Position numbers and translations under genes: made by a program
The notes under the pieces: generated by a model
What the model was told of the DNA's origin: nothing
Seen by the model: the letters and a program-made list of their open reading frames with translations, nothing else
Databases searched by the model: none
Shown here: in pieces, positions 1 through 64,000 of the stretch
Numbering within the stretch: the first letter of the stretch is position 1
How the letters are laid out: each line of letters starts with the position of its first letter
Origin: Bacteroidaceae bacterium
Lineage (GTDB): Bacteria > Bacteroidota > Bacteroidia > Bacteroidales > Bacteroidaceae
Assembly (NCBI GenBank): GCA_017645305.1
Contig: JAGCPD010000006.1
Span: forward strand, 1 to 64,000
Length of the DNA stretch: 64,000 nucleotides
Direction of reading: 5' to 3'

Positions 1-1
1 A

Positions 2-22
2 TTACTTACTTACTTACTTACT
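2..22. repeat. short TTAC microsatellite
   Basis: The window opens with about five tandem copies of a 4-base TTAC unit. The array may continue to the left of the window. It lies upstream of a surface-type protein gene, so copy number could in principle vary, but nothing in the sequence shows that it affects expression. Confidence 0.6.
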
Positions 23-88
23 ATCCCTCTTAAACACTGAAAATAATGGAGCGGTGACCCTGCGGGGCGGCGCGACAGGTGGAGATAT

Positions 89-132
89 ACGGCACATCCG
101 TGCCCTGCAACGTCAGGGCGCGGGTGTGCCGT
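89..132. other. 19-bp stem-loop in leader of LRR gene
   Basis: Bases 89-107 pair with 114-132 over 19 consecutive positions (two G-T wobbles), closing a 6-base loop. It lies about 50 bases upstream of the leucine-rich-repeat gene. No U-tract follows, so it is not a typical intrinsic terminator. It could be an mRNA leader structure or a dispersed palindromic element. Confidence 0.6.
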
Positions 133-183
133 TGCTGTGTATATAATTAACCCTATTTATAAATCTAAAAAACAATTAAGATT

Positions 184-1407
184 ATGAAAGCAAAACAATT
201 TATCATTTCGGTTTTTGTACTGCTCACGGTCTCGACGGCTTGGGCTAAGGTAAAGATTAATGAGAAGAACTTCCCGGATGCAAATTTCCGCGCCTGGTTG
301 CTAAAGCATGATTATGGCAAGGACGGGGTGCTGACGGACGAGGAGATAGCTAACGTTAAAGAAATCTATGTCGTTTTCGATAGTATTAATAGTCTAAAGG
401 GTATAGAGTACTTCACTGCGCTGACAGAACTGAATTGCTACCACAACCAGCTGACGACGCTTGATGTGTCGGGCTGTACCGCGCTGAGAATACTGCACTG
501 CGACCACAACCAGCTGACGGCACTTGATGTGTCGGGCTGTACCGCACTTGATACGCTGCACTGCGACCACAACCAGCTGACGGCACTCGATGTGTCGGGT
601 CGTACTTCGCTGACAGATCTGTGGTGCTACCACAACCCGCTGAAGACGCTCAACGCGTCGGGATGCACGGCGCTGACAGAACTGAATTGCTACCACAACC
701 AGCTGACGACGCTTGATGTGTCGGGCTGTACTTCGCTGACAGATCTGTGGTGCGTCCACAACCCGCTGAAGACGCTCAACGCGTCGGGATGCACGGCGCT
801 GACAGAGCTGGACTTCTGGTTTGGCCTCGACCAGCTGACGGAACTTGATGTGTCGGGCTGTACGGCGCTGACAGAACTGTTCTGTTTGGACAATCCGCTG
901 AAGACGCTCAACGTATCGGGCTGTACGGCACTGACAGAGCTGTGCTGCGCCGGAGGCCAACTGACGACGCTTGATGTATCAGAATGTACGGCGCTGACAA
1001 GGCTGGAGTGCGGGGGCAACAAGCTGACGACACTTGATGTGTCGCAGAATATCAAACTTGATACGCTGTGGTGCGTCGAAAACCAGCTAACGGTGCTTGA
1101 TGTGTCGAAGAATACGATGCTGAAAGAACTGAACTGCAGTAATAACCGATTGGAGGCACTCGACTTGTCGAAGAATACGATGCTGAAAGATCTATACTAT
1201 TCTGGAAACTTTATTTGGGATGATAGGATGGACGCACTGATAAAGTGCCTACCGACTGTAAGCGGTGGAATTATGAGAGCAATAGAAAAAAACTATCGGA
1301 ATGAAGGTCCCGGGATGACCCCAGCGCAGGTAGAAGCCGCAAAAGCCAAGGGGTGGACTCCGTATTACCATGTTTGGCAGGAATATGCCGGTGAAGAAAA
1401 AAAATAA
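184..1407 (+). CDS. secreted leucine-rich-repeat protein with EF-hand-like loop
   Basis: Residues 1-21 form a signal peptide ending in TAWA, so the product is exported. Near residue 45 a 12-residue stretch (DYGKDGVLTDEE) fits an EF-hand-like calcium loop. Residues about 70-350 are tandem 21-22-residue leucine-rich repeats of the type LTELxCxxNQLTTLDVSGCT. The repeats are nearly identical at DNA level, which would favour unequal recombination and length change. The short C-terminal region has no recognised domain. Such proteins usually mediate surface binding; the ligand is unknown. The next gene starts 22 bases downstream and is probably co-transcribed. No sorting tag is visible. Confidence 0.85.
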   Translation: MKAKQFIISVFVLLTVSTAWAKVKINEKNFPDANFRAWLLKHDYGKDGVLTDEEIANVKEIYVVFDSINSLKGIEYFTALTELNCYHNQLTTLDVSGCTALRILHCDHNQLTALDVSGCTALDTLHCDHNQLTALDVSGRTSLTDLWCYHNPLKTLNASGCTALTELNCYHNQLTTLDVSGCTSLTDLWCVHNPLKTLNASGCTALTELDFWFGLDQLTELDVSGCTALTELFCLDNPLKTLNVSGCTALTELCCAGGQLTTLDVSECTALTRLECGGNKLTTLDVSQNIKLDTLWCVENQLTVLDVSKNTMLKELNCSNNRLEALDLSKNTMLKDLYYSGNFIWDDRMDALIKCLPTVSGGIMRAIEKNYRNEGPGMTPAQVEAAKAKGWTPYYHVWQEYAGEEKK

Positions 1408-1429
1408 GTATAACCCCTAAATACAACCG

Positions 1430-2677
1430 ATGATGAAAAAACTGTTTCTGCTGTTGTCCTTAATAACGCTGAGCGCAAGTGCGCAGGACATAATCGTGAA
1501 AAGGGACGGAACTCCCATCCTTACAAAGGTGCTGGAGGTGAATTCCGACAACGTCAAGTACAAGAAACATGGTAAAGCAAGCGGTCCCACCTATACCATT
1601 GCCATATCGGACATCCTTTCGCTGACATACGCCAACGGGGACAAGGAGGACTTTGGCAATGCTGCAACTGCGCCAACAGAGACACAGCCCTCAGCAGGCG
1701 GAAGCTCCAACACAGCAGCCGCCCAGGGGTTGGTGCAGCTTCCTGCCGCTGAAAATAATGCGGAACTTATCCACCGCTACAATGCCATTTACCAGCCCAC
1801 AAGTAAGATTGGCCGCTCCTCCTCTAAGCCAAAGAGCTTTTATGTGTTCTGGGGTGTAAAGGAGAACTCGCTGATGTCTAACAGCGAGCTGGAAATGACA
1901 ATAGAGCCAAAGGACCTTTTTGAGCCGCTTGTAATGGAAATGAAGGGTACGGAGAAGAACTCAAAGCACCGCACTTACTATATAAAACTGAAGAACAAGA
2001 CCGACCGGACCATATACATTGACCGGGCCAATTGTTTCCGTACCCTGTCGAGCGGGTCTGTTTATACTTATTACGACCCGATGAAGCAGACAACCATTAC
2101 AAACGGCAGCAGCACGGGAGTAGGCATGAATATGGGGGCTGTTGCCGGCGCATTGGGCGTTGGAGGCGTTTTAGGTCAGCTGGCAGGCGGCCTTACTGTA
2201 GGCGGTGGCAAGCAGCATTCCGTCTCCACCACCTACGGCCTGCAACGCATTCTGGCGATACCGCCCCATGGCTTCCAGTACCTGACAGAGGAAAAGTATG
2301 TAGAGGCACCTGGCAGCAAGTGGGTGGGCTATAAACTGGTAGAGGATGCAGAAACTTTCAGTCACCTTAGCCCCAAACTACCGGATATGTCTTCTTGCGG
2401 GGAACTGAAGGTGATGACGGAGCAGAATACGTCGGATAACCTGCAATTTATCATCACCTATTCCACGTCGGAGTCGTTTTCCACCTATTGCTGCCTGACA
2501 TGCAACATGTATATCAAGGAGGTAATAGGCTGTAAGGTAGGTCTCGTGGAACGTGGCTATTTTTTGGTAGGAGCCAGTAAAAAATATCAGGAATCCTTTA
2601 ACGGTCTGGATGATTTTGGCATCGTAGGAGTCGAGGATATTAAGTACACGCCCAAGTATCACAGGTATAAAGAATAA
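1430..2677 (+). CDS. secreted protein of unknown function
   Basis: A 415-residue protein with a signal peptide (MMKKLFLLLSLITLSASAQ). The first ~55 mature residues (DIIVKRDGTPILTKVLEV...) match a small beta-rich module often seen at the start of Bacteroidetes exported proteins. A Ser/Gln/Ala-rich linker follows at about 75-105. A Gly-rich segment near residues 225-265 (GMNMGAVAGALGVGG) looks like a glycine zipper that could touch or cross a membrane. I do not recognise the rest. Either of the two adjacent ATG codons could be the start. The gene probably belongs to the same transcript as the LRR gene upstream. Confidence 0.75.
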   Translation: MMKKLFLLLSLITLSASAQDIIVKRDGTPILTKVLEVNSDNVKYKKHGKASGPTYTIAISDILSLTYANGDKEDFGNAATAPTETQPSAGGSSNTAAAQGLVQLPAAENNAELIHRYNAIYQPTSKIGRSSSKPKSFYVFWGVKENSLMSNSELEMTIEPKDLFEPLVMEMKGTEKNSKHRTYYIKLKNKTDRTIYIDRANCFRTLSSGSVYTYYDPMKQTTITNGSSTGVGMNMGAVAGALGVGGVLGQLAGGLTVGGGKQHSVSTTYGLQRILAIPPHGFQYLTEEKYVEAPGSKWVGYKLVEDAETFSHLSPKLPDMSSCGELKVMTEQNTSDNLQFIITYSTSESFSTYCCLTCNMYIKEVIGCKVGLVERGYFLVGASKKYQESFNGLDDFGIVGVEDIKYTPKYHRYKE

Positions 2678-2683
2678 AAAACT

Positions 2684-2850
2684 GAAATGGGGCACTGTTG
2701 TAACGCTACAAAAGGTCAAAAAATCGAAATGGGGGTGTATTTTCACGGCGAAACAACACAAAAAATCGAAATGGGGGTGTATTTTCGCGACGAAACAGTG
2801 CCCAATATTGAAATGGGGGTGTGTTTCCACGGCGAAACAGTGCCCAATAT
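2684..2850 (+). repeat. 42-bp tandem repeat array 1
   Basis: Four units begin with GAAATGGGG at 2684, 2726, 2768 and 2810, exactly 42 bp apart; the last unit is 41 bp and degenerates. Units 2-4 share the core GAAATGGGGGTGT. A 69-codon reading frame crosses the array (2687-2896) giving 14-residue repeats, but the complementary strand is open too, so coding is not shown. The array ends 58 bases before an Asn-rich-tail gene. The same arrangement recurs at 17719-17970 with an unrelated 42-bp unit. Confidence 0.85.
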
Positions 2851-2908
2851 GAAAAAAACGGGCTGTTGTCAGCCCACAACAACCATAAACAATTAAAAAT
2901 AAAACATT

Positions 2909-3817
2909 ATGAGTCTGGCAACAAATTATTTAGCTAAAGTGTCCGTTGCAGAGCATGACGGACTGGTGAGACAAATTCTGGGTAAGCTGCAGGCTTCGGG
3001 TATCAGTAACGAAATGTTCCTGCAGCGCCTGACTGCCTATGCTGCAAGAGTGGAAGAGGAGGACGAGGCCTACCGGCAGTCGCAGAAGGACTTTGACAGC
3101 GACCGCTTGAAGGATGAGGACAGTGTGCTCGACATGTACGTTAAGGCTGTTCGGGCCATCCTGAACGGTCATGCAGAGATTCCCGCTGCAGAGCCGAACC
3201 ATCAGTTGGCCATCGAACTGATTCAGGTGTTCAAGGACTACAAGTTCTCTCCTTCCGACACCTACACGGCTGAGGCTGACAAGGTGAGAAACATGAATCA
3301 GGTGTTCCAGGGCAGGCTGGCCGATCTGGAGACGCTGGGCGTGAAGGACTACTGGACGCAGGCGGTGGCTCGTGCTGCAAATGTTGAGCAGCTGCTGTCA
3401 CAGCGTTTCAACACCATTGCAGCGCAGCAGGTGGGTGCAGTGAAAACGGCCCGCGCCAATACCGACCAGGCACTGAAGGCGATGTACGAGCTGCTTTCAG
3501 CCATGAACGTGATGATGCCGTCAACAGCCCTTACCGACCTTATTGCCCAGCTGGATGCCATAGAGAGCTATGCCTGCCAGTACTACCTTAGCGGCAAGAA
3601 GCCTTCGGCAAACAGCGGCAACGCAGCGTCGGGGAACCAAAACCAAAACGATAACGAAAACCAAAACAATAATAATAACGGGAACAACCAAAACGAAAAC
3701 AATAACAAAAACAATAACAATAACGACAATAACGGAAACGATAATCCCGGTGGGGATGACAATGGGAACGATAATCCGAACCCGAACCCGGGAGGGGATG
3801 ACCCCATTGAAGACTAA
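2909..3817 (+). CDS. helical protein with Asn-rich acidic tail (DUF6261-like)
   Basis: A 302-residue protein without a signal peptide. Residues 1-230 are predominantly alpha-helical by composition and resemble the Bacteroidetes family DUF6261; this match is from memory and tentative. Residues 235-302 are low complexity: Asn/Gln/Asp runs, then GGDDNGNDNPNPNPGGDDP and a final IED. The locus is bracketed by a 42-bp array upstream and by a terminator plus AT-rich repeat downstream. A frameshifted paralogue at 18000-18967 shares the DEAYR motif and an almost identical last 50 bp, although the helical domains are strongly diverged. The function is unknown; a structural or binding role is only a guess. 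Confidence 0.75.
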   Translation: MSLATNYLAKVSVAEHDGLVRQILGKLQASGISNEMFLQRLTAYAARVEEEDEAYRQSQKDFDSDRLKDEDSVLDMYVKAVRAILNGHAEIPAAEPNHQLAIELIQVFKDYKFSPSDTYTAEADKVRNMNQVFQGRLADLETLGVKDYWTQAVARAANVEQLLSQRFNTIAAQQVGAVKTARANTDQALKAMYELLSAMNVMMPSTALTDLIAQLDAIESYACQYYLSGKKPSANSGNAASGNQNQNDNENQNNNNNGNNQNENNNKNNNNNDNNGNDNPGGDDNGNDNPNPNPGGDDPIED

Positions 3818-3822
3818 GTACA

Positions 3823-3850
3823 AAGAAAGAGCGCTGCGGCGCTCTTTCTT
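3823..3850 (+). terminator. intrinsic terminator of Asn-rich-tail gene
   Basis: A perfect 12-bp stem (3823-3834 with 3839-3850) closes a TGCG loop and ends in a T-rich arm. It lies 6 bases after the stop codon. Confidence 0.75.
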
Positions 3851-3853
3851 CGT

Positions 3854-3895
3854 CAATGGATAATGGATAATTGATAATGGACAATTAACAATAAC
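3854..3895. repeat. AT-rich dispersed repeat, family A
   Basis: Repeated short phrases of the type TGGATAATTGATAATGGACAATTAACA follow the terminator. Related copies lie at 18998-19062 (intergenic), 8998-9039 (inside GH95) and, more loosely, 36048-36082 (inside the GLUG protein). Confidence 0.75.
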
Positions 3896-3914
3896 ATTGT
3901 ATAACTCCCGAAAC

Positions 3915-6653
3915 TTAGCGGTTAGGAGCCAGCCGGTAAATGACGCGGTAGGTGCCGCTCTGGAGCTGGATGGGCTCGCCGGCGCTGTACTTGGCATTTT
4001 CGGGGGCATCAACGCGGTCACGCTGATTCTCGTTATAGATAAGGCCGTAGCGCATAAGGTTGGTGGGCGGCATCTCGGCTACGGTAGCATGCAGCGATGC
4101 GGGGCACTGCAGGGTGGCCGTTGTGCAGGGGGGAACGGTCAGGCGGATGTCGAAGGCTGCCTTTGACAGGTTCCATTCCACTTTGATGTCGCCGTAGGGA
4201 GTGGGCTTCAGGGCGCGGACAAAGCTGATGCCGTCAGCCATCTGGGGACGGATAAAGAAGTGGCGGTAGGCGGGGGCGTCCTGGTCGGGGACGATGCCTG
4301 CCAGTGCCTGATAAAACCACGAGCCTATGCCGTTGTAGCAGTTGTGGATGCGGCTGCGGCGGGCATTCCAGTGCTCCCACGTGGTAGTGGCTCCGTTCTC
4401 TATCATGTACAGGTAGCCGGGGAAACTGCGCTGCTTGAGCATATCGTACATAACCTGGGCCTCGCCTGCCTTTGTGAGCCACTGGGTAACGATGGGAACA
4501 CCCACAAGGCCGGTGAACAGGTGCCCCTCCCAACGGCCGTAGATGTCATTCCTGAGTTGGCTGTTTACCTTGTCTGTAAGACTCTCCGGCGTTGCACCCA
4601 CGAAGAGTGGGAAGGCGGCATCCAGCTGCAGGCCGCTGGCGTACGTTGCTTCCTTTTTGTTATAGAACTTCTGATGAATCTTATTGTTGATGTCCTGCTG
4701 CTTCTGCTTGTAAAGCGCGGCATCGGCAGGTTTGCCCAAGACATCGGCCACCCGTGCCATAATACCATAGACCCAGCTCATGGAGCAACTGTTAACGTCG
4801 TCTATGCTTTCTGTGTGGTGCTGGTGCTCCTCGTTAGGCAAAGCCCAGTCGCCCAGGAACCAGTGTTTGCGCTGTGAGGTGGGCCATCGGTTCTCAAGGC
4901 TCAGCAGTCCGTCGGGCATATATTTCTCGGCATACTGCACATACAGCTGCATACGGGGATAGAACTGCTCCAGCATACGGCGGTCACCGTACTGCAGGTA
5001 GGTCTGCCAGGGCGCGTTGGCAATGAAGGCACACCAGAAGGGGCCTCCGCCGCAAGTCCAGGTGGTAGGTGCTACGTGCGGCACCTCGCCGTCCTTGCCC
5101 TGCGCGTCGCTATAGGCCTGCAGCCAGTTCCTATAGAGCGGATACATATCATACATGGTCTGCGCAGCCAGGATGGAGGCATTGCCGTCACCTCCGTAAC
5201 CCTGACGCTCGTGATGCGGACAATCCACCATGTAGCCGCTCTGGGTGAGGCACTTGAAAGTATAATGCACCATGTTGTGGATGGCGTTGATGTCCTCGTC
5301 GTTGCATACGAAGGCCGACTCCTTTTCATAGCCTGTATAAATGCTCAGCCCCTCGATGTCCGAGAGTGCAGGCTGATGCCCAAGCCCCTGAATCTTTATG
5401 TAACGGTAGGCATGATAGGTGAATTTGTTGCAGAAGGTTTCCTCGCCCTCTCCGCTGGCAATGTAGCGGTCGATATATACGCCGTGCTCAAAGTCGCCAT
5501 CCAGTCCCAGCATATCGCCGTAGCTGATGGTCACTTGCTGTCCCTTGCGCAGCTTGCCAAAGTTGAAGCGGGCCCAGCCTACAATGCTCCGGCCCATATC
5601 CACCATCCATTTGTCATCGCCGAAACGGGTTATCCTCTGTGCCTGAATGGCTTGCTGCACCTTGTTGGGCTCGCACATCATGGGGGTTATTTCAGTTGAA
5701 GGTTGAAGGTTGAGAGTTGAAAGTTGGCCTTGCCATTCGGTTTTCTCTAAAGTGGAGTGGGTGAGGTCGGGCAGCAGTTCCTCGGCTTTTACCAGATCGC
5801 CGCCAAAGCCGTACGCCCTGACGCTGCCGTCAAAGTAATAGCCGCTCACACGGGCCTGCCACGTTTCATCGGTCTTAACGACGGTATTCCACCCGTTATC
5901 CTGCAGACAGTCTATCTGCGCCATAACGTATGGTCCGCCCTCCTTTACACCAGGCAGGCCAGCCTCGTACCAGCCCGTTCCCAGCCAGATTACCAGGTCG
6001 TTCTGCCCTTCCTGCAGCAGGTCGGTAACGTTGTACGTCATGGCCAGACTGCGCTTGGTGAACTCCACCATGGCAGGTGCCAGCACATCGTCAGAAACCT
6101 TCCGGCCGTTCAGCCATACCTCGTGATAGCCTAATGTGTTTATGTGCAGGAAGGCAGGCTTCCCCTTACCTGTGTATTCGAATGTCTTCCAGAGCATGGG
6201 CTGCACCTTACGGTCCTGCCGCTTCATACCTATATATTGGCCTTTCCAGAGGCTTTTGTCCAGAATGCCAACGCTAAAGTAGGCTCCGCGGGCCCAGTTG
6301 CCCACCTTGTCGTTCTGGTCCCAAGCCCGCACTTGCCAATAGACCACGCTGCGTGATGTCAGTTCCTTTCCTGCGTACGGAATCCACAGGCTCTCTGCGC
6401 TTTGCACCTTGCCCGTGTTCCACAGGTCGGCCTTTTCCTCTGTCAGCAGTTCCGGACTTGATGCGGCCAGAATCTGGTAGGCAGTCTGTCGGAGTCCGTT
6501 CTCGCCCGGTGTAATTTTCCAGCTTAGCGCCGGCTTGGTATTGTCAATGCCCCAGGGCTGGTGCAGAAGCTCGCATCTCAGGTCATAAAGTCCGATAGCA
6601 TTCAGCCACTGCAAAGGCAGCAGCAGGGTTAGCAGGAAGAGTGTTCTTTTCAT
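3915..6653 (-). CDS. secreted alpha-L-rhamnosidase, GH78
   Basis: A 912-residue exported enzyme expected to remove terminal alpha-L-rhamnose from plant polysaccharides such as pectin or from glycosides. The start is the ATG at 6653, which opens a signal peptide (MKRTLFLLTLLLPLQWLNA); the frame also extends to an upstream codon without one. The motif DCPHHERQGYGGDG places D477, E482 and D489 at the spacing of the substrate and acid residues of characterised GH78 enzymes. E760 in TTTWEHW fits the conserved late glutamate. Beta-sandwich domains precede the (alpha/alpha)6 catalytic barrel. An in-frame family B repeat encodes the linker STLNLQPST near residue 315. It is divergent from GH95. Confidence 0.92.
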   Translation of the reverse strand: MKRTLFLLTLLLPLQWLNAIGLYDLRCELLHQPWGIDNTKPALSWKITPGENGLRQTAYQILAASSPELLTEEKADLWNTGKVQSAESLWIPYAGKELTSRSVVYWQVRAWDQNDKVGNWARGAYFSVGILDKSLWKGQYIGMKRQDRKVQPMLWKTFEYTGKGKPAFLHINTLGYHEVWLNGRKVSDDVLAPAMVEFTKRSLAMTYNVTDLLQEGQNDLVIWLGTGWYEAGLPGVKEGGPYVMAQIDCLQDNGWNTVVKTDETWQARVSGYYFDGSVRAYGFGGDLVKAEELLPDLTHSTLEKTEWQGQLSTLNLQPSTEITPMMCEPNKVQQAIQAQRITRFGDDKWMVDMGRSIVGWARFNFGKLRKGQQVTISYGDMLGLDGDFEHGVYIDRYIASGEGEETFCNKFTYHAYRYIKIQGLGHQPALSDIEGLSIYTGYEKESAFVCNDEDINAIHNMVHYTFKCLTQSGYMVDCPHHERQGYGGDGNASILAAQTMYDMYPLYRNWLQAYSDAQGKDGEVPHVAPTTWTCGGGPFWCAFIANAPWQTYLQYGDRRMLEQFYPRMQLYVQYAEKYMPDGLLSLENRWPTSQRKHWFLGDWALPNEEHQHHTESIDDVNSCSMSWVYGIMARVADVLGKPADAALYKQKQQDINNKIHQKFYNKKEATYASGLQLDAAFPLFVGATPESLTDKVNSQLRNDIYGRWEGHLFTGLVGVPIVTQWLTKAGEAQVMYDMLKQRSFPGYLYMIENGATTTWEHWNARRSRIHNCYNGIGSWFYQALAGIVPDQDAPAYRHFFIRPQMADGISFVRALKPTPYGDIKVEWNLSKAAFDIRLTVPPCTTATLQCPASLHATVAEMPPTNLMRYGLIYNENQRDRVDAPENAKYSAGEPIQLQSGTYRVIYRLAPNR
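5693..5726. repeat. dispersed repeat, family B, in frame inside GH78
   Basis: Four tandem variants of AGTTGAAGGTTGA run in frame through the rhamnosidase coding sequence. A related stretch spans the 3' end of the glycosyltransferase gene at 25939-25968. Confidence 0.7.
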
Positions 6654-6683
6654 ATAATTTGTCTGTTTGCCTGATATTCGGCA

Positions 6684-6742
6684 CAAAAATACCATTATTT
6701 CGGCAAAAACAGAATTTTATTGGCACATTATTTATATCTTTG
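6684..6742. promoter_or_regulatory. divergent promoters of GH78 and GH95
   Basis: A TATTTTTG -7 box on the minus strand (6684-6691) faces the GH78 gene and a TATCTTTG box on the plus strand (6735-6742) faces GH95. Neither has a clear TTTG at the ideal upstream distance, which suggests that expression depends on an activator. Confidence 0.55.
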
Positions 6743-6793
6743 CCGCCGAAACCGAGGATTTGGACTTTCGGAAGTTAAAAAAATGTATATGCT

Positions 6794-9256
6794 ATGATAA
6801 AGATTCCATCACGAATTATTACACTGACGGCACTGTGTTTGGTAGCGATGTTGAAGGCAGGAGCCCAGACACTGCACTACAACAAGCCGGCGGAGTTTTT
6901 CGAGGAGACGCTGGTAATTGGTAACGGCACCATGGGCGGTATTGTCTATGGCGGTACCGAGCACGACAAGGTGTCACTGAACGATATTACGCTCTGGACG
7001 GGCGAACCCTGCAACATGAAGGTCTTCTCGCCAGAGGCACATAAGAGCATCCCTGCCATCCGCGAGGCACTGCGACAGGGTGATTACCCCAAGGCCGACC
7101 AACTGCAGCATGATGTGCAGGGACACTTCTCGCAGAACTACCAGCCGCTGGGGCAGCTTACTATCGATTACCTGGATACAGAAACGCCTGCCACAGGCTA
7201 CCGCCGCTGGCTGGATATCGGCAATGCAACGGCTCATACCGCCTATCAGAGAGGAGCCTACAGATACACCACAGAATACTTTGCCACAAACCCCGACTCG
7301 GGCATTGTCATCCGTATCACTACGGACAATCCCAAAGGTATTTGTGCCCGCGTGGGGCTTACCTGCCAGCTCAAGAGCCAGATTCGTACAGAGGAGGGCA
7401 AGGTGCTGGTGAACGAAGGCTATGTTGCCTATACCTCAATGCCCAGTTATGTTGGCGGCATGGACCGTTTTGGCTACGACCCCAACCGAGGTATGCGCTT
7501 CTGCACCAAGATACAGATTGAGGCAGACAACGTCAGTGCCGACGGCAATGCCTTACTGGTGAACGGTTCCAGCGAGGTCTTTATCTATCTGGTAAACGCC
7601 ACCTCCTTTAACGGCTATGACAAAGACCCCGTGAAGGAGGGCAGGCCCTATCAGCAACTGGCTGATGTCAGATTAAAACACCTGACATCTTCTTCCTACG
7701 AAACGCTGAGGGACCGCCACATTACTGACTATAAGAATATCTATGACCGCGTGAAACTCTCGCTGGGAGAAGCCAAGCCCGATGTCCGCTCTACGGAAGA
7801 AGTGCTTAAAGAATACATCGATGAGAGCGTATTCAACCCCGACCTGGAGGCTCTTTACTTCCAGTATTGCCGCTACCTGCTGATCTCCTGCTCCCGAACC
7901 CCCAACGTACCTGCCAACCTGCAGGGTCTTTGGAATGAGAGCATCCTGCCTCCCTGGTCGTGCAACTACACTACCAACATCAACCTGGAGGAGAACTACT
8001 GGCCGGCAGAAACGGCAGCCATGCCTGAGATGCACTTCTCGCTGCTTACTTTTATGAAGGAGTTGCAAGGCTCGGGTGAACTCACTGCCAAGGCTTATTA
8101 TGGCGTCAACAAGGGGTGGTGTATGGCGCATAACTCTGACATCTGGGCGATGACCTGTCCCGTGGGACTGCATACCGGTGACCCTCAGTGGGCCAACTGG
8201 AACATGGGCGGTGCCTGGGTAAGTACACACATCTGGGAGCATTATACTTTCTCGTTAGATAATGATTTCCTCCGTGAGTACTATCCCGTCCTGAAGGGAG
8301 CTGCCGAGTTCTGTCTGGGTTGGCTCATCAGTACAAAGGAAATGGGTGTTGAGGGAAAAGAATACCTTGTAACGGCTCCCTGCACCTCGCCGGAGAACGA
8401 CTATGTAACGCCACAGGGCTACCACGGACGCAGCTTCTATGGCGGCTCTGCAGATTTGTCCATGATTAGGGAATGCCTTACAGATGCCCGCAATGCCGCC
8501 TGTGTGCTGGGCTTGGATCAGGATTTTGTTGCCCAGGCCGACGAGGCGCTTTCCCGCCTGCAACCTTACAAGATAGGTAAGAAGGGCAATCTCCAGGAAT
8601 GGTTCTATGACTGGGATGATGAGGACCCGCACCACCGCCATCAGAGTCACCTCTTTGGCATCTATCCGGGGCACAGCCTTAGCGATGGAGTGAACAGCAT
8701 GGAGGATATTCACCGTGCTGCCCACAAGTCGTTAGAGATTAGGGGCGACCGCACTACCGGCTGGAGTACCGGCTGGCGTGTGAACCTCTATGCCCGTCTG
8801 CATGATGCCCGGAACGCCTATCACATTTTCCGCAAGTTGCTTTCCTATGTAAGTCCGGACGGTTACCGCGGTCCCGATGCCCGCAGGGGCGGAGGCACCT
8901 ATCCTAACCTGTTGGACGCTCATTCGCCCTTCCAGATAGACGGAAACTTCGGCGGTTGTGCCGGTGTGATAGAGATGCTGATGCAGAGCGAGTACAGTAT
9001 TGACAACGGACAATTATCAATTGTCAATTGTCAATTAACCATAGAACTCCTTCCTGCTCTGCCGGCAAACTGGAAGGACGGTTCCGTAAGCGGCATCCGT
9101 GCCCGTGGCGGCATTGCCGTAAGCATGAAATGGCAGGACAGCCGCGTAACAGCTCTCACCCTTACTGCCCAGCAGCCTTGCAAGGTCACCCTGCTTGCGA
9201 ACGGACAGCAAAAAGTGGTTAAGCTAAAGAAGGGTGATAACAAAGTAAAACTATAA
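6794..9256 (+). CDS. secreted GH95 alpha-L-fucosidase or alpha-L-galactosidase
   Basis: An 820-residue protein with a signal peptide ending GAQ. It carries the GH95 N-terminal signature (VIGNGTMGGIVYGG), then an (alpha/alpha)6 barrel. N395 and N397 (TTNIN), E534 (TSPENDY) and D716 (DGNFGG) correspond to the base-activating asparagines, the acid and the base of known GH95 enzymes. The substrate is fucose or L-galactose on xyloglucan, pectin or host glycans; the sequence does not decide which. Near residue 738 a family A repeat is inserted in frame (IDNGQLSIVNCQLTIELLP), just before the C-terminal beta domain. The gene is followed by a long hairpin shared with the convergent esterase gene. Confidence 0.92.
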   Translation: MIKIPSRIITLTALCLVAMLKAGAQTLHYNKPAEFFEETLVIGNGTMGGIVYGGTEHDKVSLNDITLWTGEPCNMKVFSPEAHKSIPAIREALRQGDYPKADQLQHDVQGHFSQNYQPLGQLTIDYLDTETPATGYRRWLDIGNATAHTAYQRGAYRYTTEYFATNPDSGIVIRITTDNPKGICARVGLTCQLKSQIRTEEGKVLVNEGYVAYTSMPSYVGGMDRFGYDPNRGMRFCTKIQIEADNVSADGNALLVNGSSEVFIYLVNATSFNGYDKDPVKEGRPYQQLADVRLKHLTSSSYETLRDRHITDYKNIYDRVKLSLGEAKPDVRSTEEVLKEYIDESVFNPDLEALYFQYCRYLLISCSRTPNVPANLQGLWNESILPPWSCNYTTNINLEENYWPAETAAMPEMHFSLLTFMKELQGSGELTAKAYYGVNKGWCMAHNSDIWAMTCPVGLHTGDPQWANWNMGGAWVSTHIWEHYTFSLDNDFLREYYPVLKGAAEFCLGWLISTKEMGVEGKEYLVTAPCTSPENDYVTPQGYHGRSFYGGSADLSMIRECLTDARNAACVLGLDQDFVAQADEALSRLQPYKIGKKGNLQEWFYDWDDEDPHHRHQSHLFGIYPGHSLSDGVNSMEDIHRAAHKSLEIRGDRTTGWSTGWRVNLYARLHDARNAYHIFRKLLSYVSPDGYRGPDARRGGGTYPNLLDAHSPFQIDGNFGGCAGVIEMLMQSEYSIDNGQLSIVNCQLTIELLPALPANWKDGSVSGIRARGGIAVSMKWQDSRVTALTLTAQQPCKVTLLANGQQKVVKLKKGDNKVKL
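8998..9039. repeat. dispersed repeat, family A, in frame inside GH95
   Basis: The sequence has the same TGACAAC/GGACAATTATCAATTGTCAATT phrases as the intergenic copies at 3854 and 18998. Here it is read through as about 14 codons without a stop. Confidence 0.8.
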
Positions 9257-9270
9257 TTCTCAAGAACATT

Positions 9271-9315
9271 CTGAACGTCCCCAGACAGTAAACAGCTCTG
9301 TCTGGGGACGTTCAG
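9271..9315. terminator. long convergent hairpin between GH95 and esterase genes
   Basis: Bases 9271-9288 pair perfectly with 9298-9315 (18 bp, 9-base loop). The hairpin lies between two convergent genes and probably ends transcription from both sides, although neither side has a strong U-tract. Confidence 0.65.
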
Positions 9316-9325
9316 TTCAGGAAAA

Positions 9326-12300
9326 TCAGCGGATGACTCTTTTCTTGTTCTTCGTAACGAAAATCCCGTTGTGCGGGTTGCTGATGACCTGTCCCGAAAG
9401 TTCGTAAACAGTGCTATCATTTTTTTCACTTTTCACTCTTTCGCTTTTCATTTCACCAATTCCGTCATACAGGTCGTCAAGTCCTACAAGCCACTTTGTC
9501 AGGTCCTGGAGCATCTGATTGTGATATGTGAAAGAGGGATTGAAGCCAAAGCCGTGTCCGCCTGACGTAAACGTCTTGTAGGCAACAGATACACCGGCAT
9601 TTCTTAATGCCGTCCTGTACCTCAGACTATTGGTGGGCTTTACGGTGGTGTCGTCACTGGCCCAGCAAAGATATGCTACGGGTGTCTGGGCAGTTACTTG
9701 CCTGTCGTTACTGTACAGTGTAACAAGGTCCATGCTGGGATTGTCGCCAAGAAGGTTCTGGCGCGAGCCGGCATGTGTATAGTTTGATTCCATGCTGATA
9801 ACAGGATAGAAAAGCACTTGGAAGGCGGGCAGTTCTTCTTCTGTAAGGTGTGTGGCAATGGTGCTTGCCAGATGTCCGCCTGCACTGAAGCCCATCACTC
9901 CAACCTGCTTGGGGTTTATCAGCAGGTCTGCGGCATTCTCACGCAGATACTGTAAGGCAGCCCGTCCGTCATTAAAGGGTACCTCGGGATTGCCGTTGGG
10001 AAGATTGTATGTCAGAACGGCAGCAGTAAAGCCAAGGTCGTTATAGAAAGGAGCCCAGTCGGCACCTTCGTAGTTGCCGGCAACGTATGCGTAGCCGCCT
10101 CCTGGGATAATGATAACCGCTTTGCCGTTGGCTTTTTCTTCTGGTGCAGGGAATAGTGTAAGAATAGCGCCTGTAGAAAGTTTTACGTTCTCAGGACTGG
10201 TAATAGCTCCCACTTCGCAGACACTGAAGATGCTGCCCACATCGGAAAGATTGTTCCAGAATCCCAGATGGCCTCCTGCGCCGCCAAACTCATTTATATA
10301 AGGATAGGAGCCGTCCGTAGCAAGCAGAAAGCCTTTCTCACTTTCTATAATATTCCAGCGGAACTCTCCGTTGTCCAAAACCGCAATATAGTTACCCTTC
10401 TCTTGGTTATAGACTTTCGAGAGTGTCTTGGTGACATCTGATCGGTTATAGACAACAATACCGTCGTAGGGGTCGCCCTGAAACGCCCACTGATATTCGT
10501 TAGAGTTCAGTTCGTCCCTTGTGGGCGTAAGGTTGCACTTGTAGCCATCGGCTGCGTTCACATAGTCGGCACCCTCGCGCAGGGTCAGGTTATACCAGTG
10601 AGCGTTGTCCAGATTGGGCGACAGTTCGAAAGGCAGTTCCCACGAAGCTTCTACAAGTACGACATTCTCTCCTCCCTTGGTCAGGGTTACGGGTTCCAGA
10701 ACGGTGTAGGTGGTGTAGGACTTGCGTTTCACATGGTCGGGAACCTCTGTGACCACATCGCCCTCCAGCCCGGTAGTGTAGAGTTCTTCCAGCATTTTGC
10801 CTGTGGCATCCACAATACGATAGGTTACGGTCAGCTGTTTGCTGAAGAATTCGTCCATTGCAGCCAGTGCCTCCGTAGGGTCGAAGTCGCCCTCCTCCTT
10901 TATGGTGGTCTGATTGCCTGTATCGTGTGGCGTATAGGTGTTAGCACAGATACCATTCTCAGTGCTCGAGGCGCTGTTCAGCACGTAGCCGCCCATTGTC
11001 AGATAATAAGGATACGCCTCTGGTGTACCTGTGTAGTTTACCTTTATGGGCTGCAGGTTTTCATTGGAGCAGATGATATTGCTCCAGTCATCGCGATACG
11101 GAACAGGGTCGCGGAACATGAATGCCTTGTCGGCAATGCTGTAAAGATAGGTTTGCCCTTCGTGAGTGATGAAGGCGAACTCGCCCTTGGTGGCATCAAT
11201 GCCGCTCTTAACGGTGCTGGTAAGCTTGCCGTCCTTGGTCCCCATGTCGCCTCGGGTGGTCTTCATGCTGTACTTCTTGTTGTTCTGGGGCTTGAAGGTG
11301 TTCCATTCGGGCAGCGGGTTCTTAACCTCTATGCCGTCGGCCTTGATGAGTTCCAACAGGCTGTTGGCCCAGATTTCTGCCAGACGTTTGGCACCGTTTA
11401 CATTGGGGTGCAGGTAGAAGTAGCCCGCGTTGCCGTTTTCACGGGTAAAGAGTGCCTTGTTGTCCTCGAAGAACTCCCACACGCCCCGGCTGCCGGCATA
11501 TACCTGTTCGTACTCTTGGACGATGGCATCCAGAATGGGATAGTAGCTGTGCAGACGGTCCAGACCCTCTTGCAGGTACATGGCACCGTTATAGGTGCTG
11601 GGACTGTACCAGATGGGGTAGTTAAGCAGAATCTTGCAGTTGGGAACGGCTTCAATAAGATTGTCAATGATGGTCTTGATGTTGTTGCCGTAAGCATTGG
11701 GCGAGACGGGAGCCCCTTCTGTTGTCGTGCAGGCACTGTCATTGGTACCCAGCATGATGGAGATGTAGATAAGTCCGCCGTTCTGCTTTCTGAATGCCTT
11801 GGCGTTGTTGACAATGCGGGTGAAGTCGTCCCTGCCGGGCAGATATCCCCAGGTGGTGATGCCTGAGTGCCCGCCGTTATAGACGTTGGTGTTCACGCCC
11901 GTTGCCTCCTGTATCAGCGACTTGCAAACGATAGGCGGTGCCTGCGTAGAGGCATTGCTAAGGGTGGCTTCTGCCGTGATGCTGTTGCCGATGAAGAGCA
12001 GGTTGATGTTTTCCTTCGGATCGATGGGGTCTTCCTCGCCCTCTACGGCACGATAGACCTGAAATCTTCCCAAAGAAACAAAGGGATTGCCGTTATGGTC
12101 ATACCGGCTGGAATTACCTGCGTTCACTGTCTTCTTCACCACAAAGCGCAAATCGGTATAGGCATCGCCCAAGGCAATGTGCGGCGACTGGTACCGATCG
12201 GGTTGGAAGGCTGTAAAGTCGTCGTCCATGTTTTTCAGATGCTCCACCTCCGTCCATTCTCCATTAGGCAGGTTGGCAGCCTGAATAACCACTTCGGTAG

Positions 12301-12637
12301 GTGTATCATACGTACTGGCCCAGGCAGAGCCAATCATGGTAAAAATGACATCCGTCTCGGCTTGGTTGAAGTGAACCTGCAGATAAGTATCGGTACCGGC
12401 GGGCAGAGGACCAGGATTGCTCCAGGATGAGTGCCAGATAATCTGATTAGTTCCCATACCTTCGCTCTCAGGGCGCAGCAGGTTGCTGGGCGGGAAGCCG
12501 TTCTCCGAGTTGTTGGATGTTATCTGTGAGCCCTTGGTCAACAACGCCTCACCCTTCTTCCATACTTTATTCTGGGCATGCATAGGTGCGCACATCAATA
12601 GTAATGCACCCAGCAAAATTGAAAAAATCTTTTTCAT
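9326..12637 (-). CDS. secreted two-domain esterase (SGNH plus alpha/beta hydrolase)
   Basis: A 1103-residue exported protein; the ATG at 12637 is preferred over a TTG two codons upstream because it opens the signal peptide. Domains in order: a discoidin-like binding module (about 25-175); an SGNH/GDSL hydrolase (about 205-440) with GNSIT, GTNDS and HPNVNG blocks; a beta-rich spacer (about 455-800); an alpha/beta hydrolase (about 810-1055) with the GFSAGG nucleophile, ASDD acid and GGHGFG histidine. It probably deacetylates xylan or pectin, and two esterase types in one chain suggest complementary positions. The C-terminus carries the LSGQ...GIFVTKNKK tag, preceded by an in-frame repeat-derived linker (KSERVKSEK). 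Confidence 0.88.
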   Translation of the reverse strand: MKKIFSILLGALLLMCAPMHAQNKVWKKGEALLTKGSQITSNNSENGFPPSNLLRPESEGMGTNQIIWHSSWSNPGPLPAGTDTYLQVHFNQAETDVIFTMIGSAWASTYDTPTEVVIQAANLPNGEWTEVEHLKNMDDDFTAFQPDRYQSPHIALGDAYTDLRFVVKKTVNAGNSSRYDHNGNPFVSLGRFQVYRAVEGEEDPIDPKENINLLFIGNSITAEATLSNASTQAPPIVCKSLIQEATGVNTNVYNGGHSGITTWGYLPGRDDFTRIVNNAKAFRKQNGGLIYISIMLGTNDSACTTTEGAPVSPNAYGNNIKTIIDNLIEAVPNCKILLNYPIWYSPSTYNGAMYLQEGLDRLHSYYPILDAIVQEYEQVYAGSRGVWEFFEDNKALFTRENGNAGYFYLHPNVNGAKRLAEIWANSLLELIKADGIEVKNPLPEWNTFKPQNNKKYSMKTTRGDMGTKDGKLTSTVKSGIDATKGEFAFITHEGQTYLYSIADKAFMFRDPVPYRDDWSNIICSNENLQPIKVNYTGTPEAYPYYLTMGGYVLNSASSTENGICANTYTPHDTGNQTTIKEEGDFDPTEALAAMDEFFSKQLTVTYRIVDATGKMLEELYTTGLEGDVVTEVPDHVKRKSYTTYTVLEPVTLTKGGENVVLVEASWELPFELSPNLDNAHWYNLTLREGADYVNAADGYKCNLTPTRDELNSNEYQWAFQGDPYDGIVVYNRSDVTKTLSKVYNQEKGNYIAVLDNGEFRWNIIESEKGFLLATDGSYPYINEFGGAGGHLGFWNNLSDVGSIFSVCEVGAITSPENVKLSTGAILTLFPAPEEKANGKAVIIIPGGGYAYVAGNYEGADWAPFYNDLGFTAAVLTYNLPNGNPEVPFNDGRAALQYLRENAADLLINPKQVGVMGFSAGGHLASTIATHLTEEELPAFQVLFYPVISMESNYTHAGSRQNLLGDNPSMDLVTLYSNDRQVTAQTPVAYLCWASDDTTVKPTNSLRYRTALRNAGVSVAYKTFTSGGHGFGFNPSFTYHNQMLQDLTKWLVGLDDLYDGIGEMKSERVKSEKNDSTVYELSGQVISNPHNGIFVTKNKKRVIR
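9421..9455. repeat. dispersed repeat, family D, in frame before a C-terminal tag
   Basis: On the minus strand this reads as tandem GTGAAAAGCGAAAGAGTGAAA phrases coding for MKSERVKSEKND. It joins the esterase body to the tag that starts at VYELSG. Confidence 0.65.
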
Positions 12638-12667
12638 GTTCAATACCCAATACCCAATGCTCAGTAA

Positions 12668-14365
12668 CTATTCAATTTCATTGCAATAAATAAGGCCCAT
12701 TCTGTCATAAAGTTTCTTCAGCTGTGGCAGACGCGCCTTCCAGTTCTCGAAGTCCTTCTGCTCGGGGTTGCACCACTGTACCTCGCTCATAGCACCCAAG
12801 CGGGGCAGCAACTGATATAAGGCGTGTTCAGGGTAAGCGACATGCTCTGTCCACAAGTTGGCTTGAACGCCAAGTATGCAGTCGCCCTCCTCTTTGGTCA
12901 GCTCTTCAGGAACAAGTGGTTCGAAGGAGTACATCTTCGAGCAGGAAACGACGTAGCTGTCTGTTGTGCGAGGTGACTTGCTGAGGTCTTTCAACTGCGG
13001 ATGGTCGATGTAGGCAAAGACGTTAGGACTCATGATGACACGATGATTCTGCTTAGCTGCCGCGATACCGCCCTTGGTTCCGCGCCAGGACATCACAATA
13101 GCATTTTCTGTCAGTCCACCTGCCAGAATCTCGTCCCAACCGATTAGGCTGCGGCCACGTGAAGCCAGGAACTGCTCAATCTCGTGGTTGATATAGGTCT
13201 GCAGTTTATTCTCTGCGCTGCGACCATCCTGGCTTCCTCTTCCGCCGTCGCCGTCAACCTTAACATTCTCGCTTGCCAACCCCAGTTCCTTAATCTTCGC
13301 CTGACATTTCGGGCACTTCTGCCAACGTTCCTTCGGACACTCGTCGCCACCAATATGGATGAATGGAGAGGGGAACACGTCACAAAGCTCACCAAAGACG
13401 GTTTTCAAGAAGTTGAGTGTCTCAGGATTGCCGCCGCAAAGCACTTCACGCATCACACCCCAATGAGGAGCAACGGGGTAGGGGCCGCCTGTGCAACCCA
13501 GGTTGGGGAAGACATGCAGGGCACTCTGCATGTGGCCGGGCATATCAATTTCGGGAACTACATTAATGTAACGCTCGGCCGCATATTTAACGACCTCGCG
13601 GCATTCATCCTGTGTATAGTAGCCGCCATAAGGAATGTTGTCGTAGAGGCGCACCTTGCTTGGGGCAATGATGCTTTTCTCACGTACACTGCCCTTCTTG
13701 GCCAGGTCGGGATAAGCCTTCACCTCGAAACGCCATCCCTGGTCCTCAGTCAGATGCCAGTGGAACTGGTTGCATCCGTGCAGGGCCATAGCATCCAGGA
13801 ACTGCTTGATGAATTCTACGCTGAAGAAGTGACGGCCGCAGTCCAGCAGCACGCCGCGATAGGTAAAACGGGGCTGGTCGGTAATCTGTACGAAGGGCAG
13901 CTCAACACTTTGGCCTTTGGCTATCGGCAAGCTTTTCCGAAGTGTTTGGGTGGCGCGGAAAAGTCCTGCAGGCTCGTAGGCACTGATAAGGACGCCCTCC
14001 TTGTTCACCGTCAGGGTATAGCTCTCTTTCTGCTGCTCTGTAAGTTCCACGGGCTGCTTGCTCTTCTTGCCTTGTTTTGCAGGAGCAATCAGTGTCAGAC
14101 GTACGGGCGACTTCTTGTCGGCTGCTGTCAGTTGCAGTTCAAGGCCTGTTGCCTCTTTCACCCATTGCTGCAGGAACCTGGCAATGCGTGTACTTTCTTC
14201 GTTACCCTCGTCAAAGGCAATGCCCATGCCGTTGGCAAGGGTAAAGAACTGAGTGGTGTCTGTCTTCACCTCCTTTGGCAGAGGGATGATGTTGTAACTG
14301 GCACGCTGAGCCCAGGCAGAGCAGGCTGCAGCGCACATTAGAATAATAATTCCAAGTTTTTTCAT
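12668..14365 (-). CDS. secreted beta-N-acetylhexosaminidase, GH20
   Basis: A 565-residue protein with a signal peptide (MKKLGIIILMCAAACSAWA). It has a GH20b-like alpha/beta N-terminal domain and then the catalytic barrel. The paired acid residues D341-E342 lie in HIGGDECPKE; the substrate N-acetyl group acts as nucleophile in this family. It removes terminal GlcNAc or GalNAc, for example from mucin or chitin oligomers. A Gly/Asp/Arg-rich insert (VDGDGGRGSQDGRSAEN) near residue 370 is unusual and probably a surface loop. The gene is preceded by two copies of the same promoter. Confidence 0.93.
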   Translation of the reverse strand: MKKLGIIILMCAAACSAWAQRASYNIIPLPKEVKTDTTQFFTLANGMGIAFDEGNEESTRIARFLQQWVKEATGLELQLTAADKKSPVRLTLIAPAKQGKKSKQPVELTEQQKESYTLTVNKEGVLISAYEPAGLFRATQTLRKSLPIAKGQSVELPFVQITDQPRFTYRGVLLDCGRHFFSVEFIKQFLDAMALHGCNQFHWHLTEDQGWRFEVKAYPDLAKKGSVREKSIIAPSKVRLYDNIPYGGYYTQDECREVVKYAAERYINVVPEIDMPGHMQSALHVFPNLGCTGGPYPVAPHWGVMREVLCGGNPETLNFLKTVFGELCDVFPSPFIHIGGDECPKERWQKCPKCQAKIKELGLASENVKVDGDGGRGSQDGRSAENKLQTYINHEIEQFLASRGRSLIGWDEILAGGLTENAIVMSWRGTKGGIAAAKQNHRVIMSPNVFAYIDHPQLKDLSKSPRTTDSYVVSCSKMYSFEPLVPEELTKEEGDCILGVQANLWTEHVAYPEHALYQLLPRLGAMSEVQWCNPEQKDFENWKARLPQLKKLYDRMGLIYCNEIE

Positions 14366-14403
14366 AAGGCAATAAAGGTTTTAAATTATCTTTCTTTTGC
14401 GTG

Positions 14404-14535
14404 CAAAATTACGTATAAGTGAGGGATAAACAAAACAAATAGAGATTTATTTTTTTATCCGAGCGAAAGTGATTTCGAGACGTAGCCTCAAAATTACGTA
14501 TAAGTGAGGGATAAACAAAACAAACAGGGATTTAT
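14404..14535 (-). promoter_or_regulatory. tandemly duplicated promoter of GH20 gene
   Basis: A segment of about 46 bp occurs twice, at 14404-14450 and 14489-14535. Each copy has, on the minus strand, TTTG, exactly 19 bases, then TAATTTTG (-7 boxes at 14404-14411 and 14489-14496; -33 boxes at 14431-14434 and 14516-14519). Both point to the hexosaminidase. The 38-bp spacer between copies is unrelated. Confidence 0.8.
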
Positions 14536-14618
14536 TTTCCTTTTTTTTCTTATAACCCCAGAACTTCTATAAATAATAAAAATGTATGGCGTGATGTCGG
14601 GGTTTCAGAAATTATTTG

Positions 14619-14626
14619 TATTTTTG
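14619..14626 (+). promoter_or_regulatory. -7 box for antitoxin-like gene
   Basis: TATTTTTG lies 28 bases upstream of the ATG at 14655. No good TTTG is seen at the usual distance. Confidence 0.5.
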
Positions 14627-14654
14627 CAAGCGTAAACAAGAAAAATATAGAGAT

Positions 14655-14890
14655 ATGGCAAACGTAGCAACAATTCCCGCAGAGGGACAGATTCTGGTGA
14701 ACATCGAAAACATGTCGATGCTCAAGGATATTAAGAAGGCCATCAGCCTTATCAAGGGGGTGGGCAAGATTACCGTTCCCCGTCGCCGCAAGCTCTACTC
14801 GGCCTACGAACTCTCGCTGCGCGACCTTGACGAGGGGCGCGTGATAAGTACGACAGTTTGGATGATTTGATAAAGGAAATAGAGGGATGA
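14655..14890 (+). pseudogene. frameshifted antitoxin-like gene
   Basis: The frame from 14655 gives a small protein (MANVATIPAEGQILVNIENM...) with a helical, basic middle, like antitoxins of RelE/YafQ-type pairs. It ends abruptly at 14870. In the next frame the sequence continues as DKYDSLDDLIKEIEG and stops at 14890, a natural acidic antitoxin C-terminus. A one-base indel near 14840 (after DLDEGRV) therefore explains the break. The fragment of a toxin gene follows at once. The antitoxin assignment rests on size, composition and this neighbour. Confidence 0.6.
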
Positions 14891-14972
14891 GCAGCACGAC
14901 CAGGAGCTTATCCTCGTCATGCTCAATACCGGCACATATTCCGACCTTTTCAGCAAGAAATACAAGAAGTAA
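14881..14972 (+). pseudogene. C-terminal remnant of a YafQ-type toxin
   Basis: In one frame the codons before the stop at 14970-14972 read RDEQHDQELILVMLNTGTY and then SDLFSKKYKK. The ELIL...TGTxSDLF ending is typical of YafQ/RelE-family mRNA interferases. The first two thirds of such a gene are missing, so no active toxin can be made. The remnant lies where the toxin would follow the antitoxin. Confidence 0.65.
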
Positions 14973-15047
14973 CTCCCGAACGAATTAACGACTGAATATC
15001 AAGACGCATTGGCGACGTAATATATATTATAAAGGTATAGTGACATG

Positions 15048-15081
15048 AGCGGACAGCCGACAGACGGGCTGTCCGCTTTTG
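15048..15081 (+). terminator. intrinsic terminator
   Basis: An 11-bp stem (15048-15058 with 15067-15077) is followed by TTTT. It would have served the decayed toxin-antitoxin transcript. Confidence 0.7.
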
Positions 15082-15164
15082 CTTTAAGTGGGCTTTTTCT
15101 GTGCATATTCGCCTAATATAATTAAAAATATAGGGCAAGGCGACGAGGGTTCTGAAAATCTTTC

Positions 15165-15172
15165 TATCTTTG
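15165..15172 (+). promoter_or_regulatory. -7 box for small exported protein
   Basis: TATCTTTG lies 106 bases before the start codon at 15279, which implies a leader of about 100 bases. Confidence 0.5.
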
Positions 15173-15278
15173 CCTTAGATTTTTAAGGTTTAAGGTAAAT
15201 AAACGGCTTGCCAAGCTCAGGCAAGGTCGAAACAAAACGAAAACAGACTTTCACAAGACTAATAAACTCTAAAAGAAA

Positions 15279-15872
15279 ATGAAAAGGAATATTATCACCA
15301 TCCTGCTTGCCCTCGTCGCAATGGTGGGCCAGGCACAGAAAATCAAAATGAACGATCCATCGTTCAGTGACTATCTTCCATTGCTTAATGCCAAGGGCTA
15401 TAAGGCATACAGTTTCGACACAAAGAAATTCAAGGGCGCAGAAGTCGAACCTGTTGTCATGGAATATGTAAAAGGTGAAGAGCCGAAGAATGTCCTCGGC
15501 TTCAACGTCACCATGAGCCTTGACAAGAAACTCATCATTGGTTTCAGGCCGTCCGACAGAGATTCTACAGCGAACTACCTCTTTCATTTCGGCGAGAACA
15601 GAGGCTTTGGCGGTCGGCTCAATCTAAAACCGATATTTGCTCCTGAAAATCCTGAAGATAAATGGTATGTTTACGAATCACGTCCTTTTGAACAAACAGC
15701 TTCTTTAGAGAAAGGAAAATTCATTCCGCTCGTCTTGTTTGGCTCTTATTGGTACGAGCCTGCAAATGGCGGATGCCGTTTTTGCGGCGACAACTTTATC
15801 AAATCCGACCTCTCGTCCGACATCGTGAAATTTATACCTCATTTCTTCGTACTCGGTATCAAGATAAAGTAG
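15279..15872 (+). CDS. exported protein of unknown function
   Basis: A 197-residue protein with a signal peptide (MKRNIITILLALVAMVGQAQ). The mature part is mixed alpha/beta, without membrane segments, and ends in FFVLGIKIK. It has two cysteines close together (CRFC) near residue 165. I do not recognise the family; short periplasmic Bacteroidetes proteins of unknown function look similar. It is followed after 5 bases by a truncated gene whose first codons resemble its own signal peptide, so the pair may come from one ancestral operon of exported redox or related proteins. Confidence 0.65.
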   Translation: MKRNIITILLALVAMVGQAQKIKMNDPSFSDYLPLLNAKGYKAYSFDTKKFKGAEVEPVVMEYVKGEEPKNVLGFNVTMSLDKKLIIGFRPSDRDSTANYLFHFGENRGFGGRLNLKPIFAPENPEDKWYVYESRPFEQTASLEKGKFIPLVLFGSYWYEPANGGCRFCGDNFIKSDLSSDIVKFIPHFFVLGIKIK

Positions 15873-15877
15873 AACAA

Positions 15878-15970
15878 ATGAACAAGCAGACCATCATCAC
15901 CATACTGCTCGCTCCCGACGGCAAGATATTGAAGCGCAGCCTGTGCGGAGAGAACATCGAAAAGGAATAA
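15878..15970 (+). pseudogene. internally deleted thioredoxin-like gene
   Basis: A 30-codon frame reads MNKQTIITILLA, the start of a signal peptide, joined directly to PDGKILKRSLCGENIEKE. The second part matches the usual end of TlpA/AhpC-like thioredoxin-fold proteins (LIDPDGKI...LRGEELEKK). The whole thioredoxin domain is therefore missing, as expected for an in-frame internal deletion. A peptide might still be made, but not the enzyme. The family link is inferred from the ending alone. Confidence 0.55.
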
Positions 15971-15990
15971 CAAGACTATTGCACTATAGA

Positions 15991-16026
15991 AGCAGGAATC
16001 GCGTAATTGCGGTTCCTGCTTTTTTT
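15991..16026 (+). terminator. intrinsic terminator
   Basis: A 12-bp stem with one G-T pair (15991-16002 with 16009-16020) is followed by TTTTTT. From here to 16233 I see only a 25-codon frame at 16050-16127 without recognisable similarity. Confidence 0.8.
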
Positions 16027-16233
16027 ATGTACCTGTAAAAACCAATGATATGAAAGAAAAAAAGACTGACGGGAAAGGACAACGCGGACGGTTCAGCAGC
16101 GGCCTCCAGAAGTTTTGGTTTATCTGAGGAAAACGGGAACTTGTCCCTGATGATTCATATAGAAAAATGACGCATCTTCGCCCGCTTTTGTTAGTTTAAC
16201 GGGGAAAGCGAACAATAATTGAAAGAAAAAGCG

Positions 16234-16241
16234 TAACTTTG
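16234..16241 (+). promoter_or_regulatory. -7 box upstream of methyltransferase remnant and cassette
   Basis: TAACTTTG lies 21 bases before the ATG of the methyltransferase remnant and about 100 before the three-gene cassette. The old methyltransferase promoter may now drive the cassette. Confidence 0.5.
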
Positions 16242-16261
16242 TGGGCGTAAACTGATTTGCA

Positions 16262-16336
16262 ATGTTAGAAGAATATTTGAATAAAATTATCAATGGCGAC
16301 TGCCTCGAAGTTATGCACAAACTAAATATAAACTGA
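16262..16336 (+). pseudogene. N-terminal remnant of a DNA methyltransferase
   Basis: The frame reads MLEEYLNKIINGDCLEVMHK followed by LNIN and stops. NKIINGDCLEVM is the usual start of site-specific N6-adenine/N4-cytosine methyltransferases, which normally continue with LPDNSIDLIxxDPPY. The break comes exactly before the catalytic motif. The next gene begins 4 bases later, so the methyltransferase body seems to have been replaced by the cassette. Confidence 0.55.
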
Positions 16337-16339
16337 GAT

Positions 16340-16576
16340 ATGAATGCAACAAATAATCGACAGACGCAGTTCGTCACACTGGCCATAGGTGCCACGGCGC
16401 AGCGCATGGGCATCACTGCTACCGAGCTGCATAACCGCCTGAAGCGCCACGGGCTGGTACGCCGACTGCTGCTTGACTGCTACGACACGCTGCACACCGA
16501 GAGCATCGATGGCGTTGTGTGGAACGTGCAGGAAGCCCTGCGCAACTGGGACGAAAAGGAAGGAGGTCAGCGATGA
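16340..16576 (+). CDS. DUF3791-like protein, first gene of three-gene cassette
   Basis: A 78-residue helical protein (QFVTLAIGATAQRMGIT...LVRRLLLDCYDTLHTES) with the pattern of DUF3791, small proteins often next to DUF3990 genes. The stop overlaps the next start as ATGA (16573-16576), so translation is probably coupled. The GC content is higher than that of the flanking DNA, in line with acquisition from elsewhere. An antitoxin or regulatory role is inferred from the gene order only. Confidence 0.7.
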   Translation: MNATNNRQTQFVTLAIGATAQRMGITATELHNRLKRHGLVRRLLLDCYDTLHTESIDGVVWNVQEALRNWDEKEGGQR

Positions 16577-17082
16577 TGACGCTCTATCACGGTTCATATA
16601 TCAGTGTGCCCGCGCCTTTGACCGGCGTCGGTCGCAAGGAATTGGACTTCGGCCCTGGCTTCTACGTTACCAGCCTGCGCGAACAGGCCGAGCGATGGGC
16701 GCGCCGCGTGTGCGTCATCCGCGCCGCCGATACGCCGATGCTCTCCATCTACGAGTTCGACGAGAGCCTGTTGCCCGCCGACGTTCGCCGCCTCCGCTTG
16801 GAGCACTACGACCAGCAGTGGCTCGACTTCGTGGTCAGCAGCCGTCGTGGCGAGGAGCCTTGGCGCGACTACGACATCATCGAAGGTGGCGTGGCTAACG
16901 ACCAGGTCATCGACACCGTCGAGGACTACTACGCCGGCCGCATCACCGCCGAGCAGGCCATCGGCCAGCTTCGCTTTGCCCATCCCACCCACCAGATGTG
17001 CATCCGCCGGCAGGACATCGCAGACCGCTGCCTGCGCTTCGTCAGCACCGAGAAAATAGTTGAGGAAGGAGGTGCACAATGA
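16573..17082 (+). CDS. DUF3990 protein, putative ADP-ribosyltransferase-fold effector
   Basis: A 169-residue soluble protein. I chose the ATG at 16573 because it overlaps the upstream stop and follows AGGAGG; an upstream in-frame ATG at 16519 would overlap the neighbour by 58 bases. Residues 1-40 show the ART-like pattern LYHGS...DFGPGFYVTS, with H and Y in the usual NAD-contact positions. Later parts (WLDFVVSSRR, YDIIEGGVAND, THQMCIR) fit the DUF3990 family, where a Q may replace the third catalytic residue. NAD-dependent modification of a cellular target is the likely activity; toxicity is inferred, not shown. The stop overlaps the next gene as ATGA. Confidence 0.75.
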   Translation: MMTLYHGSYISVPAPLTGVGRKELDFGPGFYVTSLREQAERWARRVCVIRAADTPMLSIYEFDESLLPADVRRLRLEHYDQQWLDFVVSSRRGEEPWRDYDIIEGGVANDQVIDTVEDYYAGRITAEQAIGQLRFAHPTHQMCIRRQDIADRCLRFVSTEKIVEEGGAQ

Positions 17083-17279
17083 GAGACCAGGTACTATGGC
17101 GCAAGGAGGGTCGCATCGTAGCCCTGCTGGCTGAGCGCCTCGACATCGACACCGAGCGCGCCCTCGACATCCTCTATAACTCGCGTACCTTTGCCCTGCT
17201 TTCTAATCCTGATAGCGGCTTGCTGCTACAGAGTGACGAATACATCCTCAACGACCTGCTTAAAGAGTTGGAAGTATAA
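17079..17279 (+). CDS. DUF3791 protein, third gene of cassette
   Basis: A 66-residue helical protein whose second half (ALDILYNSRTFALLSNPDSG and LLLQSDEYILNDLLKEL) fits DUF3791. The ATGA overlap with the DUF3990 gene and an AGGAGG-like site inside that gene indicate coupled synthesis. Partner small proteins on both sides of one effector suggest a tight stoichiometric complex. A proline-rich frame ending in PPPPPPKRI runs through 17278-17352 without its own start; it may be a remnant of another gene. Confidence 0.75.
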   Translation: MRDQVLWRKEGRIVALLAERLDIDTERALDILYNSRTFALLSNPDSGLLLQSDEYILNDLLKELEV

Positions 17280-17416
17280 AGAACCCAAACCGCAGCAGCA
17301 AAGTCCTGGCAGAGTGAAAACGCCACCACCGCCACCTCCAAAAAGAATTTAGATTGGTTGGTCTGGGCATTTTTATATCACCTTTTTATGTCAATTAATC
17401 ATAAAATCGGCAGGCA

Positions 17417-17450
17417 TTTGAACATGTTTGCCGTTTTTTTCATATCTTTG
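17417..17450 (+). promoter_or_regulatory. promoter for structured RNA
   Basis: TTTG at 17417-17420 and TATCTTTG at 17443-17450 are separated by 22 bases, slightly longer than usual. Transcription would start near 17453 and run through the structured RNA toward the 42-bp array. Confidence 0.6.
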
Positions 17451-17500
17451 CGTACAGAATTCGATACTTTTTGGGATAAAAGAGCCAATAGTTTTTCGCA

Positions 17501-17634
17501 CCATCTTAAAACACGACAATAACAATACGCGAATGACGGAGGCTACGAAGCTCACACCTGACAGGCGTGGGCATTAGTAGTTTTCAGCAGTGTTCGCGTA
17601 AAGGAGTCGTGTCCTTGAGATGGCGTGTTGTTAT
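17501..17634 (+). ncRNA. candidate bistable structured RNA
   Basis: Three nested helices can form: 17501-17507/17617-17623 (7 bp), 17511-17517/17606-17612 (7 bp) and 17526-17533/17593-17600 (8 bp). A mutually exclusive 12-bp helix pairs 17519-17530 with 17623-17634. Inside the rod, 17553-17569 can form a small hairpin with one mismatch. The segment lacks an open frame of note, follows a promoter and precedes the second 42-bp array and Asn-rich-tail gene. It could be a riboswitch-like leader, a 6S-like rod or a new RNA; I do not recognise the family. Confidence 0.5.
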
Positions 17635-17718
17635 ATGAAGGTGCTCGCGCTCTTTTTCCCAAAGACCAATTCGTAGGACTGAAAAACGAGAGATAGCATG
17701 AACATGTCAAACCCTATA

Positions 17719-17970
17719 GACAGCGGACGGCCTCCGCCAGCCAAAACGAGTGTTCCGGCGGACTGTCCACGGGCATGGACAACCAGAACGAGTGCTCCAA
17801 CAGACAATCCACGGCCATGGACAGCCAGAACGAATGCTCCGACAGACCGTCCACGGGCATGGACAACCAGAACGAGTGCTCCAACAGACAATCCACGGGC
17901 ATGGACAGCCAGAACGAGTGCTCCAACAGACAATCCACGGCCATGGACGGCCAGAACGAGAATGAAAACT
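17719..17970 (+). repeat. 42-bp tandem repeat array 2
   Basis: Six units of exactly 42 bp begin at 17719, 17761, 17803, 17845, 17887 and 17929. The middle four are nearly identical (GAC..TCCACGGGCATGGAC...); the first and last are diverged. All three forward frames and several reverse frames stay open, an automatic result of a stop-free 3n repeat, so coding is not established. One forward frame gives MDNQNECSNRQSTG repeats, a composition close to the Asn/Gln-rich tail of the gene that starts 30 bases later. Confidence 0.9.
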
Positions 17971-17999
17971 TATTATAAATCACTAAAACTTCAACAATC

Positions 18000-18967
18000 A
18001 TGTTTCAAAACATTCCACAAGTGCAGAGCGCACCTATCGCTCAATTCAAGCTCACTCATTTCGTTGGGCTGATGACATTTACCAAGGATCAGTTTGCAGG
18101 TTTCTTCACCGCTGCCAATCCGGCACAGGCGAAGCTGGCTGCTCAGCTGACAGAGTTTAACCAAAAGTACCAAGTGCTGGACGAGGCTTACCGTGCCGAC
18201 AGCTATAGCTTGGATACCGAGAAACTGAAGAAGGCCGACGAGGATTGCGACCACACCTTCATGGGCATCAAAAAAAGATGACGCAGGCACAGCAGGCCTT
18301 CGACTTTAACCCGACAGTGAAGGATGCTGCCGACCGCATGATGCAGTGCATTGACAAATTTGAGATTAACGTAGCCGAGGACTACCTGGGCGAGAATAAC
18401 AAAATGCAGCAGTACATTGCTGAGGTTAATAGCTCGGCACAGCTGACAACCGATGCCCAGACGCTGGGCTTACAGCCAGCTTTGGCACAGCTCAACGAGA
18501 AGGTGACCCTGCTGCGCGACCTGCTCACCCAGCGCGGCATGGCCAAGGCACCCAAGGGGCAGATGAAGGCCGCCCGTGCCGCCATGGAGCCTGAGTACCG
18601 CTGGCTCATCGCTGTACTGAATGCATACGCCATTGTTGACGATAATCCTCAGCGCTTCGCCACACTTGTTGCAGCATTGAATAGCAATATCGACTACCTC
18701 CGCGTACATGCCCTGAAGGACGGCGGTGAGACTGCAGGACAGGGTGGAAACTCTGAGAACAACGAAAACCAAAACCAAAACAACGGGAATAACAATAACA
18801 ACCAAAACGATAACGAAAACAATAATAATAACAACAATACCAATAACAATAACGGAAATGATAACCCCGACAATGGGAACAACGGAAACGATAATCCCGA
18901 CAACGGGGATAACGGGAACGATAATCCGAACCCGAACCCGGGAGGGGATGAACCCATTGAAGACTAA
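18000..18967 (+). pseudogene. frameshifted paralogue of Asn-rich-tail protein (DUF6261-like)
   Basis: The reading frame from 18000 (MFQNIPQVQSAPIAQFKL...) stops at 18281. The other half continues in the -1 frame, KKMTQAQQAFDFNPTVKDAA..., to 18967. The switch lies at a run of seven A at 18270-18276. With one added A the product would be about 322 residues: helical domain, then an Asn/Gln/Asp-rich tail ending GGDEPIED. The last 50 bp are almost identical to the paralogue at 2909-3817. Both halves keep family features, so the mutation is recent or is bypassed by slippage on the A run. Sequencing error cannot be excluded. Confidence 0.7.
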
Positions 18968-18970
18968 AAG

Positions 18971-18996
18971 AATCGCCTTTCGGGGCGATTTTTTTA
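18971..18996 (+). terminator. intrinsic terminator of paralogue
   Basis: A 7-bp stem (18971-18977 with 18984-18990) with a TTTCGG loop is followed by a T-tract. It starts 3 bases after the stop codon. Confidence 0.85.
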
Positions 18997-18997
18997 G

Positions 18998-19062
18998 TCA
19001 ATTGACAATTGATAATGGATAATTAACAATTAACAACTAACAACTAACAATGAACAATGGAT
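18998..19062. repeat. AT-rich dispersed repeat, family A
   Basis: A longer version of the 3854-3895 repeat, with tandem AACAACTAACAATTAACAATT phrases. It occupies the same place relative to the Asn-rich-tail gene and its terminator as the copy at 3854. Confidence 0.8.
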
Positions 19063-19070
19063 ATTTATTT

Positions 19071-19100
19071 CGCTAACCGCTAACCACTAACCGCTAACCG
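19071..19100. repeat. CGCTAAC tandem repeat, family E
   Basis: Four variants of the 7-base unit CGCTAAC/CACTAAC lie directly after the family A repeat. No gene is present between 18968 and 19195. Confidence 0.75.
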
Positions 19101-19156
19101 AGAAAAAAAGTTTTCGTTTTCGTTTTGGTTTTCGTTAAATATTTCATTTTTTATCG

Positions 19157-19164
19157 TATCTTTG
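19157..19164 (+). promoter_or_regulatory. -7 box for GH127 gene
   Basis: TATCTTTG lies 31 bases upstream of the start codon at 19196. The nearest upstream TTTG is further away than the usual 19-21 bases. Confidence 0.6.
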
Positions 19165-19195
19165 CACCCAGATTATCCTACAAACCACTCTGGTA

Positions 19196-21214
19196 ATGAA
19201 AATTAAGACATTCCTTTTGGCCTTTTCCGTAGCTCTGGGCTGCAGTGCGCAGACGGCAAGGATGGTGAAGGCCCGTGCCATTGAGCAGACTCAGACAAAC
19301 TATGTACAGAACAGGGCTCCACTGCCCGCCAACCCTTTCCTGAAACTTCCCGTCAATGCCATCACGCCGCGCGGTTGGGTGGGAGAAATCCTGCAGCGCC
19401 AGAAGAACGGCCTGAGCGGTAACTTGGGGGAAATCAGCGACTGGCTGGACAAACGCGGCAATGCCTGGCTGGAGCAGGGCGGCAGTCACGGTTGGGAGGA
19501 GGTGCCCTACTGGCTGCGAGGTTACAGCAACCTGGCCTATATCCTGGGCGACAAGGCGATGCTGGACGAGACACGCTTCTGGGTGGAGGCCATCCTGCGC
19601 AGCGCTCAGCCCGACGGGTACTTCGGCCCCGTAAACGAGGACAGGAACGGCCGACGCGAACTGTGGGCAAACATGCTGGCCCTGCAAATCCTGCAGGACT
19701 ACTATGACTACAGCGGAGATGCCCGCGTGCTGCAGGTGATGAAGGGTTACTTCCAGTGGGAGATGCAGTATCCCAAGGAGAAGTTCCTGCGTGACTACTG
19801 GGAGAACAGTCGCGGCGGTGACAACCTGCTTTCCGTCATCTGGCTCTACAACCGCACCGGCGAGAGCTGGCTGCTGGACCTCTGCCATAAGATTCACCAG
19901 TGTACCGCCAACTGGATGCAGGAGAGCGGCCTGCCTAACTGGCACAACGTGAATGTGGCTGAGTGCTTCCGCGAGCCTGCAGAATACTATCTGGTTACCA
20001 AGGACCCTGCCGCCCTCAAGGCTACCTATAACGACTACAGCCTGATTCGCCGCATCTACGGACAAGTACCCGGCGGTATGTTCGGCTCTGATGAGAACTG
20101 CCGGCACGGCTACATAGACCCGCGGCAGGGAACGGAGACCTGCGGCTTTGTGGAGCAGATGCTGAGCGACGAGATTCTGATGGCACAGACGGGCGACCTG
20201 CTGTGGATGGAGAACCTGGAGGACGTGGTCTTTAACAGCTATCCCGCCAGCATGACAGAGGATATGCGGGCCCTGCGCTACCTGACCTGCCCCAACATGG
20301 TGCAGAGCGACAGCCGCAACCACAATCCGGGCGTTGACAACAGCGGACCCTTCTTCAGCATGAACCCCTTCAGCAGCCGTTGCTGCCAGCATAACCATGC
20401 CATGGGCTGGCCCTACTACAGCCAGAACCTGATGCTGGCAAGTGCCGACGGCGGTGCTGCCTGCCTGATTTATGCCGACTGCCAGGCTACCCTGAAGGTG
20501 GCTGACGGACAGACCGTTACCATAGATGAGCAGACGCACTATCCCTTCAGCGAGGACATCCTGCTTACCATGGGGGGACTGAAGAAGAACCAGACGGTCA
20601 GCTTCCCCCTCTACCTGCGCATCCCCACCTGGACAAAGGGCGCACACGTCACCGTTAACGGCAAGACCGTTGATTGCCAGGTTAAGAGCGGACTGCTGCA
20701 GATTCTGAACGAGTGGAAGAACGGCGACGAGGTTAAGCTCTTCCTGCCCATGCACCTCAGCAAGCGCATCTGGACGCTGAACAAGAACAGCATCAGCATC
20801 AACTACGGCCCCCTGACCATGAGCCTGCAGATAAAGGAACGCTACGAGCAGAAGGACAGCCGCCAGACGGCCATCGGAGACTCGCACTGGCAGGAGGGAG
20901 CAGATGCCGGCAAATGGCCTACCTTCGAGATTTATGCCGACAGCCCCTGGAACTACGCCCTGGTGGATAACCTGCAAGGCATGAAGGTGGAGAAGCGTCC
21001 CTGGCCCCAGGACAACTATCCCTTTAACCACCAGAACGCTCCCATCCTTATCAAAGCCCGCGGTGCCCGTGTGCAGGGTTGGGGACAGGATGCCACCGGC
21101 CTCTGCCAGATTCTGCCCGATGCCACCGCCAAGCGCGGCAAGGTGGAGGAGATAACGCTCATCCCCATGGGAGCGGCAAGGCTGAGGATTTCGGCCTTCC
21201 CCCCAATGAAGTGA
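19196..21214 (+). CDS. secreted GH127-type beta-L-arabinofuranosidase
   Basis: A 672-residue protein with a signal peptide (MKIKTFLLAFSVALGCSAQ). The catalytic (alpha/alpha)6 part includes E314 and C316 (TETCGF) and C396-C397 (SRCCQHN). This E-x-C...C-C set matches the zinc-binding residues and cysteine nucleophile of GH127/GH146 enzymes such as HypBA1, with similar spacing (82 versus 79 residues). It would release L-arabinofuranose from plant glycoproteins or arabinan. A beta-sandwich follows. Family subtype and exact linkage cannot be read from sequence. The next gene starts about 90 bases downstream and may be co-transcribed. Confidence 0.88.
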   Translation: MKIKTFLLAFSVALGCSAQTARMVKARAIEQTQTNYVQNRAPLPANPFLKLPVNAITPRGWVGEILQRQKNGLSGNLGEISDWLDKRGNAWLEQGGSHGWEEVPYWLRGYSNLAYILGDKAMLDETRFWVEAILRSAQPDGYFGPVNEDRNGRRELWANMLALQILQDYYDYSGDARVLQVMKGYFQWEMQYPKEKFLRDYWENSRGGDNLLSVIWLYNRTGESWLLDLCHKIHQCTANWMQESGLPNWHNVNVAECFREPAEYYLVTKDPAALKATYNDYSLIRRIYGQVPGGMFGSDENCRHGYIDPRQGTETCGFVEQMLSDEILMAQTGDLLWMENLEDVVFNSYPASMTEDMRALRYLTCPNMVQSDSRNHNPGVDNSGPFFSMNPFSSRCCQHNHAMGWPYYSQNLMLASADGGAACLIYADCQATLKVADGQTVTIDEQTHYPFSEDILLTMGGLKKNQTVSFPLYLRIPTWTKGAHVTVNGKTVDCQVKSGLLQILNEWKNGDEVKLFLPMHLSKRIWTLNKNSISINYGPLTMSLQIKERYEQKDSRQTAIGDSHWQEGADAGKWPTFEIYADSPWNYALVDNLQGMKVEKRPWPQDNYPFNHQNAPILIKARGARVQGWGQDATGLCQILPDATAKRGKVEEITLIPMGAARLRISAFPPMK

Positions 21215-21306
21215 CCTCAAAAAGCAGTCAAAATAACGCAACATCGTAAAACGAAAATACCCCGAGCGAAACGCATAATTATCAACAATAACAAATTAAC
21301 TTGTTT

Positions 21307-23913
21307 ATGAGAAAACAAATCTTATCTGCACTTATGTTTACTGCGACTATGGCTTGCGCACAGACAGCAGAGTTTTTTAAGCCTTATGCCAGCACGGACC
21401 TGCGTCTGCCCTCTGTGCCACTGGTAGTGAATGACCCGTATTTCTCCATCTGGAGTCCCTATGACAAGCTGACCGACGGCACCACCCGCCACTGGACCAA
21501 TGACGAGAAGCCTCTGCTGGGCCTCCTGCGTGTGGATGGCACCGCCTACCGCTTCATGGGCGCTGAGCAGGCATACGTGCTTTCTTCCGTTGCTCCTATG
21601 GCCGACGAGGAACGCTGGGAGGGAAAGGTGACCCGCGAGACACCGAAGGACGGCTGGCAGAAGGAAAGCTTTAATGACAGCGACTGGAAAACCGAGAAGG
21701 CAGCCTGGGGCAGCGAAGGCGAAAATATCAGCAGCCGCTGGGGACGTACCGGCAGTGACATCTATATCCGTCGTGAAATTGAACTTACCGCACAGCAGTT
21801 GCAGGAGGACCTGTATGTCAAGTATTCGCACGACGATGTGTTTGAACTCTACATCAACGGCACAAAGGTTGCCGATACGGGCGAGACTTGGGTCAATAAC
21901 GTTGTGCTGCATCTGGACGGCGACCTGAAGAACCTGCTTCATTCTGGCAAGAACATCATCTCTGCTCACTGCCACAACACCACGGGCGGTGCGTATGCTG
22001 ACTTCGGCCTGTTCAAGAACATCAAGCCAAAGGGTGCCAACATCCAGGTGGCTGAGCAGAAGAGCGTTGATGTCTTGGCAACCAATACCTATTATACATT
22101 TGCCTGCGGACCCGTTGAACTGGACGTTGTCTTCACAGCTCCCATGCTGATTGATGACTACGACCTCATCTCCATGCCCGTGAACTATATCTCTTATCAG
22201 GTTCGCGCTACTGACGGTAGGAAGCATGAGGTTCAGGTCTATGTCAGCGCCAACCCCTTGCAGGCTGTGAACAGCAACACTCAGCCCACTGTTACCACAA
22301 TGGGTAACGAGAAGGGCGTGCGCTACGTCCGCACCGGTACCATCGAGCAGCCCATCCTGGCTAAGTCGGGCGACGGTATCTGCATAGACTGGGGCTATTT
22401 CTACATTCCCGCCATCAACGGGCAGGTTATGATGGGCGATGCCTCAGAGGTTCAGAACAACTTTGTGGAGACAGGCCGCACCTTCCGTCAGGGACAGCGC
22501 GGTCAGGGCGGCCAGCGTCCTCAGGCCGGTCAGCGTGGCGGCTTCGGTCAGTGGAACCGTGGCATCATAGCCCGTAAGCCTGCCGAGATGCCCGTTCTGG
22601 CTTATACTCACGACTTTGGCAGCGTAGAGACCGCCAGCAGCTTCATGATGCTGGGTTACGACGAGATTGAGGACATCGAGTACTTCTACAACCGCTACAA
22701 GGGCTATTGGGCTCACGGTGGCAGCGTGACCATCTTTGACGCCTTCAAGAACATGCAGAACGGTTATGCCGGTATCATGCAACGCTGCCGTGCCTTCGAC
22801 AAGATGATTTATGACGACGGCTTCAAGTCAGGCGGCAAGGAGTATGCCGAAATCCTCTCCGGCTCATACCGTCACGTAATGGCAGCTCACAAACTCTTCC
22901 AGGACAAGGACGGCAACCTGTTGTGGTTCTCGAAGGAAAACAACTCAAACGGTTGCGTGAATACCGTCGATCTGACTTACCCCGAGGCTCCGTTGGTTCT
23001 TTGCTACAATCCCAACCTGCAGAAGGCCATGATGACCTCTATCTTCGACTACAGCAAGAGCGGGCGATGGACAAAGCCTTTCGCAGCTCACGACCTGGGT
23101 CAGTATCCCTTGGCCAACAAACAGGTATATGGCGGCGATATGCCACTTGAGGAGTCTGGTAACATGCTTACCTTGGCAGCCGAAATCTGCAAACTGGACG
23201 GCAACACCGCCTACGCAGATCCTTACTGGGACATGATGACCGTATGGGTTGACTATTTGGTTGAGAACGGCCTGCATCCTGCCAATCAGCTTTGTACCGA
23301 TGACTTTGCCGGCCACTGGGCAGGTAACTGCAACCTGGCACTGAAGGCCATCATGGGTATTGCCGGTTATGCTGAGATGGCTAAGATGAAAGGTTTGGAT
23401 GATGTTTACCAGAAATACAATGCCAAGGCTAAGGAGATGGCTGCTGCCTGGGAGAAAGAGACCAAGGTGGGCGACCACTATGAGTTGGCATACGGTGCCG
23501 GTAAGGATACTTGGAGCCAGAAGTATAATATGGTATGGGACAAGCTCTGGAATACAGGTGTGATTCCCAACGATGCCATGCAGACAGAAATCAAGTACTA
23601 TCTGACTAAGCAGAACAAGTACGGTCTGCCCCTTGACTGCCGCAAGGACTACACCAAGAGCGACTGGATTATGTGGACTGCCGCCATGGCTCCGGATGCA
23701 GAAACGTTCAAGAAGTTTGTCAGCCCCGTCTATAAGTACATCAACGAGACGGGGAGCCGCGTTCCCATCTCTGACTGGAGTGATACCAAGACAGGTAATA
23801 TGGTTGGCTTCAAGGCTCGCTCTGTTATCGGCGGCTACTGGTTCCGCGTTCTCATGGATAAGATAAATCCTGCACCCGAGGCACCTGTAAAGGCAAAGAA
23901 AGGCAAGAAATAA
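21307..23913 (+). CDS. secreted GtaA-like protein (DUF4965/DUF1793)
   Basis: An 868-residue protein; the ATG at 21307 is chosen over a TTG at 21301 because it opens the signal peptide (MRKQILSALMFTATMACAQ). After the DUF4964-like start (LPSVPLVVNDPYFSIWSP) a galactose-binding-like jelly roll is inserted (about 100-240). The C-terminal two thirds show the DUF5127, DUF4965 and DUF1793 order of glutaminase A-like proteins, an all-helical toroid. A Gly/Gln/Arg-rich insert (GQRGQGGQRPQAGQRGG) near residue 400 is unusual. The family name comes from fungal glutaminase; in Bacteroidetes a glycan substrate is as likely, given its carbohydrate-active neighbours. Confidence 0.8.
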   Translation: MRKQILSALMFTATMACAQTAEFFKPYASTDLRLPSVPLVVNDPYFSIWSPYDKLTDGTTRHWTNDEKPLLGLLRVDGTAYRFMGAEQAYVLSSVAPMADEERWEGKVTRETPKDGWQKESFNDSDWKTEKAAWGSEGENISSRWGRTGSDIYIRREIELTAQQLQEDLYVKYSHDDVFELYINGTKVADTGETWVNNVVLHLDGDLKNLLHSGKNIISAHCHNTTGGAYADFGLFKNIKPKGANIQVAEQKSVDVLATNTYYTFACGPVELDVVFTAPMLIDDYDLISMPVNYISYQVRATDGRKHEVQVYVSANPLQAVNSNTQPTVTTMGNEKGVRYVRTGTIEQPILAKSGDGICIDWGYFYIPAINGQVMMGDASEVQNNFVETGRTFRQGQRGQGGQRPQAGQRGGFGQWNRGIIARKPAEMPVLAYTHDFGSVETASSFMMLGYDEIEDIEYFYNRYKGYWAHGGSVTIFDAFKNMQNGYAGIMQRCRAFDKMIYDDGFKSGGKEYAEILSGSYRHVMAAHKLFQDKDGNLLWFSKENNSNGCVNTVDLTYPEAPLVLCYNPNLQKAMMTSIFDYSKSGRWTKPFAAHDLGQYPLANKQVYGGDMPLEESGNMLTLAAEICKLDGNTAYADPYWDMMTVWVDYLVENGLHPANQLCTDDFAGHWAGNCNLALKAIMGIAGYAEMAKMKGLDDVYQKYNAKAKEMAAAWEKETKVGDHYELAYGAGKDTWSQKYNMVWDKLWNTGVIPNDAMQTEIKYYLTKQNKYGLPLDCRKDYTKSDWIMWTAAMAPDAETFKKFVSPVYKYINETGSRVPISDWSDTKTGNMVGFKARSVIGGYWFRVLMDKINPAPEAPVKAKKGKK

Positions 23914-23937
23914 AGAATATTAGGTTTAATGGTGGAG

Positions 23938-23964
23938 GCCTGCTGTCCGTCAAGGATGGCAGGC
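23938..23964 (+). terminator. probable terminator
   Basis: An 11-bp stem with wobble pairs (23938-23948 with 23954-23964) and a 5-base loop, followed by a moderately T-rich stretch, 24 bases after the stop. Confidence 0.5.
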
Positions 23965-24068
23965 TTCTGCTGTTATGGCCCTTATCCTCTGTATAATGGT
24001 AGTCATATAGCTAAGGAAATCCCCACGTATCTTTAGGGATTTTTTCCTTGCAATGTAGGGCATTTCTT

Positions 24069-24099
24069 TTTCGGACTCCATAAAAACGCCCTACCTTTG
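24069..24099 (+). promoter_or_regulatory. promoter of His-rich protein
   Basis: TTTC at 24069-24072 and TACCTTTG at 24092-24099 are 19 bases apart, near the consensus. The leader would be about 55 bases. Confidence 0.6.
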
Positions 24100-24157
24100 C
24101 CGTTGAAATCAAGCTAACCAAAGGCTTGACAAAGAACAGAAGTTTAACAATTAAAAG

Positions 24158-24556
24158 TTGAATGTTATGAAGAAGATGAATAAGGTGATAGCTGCCATGA
24201 TGATAATGGCCATCACAATTGCAATGCCTGCAATGGCTGGTAATAATAAAGAAATAAACAGTGGCAGGAGAGATCATGCTGCTGTAGTAAATAACCACAA
24301 GAAGGATACTCACTTTGACAAAACAGACAAGAAGCCGGCTCACTTTGACGCTCATAACAATCATGCCTATCATCCTGACATTAAGACTTGCGTCATTAAG
24401 GTTGGTCGTCATGATTCGCACAAAAGGATTGTAGCCAAGGCCGAGCACATCAACGGTGTAATGGATGCCAAGTGGAATCCGCGCAACCACGAAGTAATTG
24501 TCCGCTACGATGCTAATAAGACGTCAGCCCGTCATATCAAGCACAAAGTAGCATAA
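24158..24556 (+). CDS. exported His-rich protein with HMA-like fold and HxxH motif
   Basis: A 132-residue protein with an N-terminal export signal (start at 24158 or 24167) ending PAMAG. Residues 30-75 are rich in His, Asp, Asn and Lys. Residues about 76-132 follow the heavy-metal-associated (HMA) pattern: TCVIKVGRHDSHKRIVAKAE, then HINGVMDAKWNP and VIVRYDANKTSARHI. Where classic HMA domains have CxxC, this one has HDSH. The domain may therefore bind zinc, copper or nickel through histidines in the periplasm. The function is inferred; a plain pseudo-HMA fold without metal is possible. It is flanked by a terminator shared with the SpoIID gene. Confidence 0.7.
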   Translation: MNVMKKMNKVIAAMMIMAITIAMPAMAGNNKEINSGRRDHAAVVNNHKKDTHFDKTDKKPAHFDAHNNHAYHPDIKTCVIKVGRHDSHKRIVAKAEHINGVMDAKWNPRNHEVIVRYDANKTSARHIKHKVA

Positions 24557-24582
24557 GTGTTTGTCATGCTATATATTTCCCT

Positions 24583-24618
24583 GAAGTCCCGGCTTGCATT
24601 ATTGCAGGTCGGGACTTC
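24583..24618. terminator. convergent terminator
   Basis: A perfect 9-bp outer stem (24583-24591 with 24610-24618) surrounds a partly paired interior. It lies between the convergent His-rich and SpoIID genes. Confidence 0.65.
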
Positions 24619-24622
24619 ACTA

Positions 24623-25909
24623 TTACTTGTATAGTTGGCGGATTTCCGCTCCCGGATAGTAGTGGCAGAGAATTTCTTGGTACGTGTATCCCAGATGCCC
24701 CATGACAGCGGCACCTATCTGACACATACCAACACCATGTCCCCAGCCTTTTCCGTTTAGGACGAAAGTTTGGGGCACATCGTTTTGGATATCTTCTATG
24801 CTGACGGTAAAGGCGCTGCTGAGCAAGTGCGAGGTGCTAAGGGTTTTGCGAATGAGCAATTCCTTTCCTATTATATATGTCCGTTCTGTGCCTACTATGC
24901 GAAGCCGGCTGATATGTCCGGCAGGACCTGTCTCTAAAGGCTCCAGACGCAGGATGAGGCCGAACTTCATGTTTAGGTTGCGTTCTATGAGTTCCCTGAG
25001 CTGCCCTTGTGTAAATCGGACTTGCCAACGGTAGAAGTTCTTCGTTTCCAGATCATAATCGTTCAGCACCTGCGACAGAACCTCGCGGTCAGAGGTGTTG
25101 CAGAAGGGGTCGTCAACACTGCTGAGATAGGATTTGCGGATATTCTGCCAGCAGTACTGGAACTCGTTGGTCTGACCACCGCAGCATTTGCCAAAGCGGG
25201 CATCGCAGATTTCCCCGTCACCCATTAGTACTTGTCCGCGTGTCTCACAAACGGCCTGACGGACGTTGGGATTGCAGGCTACGGTAATGCCTTGATAGCG
25301 CTGGCAATGGTCGTCTGCGCAGACATCAAAGAGGTCGTGGTCTTCGCGGTCCCACCATCGGATGAGTTCGTTTTTACGGGTCTCACAAGTTCCATAGGTT
25401 TCATGTGTCCCATAGGTCTTATGGGTTAGCTGGGCTAAGAGCCAGCTGCGACTGATTACCGCCGATGCTTTCAGGAATTCCAGCGAGCAGGTGTTCTTCA
25501 TCTCACTGCTGATAACGCTGACCAAATAGTCCTCCAAGGGTAGTTCGTTGATTACAACAATCAGGGAACCTTTCATAATGAGGTGCAATGTTCCTGTAAA
25601 GACCTGTACCTGTTGTCGTTCCCAATGAAAATGTTTGCCTATGGTTACGCCATAAAGACTGAAAGATGGTTCCCCTTTTCCCCCAAAGGGAGGAGCGGAT
25701 GGCGGGGCAGAAGTAATAGCACCCTCTGCTTGGGCAAGGCATGGGGTAAAGGTAAGTTTCTTGTACACTTTGCCTTGCCACAGGATGCCGTCGGTCTGGG
25801 CTATGGCTGTCTGGTCGCCTTCCACAACCTCGCCATTTGTGTAGAAAGGCATATTCAGGTGGAAATGAACCTCTGGAGCAGCAAGGATGCCAATGGTAAT
25901 GAACTTCAT
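24623..25909 (-). CDS. SpoIID/LytB domain protein
   Basis: A 428-residue protein with the SpoIID signature: LPLEDYLVSVISSEM, FLKASAVISRSW and the C-terminal GWGHGVGMCQIGAAVMG. In sporulating bacteria SpoIID is a lytic transglycosylase acting on denuded peptidoglycan; in Bacteroidales it is conserved without sporulation and its role is unknown. No strong signal peptide is visible. A family C repeat is read in frame after AQL (THKTYGTHETYGTCETRKNE), just inside the catalytic domain, which is surprising. The gene follows the glycosyltransferase fusion gene by 30 bases and is probably in its operon. Confidence 0.85.
   Translation of the reverse strand: MKFITIGILAAPEVHFHLNMPFYTNGEVVEGDQTAIAQTDGILWQGKVYKKLTFTPCLAQAEGAITSAPPSAPPFGGKGEPSFSLYGVTIGKHFHWERQQVQVFTGTLHLIMKGSLIVVINELPLEDYLVSVISSEMKNTCSLEFLKASAVISRSWLLAQLTHKTYGTHETYGTCETRKNELIRWWDREDHDLFDVCADDHCQRYQGITVACNPNVRQAVCETRGQVLMGDGEICDARFGKCCGGQTNEFQYCWQNIRKSYLSSVDDPFCNTSDREVLSQVLNDYDLETKNFYRWQVRFTQGQLRELIERNLNMKFGLILRLEPLETGPAGHISRLRIVGTERTYIIGKELLIRKTLSTSHLLSSAFTVSIEDIQNDVPQTFVLNGKGWGHGVGMCQIGAAVMGHLGYTYQEILCHYYPGAEIRQLYK
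25376..25428. repeat. dispersed repeat, family C, in frame inside SpoIID gene
   Basis: Tandem phrases of the type CCCATAGGTCTTATGGGTT (plus strand) are read on the minus strand as HKTYGTHETYGTCET. Related copies are at 42834-42876 (inside GH115) and 57528-57567 (intergenic). Confidence 0.75.
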
Positions 25910-25938
25910 TTAATTCAAACTCTAATCTTGCGAACTGC

Positions 25939-25968
25939 TTTAAACTTTCAATTTTAAACTTTCAACAG
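25939..25968. repeat. dispersed repeat, family B, at a gene end
   Basis: On the minus strand GTTGAAAGTTTAAAATTGAAAG forms the last codons (VESLKLKV) and stop of the glycosyltransferase fusion. The C-terminus therefore seems to be supplied by the repeat. Confidence 0.6.
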
Positions 25969-28276
25969 GCAAAGAGACTTCTTGTAGGATGGCAACTGCT
26001 TGTTGGGGGCTAAGTTGGCAGAAGTCCTGTTCTCTGGGGGTGATGAGCAGACCACACATATCCAGCGCTCCGGGACTGATGAGCAACTGCTTCTCTCCCG
26101 TTGCATAGTAACAGGCTGGACGGTGCTTGGCGCGTGGGAAAATGAGGGTTACCACCTCTCCATCCTGATTCCAACAGACAATGTTCATGCGTGGCTCAGT
26201 CTCTTCCTCCTGCAAAGGAAGGGCCGTGTAAATTCGCTCAAAACGTTCTGTAGCTTCTGCTACTTCAGCCGTACAAATTACCAGTACGGGACAGGCATAA
26301 TCGGTAAGCAGGGAAATACCTTTGGCAAAAGGCTTCAGTGTAGGCTGATATAATTTTTCCCAGTCGCGTTCCAGGGGTGCTATGCCGCGGCTTCCTGCCT
26401 GCAAATGCATGTGGTCGGGACAGGAAGCTCCGCAGACGGGACCATTATAGAATACCATGTACTCGGGCATCTGCTGCGCCATAAGGAAGAGGTGCTGGAA
26501 ATGTCCCTTTATGGTCTGTGGAGTATGTTTGCAGATAGGAATGGTAAAGTGTCGGGGCAGGATGGGGAAGGGGTTCACCAGCAACTGGTATTGCTGCATA
26601 ATGGGCAGGGCGTGTTGTGCTATGGGGCGATTGTTGTCGCAAAGAAAACATGGGCGTTTCTGCAAGGCTTGCTTGCTGACATCAGCTCCCGTACTTACCA
26701 TGCGGGCGGGATTCCATTGGGCACGCAGGGCAGAGTTGCCAAAGGTCAGGTCTTTCGTCTGTACGCCATTCAGCGCCTCATATCGTTTGGCGGCTTCCTG
26801 CCAATTTTTTTTTTCGCTTTGAAAGAATTCCTCTACTTCTGCAGGTGAAGGAATGTGTTGTTTTTGTTCGTTCTGCTGTTGGCGGGCCAGAATCTCCAGC
26901 GTACGCAGATGGTCCTTATAGGTGTTGTTTCTGTTTATTTTGTCCTGACTTAGGGCTGCATCACTGTTGCCTTCCCAACGACGGCAGAGATAGACCTCAT
27001 GGTAGAGACGACCTATGCGGTAACGACGACTTATCATCAGTCCAAGAGCATAATCTTCGCCATAGCTGGTGTTGGGAATCTGCAATTTTCTAAGCACGGG
27101 TGTAAAGAAGGCACGCGGAGCACCTAATCCGTTAATGCGTAGTGCGTTGTTCCGCCCGTTATCAGGTGTCCATTCCTTGTGGTCGATGAGGCCTGGCGGT
27201 AGTGTGTTCAGTTGGAAGTCGCACATACGGTAAGAGCCGATCACCATGGCGGCCTGCTGCTCTCTGAAAGCATCTATCATCTGCTGCAGTGTATGGGGTG
27301 AACTGTAGAGGTCGTCGCTGTCGAGCTGCACGACAAAACGTCCCACCTGAGGGTGATGCACAGCTGTGTTCCAGCATCCGCCAATGCCCAAGTCATCACG
27401 TTGCGGAATGATGTGTATAATGCGCTCATCATTGATAAACTCTTGAATGGCCTCTGTGGTTCCATCGGTACTGCCGTTGTCAACTACAATCAGGTTGTAG
27501 GGGAAGGTGGTCTGCTGTTCAAGGACACTGCGGATAGCATCCCGGATGGTGCGCTCTCTGTTGCGGACGGGAATGATGACAGAAGCCTCAACAGTAAATT
27601 TGCCTTCTGAAAAGTCTATCTCTTGGAAGGTTTCTGGTGTCAGATAAGCACCGATGGCTTTCAAATGAGCCGTACAGGCTTGTTCCATCTCTATCTGACG
27701 GTCACGATTACGGGGATCCACATAGTCGAACTGCTTCTGACCGCTTAATCGGGTATCCTGTTCAACTTCGGTGTACAGGAACTCGTCAGCATGAACGGGC
27801 AACATAATCCTGCTGACATATAATCGGAAATCGTACAAGGCAGCAAAACGGTAGCTTGCCCTTTTTGTTTGTGCGATATATTTCTTCAATACCTCTGTGC
27901 GGATAAGGAGTAGGGAACCCAACTGAAAGTCATCACGTACCGAACCTATCTGACAGTCTGTCAATGGCATAGCGCTCCGTTTACCGTCGGGGGTAAGGAT
28001 GTAATGGTCAGCATACAGCATCAGGGCATGACAGTCCTCAGCTATAGTCAGCATACGCGTCAGGGCGTAATAGCCCAGTTGTAAGGTTTCATACTTGGTG
28101 TACATCAGCAGGTACGGGGCTGTTGCCTGTTGGGCTATCCATTGTAGTGTCTCAGTATTTCCGGGACCTTCATCACGCAAATAATAAATATTCTGGACTT
28201 GCGTTTCGGCCTCTAACTGTTGCAGGGTGGCGGCTACTTGCTCGTCGCTCTGCCAAGGTATAAAACAATCAATCAT
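25940..28276 (-). CDS. glycosyltransferase family 2 fused to GalT-like DUF4922 domain
   Basis: A 778-residue cytoplasmic protein. The ATG at 28276 is chosen because a perfect promoter ends 5 bases before it; the frame extends upstream to 28327. Residues 1-230 look like a degenerate GT-A domain. Residues about 235-470 are a clear family 2 glycosyltransferase ([26 protein letters not shown]). Residues about 500-778 fit DUF4922, a HIT-superfamily domain: a CFLC pair, then the triad [10 protein letters not shown] (HxHxQ as in GalT nucleotidyltransferases/phosphorylases). The fusion may make a nucleotide sugar and transfer it. It shares an operon with SpoIID. Confidence 0.85.
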
Positions 28277-28281
28277 ATGCG

Positions 28282-28330
28282 CAAAAGTAGATAAAAATTT
28301 TCGCTCTGCAAAATAAAAGATGTACATTTG
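28282..28330. promoter_or_regulatory. divergent promoters with almost no leader
   Basis: Minus strand: TTTG (28309-28312), 19 bases, TACTTTTG (28282-28289), then 5 bases to the ATG at 28276. Plus strand: TACATTTG (28323-28330) with TTTC at 28299-28302, then 4 bases to the ATG at 28335. If the -7 boxes act as in other Bacteroidetes, both mRNAs begin within 0-3 bases of their start codons. Confidence 0.7.
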
Positions 28331-28334
28331 CAGT

Positions 28335-29303
28335 ATGAAAGTATATATTTTTAATCCAGAGAATGATATGGCCCTTGCTGACGGTAATCCTGGCTATACA
28401 CCGCCAGCCATCATCAGGCAGATGAGAGACGAACTCTACTGGCTTCCCAATTGGTGGGCTGAGGAAGGTGATATAGTGTGGAACGGGACGGATAGATTGC
28501 AACTTGAGCAAGGAGACGAGATATGTCCTTGGGGGTGGAGTCCTGCCCTCGTTCACCAACTGCGCCATGTTGGCGTGACCGATGATTTTTTGCCTTCTGA
28601 CGGGGAACTGGAACGTCTCCGTTGGCTCTCGCACCGTCAGACGGCTGTCAAAGCGTTGGCAGCCTGTAAACAGGATGGCCTGATAGGTGAGGCGTTGATG
28701 GGTGAATCGTATCTTTGCAAGACGGAACAAGAGGTTAAGGAGATACTTACTTCGGCAAAGGATGGGGAATCTTTTCTTTTTAAAGCTCCTTGGAGCAGCA
28801 GTGGAAGAGGATTAATGTTAAGCAGCAGCTCCAATGCCAAAGGATGGATAAAAAATACGTTAAAGGCACAAGGTTCTGTTGTGGTGGAGAGACTATTACA
28901 TAAAGTGACCGATTTTGCCCTTGAGTTTTGGTGCGATGGAAAGGGTGGAGTAGAATACTGTGGTCTTAGTCTCTTTTATACTAACGATAGCGGTGCTTAT
29001 CTGAGTAATTGGGTTGCTCCCGAAGGCCAGAAAGTGCAATGGCTTATACAATATGTTAACCCGCAGTTGTTGGTGGAAATCCGTCATTGGTGGGAAACCT
29101 ATTTACAGCAGTTCCAATACCGTGGTCCTGTGGGGGTTGACATGATGCTCTGTCAGGGTGGAATCTGTCCATGTATAGAGATAAATTGGCGTATGACAAT
29201 GGGTTACATCTCTACCCTTCTACCTGCCCAAGGCAAGTCTGGGCGCATGGTAGTGGAGTACATCTATGGTCACTATTCTGCTGAGGTAGAAGCCTTTAGT
29301 TGA
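28335..29303 (+). CDS. ATP-grasp-like protein of unknown substrate
   Basis: A 322-residue soluble protein beginning [20 protein letters not shown]. The middle contains [14 protein letters not shown], like the nucleotide-binding loop of ATP-grasp ligases, followed by VVVERLL and, near the end, VGVDMML and [11 protein letters not shown], which fit the metal-binding Glu/Asn/Arg set. It probably joins a carboxylate to an amine or thiol with ATP. It is divergent from the GT2-GalT/SpoIID pair and shares their compact promoter region, so it may act in the same envelope or glycan pathway. The start at 28335 is preferred to 28320. Confidence 0.7.
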
Positions 29304-29333
29304 AAAAAGAGCTTCACAAGCAGTGAAACTCTT
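29304..29333. terminator. bidirectional terminator
   Basis: AAGAGCTTCAC pairs with GTGAAACTCTT around a short loop, with a T-run on one side and an A-run on the other. It serves the ATP-grasp gene on the plus strand and tRNA-Gln on the minus strand. Confidence 0.8.
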
Positions 29334-29336
29334 TTG

Positions 29337-29407
29337 TTGGGCTACCCGGACTCGAACCAGGAAAGGCAGGACCAGAATCTGCAGTGTTACCATTACACCA
29401 TAGCCCA
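29337..29407 (-). tRNA. tRNA-Gln (CUG)
   Basis: A complete cloverleaf: 7-bp acceptor (29401-29407 with 29338-29344), D arm with AATGGTA loop, anticodon loop TTCTGGT giving CUG, and T arm CCTGG-TTCGAGT-CCGGG. The terminal CCA is not encoded. The last pair of the anticodon stem is an A-C mismatch in this reading. Confidence 0.92.
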
Positions 29408-29437
29408 ATAATCATAGGGCAAACCCCTTTTGCGGTG

Positions 29438-29445
29438 CAAAGGTA
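29438..29445 (-). promoter_or_regulatory. -7 box of tRNA-Gln
   Basis: TACCTTTG on the minus strand lies 30 bases upstream of the tRNA 5' end. Confidence 0.6.
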
Positions 29446-29494
29446 TGTACTTTTTCCGAACTGACAAAACTTTCTGCCAAAAAAATATAAAAAA

Positions 29495-29526
29495 TTTGCA
29501 TTATCCCCCAACTCTCTGTACCTTTG
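29495..29526 (+). promoter_or_regulatory. promoter of rsfS-ftsH-cdsA operon
   Basis: TTTG (29495-29498), 20 bases, TACCTTTG (29519-29526). The expected leader is about 25 bases. Confidence 0.75.
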
Positions 29527-29553
29527 CACTTAATAAATAAATATAGGAAATTA

Positions 29554-29913
29554 ATGACAAAGACCAATCCCCTTGTAGAAGCTATTGTTCAGGGAATGCA
29601 AGATAAGAAAGGTAGAAACATTGTTGTGGTAGATCTTTCAGAGATTTCTGATACCATCTGCAGGTTCTTCGTAATTGCCACAGGCGGTTCACCCTCACAG
29701 ATACAGGCTTTGGCTCGCAGCGTAGGCGAAAAGGCATTGGAACTGGCAAACCAGAAGCCATTGGCAATAGATGGTTTTCGTTATTCTCAATGGGTGGCAA
29801 TGGATTATGCCGATGTAATTGTGCATATTCTCTTGCCAGAGGAACGTGCATTCTATGATATTGAGCATCTTTGGGCAGATGCCCAGTTAACAAAAGTTCC
29901 CGATTTGGATTAA
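29554..29913 (+). CDS. rsfS: ribosomal silencing factor RsfS
   Basis: A 119-residue cytoplasmic protein of the Iojap/RsfS family. It binds ribosomal protein uL14 and blocks subunit joining under nutrient limitation. The conserved features NIVVVDLSEISD, DTICRFFVIATGGS and a late FRYSQWVAMDYADVIVHIL are present; length is normal. The start at 29554 is preferred to 29524, which lies within the promoter region. It is the first gene of an operon with ftsH, which starts 15 bases later. Confidence 0.93.
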   Translation: MTKTNPLVEAIVQGMQDKKGRNIVVVDLSEISDTICRFFVIATGGSPSQIQALARSVGEKALELANQKPLAIDGFRYSQWVAMDYADVIVHILLPEERAFYDIEHLWADAQLTKVPDLD

Positions 29914-29928
29914 ATAATTTAAAGAACT

Positions 29929-31959
29929 ATGAGTAAACAAAAAAAGCCCAAATACCCGCAGTTCAGTCTTACTTGGCTGTACCTTATTATTGCTATTATT
30001 CTGGGATTCCTTATCCTCAACGGCGGCAATGGATCATTGTTGGATGGTGGCTCTAAAGAGGTGACTTACAGTCAGTTTAAGGAGTATGTCAGAAAAGGCT
30101 ATGCCAGCAAGATTGTGGTTAACAAAAAGGAAGGGACATTGGTGATGTACGTAGAGCCGCAGCATTTGCGCGATGTGTTCCCCACCACCAAGATAAAACC
30201 AGGTGCAACGAGTGTTGTGCAATCTCAATATCCCTCTAATGATAAACTGGAGGATTTTGTAGAGCAGGAACATGATGCCGGACATTTTGACGGTGATGTA
30301 AAATATGAGAATGGAAGCGACGCCATCTCCAACTTCATCTGGAGCTTTGGTCCTCTTATTCTTATCGCCCTTTTTTGGATATTCATCATGCGCCGTATGG
30401 GTGGTGGTGGAAGCGGAAGTGGTGGAGGTCCCATGGGCATCTTCAATGTAGGTAGAAGTCGTGCCCAACTGGTGGATAAGGAAGAAGCTGGCAAGGTCAC
30501 GTTCAAGGATGTCGCCGGTCAGGCTGGTGCCAAGCAAGAGGTCCAGGAGATTGTTGATTTTCTTAAAAATCCTGCCAAATATACAGATTTGGGTGGTAAG
30601 ATACCTAAGGGAGCATTGTTGGTTGGTCCTCCGGGAACGGGTAAGACTCTTTTGGCAAAGGCTGTGGCAGGTGAGGCTGACGTACCTTTCTTCTCTATGT
30701 CTGGCAGCGATTTCGTGGAGATGTTTGTGGGTGTTGGTGCCAGTCGTGTACGTGACCTTTTCCGTCAGGCAAAGGAAAAAGCCCCCTGTATTATTTTTAT
30801 CGATGAGATAGATGCGGTAGGACGTGCCCGTAGCAGAGGACTGCAGATGGGTGCCAATGATGAGAGAGAGAGTACTCTGAACCAGCTTCTTACAGAGATG
30901 GATGGTTTTGGAACCAACAGTGGTGTTATTATTTTGGCTGCGACTAATCGTGCTGATATTTTGGACAAGGCTCTTCTTCGTGCCGGCCGATTTGACCGTC
31001 AGATACATGTTGATTTACCAGATGTCAACGAACGCAAAGAAATCTTCCAAGTGCATCTGCGCCCATTGAAAATAGACGAGAGTGTGGACATTGATTTTCT
31101 CTCCCGCCAGACTCCCGGATTCAGCGGAGCAGATATTGCTAATGTCTGTAATGAGGCGGCCCTCATTGCTGCCCGCAACAGCAAGACAACTGTGGGTAAA
31201 GACGATTTCTTGGCTGCAGTTGACAGAATCATTGGCGGTTTAGAGAAGAAGACAAAGGTAATGACAGCAGAAGAGAAGCGCACTATAGCCATTCATGAGG
31301 CAGGTCATGCTACCATTAGTTGGTTGCTTCAGTATGCGAATCCCCTTGTAAAGGTAACTATTGTTCCTCGTGGTCGTGCCCTTGGCGCAGCTTGGTATCT
31401 GCCTGAGGAACGGCAGATAACTACCCGAGAGCAGATGCTTGATGAGATGTGTGCCACTTTAGGCGGTCGGGCTGCCGAGGAGCTTTTCACAGGTCATATT
31501 AGCAGTGGGGCTATGAACGATTTAGAGCGTGTCACCAAGCAGGCTTACAGTATGATAGCATATATGGGAATGGCAGATGAGCTTCCTAACCTCTGCTATT
31601 ATAATAATCAGGAGTATAACTTCCAACGTCCTTATAGTGAGGCTACAGCACAGCTAATTGACCAAGAGACGAAGAAGATGATTATTGAGCAGTATCAACG
31701 TGCTAAAGATATCTTGAGTCAGCATACTGAAGGCCATGCCCAGTTGGCTCAGCTCCTTGTGGAGCGTGAGGTTATCTTTGCCGAAGACGTAGAGCGCATC
31801 TTTGGTCCTCGTCCATGGAGTAGCCGTACAGATGAACTGTTAGCTGAAGAGCCGGAAAAGGAAGAAAACCAGGAGCACCCTGATAACTCAGATGCTTCAG
31901 CGAATAATAAGTCTAATATGACCTATATGGCCCATAATCAGTTACCTGTAAAACCATGA
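29929..31959 (+). CDS. ftsH: ATP-dependent zinc metalloprotease FtsH
   Basis: A 676-residue inner-membrane AAA+ protease that degrades misfolded membrane proteins and regulatory substrates. Two membrane segments flank a periplasmic domain (about 15-35 and 137-155). A Gly-rich linker precedes the AAA module with Walker A GPPGTGKT and Walker [10 protein letters not shown]; the zinc site HEAGH lies near residue 450. The acidic, Asn/Ser-rich tail is poorly conserved. The stop overlaps the cdsA start (ATGA at 31956), so translation is coupled. Confidence 0.97.
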
Positions 31960-32798
31960 AAAACCTTGTCGTCCGTACCCTAACGGGTCTTATATATGTT
32001 GTGTTGTTGATAGGATGTACTGTTTACAGCCCTGTAACTGCTTTTTTCTTTTTTGGCATAGTGGCTGCTGCCACTCTTTTTGAATTCGGGACCGTAATGA
32101 ACCATCACGCAGGAGCCAGTTTACCCCGTGCTATCAATTCTTTGGCTGGCTTTATAATTGTAGCTGCCGTATGGCTTTTTTGTATTGGCAGTGTGACGGC
32201 ACCACGCATGATAGCTCTTTGGGCATTGCTATTATTGTATATTATGGTAAGCGAACTATATCGAGGCAGTCAGAATTCTATTCGTAACTGGAGCCTTGCT
32301 TTAGCTTCGCAACTTTATGTGGCATTGCCCTTTGCGCTACTTCCCTTGCTAAGTATTAGTAGAGATGATGCTGCTGGAAAAATGGTCTATACCTGGATTT
32401 ATCCGCTTGCTCTCTTTATTTTTCTTTGGGTGAACGATACCTTTGCCTATCTCTCCGGTCTTACTTTGCATGGCATCTTCCCTTGGAAACTTTTTCCTAG
32501 TGTCTCGCCAAAGAAGACGTGGGTAGGAAGTATCGGCGGATGTCTTTTCACCTTTTTGGCCAGTATTGTCATTTGGTATTTGCAGTCGGGTACACTCAGC
32601 TTGCCGCAGTGGCTGGGCTTTGCAGCTGTTGTAGTAATAGCTGGCACATTTGGTGATTTGGTAGAAAGTCACCTTAAACGACAGCTCAGTATCAAAGACA
32701 GCAGCCATATCCTTCCCGGGCATGGCGGTCTTCTGGATCGTTTTGACAGTAGCCTGTTAGCTATCCCTGCCGTAACCATTTATTTTGTAATGTTATAA
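31956..32798 (+). CDS. cdsA: phosphatidate cytidylyltransferase
   Basis: A 280-residue multi-span membrane enzyme that makes CDP-diacylglycerol from phosphatidate and CTP, feeding phospholipid synthesis. Eight hydrophobic segments are visible. The family signature is SIKDSSHILPGHGGLLDRFDS near the C-terminus, and PKKTWVGSIGG lies before it. The start overlaps the ftsH stop by 4 bases. The CotH-like gene begins 3 bases after its stop. Confidence 0.95.
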   Translation: MKNLVVRTLTGLIYVVLLIGCTVYSPVTAFFFFGIVAAATLFEFGTVMNHHAGASLPRAINSLAGFIIVAAVWLFCIGSVTAPRMIALWALLLLYIMVSELYRGSQNSIRNWSLALASQLYVALPFALLPLLSISRDDAAGKMVYTWIYPLALFIFLWVNDTFAYLSGLTLHGIFPWKLFPSVSPKKTWVGSIGGCLFTFLASIVIWYLQSGTLSLPQWLGFAAVVVIAGTFGDLVESHLKRQLSIKDSSHILPGHGGLLDRFDSSLLAIPAVTIYFVML

Positions 32799-32801
32799 AG
32801 T

Positions 32802-34256
32802 ATGAGAGTCCTTTTCGGCTTTCTTTTCCTTGGCCTGAACGTTATTTCGCTCTGTGCCGAAACAGATATGTTGCCCGTGCTGAGGATTTTCTTTGATGGT
32901 AAGATAGAAAAGAGCATGGAATATGTAAATGGCTCTATGCACCTTACCGATACCGATGGAAGTGTGGTGGAGCTTCCTGCCAAGTTTAAGACGCGAGGTG
33001 CCACCGCCAGTCAATATATGATGAAGCCCTCGCTTAATATGAAGTTGCGCACGTTGGATTTCACAGAGGAGGCTGACTCTGCACTGTTGGGTATGCGTTC
33101 CTGTTCATCGTGGATTTTGGATGCAATGGCCATAGACCGTATTTGTATGCGAAATCGTGTGGCATTCGATATCTGGAATGAATTCTCCCGCTTGCCCTAT
33201 GATACTGAATTTGATGGTAGGAATGGCACGGAGGGACGTTTTATTGAACTCTATATTAACGGCCAGTACTATGGTATCTACTGCTTGACGGATCGAATTA
33301 ACCGCAAACTTCTGGATCTAAAGAAAGCCCAGAAGTTGGAAGACGGCAGTACGAACATCCGTGGTACCCTTTATAAGAATGGCACTAATGACATTGCCAA
33401 CCAAAATGAACCAGGATATAACGAGGATTCCACAGCATGTGTCATAGAATGGCACAATGCATGGGAACTTTCGTACCCTGAGGATTATGCTGGCCTTCAG
33501 GCATGGCAACCCCTGCAGGATGCCATTTTGAATGGTCATACTAAAGACTATGTCAAACAATATTTTTTTCTTCAGAATCTTGCTGACTATCAGATCCTGA
33601 TTATGGCACTCAGCATTGGGGACAACTGGGGAAACAAGAATCGTTTCTTGAGTGTTCGCAATATAAAAAAGGACATCAACAGCCCTAATCCCACTGATGC
33701 TAATCGTCGTCGCTTTGTCATAACCCCTTGGGATTTGGACACTAGTTTTGGCGGTCACTATGCTGGTGATTATTTTGATGGCAACTATTCCGACTGGCCA
33801 CTGAGTGACGTTACCCAAAATTCACCCTATCCCATTTCCTCCGTAAGCGGTGATTCGGAATACTTGGGAATCCTTAAGCAACGCTGGATAGAAGGTCGGA
33901 AGGGGGCTTTCTCTCCTTCTTCTATAAACGGCAAATTGGAACGTTACTGTAATCTTTTCATACGTAGCGGGGCCTGGCAACGAATGACGGACTATTTCGA
34001 TGGACAGGAGTCACGTCCTAAGTATGTACTTGACCTTAATCGTGAAATAACACTTGTTGAGCAGTGGTATGAAACTCGTTTTCTTGAGATGGATGCCTAT
34101 TTTGGTATCTCTGATGGCATGGATGACATCAATGATGTTTATAAGCCTTATATGGATTATGCGCCCGTTTATACCCTGAGTGGCATTTGTCTTAGCGGCA
34201 AACCTGCAAAAAAGGGAATCTACATCCAAGGTAGAAAAGGATTGGTTGTTAAATAA
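32802..34256 (+). CDS. exported CotH-like kinase family protein with sorting tag
   Basis: A 484-residue protein with a signal peptide ending SLCAE. It follows the CotH pattern: KFKTRGATASQY near residue 65, FIELYINGQYYGIYCLTDRI near 150, and the metal-binding PWDLDTSFGG near 305. In Bacillus CotH is a protein kinase of spore coat proteins; Bacteroidetes homologues are exported and their targets are unknown. The end (YTLSGICL...KKGIYIQGRKGLVVK) is the same tag as in the esterase, GH115 and GLUG proteins. Elsewhere CotH genes often stand next to VTC, DUF4956 and Cthe_2159-like genes; here such genes form a separate operon 15 kb away. Confidence 0.85.
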   Translation: MRVLFGFLFLGLNVISLCAETDMLPVLRIFFDGKIEKSMEYVNGSMHLTDTDGSVVELPAKFKTRGATASQYMMKPSLNMKLRTLDFTEEADSALLGMRSCSSWILDAMAIDRICMRNRVAFDIWNEFSRLPYDTEFDGRNGTEGRFIELYINGQYYGIYCLTDRINRKLLDLKKAQKLEDGSTNIRGTLYKNGTNDIANQNEPGYNEDSTACVIEWHNAWELSYPEDYAGLQAWQPLQDAILNGHTKDYVKQYFFLQNLADYQILIMALSIGDNWGNKNRFLSVRNIKKDINSPNPTDANRRRFVITPWDLDTSFGGHYAGDYFDGNYSDWPLSDVTQNSPYPISSVSGDSEYLGILKQRWIEGRKGAFSPSSINGKLERYCNLFIRSGAWQRMTDYFDGQESRPKYVLDLNREITLVEQWYETRFLEMDAYFGISDGMDDINDVYKPYMDYAPVYTLSGICLSGKPAKKGIYIQGRKGLVVK

Positions 34257-34261
34257 GCGCT

Positions 34262-35845
34262 TTATTTCGAAATAGGCGAAGTATAGGTGGCTCCGCCTGT
34301 GCGCTCCTTCTCTATATAAGACTGTAGTTTGAAAACCTCCTGCGGATGCTGGAGAGCTACATTCTCCTGTTCAAATGGCTGCTGCATATTGTACAGCTGG
34401 GGTTCACGGGCATATCCGCTCTCCATATTGGGGCCGGAAATAATAGCCGGCCCCTGACTGGGCGGAATATACTTCCACTCCTTCGTGCGGACAGAGAGTG
34501 CATGGTTGGCAGCCTGCTCCAACACATAGGGGCGGTCTTGCCGGTCTTCCCCCAAGAGGGTGCTGAGACGGTTCTGACTGTCAATGGCACCATTTTGGGG
34601 AATACGCGCCCCTACAAGGGCACTGAGCGATGCCAACCAGTCAATCTGCGAGATAAGGGCATCCGACTCCTGTCCAGCTTGCACCTTCTTGGGCCATGAA
34701 ACAATGGCAGGAACAATGGTACCACCCTCAAATGTACTGTATTTCCCCGCACGATAGGGACCTGCCGGACGATGATCGCCAAGAAGTTCAACTGCACGGT
34801 CCTGATAGCCGTCATCCACCACGGGGCCATTATCACTGCTGAGGACGATAAGGGTATTCTCTCGCAAACCCAGGCGTTCCAGTTCGCTGATAACTTGCCC
34901 TACCGTCCAATCGAATTGTGCAATGGCATCACCCCTGAAGCCCATCGGGTTCTTGCCTCTGAAACGTTCATGGGGGAAACGCGGCACATGCACGTCGTTG
35001 GTGGCCAGATACATGAAAAAAGGCTCCTGCTGATGTTTCTGAATGAAGTAGATGGCATGAGCTGCAATGCTGTCGGCAATGTTCTCGTCCTTCCAGAGTG
35101 CCTTGCCACCACCCTTCATGTATCCGATGCGGCCTATGCCGTTCACAATACTCTGATTGTGTCCGTGACTGGCCTTCAAGTTGTAAAGCAACTCTGGGTT
35201 TTCCTTGCCTGTGGGTTCACCTGGAAAGTTCTCCTCATAATTTACCAGAATGGGAGCCGAAGCATCATAGTTAGCCACATGCCCCTGCTCTATGAAAACG
35301 CAAGGTGTTCGGTCAGCTGTTGCCGCCATAATATAATGGTAGTCAAACCCTATATCTCCCGGATGCATAGGTAACTGGGCGTTCCAGTCCTGCTCTCCGT
35401 TCCTGTCGTCCAGTCCCAGATGCCATTTGCCTATGGCAGCGGTGGCGTAGCCCACATTCTTGAAAGCATCAGCAATGGTGAACTGTTCAGGCCGAATAAT
35501 CATGCCCGCATTGCCACGTGCAATATCCGTGTTGGGGTGACGGAAAGCGTATTCGCCAGTAAGCAGACCGTAACGCGACGGCGTACTGGTGGCTGCTATA
35601 GCATGTACGTTGGTAAAACGGATGCCACTCTGTGCCAGTGCGTTGACATTGGGAGTCTGTACGCGAGTAGCACCAAAGCATTCCAAGTCGCCATAGCCAA
35701 GGTCATCGGCCAGGATGACAATCACATTTGGTTGTTGACGGTTATTGACAAATGAATTTCCCTTCTGAGTCTTAGCTATAGCGGGGATGATGGGCAGAAA
35801 AGCAGAAGCTAATGCACCATAGTGGAATATGTGTTCTTTCTTCAT
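34262..35845 (-). CDS. S1-family sulfatase, Ser-type active site
   Basis: A 527-residue exported protein (ATG at 35845) with the alkaline-phosphatase-like fold: VIVILADDLGYGDLECFG supplies the metal-binding aspartates; ATSTPSRYGLLTGEY carries the formylglycine site. The modified residue is serine (S87), so maturation needs a radical-SAM anSME enzyme, which is not in this window. It removes sulfate from glycans such as mucin or glycosaminoglycans; the substrate is not defined by sequence. Its 3' end is only 5 bases from the convergent CotH gene, leaving no room for a usual terminator. Confidence 0.92.
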   Translation of the reverse strand: MKKEHIFHYGALASAFLPIIPAIAKTQKGNSFVNNRQQPNVIVILADDLGYGDLECFGATRVQTPNVNALAQSGIRFTNVHAIAATSTPSRYGLLTGEYAFRHPNTDIARGNAGMIIRPEQFTIADAFKNVGYATAAIGKWHLGLDDRNGEQDWNAQLPMHPGDIGFDYHYIMAATADRTPCVFIEQGHVANYDASAPILVNYEENFPGEPTGKENPELLYNLKASHGHNQSIVNGIGRIGYMKGGGKALWKDENIADSIAAHAIYFIQKHQQEPFFMYLATNDVHVPRFPHERFRGKNPMGFRGDAIAQFDWTVGQVISELERLGLRENTLIVLSSDNGPVVDDGYQDRAVELLGDHRPAGPYRAGKYSTFEGGTIVPAIVSWPKKVQAGQESDALISQIDWLASLSALVGARIPQNGAIDSQNRLSTLLGEDRQDRPYVLEQAANHALSVRTKEWKYIPPSQGPAIISGPNMESGYAREPQLYNMQQPFEQENVALQHPQEVFKLQSYIEKERTGGATYTSPISK

Positions 35846-35852
35846 AACGTTG

Positions 35853-35860
35853 CAAAGATA
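35853..35860 (-). promoter_or_regulatory. -7 box of sulfatase gene with very short leader
   Basis: TATCTTTG on the minus strand ends 7 bases before the sulfatase ATG, so the leader would be about 5 bases or less. Confidence 0.6.
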
Positions 35861-35955
35861 CACAGATTTTCTGATTCACAATCTTTTTTTGAGAGAAAAA
35901 CAATTGGGAGCCAGATAAATCCCAGCTCCCAATGTGTTACGTTATGGATGTGAAG

Positions 35956-38900
35956 TTATTTAACAAGAATCTTGCGTCCATTTTGGATGTAAAGACCCTT
36001 TTGAGGTTTCTGCACCTTGCGGCCGGAGAGGTCGTAAACAGCTTCACCATTATTATGAATTATGAATTGAGAATTGTTAATTTTCTCCAAGCCATCTTCT
36101 TCATCGCTTACGTAACCGCAGAAGGTGGTGTAGTCGCCACGTTCTACCTGCCAGTTCAGGATAGGCCAGCCGTTACCGATAGTACCATTGCTGTTCCAAC
36201 CTTCCCACTTGTTTGCAACATTACAAATTTCTTCCTGATTCTGTATGCCATAATAGAGGAAGTTCTGGGTGCTGTATCCCTGCTCGTCGGCAATGGCTAT
36301 GGTAGCTTGGCTGCCATTGGCCTTACCGGCAGAGTAACTGTTGATGATGGTCAAGCCAGAATTGCCGGCACCAATAAAGTCACCGAGATAACCCTCGCCG
36401 CAGACATTTGCATTGGCATAGACATTGGTGATAGTGGTATTGCTCATTACAGAACCGATGAGGGCACCAGCAGTGCCTTCCGCTGCTTCAACAGTACCGC
36501 TAACATATACGCCGCTAATAGTTGTCAAGGGTGCATCCTCTGCCTCTGCATCGCCTGTACGACCTGCCAGACCGCCTACAGAAGCGGTGTTGCTACCATC
36601 AACCTTGATGTTCCAGAGACCTAAGTTCTGAACGCTACCTACGAGGGCACCGAAGAAGCCTGTTTCGTCTGTATTGTCCTCGTTGGCAGCAATAGTTACG
36701 TTTTTGATGATATGATTATTACCATCCAGGCTGACACGTTTGCCATAACCCTCAGAGAAGCTGTTGCCGAAGAAGTTAGCATTCAGTGGCCACCAGCCCT
36801 TTCCGTACATCTCGATATCATCCATCAGTTTGAAGTAGGTGGTTTGTCCGTTTACCAAACGATCGGGCATACTTTGCAGGTCGGCGGTAGTGGCAATCTG
36901 ATAAGGATCTGTTTCTGTACCACGACCCTTTGTTTGCAATAGTGTAGCCTTCATGGTTACTTTGTCCATATCAAACTCGATGAGGTATTTACCGGCAGGT
37001 GAGATGCGCCATGTGCGGTCCAATCCGCGAACCAGGCTGTCAACCTTTTGTCCGCTCTCTAACATCAGGTACTGCTCGCTGCTTCCATAGCGTGCCTCCG
37101 TCCAACTGCTACGGGCTGTGGTGCTGTAATTGACCATATCCTCGGTGCTGCGGCAAGCCATGATACCAAATGAACAGAACGAGTTGGCATTGTCCAGTAC
37201 CATATCCACAGTACCCACATACTTACCATTGCCCACGTGCTGCAAAGGCCAGTGCTCGTTATTCTTCCAACGGTCTGTAGTACCGCTACGATTTGTGAGT
37301 GTACCGGTTACATATACCTGATTATCCCAGTTGTATTTGTCTTGCAACTGGCAATCTACGATGCCGTTTTCCACGTCGAGCACAATATTATACGTACCAT
37401 TTAGTGCCTGCAGGTCGGTTCCACCCTCCTGTACACCAAAGATGTGGTTGGCAGGAGTTACAAAGTTACGGTTGGCCTCGTTGCACTTATAGATGGTATT
37501 GATGCGACGGAAATAGAAGCCTGCACGCTGGTAGCCTTGGATGCGGCGACTGCGGTCCTGCAGCGTAACGCTTCCTACCCACTTGCCTTCAGCATTCTGG
37601 TAGAGCGGATAAAGGGTACACATGCGGCTGTAGTCCCATTCGCCATTTTCAGAGTTCTCGTCATAAAGATCGCCCTGAACGTAGATAACACCACCAAACT
37701 GAGGATCCTGCATCAGGCTGTTGATTTTCTCTGTTACTTGCTCATCTGTGAGGTCGCCTGTAACGAGGTTTGTAGAGAGTTCGTCGTAGAGAGCAATCAT
37801 ATACTCCTGAAGTTTGCCTTCTTCAAGTCCGTTAGCCATATCGATAGCATACTGATTAAGATCTGCTAACTGTTTGTAAAGTTCTATGCTAGGTTCTATG
37901 GCATTGAACTCGTCATTGATGAGGCTGATGAGTTCTAACTGCTTGTCGATATTGTTGCTGACACGTATTTGGCCGATGTACTTGCGGATGTTGTCAGTGT
38001 GTGACTGACTCATGTAGCGTTCCTGTTCATCGCGCTGAATCTCCAGCAAGTCGAGTCTGGTCTCATACTGTTCCATCATGTCGGCGATGGTTTGCTGACT
38101 ATTTCCCTGATAGATGAGTTGGAAGTTGCCCCATACAGTGTGGTTCTTGCTGTGCCAGGGGGTAGCTTCGTTGCGAACACCCAGACGTAAGGTGCCATCG
38201 GTAACAACGGCATAGGCACTTTGCTTGTAGCGGTCGCCATTGAAAGCAAAGCTGGCTGTGTAGGTGTTGTCTGGGATATATCCAATACCATCTATGAGGA
38301 TGTCCTTGCTGCCAGTTTCCTCTCCGTTGTGGGGAGCTTCTGGATCTGTGGTACTGTCGTAACGGCAGTTCACGCCATTGATGGCATTCATCTCCTCGAT
38401 GGGATCGGCATAAACACTCATGATGGGCGTTGCATAGTTGTTCAGGAAGAGCTTGGCGGGAATGGCATCGGTACCATCGTACAGTCCTTCGTGTCCGGCC
38501 CCGGGACGGTGATAGGCATTGGCACGCAGTTCGTATATTCCGTTGGGAATGCCGGTAATCAGTTGAGCAACCTCGAAGGTTGAATTGTAGCCGGCAGCAA
38601 CGGGGAAGACATCAGTGAAGCCTGAGTTGTCAACTATATTGCCGTTCTGGCTGTCATCCAGTTGTACAGTCCATCCTTTCCAATCGCCTTCGTTGAACTT
38701 GGGGTTAACAATGATTGAGGTAACATCCATGCCTTCCGTGGGATTTGCTGTTACGGCTTCTGCCAAAAGGGTGCGTGCAAACTGTGCCTCGGCCTGTAGT
38801 TCTTCAATACCCAGCTGACGGTTCTCCTTTATGTATAGGTAGGTTCCGTTGGGGAAGCGTTCAGAAACTCCTTCCTCTTCTGTGAGATAGGACTCCAAAC

Positions 38901-41900
38901 GGTCTGCCTCATCACCCTGCATCTTGTCGTTGTTCTTCTCCCAGTACTCCATGATTTCCTCCACGGTGGCATAGTATGTCTGATAGGCGGGAACACAGAG
39001 CTTAATCATATCTGGTAGGCGGGCAGCCTTGTCGGCGGTAGCCAGAATCTCATCCTTATCGGTAAGGTTCTCTGCACCTTCCATAATATTCTCATATTCT
39101 TCAATAAGGCTTGCCTGACTCTCTAAACTGGAAAGTTCCTGTTCATCGTCAGCAATCTGTTGTGCAATAAGGGTATATGCTTCGGCATCGTCACCAATGT
39201 ACTCCAAACGCAGGCGGTCAATGGCTGTATAGCAGTTGTTGTTCTGAACCTGATTGCTAAAGCCAATGGTAAGGGTGTCGGCAGTAACAGCTATATAGAG
39301 GTAGTTCCAGTATTTGCCTTTGCTGAAGTATTTGGCTGTACCGGCAACGGCAGAGGGTACATAGGTCTCGTCTGTGAGCTGGGCTTCGCCCTGCCCGTCG
39401 TTCAACTTGTAATCCATGGCATCTGCGGTGATATCCTTCAGACGGACGCTGGTACGCAAACCGGCAGTTTCGGCATAGACGTAAGAGTTCCGCTCCAAGT
39501 CATTGAAGTTCACAGGGTCGCCATATATGTCCTCGTTGGTAAGGGCTGCGGCACGACTGTATCCTTGAACGCGCAAACGATAAACACCAGGCTGGAGGCC
39601 GGCAATACGCTGATAGGTGTTGAATGTCTTGTTGGTATGCTCGGCAAGGCCGCTTGTCACATTGGGAGCCGTACCTTCCCAACCGAAGTTATCAACGTTG
39701 AAGTCGGGATTCTTGATGCCCTTTATAAAGCCGTCAAAATCGGGGTCTTCCTGACCGCAGACGGTACAGAAACCGTGGCTAAACTCGTGGTCGGGAATAA
39801 CAGCATCCTTACTGTTGGAGTAAGTAACGGAAGAGGGATCTACGGTACCGTCGCAAAGCATCTTGCCCTTGGGATAAACGGTATCGTGACCGTTGGCAAA
39901 GGGAACTGGTGTGGCATCTGCCTCGGCACCATTGTCCAGATTCTGGAACCAAGAGATAGTGGTCTGGTCACCATTCAGTTTGTAGCAGAGCTCTCCAGAC
40001 TCTATCATTTCAGAATCTTCGATGATAACTCCCTGCTCACCTTGTGTGGCATAGATGTTCTTGAAGACACCGTTACCATGTCGGACAAGCCACATGTCTG
40101 TGCGGTCGTTACCCGTTACATCGGCACAAGACCAGCAGTTTGAAATCACAGGGCTGTTACTGCCAGCCCATCCCACAAGAGCAGCGCATTCGGTAGAACC
40201 TTCTATGATACCCGTAGAGAAACAGTTTTCTATGGTAAGGCTAGTCTTGCTGCCGGAATTACCGCCAAAGATGCCGGCGGCCTGCTTGCTTGTGGCATAA
40301 ACGTTACCCATGTTACCCAGATTGCGAAGGGTTACGGAACCGCTCATCTGGTTGGTTCCGCCAACTAAGGCTGCGCATTCGCCGGTGGCACTAATCGAGC
40401 AGGTTTCGTCTAACAGCAGATTCTCAATAACTGCTCCGTTACCGGGCTGCCCAATAAAACCTGTGTAGTTGCCACCACCGATGTGCAAGTTGCTGATCTT
40501 ATGTCCCTGTCCGTCAAAGTGACCGGTATATCTGACACCGTTACTTCCAATAGGCATGAAAAGGTCTGAGTAGTTTTCCATATCGATGTCAGCCGTCAGG
40601 CGAACATCCCAGTTGCCATAGTTTCTTTCATTTACCATACGTGAAAGCCAGTACAACTTGGAGTCAGTATCAATGCAATGGAATCCATCTACCACCTCGG
40701 CATAGTCCAGCTGCGGTGCATCGCAATTAACACAGAAACCATCCTCAAACTCGTGGGGAGGCAGAATGGTTGTGGTGTTGCTGAAGGTAACAGTGCCTAA
40801 AGGCGTTCCGTCGCAAAGGAGTTCTCCGGCGGCATACACCTGACTTCCCTCTATAAAATAGGCAGAGGGGAAGGGGGTGGCATCGGTTCCTATCTTTTGG
40901 TACCACGAAATAACAGACTGGTCACCGTTGAGCAAGTAGCAAAGCTCTCCGCCCTCCACGGGATTGTCAGTTGTCCATTCTTCGTAGATTCCCTGGCCGA
41001 TTTCCTCCATACCACTGATATCATAGCAATTAGTGAGAGCAAGAGTTCCTGGTTCATAGCGGATAAGGTTGCAGATATAGTCATATTTGTTGCCTGCATT
41101 GTCCATTCCGTTGATGATACCGGTGTTCACGCAGTTGCTCATAGAACTGCCGCCCTGGTTAATCCAGGAACAGAAGGCTGTGGCGGGAGTACCTGTAATC
41201 TCGCCAGTGTTCAGACAGTTTACAATTTTGATGGAAGGATAGCCGCTGGAGCCGGCACCGATGATACCTGCGGCAGACGCGGTACCAATAACGGTTGCCT
41301 CGTTCACGCAGTTTTCTACTGTCAGGGGTGATCCTGCATTGGTCTGCACTCCACCGATAAGACCCGCAACCTGTCCGTTACCGCTGACCTCGCAGCTCTT
41401 GTCGATAATCAGATTGCGAATAATACTACCGCCACGCACGTAACCAAAGAATCCAACGCCGTTCTGAGGCATATCCAGAATCATGTTCTTGATGCGGTGT
41501 CCCTGTCCGTCAAATATACCATTGTATTTATAGGTGGTATTGGGACCGATGGGTGTATGGGCATTTACGGTACCACCGAAATCTATATCGGCTGTAAGCT
41601 TACCGTTAATTGTAGTTTCATGTTCGTCGTTTACCATAGCTGTGAACCACTTGAGGTCAGCTACAGACGCCAGAGGCAGGAAATCGTCGGCATCTGGCGT
41701 AATATGGTCTCTTAGTAGGTTGCCGCAGACACTGCACCATCCGTCCACATCGTTGTGCTGAGGAGTGGGCGAAGTATCTTCGTTGGAGTAGATAAGTTCT
41801 CCGTCGATGACAGTTCCGTCACAACGTTTGTTACCGATTCCGTACACTTCTTTATGTGTACTGAAGGGAACGGGGTATCCATCTTCGCCCAATGTCTGAT

Positions 41901-42705
41901 AGAAAACGGTGCTGTTTGCACCCTTGTTCAGTAGGTAGCAAAGCTCGCCAGTGGCAAGGATGGAAGAGTTGATGTAGGTTGTTCCACCGGGAGCATTGCC
42001 ATTGTCGCCGTCCTGCTCGTATGCAAAACAATTGGTTGTGGCAGCCTTGTTCTGAGGATTACAGAAACAGAATGCAGAGGGCAGTTCTGTTTCCATGATG
42101 GAGATACAGTTGCGGGCATTGACAGATCCTGCCGAATTCACCCATCCGCAGAAGCCCATATTGTAGGCATCGATTCCTGTGTATTTTATGGCAGAAACGC
42201 AGTTGGTAATGTTTGTTCCACCGTTTACATAACCCATGAACGCACCATTAGATGCATTGTTGCCATAGTTTGCGTTGATGGTAGCCAGTACAACTACATT
42301 CTCGAACGTACCATAGCCGGTACCGCCCAAAACGGCAGAGTTCTTATAGGTGGCGTTGATGTAGCCATCCACGATAAGGTTCTTGACGGTTCCCTTGAAC
42401 TTTACGAACATAGCTGACGCCTCGCCGGGGAAGTCGTAATTAACTGTAATGGTGTGTCCGGCTCCGTCCAGGGTTCCGGTGAAATCACTTGCGGTAGCCA
42501 TCCTGAAGTTGAGGTCAGGAATATCAGCTGTAAGCTTGATATTCGTCTTTTCGTAGCCGGCAATCTTTGTCCAAGTTTGCAGGTCTGCCTTGCTGCTAAT
42601 CAGATACGCACCGCTCTCGTCCTTTTGCAAATCTTGTGCAAAGACGTTTGCTCCTAGGAGCCACATGGTGGCGATCAGGAACATGGAGAGTAGTCTTGTC
42701 TTCAT
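35956..42705 (-). CDS. giant secreted GLUG-repeat protein with CHCC modules and sorting tag
   Basis: A 2249-residue protein with a signal peptide ending VFAQ. Three modules of 300-350 residues (from about 30, 340 and 690) each have GLUG beta-helix motifs (FxGxxDGxGHxI...N) and close with a segment of pattern C-x(20-30)-H-x(5-8)-CxxC (ending WCSVC, FCVNC, FCTVC). Two beta-sandwich binding-like domains follow (about 1050-1230 and 1370-1570), with a coiled-coil-rich part between and after. A fourth GLUG region is near 1990-2190. The end is a repeat-derived linker (INNSQFIIHNN) and the tag YDLSGRKV...GLYIQNGRKILVK. It is likely a cell-surface adhesin or glycan-binding protein; it probably shares a transcript with GH115, 41 bases upstream. 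Confidence 0.8.
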   Translation of the reverse strand: MKTRLLSMFLIATMWLLGANVFAQDLQKDESGAYLISSKADLQTWTKIAGYEKTNIKLTADIPDLNFRMATASDFTGTLDGAGHTITVNYDFPGEASAMFVKFKGTVKNLIVDGYINATYKNSAVLGGTGYGTFENVVVLATINANYGNNASNGAFMGYVNGGTNITNCVSAIKYTGIDAYNMGFCGWVNSAGSVNARNCISIMETELPSAFCFCNPQNKAATTNCFAYEQDGDNGNAPGGTTYINSSILATGELCYLLNKGANSTVFYQTLGEDGYPVPFSTHKEVYGIGNKRCDGTVIDGELIYSNEDTSPTPQHNDVDGWCSVCGNLLRDHITPDADDFLPLASVADLKWFTAMVNDEHETTINGKLTADIDFGGTVNAHTPIGPNTTYKYNGIFDGQGHRIKNMILDMPQNGVGFFGYVRGGSIIRNLIIDKSCEVSGNGQVAGLIGGVQTNAGSPLTVENCVNEATVIGTASAAGIIGAGSSGYPSIKIVNCLNTGEITGTPATAFCSWINQGGSSMSNCVNTGIINGMDNAGNKYDYICNLIRYEPGTLALTNCYDISGMEEIGQGIYEEWTTDNPVEGGELCYLLNGDQSVISWYQKIGTDATPFPSAYFIEGSQVYAAGELLCDGTPLGTVTFSNTTTILPPHEFEDGFCVNCDAPQLDYAEVVDGFHCIDTDSKLYWLSRMVNERNYGNWDVRLTADIDMENYSDLFMPIGSNGVRYTGHFDGQGHKISNLHIGGGNYTGFIGQPGNGAVIENLLLDETCSISATGECAALVGGTNQMSGSVTLRNLGNMGNVYATSKQAAGIFGGNSGSKTSLTIENCFSTGIIEGSTECAALVGWAGSNSPVISNCWSCADVTGNDRTDMWLVRHGNGVFKNIYATQGEQGVIIEDSEMIESGELCYKLNGDQTTISWFQNLDNGAEADATPVPFANGHDTVYPKGKMLCDGTVDPSSVTYSNSKDAVIPDHEFSHGFCTVCGQEDPDFDGFIKGIKNPDFNVDNFGWEGTAPNVTSGLAEHTNKTFNTYQRIAGLQPGVYRLRVQGYSRAAALTNEDIYGDPVNFNDLERNSYVYAETAGLRTSVRLKDITADAMDYKLNDGQGEAQLTDETYVPSAVAGTAKYFSKGKYWNYLYIAVTADTLTIGFSNQVQNNNCYTAIDRLRLEYIGDDAEAYTLIAQQIADDEQELSSLESQASLIEEYENIMEGAENLTDKDEILATADKAARLPDMIKLCVPAYQTYYATVEEIMEYWEKNNDKMQGDEADRLESYLTEEEGVSERFPNGTYLYIKENRQLGIEELQAEAQFARTLLAEAVTANPTEGMDVTSIIVNPKFNEGDWKGWTVQLDDSQNGNIVDNSGFTDVFPVAAGYNSTFEVAQLITGIPNGIYELRANAYHRPGAGHEGLYDGTDAIPAKLFLNNYATPIMSVYADPIEEMNAINGVNCRYDSTTDPEAPHNGEETGSKDILIDGIGYIPDNTYTASFAFNGDRYKQSAYAVVTDGTLRLGVRNEATPWHSKNHTVWGNFQLIYQGNSQQTIADMMEQYETRLDLLEIQRDEQERYMSQSHTDNIRKYIGQIRVSNNIDKQLELISLINDEFNAIEPSIELYKQLADLNQYAIDMANGLEEGKLQEYMIALYDELSTNLVTGDLTDEQVTEKINSLMQDPQFGGVIYVQGDLYDENSENGEWDYSRMCTLYPLYQNAEGKWVGSVTLQDRSRRIQGYQRAGFYFRRINTIYKCNEANRNFVTPANHIFGVQEGGTDLQALNGTYNIVLDVENGIVDCQLQDKYNWDNQVYVTGTLTNRSGTTDRWKNNEHWPLQHVGNGKYVGTVDMVLDNANSFCSFGIMACRSTEDMVNYSTTARSSWTEARYGSSEQYLMLESGQKVDSLVRGLDRTWRISPAGKYLIEFDMDKVTMKATLLQTKGRGTETDPYQIATTADLQSMPDRLVNGQTTYFKLMDDIEMYGKGWWPLNANFFGNSFSEGYGKRVSLDGNNHIIKNVTIAANEDNTDETGFFGALVGSVQNLGLWNIKVDGSNTASVGGLAGRTGDAEAEDAPLTTISGVYVSGTVEAAEGTAGALIGSVMSNTTITNVYANANVCGEGYLGDFIGAGNSGLTIINSYSAGKANGSQATIAIADEQGYSTQNFLYYGIQNQEEICNVANKWEGWNSNGTIGNGWPILNWQVERGDYTTFCGYVSDEEDGLEKINNSQFIIHNNGEAVYDLSGRKVQKPQKGLYIQNGRKILVK
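36048..36082. repeat. dispersed repeat related to family A, in frame before a C-terminal tag
   Basis: The sequence TATGAATTATGAATTGAGAA gives NNSQFIIHNN on the minus strand, directly before the sorting tag of the GLUG protein. Similarity to the other family A copies is loose. Confidence 0.6.
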
Positions 42706-42746
42706 TGTTAATTTGTTTGAGTTAGTAAATTATTTGGTTTATGAGT

Positions 42747-45700
42747 TTATTTAATCACGTACTTTTTGCCGTTTAATATGTATATGCCGCGCTGTGTGGG
42801 ACGGCTATTTATTTTGCGGCCAGAAAGGTCGTAGGTCTCATCAGTCTTACAGGTTTTATACGACTTATAAGTCTCGGGCAAGGGCCTGATGCCATCCGTG
42901 TAGTCGCTGTTTGTCTCCACTTCCTCTATGCGGAAATAATCGACGCGGAACTTGCCTGTGCGGTCGGTTCCTGATGCCAGTTTCCCGTCGCCTTTCCTGC
43001 AGCCGGAGCGGATGCCAAGGGTAAGGTCTTCACCCTCAGCCAAAGTAACCAGTACGCTGAGTTCCTGCATGGCGGTACTGCTGATGCCTACACCATCGGT
43101 ATAAGAGGCAAAGGTGGGATACTCGCCGGGAGTGAGGTTGTTCTGGTAGGTACGGGGCGTGCTGAAATACTGTACTTGGTCATTGGCAAAGAGACGTCCC
43201 TGTCCCTCCAAGCCTTTCTCGCTCCAGAAGAGGCAGCTCACACGATAGGTGGCACCTGCCTTCAGCTTGCTGGCGGGTATGGTCTGGTAGAGGCAGAAAT
43301 CCTCGGGAATGGGACGGTAGCCGTTGGCAGTAAAGGCACAGAAGTTCTGACCGTGCATGCCTTCTCCCTTGCCATAGATACCCGACGTGGTCATGGTGTA
43401 ATTGCCGGTAAATGACATTTGCCACCCGTAGGGAACGGCATTCAGCACGTTTTTGCCTTCTGCCAGTATGCCTTCGTCTTTGTACTCAAAGTCGTAGTTC
43501 ACAATAAGTTCTTGGGTAAGCGAATCGGGGTCAGAGGTAGGCAGGTCGGCCAGACGGCGAATGGTGAAGTGGTCAACCTTGAACCAACCCGTTTCGTCGG
43601 TCTGTGCACCTGCATTGCTGATGCAGCTGGTCCTGATGCCCACACTCAGGTCTTCGCCCTCCTGAACCTTCAGCACAACACGCATGGGATGCATAATGGT
43701 ATGTGTTTCGTATCCGGCCTTATATCCTGCAAAGGTATTCACCTCGTCGGCCTTCAGAATCTGGTCGTAATCATGCTTATAGGCATAGTACTGAACGTGG
43801 TTGTTGGCGAAGAGACGGCAGGAACCGCGCTTGCCCGACTGAACCCAGAGCCAGCAACCTACCTCGTAGATGCCTGGCGTGAGCTTGCTGGCGGGTATAG
43901 TCTGAGAGAGCTCGCAGTCCTCTGGCATGGGTTTCGATTTAATCCAGCACAGGTTACTGTCATCGCCCTTGATGGATTCGTCCTTGTTGATGCCGTATGA
44001 GTTGCCGTTCAGAGTACCTTTCAGTGTCCAGCCGTAAGGAACACCTCGGCGGATGGTCCCGTCGGTATTCGTAAGCACGCTGCTACCGCTCTTGTACTGC
44101 TCGAAGTCGGGGTTCACCATCAGTTTGGGAGCCAGATTCTCCTCTTCCACAGCATCCATCTGGCGGTACATAATCTGACTGACCACTAGGGCGGGATTCA
44201 TGGCGTAGATGCGCAGCTGGTAGTTCTTCTCTGTGGTGGCCTTATAGGTAAAGCGGGCCTCGGAATAACCGTACATCACATTGTCGCTCCATCTGTTTGT
44301 CTCGGCGCTGCACTTTATGCTGGCTGTTGTCAGCGAGCCTGTTCCCATACCCATTCCCACTACCAAATCGTTGCTGGTGGTGATGGGAAAGGTGGGCAGG
44401 CAGCGCACCACAATCTGGTACGAGCCTTTCTTCAAGGGCACAGTGTATTCCAGGTAGGGGCCTTTGCTGCGTGCCGTAGTGGCGGTGTATTTGGTATAGT
44501 CGATAGGCCAGACAGTCATACTGCTATCGCTAACGCCCAAATTAGGTAGAAGTTTCCAGTTTCCTCTGCTGCCGGTGTAGTCAGAGGCTGCTATGAGCGT
44601 CATGTCGTCTGGGAACATTTCACCTTTTACCTCGTTTACCTCGCCGGTTGTTGCAGCATATACGGGACCGAACTGGCTGGTAGTGCTGGCATTGGGCCTC
44701 ATACTCATGATGCCGTTCCATTTGCCACCGGCAATGCTGTTATTGAAACGGTCAGTCATATCGACAATGTTGTCATAGCTGGTGCGTGATAGGGCTGCGT
44801 ACTGCATACTGTTCTGGCGGTCGCCCATGCCGGCATACCAGAAGCTGAGATTGGCTCCTAAGAGCTTGATGTTCATGTCGGCAGTTGCCACGATGGGGTA
44901 GGTGAAGAGTTCAAAATAGGCATCCTGAAGGCGGGTGGGAATGCTCCCCTCCAGATTCTGCACCCTGCGGGCAAGAGCCTGATAGTCGCGTATGCGCTGC
45001 TTCATCTCTTCGTGCGTAAAGACAACCTCGCGTACCGTTTCGGGTTTGCTCTGTGCCGCCAGGCGGTAATGTTCCAGCCGGATGTCGGCCATTTCATCGG
45101 CCAGATCCTCTCCGAAGGTTTTGGCTGCCCACCAGCGGGAGAACTTCCAGGCATTCTCGGGAGTCCAGCTTCTGACGTTCCAGGCCAGTTCCATGCAGAA
45201 CTCAAACTCCACTTCTGCGGGTTTTATGTCCCCCACGTTAATCATCCAGAAACGCTGCATACCGTTCTCGTATGCCTTGCATAGCTCATAGCTTATCAGC
45301 GAAGGTGAGATGGTGCTGAGCCAGATATAGGAACAGGGATTGCCCAGATACGAAAGGTGGTAGTATATGCCGTTTCCGCCACTGCGCTTCTGTTCGGTAG
45401 CAGTGGGCAGCTGGCGTATGTACGCGTAGTTGTCATCTACCCAGCAGAGGGTCACGTCTTCTGGAATCTTCAGCCCTGCATTGTACAGCGTGAGCGCCTC
45501 CTTATAGGGAATGTATATCTGCGGAACCTTGGTGGGGTCTCCGCCCAGAGAGTCGGTAATAATCTTGCGCTGGCACTCTATGATGTCCTTCAGGCCTGCC
45601 AACTGTGCCTCCTGACCCTCGTATCCAAGCAGCGCCACATCTTGCAGTCCGCGCATACCAATGTCATAGATTCCTTCGTAGTCACGTGCCTCTCCGGCCC

Positions 45701-46646
45701 GCTTGGCCCAGTAGTCGGCAACACCCTCCGGATTGTTGGCAAAGGTGAAGTTACTGCTGTTGTTTCCGCTCTTGAAGCGAGGCCACTCCCACAGGTTGTC
45801 ACGCAGCATACTATCGCCGCTGCTCATGACGATAGCCCAGGCCTTGGCCAGACGCTTGTTCTCCTCCATTGCCCAAAAGGCCTTTGAACTGCCGTGCTTG
45901 GCAGGCCAGAGACAGTTGGCGCGCAGACGTAGCAGCAGTTCCAATACCTTATTATATGTATTGGGTCCGATGTTGTTGTAACTGGCATCTATGGTCTTCT
46001 TGGCCCAGGGCAGGAGCGCCCAGTCCTCATCGTTGATAAATAATCCGCGATATTTTACGGAAGGAGCTTCCATCTCTGTACGGTCTCCGTTTGCATAGAT
46101 GGTACTCATGGGGGCTGGAGCCACATCGGCCCACCAGATATAGGGCGATACGCCTATGCGACGGCTTATCTCGAACAGTCCGTAAGCCGTTCCCCGGGGT
46201 GTACCGCCTATTATTACCAGTGCTTCCTCTATGCCCTGGGCTGGTGCCTTTACCAGTTGCAGCGTGTAGGCTTCCCATCGGCCTGTGATGCCTGTGGTGT
46301 CTATCTTGCCCGTCTCCAGCAGGTCGGCAATAAGGGCAGAAGTGCCCAGTGTGCCTGCAATGATGGGGTAATCGCCGCTCTGCAACGTATTGCGCAGCAG
46401 CAGTGTCTTGCCTGTCACTGCCTTTATATCCTGAATCACGCAGTTCGTAACGGTAGTCACCACCTCGGCATCCTGACTATCTACTACAAAGACGGCATTT
46501 CCGTTGGCTCCAACAATGGGAAAGCCGCCCATCCCTGTCTCGCTAAAGACAATGTCTGCTTTTGCCGCGGGAGTCAAGAGTAGCAAAGCGCACAGGAATG
46601 CGACTTTTTGGAGTATATAAAATGATTTGGTATTATTTTTACCCAT
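42747..46646 (-). CDS. secreted GH115 alpha-glucuronidase with two binding-like domains and sorting tag
   Basis: A 1299-residue protein; the ATG at 46646 is chosen over 46676, which lies within the promoter spacer. After the signal peptide come the GH115 N-terminal domain (IIGGTPRGTAYGLFEIS) and catalytic barrel (YRGLFINDEDWALLPW, LRANCLWPAKH). It removes (4-O-methyl)glucuronic acid from xylan side chains. Two homologous beta-sandwich domains (about 880-1060 and 1070-1240), each with a QTIPASKL motif, may bind carbohydrate. The end is a family C repeat (ETYKSYKTCKTDE) followed by YDLSGRKI...GIYILNGKKYVIK. It is the first gene of an operon with the GLUG protein. Confidence 0.9.
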   Translation of the reverse strand: MGKNNTKSFYILQKVAFLCALLLLTPAAKADIVFSETGMGGFPIVGANGNAVFVVDSQDAEVVTTVTNCVIQDIKAVTGKTLLLRNTLQSGDYPIIAGTLGTSALIADLLETGKIDTTGITGRWEAYTLQLVKAPAQGIEEALVIIGGTPRGTAYGLFEISRRIGVSPYIWWADVAPAPMSTIYANGDRTEMEAPSVKYRGLFINDEDWALLPWAKKTIDASYNNIGPNTYNKVLELLLRLRANCLWPAKHGSSKAFWAMEENKRLAKAWAIVMSSGDSMLRDNLWEWPRFKSGNNSSNFTFANNPEGVADYWAKRAGEARDYEGIYDIGMRGLQDVALLGYEGQEAQLAGLKDIIECQRKIITDSLGGDPTKVPQIYIPYKEALTLYNAGLKIPEDVTLCWVDDNYAYIRQLPTATEQKRSGGNGIYYHLSYLGNPCSYIWLSTISPSLISYELCKAYENGMQRFWMINVGDIKPAEVEFEFCMELAWNVRSWTPENAWKFSRWWAAKTFGEDLADEMADIRLEHYRLAAQSKPETVREVVFTHEEMKQRIRDYQALARRVQNLEGSIPTRLQDAYFELFTYPIVATADMNIKLLGANLSFWYAGMGDRQNSMQYAALSRTSYDNIVDMTDRFNNSIAGGKWNGIMSMRPNASTTSQFGPVYAATTGEVNEVKGEMFPDDMTLIAASDYTGSRGNWKLLPNLGVSDSSMTVWPIDYTKYTATTARSKGPYLEYTVPLKKGSYQIVVRCLPTFPITTSNDLVVGMGMGTGSLTTASIKCSAETNRWSDNVMYGYSEARFTYKATTEKNYQLRIYAMNPALVVSQIMYRQMDAVEEENLAPKLMVNPDFEQYKSGSSVLTNTDGTIRRGVPYGWTLKGTLNGNSYGINKDESIKGDDSNLCWIKSKPMPEDCELSQTIPASKLTPGIYEVGCWLWVQSGKRGSCRLFANNHVQYYAYKHDYDQILKADEVNTFAGYKAGYETHTIMHPMRVVLKVQEGEDLSVGIRTSCISNAGAQTDETGWFKVDHFTIRRLADLPTSDPDSLTQELIVNYDFEYKDEGILAEGKNVLNAVPYGWQMSFTGNYTMTTSGIYGKGEGMHGQNFCAFTANGYRPIPEDFCLYQTIPASKLKAGATYRVSCLFWSEKGLEGQGRLFANDQVQYFSTPRTYQNNLTPGEYPTFASYTDGVGISSTAMQELSVLVTLAEGEDLTLGIRSGCRKGDGKLASGTDRTGKFRVDYFRIEEVETNSDYTDGIRPLPETYKSYKTCKTDETYDLSGRKINSRPTQRGIYILNGKKYVIK
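42834..42876. repeat. dispersed repeat, family C, in frame before a C-terminal tag
   Basis: On the minus strand tandem GACTTATAAGTCGTATAAAAC phrases encode TYKSYKTCKTDET, exactly between the GH115 body and the tag YDLSGRK. Confidence 0.75.
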
Positions 46647-46664
46647 TTTGCTTAGTATTTTGTG

Positions 46665-46672
46665 CAAAAATA
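46665..46672 (-). promoter_or_regulatory. -7 box of GH115-GLUG operon
   Basis: TATTTTTG on the minus strand lies 18 bases before the ATG at 46646. Confidence 0.6.
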
Positions 46673-46882
46673 GCAAATATTTTTATAACCCTGTGCAAAA
46701 ATGTGCAAAAATGTAGCAGAAAGATGCAAAAAAAATGTTTTCTGTGCTAAAAAGCGCAAAAACAAGCTTCTGAAAAGATTTTCGTGACTGCTATTGTAAT
46801 TACTAACCTTGAACTAACCCTGAGGTGCTTATTAGGTTCATCATCCTCGTTTTGTTCGCCGTATGACGAAAAACAGAATGCA

Positions 46883-46972
46883 CATCTCCACTTCATCTCC
46901 AGTTCATCTCCAGTTCTTCTCCACTTCATCTCCATTTCTTATAATTGGAGATGTATTGGAGATGTATTGGAG
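46883..46972. repeat. ATCTCCAGTTC repeat with inverted copies, family F
   Basis: Five tandem variants of TTCATCTCCAGTTC (46883-46936) are followed by two inverted copies, GGAGATGTATT (46947-46972), so a stem-loop can form. It lies in a 620-base intergenic stretch (46647-47273) where I see no convincing gene; a 60-codon frame at 47140-47322 has no recognisable features and runs into rsgA. Confidence 0.7.
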
Positions 46973-47273
46973 GGAAACTGGGGAGAAAATGGAAGGAACA
47001 TAGCGGAATAACGGAGCAGAAATAGAGCTTTAACAAACCAGAATCATTCATAACTGAAATTTTGGAAGTAAAAGAGGAAGTATAAATGAAAGTTAATTCG
47101 CTACGCTCATAGGAGTTAAAAAGGACAATAGCAATACACATGCAGAACGAACTTTTTACAAGCCTATTGCATGAAGACATACGATTTTATGCAGAACGGA
47201 ATACTTATTGCAAAAAAAGTGATTTTCCTTTAAAAACTGGTGTTGTGACTCCGTTTACAAACAACAACGGAGT

Positions 47274-48299
47274 TTACTTGCGATATTTCTCGGCATCCTT
47301 GTCCTCCAGCATGGAAAGGTAGCTGGTATAGCGGCTTTTGGCTATACGGTGTTCTTCTATTGCCTGTAGGACGGCACATCCTGGTTCGGTGGTATGGGTG
47401 CAATTGCCAAAACGGCAGTCCTGGCCAATCTGGAATATCTCGCGGAAATAATGGGCTACCTCGGTACGTTCCATATCGAAGGTGCCGAACCCCTTTATTC
47501 CGGGGGTATCGATGACAGCCCCGGGCACAACCTCTCCCGTGATAGAGGGGAGTTCTTCCCCAGAAAAGGAATCTGTAGGGGGAAGGCTATACATCTGGGA
47601 GAAGGTGGTGGTGTGCATACCTGTATCGTGGGCAGTGCTGATTTCTGCTGTCTTGACATTGGCATCGGGAATAAGTCGGTTCAGCAGAGTGCTTTTGCCT
47701 ACGCCGCTGTGCCCGCTGAGCAGGGTAGTCTTGCCTGCAAATGCCTGATGAATGGCTTCCATGCCTTCGCCTGTTGAGGCGCTGCAAGGCAGGCAGGGAT
47801 AACCCAGGGAATTGTAGAGTGTGGTAAGGGCATGCAGGTAGCGGGTTTCCTCTGCCGTATAAATGTCGGTCTTGTTGAATATCAGCACAACGGGAATGCG
47901 GTAGGCCTCGGCACTGGCAAGAAAGCGGTCTATAAAAGTGGTGCTGGTCTCAGGATGCGAAACAGTGACTATGAGGGCTGCCTGATCAACGTTGGCGGCA
48001 ATGATGTGACTCTGTTTGCTGAGATTGCTGGCCTTGCGTATGACATAGTTCTTGCGGTCCAGAATCTCTGTTATAAAAGACCCGTCAGTAGCAGCCCCTC
48101 CGCATTGTCCCTCCCTTGTAGGGCTGGGATTTGTGATGCGCACCTTGTCCCCAACGGCTACGGGGTTGGTGCTGCGGATACCTTTCAGGCGGAAGTTGCC
48201 TTTTACCTTACAATCAAAAAGCTGGCCGTCGTCTGTCCTGACAACGTACCAGCTTCCTGTATTCTTAATAACGATTCCAGTCAATGCTCTGGTGTTCAA
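47274..48299 (-). CDS. rsgA: ribosome small subunit-dependent GTPase A
   Basis: A 341-residue circularly permuted GTPase that assists late 30S maturation. An OB-fold comes first ([13 protein letters not shown]), then NKTD (G4) before [12 protein letters not shown] (G1) and DTPGIKGFG (G3), the order expected from permutation. The C-terminal zinc site C-x(4)-C-T-H-x(6)-C is visible ([15 protein letters not shown]). It starts 4 bases after the frr stop, so the two form one operon. Confidence 0.96.
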
Positions 48300-48303
48300 A
48301 GGC

Positions 48304-48864
48304 CTAAACAGTCATGATTTCCTTTTCCTTGGCGGCCATCACTTCTTCAATTTGCTTGATGTACTTGTCGTGCATCTTCTGAAGCTTGGCTTCGGCATCC
48401 TTTTCTGCATCTTCGGCAAGGCCGTCCTTGATGCCTTTCTTCAGTTTCTCAAGAATGTCGCGACGGGCATTGCGCACGCTAATCTTAGCCTGTTCCTCTT
48501 CCTTGCCGCACTGCTTGACAAGCTGCTTACGACGCTCCTCTGTCAGAGGGGGAATGGAGAGGCGGATAATCTCGCCGTTGTTATCGGGCATGATGCCTAC
48601 CGAACTGTCTATGATAGCTTTTTCTATAACCTTGAACATGGTCTTGTCCCAGGGCTTGATGGCAATGGTGCGGGCATCAGGGGTGTTGATGGCTGCCACA
48701 TTGTTCAGGGGAACAAGACTTCCGTAACTGTCAACACGGATACCATCCAATATCTTAACGTTTGCCTTTCCTGCACGGATGCGTGCCAATGCATCATCCA
48801 GATACATTACGGCTTCTTCCATTTTTTCCTCGGCTAATGCCAAAGTTTCCTTAACATCAATCAT
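48304..48864 (-). CDS. frr: ribosome recycling factor
   Basis: A 186-residue protein of normal length that splits post-termination ribosomes with EF-G. The start ([19 protein letters not shown]), [16 protein letters not shown] and the [17 protein letters not shown] stretch are characteristic. It is the first gene of the frr-rsgA operon, divergent from the VTC-domain gene. Confidence 0.97.
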
Positions 48865-48915
48865 AATAGGTCATTATTTAGTTCGTATTTAATTCACTTT
48901 GTTACATTTATGAAG

Positions 48916-48985
48916 CAAAAGTAGGTTAATTATTTGAAAAAAACAAGTCGCAGACAACGGAAATGTATATTTTTTCCTATATTTG
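48916..48985. promoter_or_regulatory. divergent promoters of frr and VTC operon
   Basis: TACTTTTG on the minus strand (48916-48923) faces frr. TATATTTG on the plus strand (48978-48985) lies 18 bases before the ATG at 49004. Confidence 0.65.
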
Positions 48986-49003
48986 TGCCGATTATTGCGT
49001 AAT

Positions 49004-49780
49004 ATGATGGAAATTGATGCCCGTATTGACGAATTGTTGCAGCATTTAGAGCCTATAACACTGGAGCAAATGTCAAGTATCCGCCTAATGAACAGGACGG
49101 ACACTAAATTTGTTACCAGCAAGGAGAATCTTGCTAAGCTGCTGGAGCTGGCTCAAGGGAAATATTTTGCGCAATTCAACAACGACAGTCGGATAGCCAA
49201 TTACATGACTACCTACTGGGATACGGACAATCACCGTTTCTTCCTGGAACATCATAACGGAAGGGCTCCCCGCCAAAAAGTGCGTGTCCGCACCTATATG
49301 GATAGCCAACTTACCTTTTTGGAGGTGAAGACAAAGAACAATCACGGTCGTACGAAGAAAAAGCGTGTGGAGGTTCCCAGTCAGGAAATTGAAATTCAGG
49401 GTGCCAACGGAGAGTTTGTCGAGGGGCTCGTGCATCAAGGACTCAGCGAGATGCATCCTACCGTGCGCAACCAGTTCCACCGCATTACGTTGGTAAATTA
49501 CGGTAAGACGGAGCGCCTGACTATCGATTATGATGTACACTTCCACAACATGGAAACGGGTAACGATGCAGAAACCGGTCCGTTGGTTATCATAGAGTTG
49601 AAGCGTGACGGGAACGTGTATAGTCCTGTGCTGGATATTCTGCGCGTGCTGCGTATCAAACCGTCTGGGTTCAGCAAGTACTGTATCGGTAGCGTAATGA
49701 CTAACAAAAGCCTGAAGCAGAATCTCTTTAAACCTAAGATGGTGACACTGAGCAAATTGGGAAACACCAAAATCAGTTAG
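49004..49780 (+). CDS. VTC-domain polyphosphate polymerase-like protein
   Basis: A 258-residue cytoplasmic protein with the VTC fold, a tunnel enzyme of the CYTH-like class. Conserved basic and acidic strand residues are seen: LMNRTDTKFV, KVRVRTY, FLEVKTKNN..RTKKKRVE, LTIDYD, VIIELKRDG and a C-terminal lysine/tyrosine (FSKYCIGS). Homologues in yeast make polyphosphate from ATP. The bacterial proteins are adjacent to DUF4956 genes, as here, which suggests a membrane-bound polymer export or signalling unit. Either ATG at 49004 or 49007 may be the start. The gene is the first of a collinear set. Confidence 0.85.
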   Translation: MMEIDARIDELLQHLEPITLEQMSSIRLMNRTDTKFVTSKENLAKLLELAQGKYFAQFNNDSRIANYMTTYWDTDNHRFFLEHHNGRAPRQKVRVRTYMDSQLTFLEVKTKNNHGRTKKKRVEVPSQEIEIQGANGEFVEGLVHQGLSEMHPTVRNQFHRITLVNYGKTERLTIDYDVHFHNMETGNDAETGPLVIIELKRDGNVYSPVLDILRVLRIKPSGFSKYCIGSVMTNKSLKQNLFKPKMVTLSKLGNTKIS

Positions 49781-49804
49781 AAACAATAAAAACCAACTAA
49801 CAAT

Positions 49805-50515
49805 ATGGATTTCATTAATGACATTAACTATCAGCTGGGTAATCTGATTGGACTGACGCTCTTTGATCCCCAGCACTTTATTTCACTGATAATGCGCTTC
49901 GTCATCAACTTGTCGGTGGTGTGCATTATCGCACGTTGCTTCTATTTCCCCCGCAGCCAACGCCGCGACTATATGTTCATTTTTATCCTGATGTCTGCCA
50001 GTATTTTCCTGCTGGTATCCCTGATGGAGGGAGATGGCATGAATCTGGGTGCTGCAATGGGTCTGTTCGCAATCTTCGGCATTATGCGTTTCCGTACCGA
50101 GGCTGTGCCTATTCGTGAGATGACATACCTGTTCATGCTTATTGCCGTGAGTGTGGTGAACGCATTGGGAAGAGCAGAATATCATCCCAAGGCCGACTAT
50201 TGGGATGGCTTTGGACTGGTAACCATCATCTTTGTCAACCTGATATTCGTTGGCATGGCTTGGCTGTTCGAGAGCAGCAAGTTGGTCAGCACCCTGTGCA
50301 GCAAGTACATCAAATACGATAATGTGGCACTAATTTCACCCGATAAGCGTGAAGAGTTGAAGGCAGATCTGGAGAAGCGTACTGGTCTGAATATCCTGCG
50401 CATCGAGGTGGGAATGATAGACTATCTGAAGGACAGTTGCCTGATACGTATTTATTACGATGAGCCAAAGGACCGAGGGAACAGCATAGAAGGTGTAATG
50501 AAAATGCCCCGATAA
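49805..50515 (+). CDS. DUF4956 membrane protein
   Basis: A 236-residue protein with four hydrophobic segments in the first 150 residues, followed by a cytoplasmic domain. The signature GMNLGAAMGLFAIFGIMRFRTEAVPIREMTYLF fits DUF4956 (shown here split: MNLGAAMGLFAIFGIM, RFRTEAVPIREM). It is the constant partner of bacterial VTC-domain proteins and may be the membrane channel or anchor. It starts 24 bases after the VTC gene and ends 4 bases before the next one. Confidence 0.85.
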   Translation: MDFINDINYQLGNLIGLTLFDPQHFISLIMRFVINLSVVCIIARCFYFPRSQRRDYMFIFILMSASIFLLVSLMEGDGMNLGAAMGLFAIFGIMRFRTEAVPIREMTYLFMLIAVSVVNALGRAEYHPKADYWDGFGLVTIIFVNLIFVGMAWLFESSKLVSTLCSKYIKYDNVALISPDKREELKADLEKRTGLNILRIEVGMIDYLKDSCLIRIYYDEPKDRGNSIEGVMKMPR

Positions 50516-50519
50516 ACAG

Positions 50520-51338
50520 ATGAAGAAGATTCTCATGATACTGGTTTTACTGGTTCCCACTATGCTAAAGGCACAGTGGACAGACGAGTATGGCACTTGG
50601 ATGTCAGTGGGTGCAAAAAAGAACCTGGGCACCAAGTGGAGCCTTGGACTGGAGGTGGAATATCGTGCTCAGGAGAATTCGAGATGGGCTTTCGGCTTGG
50701 ATGCAGGGTATAAACTGAACAAGTTCCTCAAGTTCGGTGCAGGCTACACCTTATTATATAATAGAAAGAAGGCAAAGCAGAGTGGCGACCCTGCTGTTGA
50801 CGATGAATATAAGGTGACACCTGCATATACCTATCCCCGCCACAGATTCATTGTGGAGGCAACGGCAGATAAAAGGTTCTGGAAGTGGCTGCGCATATCG
50901 TTACGCGAACGCTACCAGCTTACGTACCGGCCGGAAAATGACCACGAGAAGATTACTTATGTCAAGCAGCCTGTTTTTGACGATGATTGGAATTACTTGG
51001 GTGATATCTGGGAGTCTGAAACAGAAGTTAAGACCAAATTAGCCAGCACAACGCAAGTACTTCGTAGCCGTTTGAAACTGGAGGTCGATAAGAAGCTCTG
51101 GAAGTTCTCCCCCTTTATCTCTGCTGAGGCATGCAACAGCGTATCTGTAGGTGACCATATGTGCATAGATAAGGTAAGGACTGCCATAGGAACCAGTTAC
51201 AAGATAAACAAAAAACACGAGGTCTCGCTAGGCTACATACTCACATTCGTATTTAATGACGATGATGAGCTGAACGACAAGGTAGAATTCGACAATCGGA
51301 TTCATGCGGTAAGCGTGGGTTATAATTATAAATTCTGA
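50520..51338 (+). CDS. DUF2490 outer-membrane beta-barrel protein
   Basis: A 272-residue protein with a signal peptide (MKKILMILVLLVPTMLKAQ). It consists of alternating amphipathic beta strands and ends in an aromatic residue (VGYNYKF), as outer-membrane barrels do. The W-x-D...G...LGLEVEYRAQEN pattern fits DUF2490. Its position directly behind DUF4956 suggests that a product made in the cytoplasm may pass or be anchored through the envelope; this is inference. Confidence 0.8.
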   Translation: MKKILMILVLLVPTMLKAQWTDEYGTWMSVGAKKNLGTKWSLGLEVEYRAQENSRWAFGLDAGYKLNKFLKFGAGYTLLYNRKKAKQSGDPAVDDEYKVTPAYTYPRHRFIVEATADKRFWKWLRISLRERYQLTYRPENDHEKITYVKQPVFDDDWNYLGDIWESETEVKTKLASTTQVLRSRLKLEVDKKLWKFSPFISAEACNSVSVGDHMCIDKVRTAIGTSYKINKKHEVSLGYILTFVFNDDDELNDKVEFDNRIHAVSVGYNYKF

Positions 51339-51360
51339 TAACATAAAAAGGATAAAGATT

Positions 51361-51810
51361 ATGAATAAGAAGCATTTTTTTGTAGCCATTCTTATGATGG
51401 CAAGCATCGCAATGTGGGCAGATAAGTACAACTATCTGACGGTATCATCATCCAGCGAGGAATCCATTTCGTTGCCCACCATCCAGAAGATAACTTTTGC
51501 CGACGGCAACTGCATAGTTACCACAACCGGAGGCAATTATACTTATCCCCTGAGCGAGATAAAGAAAATGTATTTCTCTGTAGAGGATCCGGATGCGATC
51601 GAGGCACTGCCCAGTGAGGCGGAGAACCTGCAGTACAAGAACGGGAATCTGAAAGTTGATGGCGATGGTATGCTGCGTATTTACAGTGCAAACGGAGCCT
51701 TGGTGCAGATGGCTAGTGTGAAGAAGGGAGCCAACATTAACCTGAGCAACCTGAAGTCGGGGCTGTACATTGTAAATATGGGTAATAAGACCATAAAGCT
51801 GACAAAGTAA
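51361..51810 (+). CDS. small exported protein with type IX sorting-like domain
   Basis: A 149-residue protein with a signal peptide ending MWA. Residues 20-75 are a short beta-rich segment (TIQKITFADGNCIVTTTGG...LSEIKKMYF). Residues 80-149 are a complete sorting-like domain (LRIYSANGALVQMASVKKG...LKSGLYIVNMGNKTIKLTK). It may be a minimal surface protein. The following gene product begins with a similar beta segment (VALSDVTYA...IDSITMVH). Confidence 0.75.
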   Translation: MNKKHFFVAILMMASIAMWADKYNYLTVSSSSEESISLPTIQKITFADGNCIVTTTGGNYTYPLSEIKKMYFSVEDPDAIEALPSEAENLQYKNGNLKVDGDGMLRIYSANGALVQMASVKKGANINLSNLKSGLYIVNMGNKTIKLTK

Positions 51811-51827
51811 GTTATAAGACAATCAAG

Positions 51828-53075
51828 GTGAAAAGGTTATTATCACTAATTGTGCTTCTGGGTGTTTGCCATATTGCATCGGCTCAGGAGTTTATGCGTA
51901 TCTGGCAGGATGGCAGCAACACGAAAGTGGCATTGTCAGATGTCACCTATGCTGCTGGTGGAGCATCCTTCACAGTGAATGGAAAGACGTACCAGACCAG
52001 TCAGATAGACAGTATTACAATGGTGCACATTGTTACTGTAACATGGGACGGTGCTCAGGCTACTGTTGAGAAGGGAAATGTTATAGGTGTGGACTGTTCT
52101 GTTCAAGGCGGTGATGTGGTAATTACCAGCACCAATACCCATAACGAATTGGAAATGGTGCTGCAAGGTGCCAGCACCAACGGCTCCCTGACCTATACGG
52201 GAAGTTACAAGTGTAAGTTCTACCTTAACGGCTTGAATCTTACTTCCCAAAAGGGTGCAGCTCTGGATATCCAGTGTGGCAAGCGTGTGGATTTGATACT
52301 AAACAGTGGCACCGAGAATATTCTTGCTGATGCGCCAAACGGTCTCCAGAAGGCTGCTCTCTATTGCAAAGGACACCTTGAGATTGAAGGCAGCGGTAGT
52401 CTTACCGTAACAGGTAATGCCAAACATGGCATCTGCACAAAGGAATACCTGCAGCTAAAGAAAAGCACCGGCAGTGTTACTGTAAACGGTGCTGTAAGTG
52501 ACGGTATTCATGCCGGCCAGTATTTCCTTATGAGTGGTGGTACGGTAACAGTAAGCGGTCAACAAGGCGATGGCATACAGACGGAGATTCTGACGCTTGA
52601 TGACGATATAACACCCAATCCTGACAAGGAGTTCAACGGACAGATTTTTATAAACGGAGGAACCATTGATGTTACAGTTGCGGGTGGTGACAAAAAGGGA
52701 ATCAAATCGGCTGACAAGATGACCGTCACCGGTGGAACCTTCACCATCATGGCTTCTGGTGCAGGCAGCAAGGGCATCTCGGTAGGTAAACATCTGCTTA
52801 TCAACGAGGATAGTGGCACCATGCTTATGCAAATTAAAGCAACGGGCGGTTTATATGAAGACGATGTAACAGAAGAAGAAACCCGCTGCATGGGTATCAA
52901 GGTTGTCAAGAATATGGCCATAACAGCAGGAACCATACAGGTTGCCAATACAGGAACAAAGTCACGTGGCATCAAAGTGGACGGGCTATATTATAAGGGA
53001 CCTGATGCTACTGTACAAGGCAACTTGAAGGTTGAAGATGCAAATATTGTCAATACCATGCCGCCAATGGACTAA
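51828..53075 (+). CDS. secreted Cthe_2159-like beta-helix carbohydrate-binding protein
   Basis: A 415-residue protein with a signal peptide (MKRLLSLIVLLGVCHIASAQ). Residues about 75-400 are repeated beta-helix coils with G-rich turns (GKGHLEIEGSGSLTVTGNAKHGI, shown in part; SDGIHAGQYFLMSGG; GDGIQTE; KKGIKSADKMTVTGG), as in the calcium-dependent pectate-binding protein Cthe_2159 (DUF4353). It probably binds polygalacturonate or another acidic polymer. It is the fifth gene of the VTC operon. Confidence 0.85.
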   Translation: MKRLLSLIVLLGVCHIASAQEFMRIWQDGSNTKVALSDVTYAAGGASFTVNGKTYQTSQIDSITMVHIVTVTWDGAQATVEKGNVIGVDCSVQGGDVVITSTNTHNELEMVLQGASTNGSLTYTGSYKCKFYLNGLNLTSQKGAALDIQCGKRVDLILNSGTENILADAPNGLQKAALYCKGHLEIEGSGSLTVTGNAKHGICTKEYLQLKKSTGSVTVNGAVSDGIHAGQYFLMSGGTVTVSGQQGDGIQTEILTLDDDITPNPDKEFNGQIFINGGTIDVTVAGGDKKGIKSADKMTVTGGTFTIMASGAGSKGISVGKHLLINEDSGTMLMQIKATGGLYEDDVTEEETRCMGIKVVKNMAITAGTIQVANTGTKSRGIKVDGLYYKGPDATVQGNLKVEDANIVNTMPPMD

Positions 53076-53110
53076 TATCAAATTATGTTTAACCAATAAT
53101 AATTAAAGCA

Positions 53111-53509
53111 ATGAAAAAGTTATTTTTTATGGTAATGGCAGTTGCTGCCATTTCGTTCGCATCATGCTGCGGCAACAAGACTGACAAGGCTGAGGCTTGC
53201 GGCTGTGATTCTTGTGTATGTAATCCGTGTGAGTGTGGTCAGTGCAAGTGCGACCCCTGTGAATGTGATCCTTGTGAGTGCGGCAAGAAGGCTTGCGAGA
53301 AGGAGTGTGACAAGGCTTGCCAGAAAGAATGCGACAAAGCATGTGAAAAGGAATGTGACAAGGCTTGTGAGGCTGCTACCGAAGAAACCAAGAACCTGGA
53401 GCAAACAGTAAAGGATGCTGCCAACGAGGCTGTAGAGGCAGGTAAAGCAGAGGCTGGCAAGGCTATTGATAAGGGTGCCGAGGCTGCCAAGAAGGAATTA
53501 GGTCTGTAA
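53111..53509 (+). CDS. cysteine-rich lipoprotein
   Basis: A 132-residue protein with a lipobox FASC (C19). Twenty-one cysteines are present. The first half has CxC/PCEC repeats (CNPCECGQCKCDPCEC); the second has ECDKAC repeats with Lys and Glu. The last 40 residues form a charged amphipathic helix (TVKDAANEAVEAGKAE). The cysteine spacing suggests metal binding, as in metallothionein-like proteins, or a disulfide-rich periplasmic stalk. It lies 35 bases behind the beta-helix gene and may be in the same operon. I do not recognise the family. Confidence 0.75.
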   Translation: MKKLFFMVMAVAAISFASCCGNKTDKAEACGCDSCVCNPCECGQCKCDPCECDPCECGKKACEKECDKACQKECDKACEKECDKACEAATEETKNLEQTVKDAANEAVEAGKAEAGKAIDKGAEAAKKELGL

Positions 53510-53532
53510 TCTCTGTTTCCATTTTTATAACC

Positions 53533-53568
53533 AAGAGGACATGTCTGTTGTTTGACATGCCCTCTTTT
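53533..53568. terminator. convergent terminator
   Basis: A 12-bp stem with one mismatch (53534-53545 with 53554-53565) and a T-run after the second arm. It lies between the lipoprotein gene and convergent pyrH. Confidence 0.75.
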
Positions 53569-53577
53569 CTTTGCATA

Positions 53578-54288
53578 TCAGTTGTGAACAAGGGTGCCTA
53601 TGTCATCACCATCCAGTACTTTTTTCAGGTTACCAAGGATGTCCATATTGAAGACGTATATGGGCAAGTTGTTCTGCATACACATAGCGGTAGCAGTGAT
53701 GTCCATTACCTTAAGACCACGGGCAATGACATCGGTATAGGTAATGTCATGGAACTTGGTAGCTGTGGGATCCTTTTCCGGGTCAGCAGTATAAATGCCA
53801 TCTACACGGGTACCCTTAAGCATTACATCGGCTTCTATCTCTATACCTCGCAGAGAGGAACCAGTGTCTGTGGTAAAATAGGGACTTCCTGTTCCTGCAC
53901 TCATAATGACGACTTCGCCGTTCTCCATTGCCTCGATGGCCTTCCATTTGTTGTAGAATTCGCCAATAGGTTCCATGCGGATAGCGGTAAGTACGCGGTT
54001 CTTCTGGCCTATAGCACCAAGGGCGCTGCTCAGTGCCAGTGAGTTGATAACGGTAGCACACATGCCCATTTGGTCACCTTTTACACGGTCGAACCCCTTT
54101 CCTGCTCCCGTAAGACCTCGGAATATGTTGCCGCCACCTATTACAATACCAATCTGAACGCCCATCTCTGCGGCTTCCTTTATTTGCCGGGCATACTCGT
54201 TAAGACGCTTTATGTCAATGCCGTACCCTTGATTGCCCATCAGACTCTCGCCTGACAACTTTAGTAGAATTCTTTTAAATCTTGCCAT
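53578..54288 (-). CDS. pyrH: UMP kinase
   Basis: A 236-residue amino acid kinase-fold enzyme that makes UDP from UMP. The start RILLKLSGESLMG, the GIVIGGGNIFRG loop and the DGIYTADPEKDPTATKF segment are all conserved. It is the last gene of a minus-strand run yraN-birA-pyrH; birA ends 21 bases upstream. Confidence 0.97.
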   Translation of the reverse strand: MARFKRILLKLSGESLMGNQGYGIDIKRLNEYARQIKEAAEMGVQIGIVIGGGNIFRGLTGAGKGFDRVKGDQMGMCATVINSLALSSALGAIGQKNRVLTAIRMEPIGEFYNKWKAIEAMENGEVVIMSAGTGSPYFTTDTGSSLRGIEIEADVMLKGTRVDGIYTADPEKDPTATKFHDITYTDVIARGLKVMDITATAMCMQNNLPIYVFNMDILGNLKKVLDGDDIGTLVHN

Positions 54289-54309
54289 ATCTATTTTGAT
54301 GTTTAGTGT

Positions 54310-55041
54310 TTAATGTTCAATGATAAAACTCACCTCCTTAAAGGCATAACGCCTTAGTTCTTGGTTTTCGCATTCCAAAACGAGATGACCGGATGGCTCC
54401 ACATCGCTGATGCGTGCCTGGAATGTTCCATTTTCATCGGCATATGTGTGAAAGGTGTCTTTGCGGTAGAGATGCTGCATGTAGAGGTCATGGAGTTCTA
54501 ATAACGGTTCGTTATTCATTATCCCGTAGTAATGCGTAAACTGTTGCATGATTTTGTCCAGTACCTGACTGCGTTCTTCCTCCCTGCCTATAATCTGTGC
54601 CAGAGAGGCGGGATTGGGCGCATCGCTACAGAAGACGGTTTGATTGATATTAATCCCAACGCCTATGATAGACCGACGTACAAATTTCCCCTGCAAATCG
54701 TTCTCTATGAGCATTCCGACAACTTTTTTGTCGCCAAAGTAAATATCGTTAGGCCATTTTATCTGAAAACCTTTTGTATAGCTGTTGAGTACATCGCAGA
54801 TGGACAAGGCAGTAACCTCGGAAAGGGTAAAGACTTGGTTGGCGGGCAGATGAAGAGGAAATGCTATGATACTGAAGAGCAGGTTCTTTCCGTGTTCCGA
54901 CTCCCACAAATTAGTGCCCGCACCACGACCTGCCTCCTGATATTCAGCTGTCACCAAAGTAAGTTCCTTGCCCTCTCTGTCAGAAAGCGTTTTGGCGTAT
55001 TCGTTAGTAGAATTTATTACGTCTAAAGATATTCTCTTCAT
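54310..55041 (-). CDS. birA: biotin--protein ligase
   Basis: A 243-residue ligase that attaches biotin to acyl carrier-type carboxylase subunits. The start at 55041 (MKRISLDVINSTNEYAKTL) lies 2 bases after the yraN stop. The biotin-binding loop appears as YQEAGRGAGTNLWES and KWPNDIYFGDKKVVGMLIE is conserved. There is no N-terminal DNA-binding domain, so it is a catalytic-only form. Confidence 0.94.
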   Translation of the reverse strand: MKRISLDVINSTNEYAKTLSDREGKELTLVTAEYQEAGRGAGTNLWESEHGKNLLFSIIAFPLHLPANQVFTLSEVTALSICDVLNSYTKGFQIKWPNDIYFGDKKVVGMLIENDLQGKFVRRSIIGVGININQTVFCSDAPNPASLAQIIGREEERSQVLDKIMQQFTHYYGIMNNEPLLELHDLYMQHLYRKDTFHTYADENGTFQARISDVEPSGHLVLECENQELRRYAFKEVSFIIEH

Positions 55042-55043
55042 AA

Positions 55044-55409
55044 TTACCTGTACCAAACGGGCGAACGAAAGGCATCCACAATGTGATTTATAACATCTCC
55101 TGTTTTAAGAATGGATATAATATCGAAACGGACGGGAAGATCTATGCGATTGTAACGGATATAGGCATCGGCAGCTAAAACGGTGTTTCTGATTTTTGCC
55201 GCTGTAACGAACTCCTCAGGATTCCCATACTTGTTACTCTTGCGCGTCTTGACTTCTACGACTATAAGTGTTTCGTCTTTCTCTGCCACGATGTCAAGTT
55301 CCTTATGACCGCTTTTCCAATTACGGTCCAAGATGGTATAGCCTTCACCGATAAGGTAGTTTGCAGCCTTGTCTTCACCTTCTATGCCAAATTCGTTGTG
55401 CGCAGCCAT
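55044..55409 (-). CDS. YraN family nuclease-like protein (UPF0102)
   Basis: A 121-residue protein with the endonuclease-like fold of UPF0102: GIEGEDKAANYLIGEGYTIL, NWKSGHKELDIVAEKDETLIVVEVKTRK. The D..(E)xK residues of the nuclease core are present. The start at 55409 is chosen because the frame upstream runs through the promoter. The cellular role of the family is unsettled. It is the first gene of the operon with birA and pyrH. Confidence 0.9.
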   Translation of the reverse strand: MAAHNEFGIEGEDKAANYLIGEGYTILDRNWKSGHKELDIVAEKDETLIVVEVKTRKSNKYGNPEEFVTAAKIRNTVLAADAYIRYNRIDLPVRFDIISILKTGDVINHIVDAFRSPVWYR

Positions 55410-55429
55410 TTTACATTTCTTTTGATATG

Positions 55430-55456
55430 CAAAATTAAAGAAAAATTGTAATTTTG
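55430..55456. promoter_or_regulatory. divergent promoters of yraN and tadA
   Basis: TAATTTTG occurs on the minus strand at 55430-55437 and on the plus strand at 55449-55456. They are 11 bases apart, so the two polymerases would compete. Confidence 0.65.
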
Positions 55457-55480
55457 CATCCAAATGCTTAGAAAAACTTT

Positions 55481-55918
55481 ATGGCAGACGATAATTTCTA
55501 TATGAAACAGGCACTTCAGGAAGCCAAGTGTGCCTTTCAGGAAGATGAGATACCAGTGGGGGCCGTTGTTGTGTGTGGCGACCGCATCATAGCTCGTGCC
55601 CATAATCTTACAGAGCGACTTTCCGATGTTACAGCTCATGCTGAAATGCAAGTTATTACGGCAGCCTCTGAGTATCTGGGGGGGAAGTATCTGTCCGATT
55701 GTACATTGTATGTTACTGTTGAGCCTTGTGTTATGTGTGCCGGGGCCTTAGGCTGGTCGCAAATCGGCAAGGTGGTATATGGAGCCGGTGATGAGAAGCG
55801 TGGCTTCCGTCGTTTTGCTCCACAGGCTTTGCATCCAAGAACACAGCTTGTTTCAGGCATAATGGAGGAGGAATGTGCTGCATTGATGAAGGAGTTCTTT
55901 CAGAGGAAGAGGGGATAG
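55481..55918 (+). CDS. tadA: tRNA adenosine deaminase-like nucleoside deaminase
   Basis: A 145-residue zinc deaminase. HAEMQVI and VEPCVMCAGAL provide the zinc ligands and the catalytic glutamate. TadA converts A34 of tRNA-Arg to inosine; related enzymes act on guanine or cytosine, but the surrounding residues (DVTAHAEM, GWSQIGKVVYGA) favour TadA. The length is normal. Confidence 0.92.
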   Translation: MADDNFYMKQALQEAKCAFQEDEIPVGAVVVCGDRIIARAHNLTERLSDVTAHAEMQVITAASEYLGGKYLSDCTLYVTVEPCVMCAGALGWSQIGKVVYGAGDEKRGFRRFAPQALHPRTQLVSGIMEEECAALMKEFFQRKRG

Positions 55919-55984
55919 CGTTGGGGGTAAGCGTTTAGAGTTTAAACGATAACTGCTCTACTATTAATAAATAATGTGAAATCG

Positions 55985-56015
55985 TTTGACGGAATACGGA
56001 AAATGTATAACTTTG
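55985..56015 (+). promoter_or_regulatory. promoter of pepD
   Basis: TTTG (55985-55988), 19 bases, TAACTTTG (56008-56015), a perfect Bacteroidetes promoter. The leader is about 40 bases. Confidence 0.8.
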
Positions 56016-56057
56016 TAATCCATATTAGAAAATAATCACAATTAAAAACATATAACT

Positions 56058-57509
56058 ATGGCAACTTCAATTAAAGATTTGGATCCCCAGATTATCTGGA
56101 AGAATTTTTATTTGCTTACACAAGTACCACGTCCCAGCGGGCATCTGCAGAAGATTCAGCAGTTCTTGCTGGATTGGGCAAAGGAGCACGGTATAGAGGC
56201 TTTCAAGGATGGTGCAGAAAACATCGTAATGCGTAAACCCGCCACCCCTGGTAGGGAAGGACGCAAGACGGCTGTCCTGCAGGCACACATGGATATGGTT
56301 CCCCAAAAGACAGACGAGAGTACGCATAACTTTGAGACCGATCCAATAGAAACCTATATTGACGGTGAATGGGTAAAAGCCAAGGGTACCACATTGGGTT
56401 CTGATGATGGTATGGGTGTGGCAGCCATCATGGCTGTGATGGAGAGTACCGACCTGCAACATGGACCTCTTGAAGCACTGATTACTGCTGACGAGGAGAG
56501 TACCATGTACGGCGTTAATCATTTGGCTGCCGACACGTTGAAGGGTGATATTCTTCTCAATATCGACAATGAAACGATGGGCGAGTTTGTAATTGGTTCT
56601 GCAGGTGGTGTAAACATCTCTGCTACCATGCAGTACAAGGAGGTAATCCCAGAGGAAGGCGATATTGCTGTTAAGGTTATGCTTAAGGGTCTGCGTGGCG
56701 GTCATAGTGGTTTGGAAATCAATCAGGGGCGTGCCAATGCCAATAAACTGATGGCGCGTTTTGTCCGTCAGGCCATTGCCGATGATGAGGCTCGTCTCTG
56801 TTCTTGGAATGGTGGTAACATGCGTAATGCTATTCCTCGTACTGCTACTGTTGTGCTGAGTATTCCTAAGGAGAATCTGGACGACTTGAAAGATTTGACT
56901 CAGTATTGCGAGCAGACTTTCCAAAATGAGTTTCGAGGCGTGGAAGAGGGAATTTCCATGACGGTTGAGGTCGCAGAGATGCCTGCCGGTCAGGTTCCCA
57001 TGGAAATTCAGGACAATCTGGTAGATGCCATTATGGCCTGTCATGACGGTGTTCTGCGTAACATTCCCAGCATTCCTTCGGTGGTGGAGACGAGCAGCAA
57101 CCTAGGTATCATTAACATAGGTGCAGGAGAAGCTAATATCCTTATTTTAGCTCGTTCCAGCAATGATACCATGATGGAGTATATTCAGGAGATGCAGGAG
57201 TGTTGTTTCTCAATGGCAGGTATGAAGGTAGAATACGGAGGTCAGTATGGTGCTTGGCAGCCCAACTTTGACAGTCCCATCGTTGCCACTATGGTGAAGG
57301 TGTATAAAGAAATCTTCAACGAGAATGCAGATGTGCAGGTATGTCATGCAGGGCTAGAATGCAGCATCATTGGCGGTGTTTATCCCAAGATGGATTTAGT
57401 AAGCTTTGGTCCCACATTGCGTAGCCCCCATACACCTGATGAGCGTTGCAATATTCCCAGTGTCGCTAAGTTCTGGGAGTTCTTAAAAGCTTTGCTAAAA
57501 GCTATATAA
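56058..57509 (+). CDS. pepD: aminoacyl-histidine dipeptidase (M20)
   Basis: A 483-residue cytoplasmic metallopeptidase that cleaves Xaa-His dipeptides such as carnosine. The zinc sites are visible as QAHMDMVPQ, GSDDGMGVA and TADEESTM, and the late HAGLECSIIGG and SPHTPDERC. The length is normal for PepD. Confidence 0.95.
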   Translation: MATSIKDLDPQIIWKNFYLLTQVPRPSGHLQKIQQFLLDWAKEHGIEAFKDGAENIVMRKPATPGREGRKTAVLQAHMDMVPQKTDESTHNFETDPIETYIDGEWVKAKGTTLGSDDGMGVAAIMAVMESTDLQHGPLEALITADEESTMYGVNHLAADTLKGDILLNIDNETMGEFVIGSAGGVNISATMQYKEVIPEEGDIAVKVMLKGLRGGHSGLEINQGRANANKLMARFVRQAIADDEARLCSWNGGNMRNAIPRTATVVLSIPKENLDDLKDLTQYCEQTFQNEFRGVEEGISMTVEVAEMPAGQVPMEIQDNLVDAIMACHDGVLRNIPSIPSVVETSSNLGIINIGAGEANILILARSSNDTMMEYIQEMQECCFSMAGMKVEYGGQYGAWQPNFDSPIVATMVKVYKEIFNENADVQVCHAGLECSIIGGVYPKMDLVSFGPTLRSPHTPDERCNIPSVAKFWEFLKALLKAI

Positions 57510-57527
57510 TCAGAGAGATTAGTTTCT

Positions 57528-57567
57528 TTATAGGTCTTATAAGTTTTATTGGCCCTATAGGGCTTAT
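57528..57567. repeat. dispersed repeat, family C, intergenic
   Basis: CTTTATAGGTCTTATAAGTT and CCTATAGGGCTTATG phrases lie between pepD and ridA. The same phrases are read in frame within SpoIID and GH115. Confidence 0.75.
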
Positions 57568-57582
57568 GAAAAAAAGAAAGAT

Positions 57583-57957
57583 ATGAAAGTAATCAGCACA
57601 ATAAAGGCTCCTGCAGCCATCGGTCCTTATAGTCAGGCTATAGAAGCAAATGGTTTTGTGTTTGCAAGTGGTCAGATTCCTATTGACCCAGCAACTGGCC
57701 AGTTTGTAGAAGGTGGTATTATAGAGCAGACACGTCAGTCGTTGACCAATGTACAGAACATCCTTAAGGGGGCCGGCATTGATCTCTCTCACGTAATAAA
57801 AACAACAGTATATCTGAGTGATATTGCTAATTTTGGTTCAATGAACGAGGTGTATGCCCAGTTCTTTACGGAACCTTTTCCTGCACGTAGCGCAGTAGCT
57901 GTAAAGGACTTGCCTAAGGGCGCTTTGGTAGAAATAGAAGTAATAGCAGTTAAGTAA
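57583..57957 (+). CDS. ridA: RidA family deaminase
   Basis: A 124-residue protein of the YjgF/YER057c family that hydrolyses reactive enamines and imines formed by PLP enzymes. APAAIGPYSQAI, FASGQIPIDP and the catalytic arginine in PARSAVAVKDLPKGALVEIE are present. The length is normal. The gene follows pepD by 73 bases, with the repeat between. Confidence 0.95.
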   Translation: MKVISTIKAPAAIGPYSQAIEANGFVFASGQIPIDPATGQFVEGGIIEQTRQSLTNVQNILKGAGIDLSHVIKTTVYLSDIANFGSMNEVYAQFFTEPFPARSAVAVKDLPKGALVEIEVIAVK

Positions 57958-57982
57958 TTTATTAACGATACAAATATTCGAA

Positions 57983-59926
57983 ATGAAAACAACTAAATTC
58001 TTTTCTTTTATATTGATGGCGGCAGTCTGTGTTTCAGGTTTTGCCCAGAAAGTTATAACAGCTCAAAGTCCTGATGGACAGACAAGTGTAAACGTTACGC
58101 TTTCAGACCGTATCTACTATGATGTGGTAAGTCATAATGAGACGTTGCTGAAGCAGAGCGTGATAGGTATGCAGCTCTTTGACAAGACGTTAGGAGCTAA
58201 TCCTGTATTGAAGAAAAAAAGCGTTCGTGCCGTTAAGGAGACTGTTAAACCAATTCTTCCATTGAAGTACAGCGAGGTTGAGAACAATTACACATTGCTT
58301 ACTTTGGACATGAAGGGCGGCTATGCAGTAGATTTCCGCCTTTATAACGATGGTGTGGCTTTCCGTATAAGAACTTCTCTCCCAGGCGAGATAGAAGTCG
58401 TGCAGGAGAACACCGTATTCCAGTTGGCGGACAACTGTGACTTGGTACTACAGCAGCCTGGCGGTTTCAAGACCAGTTGTGAGGAGAGCTACTCTTTTGT
58501 GAAGAGCAACGAGTGGAAGAAGGACGATAGAATGTCGGAACTTCCTGTACTCATCATGGGCAAGAACCAGAAGATATTGCTTAGCGAATTCGACCTCGTC
58601 AGCTATCCCGGACTTTTCCTGAAGGGTAATGCTGACAACAGTCTTTATGCTGTTCAGCCCAAGTGTCCTATTGAGTATGAGGATCAGGGCGACCGCAGCC
58701 ACCGTATCCTGAAGGAAGCTGATTATATTGCCAAGACCAACGGTACACGTACCTTCCCTTGGCGTTATATGCTGATTACCCAGGAGGATGCTCGTCTGGC
58801 CGAGAATACTATGCCTGTGCGTTTGGCTCAGAAGTGTCAGATTGAGGATACCAGTTGGATTAAGCCTGGACAGACTTGCTGGGATTGGTTGAACGGTATT
58901 CCTTACGGACCAGATGTAACTTTCGAGGGCGGTATCAATCTGGAAACCTATAAGTATTTTGTGGATTTTGCTTCTCGCAACGGTGTACCTTATATAATTA
59001 TGGACGAGGGTTGGGCATTGGATACTCGCGACCCCTATCGTACCAATCCCAAGGTTAATCTGCCTGAGTTGATTCGTTATGCTAAGTCAAAGAATGTAGG
59101 TATTTGGGTTTGGTTGCCTTGGTTGACCGTAGAGCACCACATGGACCTCTTCAAGACGTTCGAGGAATGGGGTATTGTAGGAACCAAAATTGACTTTATG
59201 GATCGTCAAGATCAGTGGATGGTTGACTTCTACGACCGTGTTGCCAAGGAATCAGCAAAGCATCATATTATGGTTGATTTCCACGGAGCCTTCCATCCCA
59301 GCGGTTTGGAATACCGTTATCCCAACATTCTTACCTATGAGGGCGTTCGCGGAATGGAATACAATGGCAACTGTTTACCTAAGAACAGCATTTGGTTCCC
59401 CTTCTTGCGTAATGCCGTAGGACCTATGGACTACACTCCTGGTTCAATGCTTTGTTCTCAGCCAGAGCGTCATTGTGGTGACCGTCCTATTTGCCCAGGC
59501 GTAGGAACCAAAGCATACCACATGGCAGTCTTTGTTCTTTTCGAGACCAATCTGCAGATGTTGATGGATAATCCCTGCCGTTACGACAAGTGGCCCGACT
59601 GCCGTGACTTCATAACCGGTGTTCCTGTGAACTGGGATGAAACTCGCGTATTGGCGGCTGAGGCTGGTCAGTATATTGTTACTGCTAAGCGCAAGGGTCA
59701 GAAGTGGTTCATTGGTGGTATTACCAATGACAAACAGCGTGAAGTGGATGTTACCCTCAGCGTTCTTCCCGAGGGAAAGAATATGCAGATGACCTCTTTT
59801 GTTGATGGTGTGAACGCCAACCGTATGGCTATGGATTACCGTAAAGAGAAATCTACGGTGAATAAGAACACCAATCTGCATATTAAGATGGCTCGTAATG
59901 GTGGCTTCGCTGCGGTGATAGAATAA
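57983..59926 (+). CDS. secreted GH97 glycoside hydrolase
   Basis: A 647-residue protein with a signal peptide (MKTTKFFSFILMAAVCVSGFAQ). An N-terminal beta-sandwich precedes the (beta/alpha)8 barrel. TKIDFMDRQDQ places an aspartate where retaining GH97 enzymes, such as the alpha-galactosidase BT1871, have their nucleophile; inverting SusB-like members use glutamates instead. An alpha-galactosidase role is therefore somewhat more likely than alpha-glucosidase. It begins 25 bases after ridA. Confidence 0.88.
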   Translation: MKTTKFFSFILMAAVCVSGFAQKVITAQSPDGQTSVNVTLSDRIYYDVVSHNETLLKQSVIGMQLFDKTLGANPVLKKKSVRAVKETVKPILPLKYSEVENNYTLLTLDMKGGYAVDFRLYNDGVAFRIRTSLPGEIEVVQENTVFQLADNCDLVLQQPGGFKTSCEESYSFVKSNEWKKDDRMSELPVLIMGKNQKILLSEFDLVSYPGLFLKGNADNSLYAVQPKCPIEYEDQGDRSHRILKEADYIAKTNGTRTFPWRYMLITQEDARLAENTMPVRLAQKCQIEDTSWIKPGQTCWDWLNGIPYGPDVTFEGGINLETYKYFVDFASRNGVPYIIMDEGWALDTRDPYRTNPKVNLPELIRYAKSKNVGIWVWLPWLTVEHHMDLFKTFEEWGIVGTKIDFMDRQDQWMVDFYDRVAKESAKHHIMVDFHGAFHPSGLEYRYPNILTYEGVRGMEYNGNCLPKNSIWFPFLRNAVGPMDYTPGSMLCSQPERHCGDRPICPGVGTKAYHMAVFVLFETNLQMLMDNPCRYDKWPDCRDFITGVPVNWDETRVLAAEAGQYIVTAKRKGQKWFIGGITNDKQREVDVTLSVLPEGKNMQMTSFVDGVNANRMAMDYRKEKSTVNKNTNLHIKMARNGGFAAVIE

Positions 59927-59947
59927 AATATCTATAATCCATATAAT

Positions 59948-62900
59948 ATGCATCGTTTCCTGTTTATTCTATTCTTGTTGCCCGTAATGGCTTGGGCGGG
60001 CAAAGATACGCCAGCCAAAAGGCTGGTGTCTCTGCTTGCTGAGTGCAAGGAGCGTGAAGAACTGGTTCCTGACTCTTTCTTCTTTGATGTACTGCTGTTA
60101 AAGCAAGAAATTAAGGAGCAGAAAGATTCTGCATCAAAAGCAATCTACAGTGCCACTCTTGCCCACCTGCTAATGCAGAACCAACATTTGTCACAGAAAT
60201 GGAGTAGGGAAACGAAAAGTCATCCTGACAGTGTAAGAGAATGGAGCCGTGAAGAATACATCCAGCATGCTTCCGACCTTTACCGCTATACACTTCGGGA
60301 TTTGGAACTTCTTCATCGCGTACCCACCAAGGAGTGGATTCCTCTTGTTAACAGGGGAGGTGACGAGAAAGTGTATGGCAGCAGTATGCTTGCTGTAGTT
60401 TGGCAGGCTATGTATAGCGATATCTATTATGAGAATCGAAAGACCAATGGCCTACCCCTATTTGGAACGCTTATCCAATTCTATAAGGAGCGGGGACTCA
60501 GGGAGGCTGCTTTTCGTTTGTGTATGGATTCGCTTTTTGAATCTAGCATGGCAAGCAAGAAGAAATATCTGTTGCAACTCAAGGAGGAGTATAAGGATTT
60601 GAAGTCGTGTGAAAGAGTGTATCAGGAATTGGCGAGATTCAAGAATCAGCCTGAAGAACAACGTCAGGTTATAGAAGAAGGATTACGCCTGTATCCGAAT
60701 TCAGCTTTACTTAAGAATTGGATTTTAAATCAGGAAGCTCCCTATCTGCAATGCAGGATGGAAACTTACCTGTATCCTAATTCCGAGGAAGATGTATTTA
60801 TTCAAGCCAAGAACCTACAGAATATAACCCTTACCACATACCGGTTGCCTGATGATTTCAAGCCAAGCGATACGGAAGATCTGCTGAATCAGGTTCTTCG
60901 GGTAGGCAAGCAATCAGGGAAAAGCGTTTATACCTTAGCACCTCATCCTGCATACGAGCAATGGACAGATACCTTACGTATGCAAACATCGTCCGTAGGC
61001 AAATATGCTGTGGTGATGCAGGGTAATACGAAGGCCAGACTGGATAAGAAACAAGAACCGCAGGTTCATCTTTTCTATGTATCCAGGTTGCGTGCTTTTT
61101 CTTATATGATGCCGGCAAACAGAACGCGGCTTGTTGTGGTGGATGGTCAGAGCGGAAAGCCCGAGGTGGGTGTTACCGTAAAGGTGATGCAAACGAGCAA
61201 TAAAGGAAAAAAAACATACGCGGAGTATATAACCGACGAGCGAGGTATTGTGGAGTTCGCTACTAATTTCGACCAGAAGATAAAATTGAGTAAAGGTGAG
61301 GATTGCATGCTTCCTGAGGTAAACGGGTCGTCCAGTTTCATGGTCCAAAACTATTCCACAACTACTAAGGAAAATAACATTAGCATTTACTCCGACCGTA
61401 GTGTCTATCGTCCTGGTCAAACTGTTTACATTGGTGCTGTTGCTTATTTTAGGGAGGGACTGAAAGCAAACGTAAATTCTGGCAAAGATTACAAACTTAT
61501 TCTTACTGATACTAAGGGTAATACGATAGCAGAGCACTTGCTGAAGACAAATGAGTTTGGTGTTATCAGTGATTCAGTCAGTTTGCCCAAAGACGCTGCT
61601 CCTGGCAGTTATACGATAAGGATTGACAATAAGCGTTACAGTTTCCGTGTTGAGGAATATCGTCGTCCTGTCTTTTATGCTGAGATAGATCCGGCTCCTG
61701 ATGCTTCTCCTTCTGCTGACACTATTCGTATGACGGGACGGGCGATGACGTATAGCGGAGTTCCTGTTGCAAATGCCAGAATAAAGGGGTCTCTCAGGTA
61801 TCATTCTGGATTCCTATATGGGAGGAGCCTTATTGAGGCGGTGTTTATAGATTCTATTTATACGGATGCTGAGGGAAGGTTCACGATCCCGGTTTCTCTG
61901 TCACCTGTAAAAAAGAATAATCTTAAAAATGCTAACATCGTCTTGAAGATTGATGTGTTGAATAAACAAGGAGAAACTGAGCAGGCTCAGAGTAATATTC
62001 GTTTTTCTACGAAGGCCTATGTGTTGGAAAGCGGAATATCTGAGCGCCAGAACAGAGATATGCTGAAACCTTGGAGCTTTGGGCTCTATGCTAGCACGGG
62101 TGCACGGGTAAATGGTGATATTGTGTGCAGAATTATGGAGGGTAAGGATACTGAGAAAGCCCGCTTTCTAATTCCAGCCAATAAGCCTTCGATACCTGCA
62201 GAACTGAAAACTCTTCCCTCTGGAACTTATAAGGTTTTGGCTGAGTATGTAAATGGCAGTGATACTGCCCGCTGTGAACAACCCTTGGAGCTGTTCTCTC
62301 TTTCCGATACCCATTTGGTGGGAGAAAAAGACTTGAGCATCTATACGCCTTGTGATACCTTTGCTATAGACCGGCCAGCCAAAGTGCAGATAGGAACTTC
62401 TTTGAAGCAAGCTTGGATATATTGTACCATGATGCATCACAATAATGTTTTCCTTGACACGCTGATTTGTGTTCGTGATACGGCCTTCGTTTGGGAGGTA
62501 CCTTATAAAGAAGAGTTTGGTGATGGGGTAAGCGTGAAAGTTGCTCTGTACCATCATGGTTTTAAAAGAGAAGAGGTGAACTTGTACCATGCTTTACCTG
62601 ACAAGACTCTTAGGGCGCATTGGGAGACCTTCCGCGACCGCCTCCGTCCTGGGCAGCAGGAAGAATGGCGCCTGTCTCTTCGCCGCCCTGACGGCACACC
62701 TGCTGATGCCAATGTACTGCTCAGTATGTATGATGCCTCGCTGGATGCCATTCATAAACACTTTATGAATTTTAGGATGCAGTATCAGCACCAGATTCCT
62801 AATCTATTTACAAGGGGAGTCGTGGTTCCAACTTCTCAGCGGTATTATTTCCATTTCCCTGTTCAGATGCTAAAGGTTAAGGATTGGCAGTTTAGTCAGT

Positions 62901-64000
62901 ATAATCCTGAATATATCTACGATGTGTTATCTTTGCAGGATTTTTCTCTTTCTATAGTCCCTACATCTGCAGGTCTTAAAGGTGGTCGAACAATGCGACT
63001 AAGAGGAACCGAAGAATTCTCGGAAAACAGAGAGTTTGCATCAGCGGTCCAGCAGTCGTCCAGAGCTAAGGCTGTCAATGCCGTTGCTGCCCAAGTGTTT
63101 AATTCGGTAGATGCAGATGTAGCATTACAGGGACAGATAGCAGGCTTGGACATTGAAAGTCCCGAACTGCCGGGGAGCATTATCCGAGGTGCTAAAGATG
63201 GTGCCTTCTCTGAACTGGCTTTCTTCTGTCCTACGCTTCGCACAGATGCCAATGGTGAGGTTAGGATTAGTTTCACCTTGCCCGAGAGCCTTACCAGTTG
63301 GCACCTTTTGGGTTTTGCCCACGATAAAGATTTATATTCCACTCAGATAGATGAGACCATTGTAGTCCAGAAAGAACTGATGGCTGAGTTGTACTTGCCC
63401 CGTTTCCTGCGTAGCGGTGATGAGGCATCCTTTACTGCCAGCATTCGCAATGTCTCTGAACGTTTGCAGCAAGGAAAAGCTTCTTGCGTAATTATGGATG
63501 CTGCAACAGAGAAAGTGCTTACCAGTTTCCCTGTCCAGTTCCGCTTGGAGGCAAGTAGAGATACAGTTTATACTTTCCCTGTTGGTTCTTTGGAAAATTA
63601 TACGGCTCTTTTGGTTAAGTGGATGGCAGAAGGATCGGATTATTCTGACGGTGAACAGCGACAGCTTCCTGTCCTCTCTGATTTAGAGACCGTTACAGAG
63701 ACTCGTGCCTTCTCTATTAATAAAAAAGGTACTATGCCATTTAATTTGGAGAGTCTCTTTGCCCACAACCATCCCAGCGCCACCAACCGAAATATGGTGG
63801 TTGAATATACAGCCCGTCCTGCATGGATGGCACTAAAGGCTTTGCCCTCATTGTTTACCCCTCATTGCAAGTGTGTTCTTTGCACATCTTCTGCTTACTA
63901 TGCTACCACTATGGCGCAACATATTTTGCGTCAGGTGCCTGATGCCGATGCATTGGTAGATTCTCTATATTATAGCGATATGCTTTCTTTGGATTATCGC
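59948..64000 (+). CDS. alpha-2-macroglobulin-like protein, partial at window end
   Basis: The frame starts at 59948 (MHRFLFILFLLPVMAWAG, a signal peptide) and runs off the window after 1351 codons without a stop. The N-terminal ~280 residues are helical. Beta-sandwich MG-type domains follow: SGKPEVGVTVKVMQTSNKG, then the MG2-like SDRSVYRPGQTVYIGAV near residue 480. The A2M-type segment TDANGEVRISFTLPESLTSW lies near residue 1110. No CxEQ thioester motif appears in the visible part. A TonB-plug-like DUF is not seen. Such proteins may trap proteases or protect the envelope. It lies 21 bases after GH97. Confidence 0.85.
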   Translation, partial: MHRFLFILFLLPVMAWAGKDTPAKRLVSLLAECKEREELVPDSFFFDVLLLKQEIKEQKDSASKAIYSATLAHLLMQNQHLSQKWSRETKSHPDSVREWSREEYIQHASDLYRYTLRDLELLHRVPTKEWIPLVNRGGDEKVYGSSMLAVVWQAMYSDIYYENRKTNGLPLFGTLIQFYKERGLREAAFRLCMDSLFESSMASKKKYLLQLKEEYKDLKSCERVYQELARFKNQPEEQRQVIEEGLRLYPNSALLKNWILNQEAPYLQCRMETYLYPNSEEDVFIQAKNLQNITLTTYRLPDDFKPSDTEDLLNQVLRVGKQSGKSVYTLAPHPAYEQWTDTLRMQTSSVGKYAVVMQGNTKARLDKKQEPQVHLFYVSRLRAFSYMMPANRTRLVVVDGQSGKPEVGVTVKVMQTSNKGKKTYAEYITDERGIVEFATNFDQKIKLSKGEDCMLPEVNGSSSFMVQNYSTTTKENNISIYSDRSVYRPGQTVYIGAVAYFREGLKANVNSGKDYKLILTDTKGNTIAEHLLKTNEFGVISDSVSLPKDAAPGSYTIRIDNKRYSFRVEEYRRPVFYAEIDPAPDASPSADTIRMTGRAMTYSGVPVANARIKGSLRYHSGFLYGRSLIEAVFIDSIYTDAEGRFTIPVSLSPVKKNNLKNANIVLKIDVLNKQGETEQAQSNIRFSTKAYVLESGISERQNRDMLKPWSFGLYASTGARVNGDIVCRIMEGKDTEKARFLIPANKPSIPAELKTLPSGTYKVLAEYVNGSDTARCEQPLELFSLSDTHLVGEKDLSIYTPCDTFAIDRPAKVQIGTSLKQAWIYCTMMHHNNVFLDTLICVRDTAFVWEVPYKEEFGDGVSVKVALYHHGFKREEVNLYHALPDKTLRAHWETFRDRLRPGQQEEWRLSLRRPDGTPADANVLLSMYDASLDAIHKHFMNFRMQYQHQIPNLFTRGVVVPTSQRYYFHFPVQMLKVKDWQFSQYNPEYIYDVLSLQDFSLSIVPTSAGLKGGRTMRLRGTEEFSENREFASAVQQSSRAKAVNAVAAQVFNSVDADVALQGQIAGLDIESPELPGSIIRGAKDGAFSELAFFCPTLRTDANGEVRISFTLPESLTSWHLLGFAHDKDLYSTQIDETIVVQKELMAELYLPRFLRSGDEASFTASIRNVSERLQQGKASCVIMDAATEKVLTSFPVQFRLEASRDTVYTFPVGSLENYTALLVKWMAEGSDYSDGEQRQLPVLSDLETVTETRAFSINKKGTMPFNLESLFAHNHPSATNRNMVVEYTARPAWMALKALPSLFTPHCKCVLCTSSAYYATTMAQHILRQVPDADALVDSLYYSDMLSLDYR

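Follow-up and report, generated by a model that had tools for sequence, protein, structure and literature searches.

The window, a stretch of 64,000 nucleotides from a contig of a Bacteroidaceae bacterium (JAGCPD010000006.1), holds two copies of a cassette, at 2684–3895 and 17719–19062, in which a tandem array of 42-bp units is followed by a gene of the DUF6261 family (PF19775), a terminator and an AT-rich repeat (Table 1). All four parts are present in the sequence at both copies, as the original prediction had claimed, and it was also right that the array units of the two copies are mutually unrelated and that the last ~50 bp of the two genes are nearly identical. The core array of copy 1 is preceded by a degenerate unit (2684–2725) which resembles the older distal array of another locus of the same genome (C70). 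An A-run near 18270 (18245–18290) carries a frameshift that breaks the gene of copy 2 into the ORFs 18000–18281 (93 aa) and 18245–18967 (240 aa), and this shift can be either real or an assembly error. A search of Rfam gave nothing near either copy.

Table 1: Features of the two cassettes, with positions in the window.
Feature	Position	Strand	Basis or remark
Copy 1 array, 42-bp units	2684..2854	+	TRF; core 2726–2854, 3.1 copies, 84% match
Copy 1 leader, array end to start codon	2855..2908	+	sequence
Copy 1 DUF6261 gene, 302 aa	2909..3817	+	PF19775 58.3 bits, cut-off 27
Copy 1 Asn-rich, low-complexity tail	3610..3793	+	sequence
Copy 1 C-terminal tag GDDPIED and stop	3794..3817	+	pattern search; common to HU-type genes of the same genome
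Copy 1 intrinsic terminator-like hairpin 3' of gene	3818..3855	+	sequence
Copy 1 AT-rich repeat	~3855–3885	.	dispersed repeat, judged outside the system
Copy 2 array, 42-bp units, 5.3 copies	17738..17960	+	TRF, 87% match
Copy 2 leader, array end to start codon	17961..17999	+	sequence
Copy 2 DUF6261 gene, frameshifted, ends in tag GDEPIED	18000..18967	+	PF19775 58.9 bits on second part
Copy 2 intrinsic terminator-like hairpin aatcgcctttcggggcgattttttt	18968..18997	+	sequence
Copy 2 AT-rich heptamer repeat	18999..19058	.	dispersed repeat, judged outside the system

Two of these parts do not deserve the status of cassette elements they had been given. The AT-rich heptamer repeat is found in 21 islands in 395 kb elsewhere in the same genome and, being dispersed, does not belong to the cassette. 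The terminator is no more than a normal end of a gene, as a terminator-like hairpin follows the gene at 30 of 80 DUF6261 loci compared with 4 of 80 shuffled ones. The Asn-rich tail does exist but turned out to be the local form of a more general pattern, a disordered acidic tail (median charge per residue -0.14 in the family) closed by a species-specific tag.

In the surroundings of copy 1, a leucine-rich-repeat gene with coding tandem repeats of 63/126 bp (414–1044) lies two genes upstream; the C70 locus (L002) too has an LRR-like gene before it. The motif TTGTAACGCTACAA or close variants of it occur in the arrays of copy 1, of the C70 locus and of two other species (sites at 2684–2725 of the window, L019, L076 and L443:5960–6299), the units of these arrays being otherwise unrelated.

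DUF6261 genes and their upstream arrays

AlphaFold2 gave two confident models of DUF6261 proteins, both all-helical; the protein of copy 1 consists of helices only (pLDDT 92.3) with the helical domain covering approximately residues 1–225. The domain is acidic in the family, with a median pI of 5.5. Using the models as queries, Foldseek found no match at E ≤ 0.001 in the PDB or among viral models, and VIA-align aligned a portion of the model with Z values reaching 10, a match of helical bundles that may reflect only a common arrangement. In the Pfam search of the window protein only DUF6261 scored over the cut-off and neither a transposase nor a nuclease domain was detected, PADLOC, NCBIfam and PHROGs gave nothing useful for DUF6261, and no study of the family was found in a literature search that covered mainly open-access papers, the one article there to mention DUF6261 being on an unrelated subject.

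To see how general the arrangement is, we collected 143 DUF6261 loci from Bacteroidales and one flavobacterium, made up of a first set of 104 loci across genus, family and class with at least 150 bp of upstream sequence and 39 further ones. A tandem array with a period of 40–43 bp lies upstream of the gene at 101 of the 143, a number to be read with the fact that many loci are paralogues or orthologues and thus not independent samples. Most homologues therefore do possess an array, and the periods are not scattered but cluster at 41–42 bp (40 bp in 4 arrays, 41 in 45, 42 in 47 and 43 in 5), contrary to both of the refuting outcomes named in the original prediction. The first set alone contains 80 arrays in 104 loci (period 41 in 29, 42 in 45), and nearly all of its upstream tandem repeats with a period of at least 15 have one of 39–43. 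Some DUF6261 loci are without a recognisable array, and among the 24 of the first set about half still show 41 or 42 as the strongest lag. Of the six DUF6261 genes in the window's genome two are truncated at a contig end, and each of the other four is directly preceded by a 41–42-bp array. The identical length of 42 bp noticed in the original prediction thus holds for both copies but is no exact rule in the family, and its suggestion that the period itself matters was borne out, the period being a conserved feature.

DUF6261 was found in Bacteroides, Phocaeicola, Segatella, Hallella, Parabacteroides, Tannerella and Bergeyella; the carriers of arrays, many of them gut and oral Bacteroidota, include Tannerella forsythia, Parabacteroides, Bacteroides, Mediterranea, Hallella and the flavobacterium Bergeyella cardium with 10.6 copies of 41 bp. 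Chance is excluded as the origin of the arrays, because 400 kb of a member of the genus with no DUF6261 match (G016) contain no non-coding array of period 38–43, compared with three arrays of period 41 in 400 kb of a genome with eleven DUF6261 matches (G078).

The spread of periods also decides on the suggestion that the 42-bp unit encodes a repeat peptide of 14 residues. Although the array of copy 2 lies within an open frame of 124 codons, Pfam returned no family match for this frame, and with a period of 41 bp just as frequent as one of 42 (45 of 101 arrays, with 40 or 43 in another 9) the reading frame would shift with each unit. This reading can be dismissed for practical purposes and is already refuted for the family.

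At five loci (L089, L080, L093, L019 and L232) two or three arrays with different units follow one another, which looks as though new arrays arise next to existing ones. Two contigs of the window's genome, C63 and C50 (L005 and L006), both begin at one point inside near-identical DUF6261 genes, and arrays or duplicates probably broke the assembly there. A scan for the Bacteroidota promoter motif gave too few matches to tell where the promoter lies with respect to the array. A phage origin of the arrays was considered and rejected on the weak evidence that two arrays were unmatched in phage records and one 28-mer in viral contigs.

Symmetry of the array units and arrays in trans

The sequence of the units is as variable as their length is constant. 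Between loci, units are no more alike than random sequences (identity 0.41 vs 0.40) as long as the proteins share at most 50% identity, and where the proteins share 60–80% the identity of the units is just 0.50–0.56; within one array units are mostly 75–97% identical. What is constant across the family is the period, the place before the gene and the symmetry, each unit being an imperfect palindrome over its full length (mean z 1.76, t=9.5, p~1e-14, 80 arrays). A weak motif common to the units has the same symmetry (information 10.1 vs ~7.9 in shuffles), and symmetric positions vary about half as much as the other positions between units of one array (ratio 0.52, 95% CI 0.46–0.60; random axes as control 0.955 ± 0.09). 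DUF6261 arrays thus have the dyad symmetry and the conserved positions by which we would recognise an array of sites.

Palindromic units in front of a gene could also work as RNA, namely as a 5' leader of tandem hairpins bound by DUF6261 for feedback on its mRNA or as the antitoxin of a type III toxin-antitoxin system. The position would suit this, with the array ending at most 60 bp from the start codon at 34 of 80 loci, and ToxIN-type antitoxins are tandem repeats of 34–36 nt ahead of the toxin gene (PMC5086642). Unpaired columns are moreover asymmetric between strands: A is frequent and T scarce in them on the sense strand (0.305 vs 0.162), a hint of some strand-specific feature. The pairing itself, however, carries no signature of RNA: G-U changes are not favoured over A-C changes at paired positions (composition-corrected quotient 1.01, CI 0.76–1.38) and compensatory double changes show no excess (9 vs 7.3). 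Fold energies of the units are below those of shuffles, but about equally on both strands, and RNA hairpins were rejected as the explanation; the results on pairing changes and strand folding speak for DNA sites without being decisive. Further points against an RNA element are the all-helical DUF6261 protein, the difference in repeat sequence among related proteins and the existence of arrays without a gene in both orientations, described below. In type III systems a rho-independent terminator separates the repeats from the gene (PMC5086642), whereas a terminator-like site between array and gene was found near background in DUF6261 loci (5 of 80 vs 2 of 80 shuffled). Nor is DUF6261 one of the toxins ToxN, CptN or TenpN, judging from Pfam, the missing PADLOC match and the models. 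With terminator and toxin family both lacking, membership in the type III systems (ToxIN, CptIN, TenpIN) fails despite the likeness of short tandem repeats directly upstream of the gene, and we disfavour an RNA-level function in general and consider it unlikely.

In the window's genome two array families, those of the copy 2 unit and of the DUF6261 locus on C49, recur in trans without a DUF6261 gene; for the copy 1 unit no separate trans array was found in the search of this genome. The copy 2 unit forms a 3-copy array on the minus strand at C69:100334–100452, where it adjoins 24-bp units of the kind that precede a HU-type gene on C54. The long C49 array is found again together with its leader at C72:3819–4183 (L405:2318–2684), where either the gene was lost or array and leader were copied. 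For seven of the nine DUF6261 array families of G078 copies exist elsewhere, including arrays of 7.4, 8.7, 6.1 and 5.0 copies. Trans arrays occur in either orientation and without a DUF6261 gene, and apart from C72 and short matches beside the array ends they have no substantial leader in common with the cis loci. Between cis and trans units 10% of the symmetric positions are changed compared with 34% of the others. At least five trans arrays lie between convergent genes (C3, C7, C17, C19 and C42, read from ORFs), so they are not confined to promoters. We regard the trans arrays as the strongest evidence, at the level of sequence, that the units are probably sites on DNA, and the binding-site reading that had been offered in the original prediction fits the dyad symmetry, the conservation of symmetric positions and the trans arrays alike.

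The double array on C69 (C69:100240–100452; L400:2741–2958), with DUF6261-type and HU-type arrays side by side, is located upstream of a carbamoyl-phosphate synthase gene and also next to a gene with an HTH-like start.

HU-HIG arrays and common C-terminal tags

A second family with upstream arrays is HU-HIG (PF18291), with 10 genes in the window's genome at E ≤ 1e-10. HU-HIG proteins, on which Burroughs and colleagues reportedly published a paper in 2017, contain a HU-type domain and are unrelated to DUF6261 by sequence. Upstream arrays were found for 36 of 75 HU-HIG genes of the genus (loci L208–L237 and L251–L290), with periods of 22 (33 arrays), 44 (7), 21 (5) and 23 bp (1), and their units are palindromic too (mean z 0.98, p=6e-6). 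Units of these arrays are present at several further places of the window's genome. Arrays of 22 bp are common in the 400-kb stretches of both G016 (18) and G078 (14), whereas 41-bp arrays occur in DUF6261 genomes and are absent from the 400 kb of G016. With 41–42 bp for DUF6261 and 22 bp for HU-HIG the period thus goes with the protein family.

This bears on the idea that another protein, a nucleoid protein or a regulator, binds the arrays and that DUF6261 is merely regulated by them and acts elsewhere through its tail. An acidic DUF6261 without DNA-binding signature and the many trans sites near unrelated genes would agree with it, but a period specific for the gene family would not, and private unit families would require one private binder for each paralogue, which makes this idea quite improbable.

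Within a species, DUF6261 and HU-HIG proteins share a short C-terminal peptide, so that the species-specific tag of the DUF6261 tails is carried by HU-HIG as well. A pattern search found DEPIED or a close variant in 6 genes of the window's genome, both DUF6261 and HU-type, GGLAG in 26 genes of three relatives and NEDTIQGLE or NEDTIHGLE in 13 genes of other relatives, and every tagged gene with enough sequence to be classified is DUF6261 or HU-type. Because the codons of the tag vary synonymously, the peptide looks selected and not just recently copied. The common tags connect DUF6261 with the multi-copy HU-HIG family and suggest a putative joint partner.

Known systems and a proposed mechanism

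In the iteron–Rep systems of plasmids, the binding protein is encoded next to its tandem sites, which follow one another at intervals of whole helical turns. DUF6261 arrays are likewise tandem and beside a gene, but they are chromosomal and form numerous paralogous pairs in each genome, a replication initiator domain was not found in DUF6261, and the unit sequence is not conserved within the family. HU-HIG is similar in being multi-copy and in its species-specific tails, upstream palindromic arrays and tags, and differs in domain and period. In TIGR-Tas, arrays with palindromic parts and unit-specific spacers stand beside one gene for a Nop-domain protein (PMC12045711). Each TIGR unit carries two differing spacers, in contrast to the mutually similar units of DUF6261 arrays, and a Nop domain was neither matched by Pfam in DUF6261 nor present among the structure matches listed; without unit-specific spacers membership in TIGR-Tas fails.

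Similar in layout are the RAYTs (REP-associated tyrosine transposases), whose genes adjoin their own palindromic repeats, the REPINs, with intergenic copies and several independent pairs per genome (PMC3116915). DUF6261 genes also have cognate palindromic repeats beside them and intergenic copies, and the arrays could accordingly be a selfish or domesticated repeat, a dispersing satellite DNA which DUF6261 maintains or spreads and for which physiology is secondary. The fast turnover of the unit at fixed period would be in line with this. Yet DUF6261 is a helical protein unrelated to the RAYTs, with a tag at the end of its disordered tail and without a Pfam match to the IS200/IS605-type tyrosine transposases or to any other transposase or nuclease, its trans copies are few and are head-to-tail arrays of fixed 41–42-bp period instead of doublets, and the fixed period together with the conserved C-terminal tags suggests selection on function. 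We therefore consider such a satellite rather unlikely; the layout resembles RAYT-REPIN or iterons and belongs to neither.

For the pairing of each DUF6261 gene with a private family of DNA sites that its own protein binds, the sequence data leave us evenly balanced between belief and doubt. The candidate sites are the imperfect palindromes repeated head to tail every 41–42 bp, approximately four helical turns; an array of them directly precedes the gene, and in many cases one to three more arrays with this unit lie between genes elsewhere. On them DUF6261, presumably oligomeric and possibly together with a partner, would assemble one protein repeat per 41–42 bp, so that the spacing would be set by the packing of the protein on DNA. 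Binding at its own gene would feed back on expression, binding in trans would mark, bridge or compact other places, and the disordered tail would serve, through its species-specific tag, to bring a single common partner to every complex; HU-HIG proteins appear to act likewise on their 22-bp arrays. The acidic domain without a clear fold match counts against DNA binding by DUF6261, and the strand asymmetry of the unpaired columns and the loci that lack a recognisable array also weigh against this reading. As unit sequences turn over fully at 50% protein identity, the specificity of such a protein would need to change fast or recognition would need to be by shape.

More tentatively, and with more doubt than confidence, both families might form a chromosomal addressing system of Bacteroidota with many orthogonal lanes. 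Each lane would consist of one paralogue (DUF6261 or HU-HIG) and its private arrays, located beside its gene and at a small number of further sites, and the protein family would determine the period. One common partner that reads the tag would serve all lanes, and the system would organise the chromosome or tell own from foreign DNA. Autoregulation, chromosome organisation and self/non-self discrimination are possible roles.

A fixed period that is kept through complete turnover of the sequence is unusual and allows the geometry of binding to be predicted. DUF6261, a family with no known function, gains a concrete and testable partner in its own array, and if the pairs are orthogonal, they would provide many independent protein–DNA address pairs for gut anaerobes.
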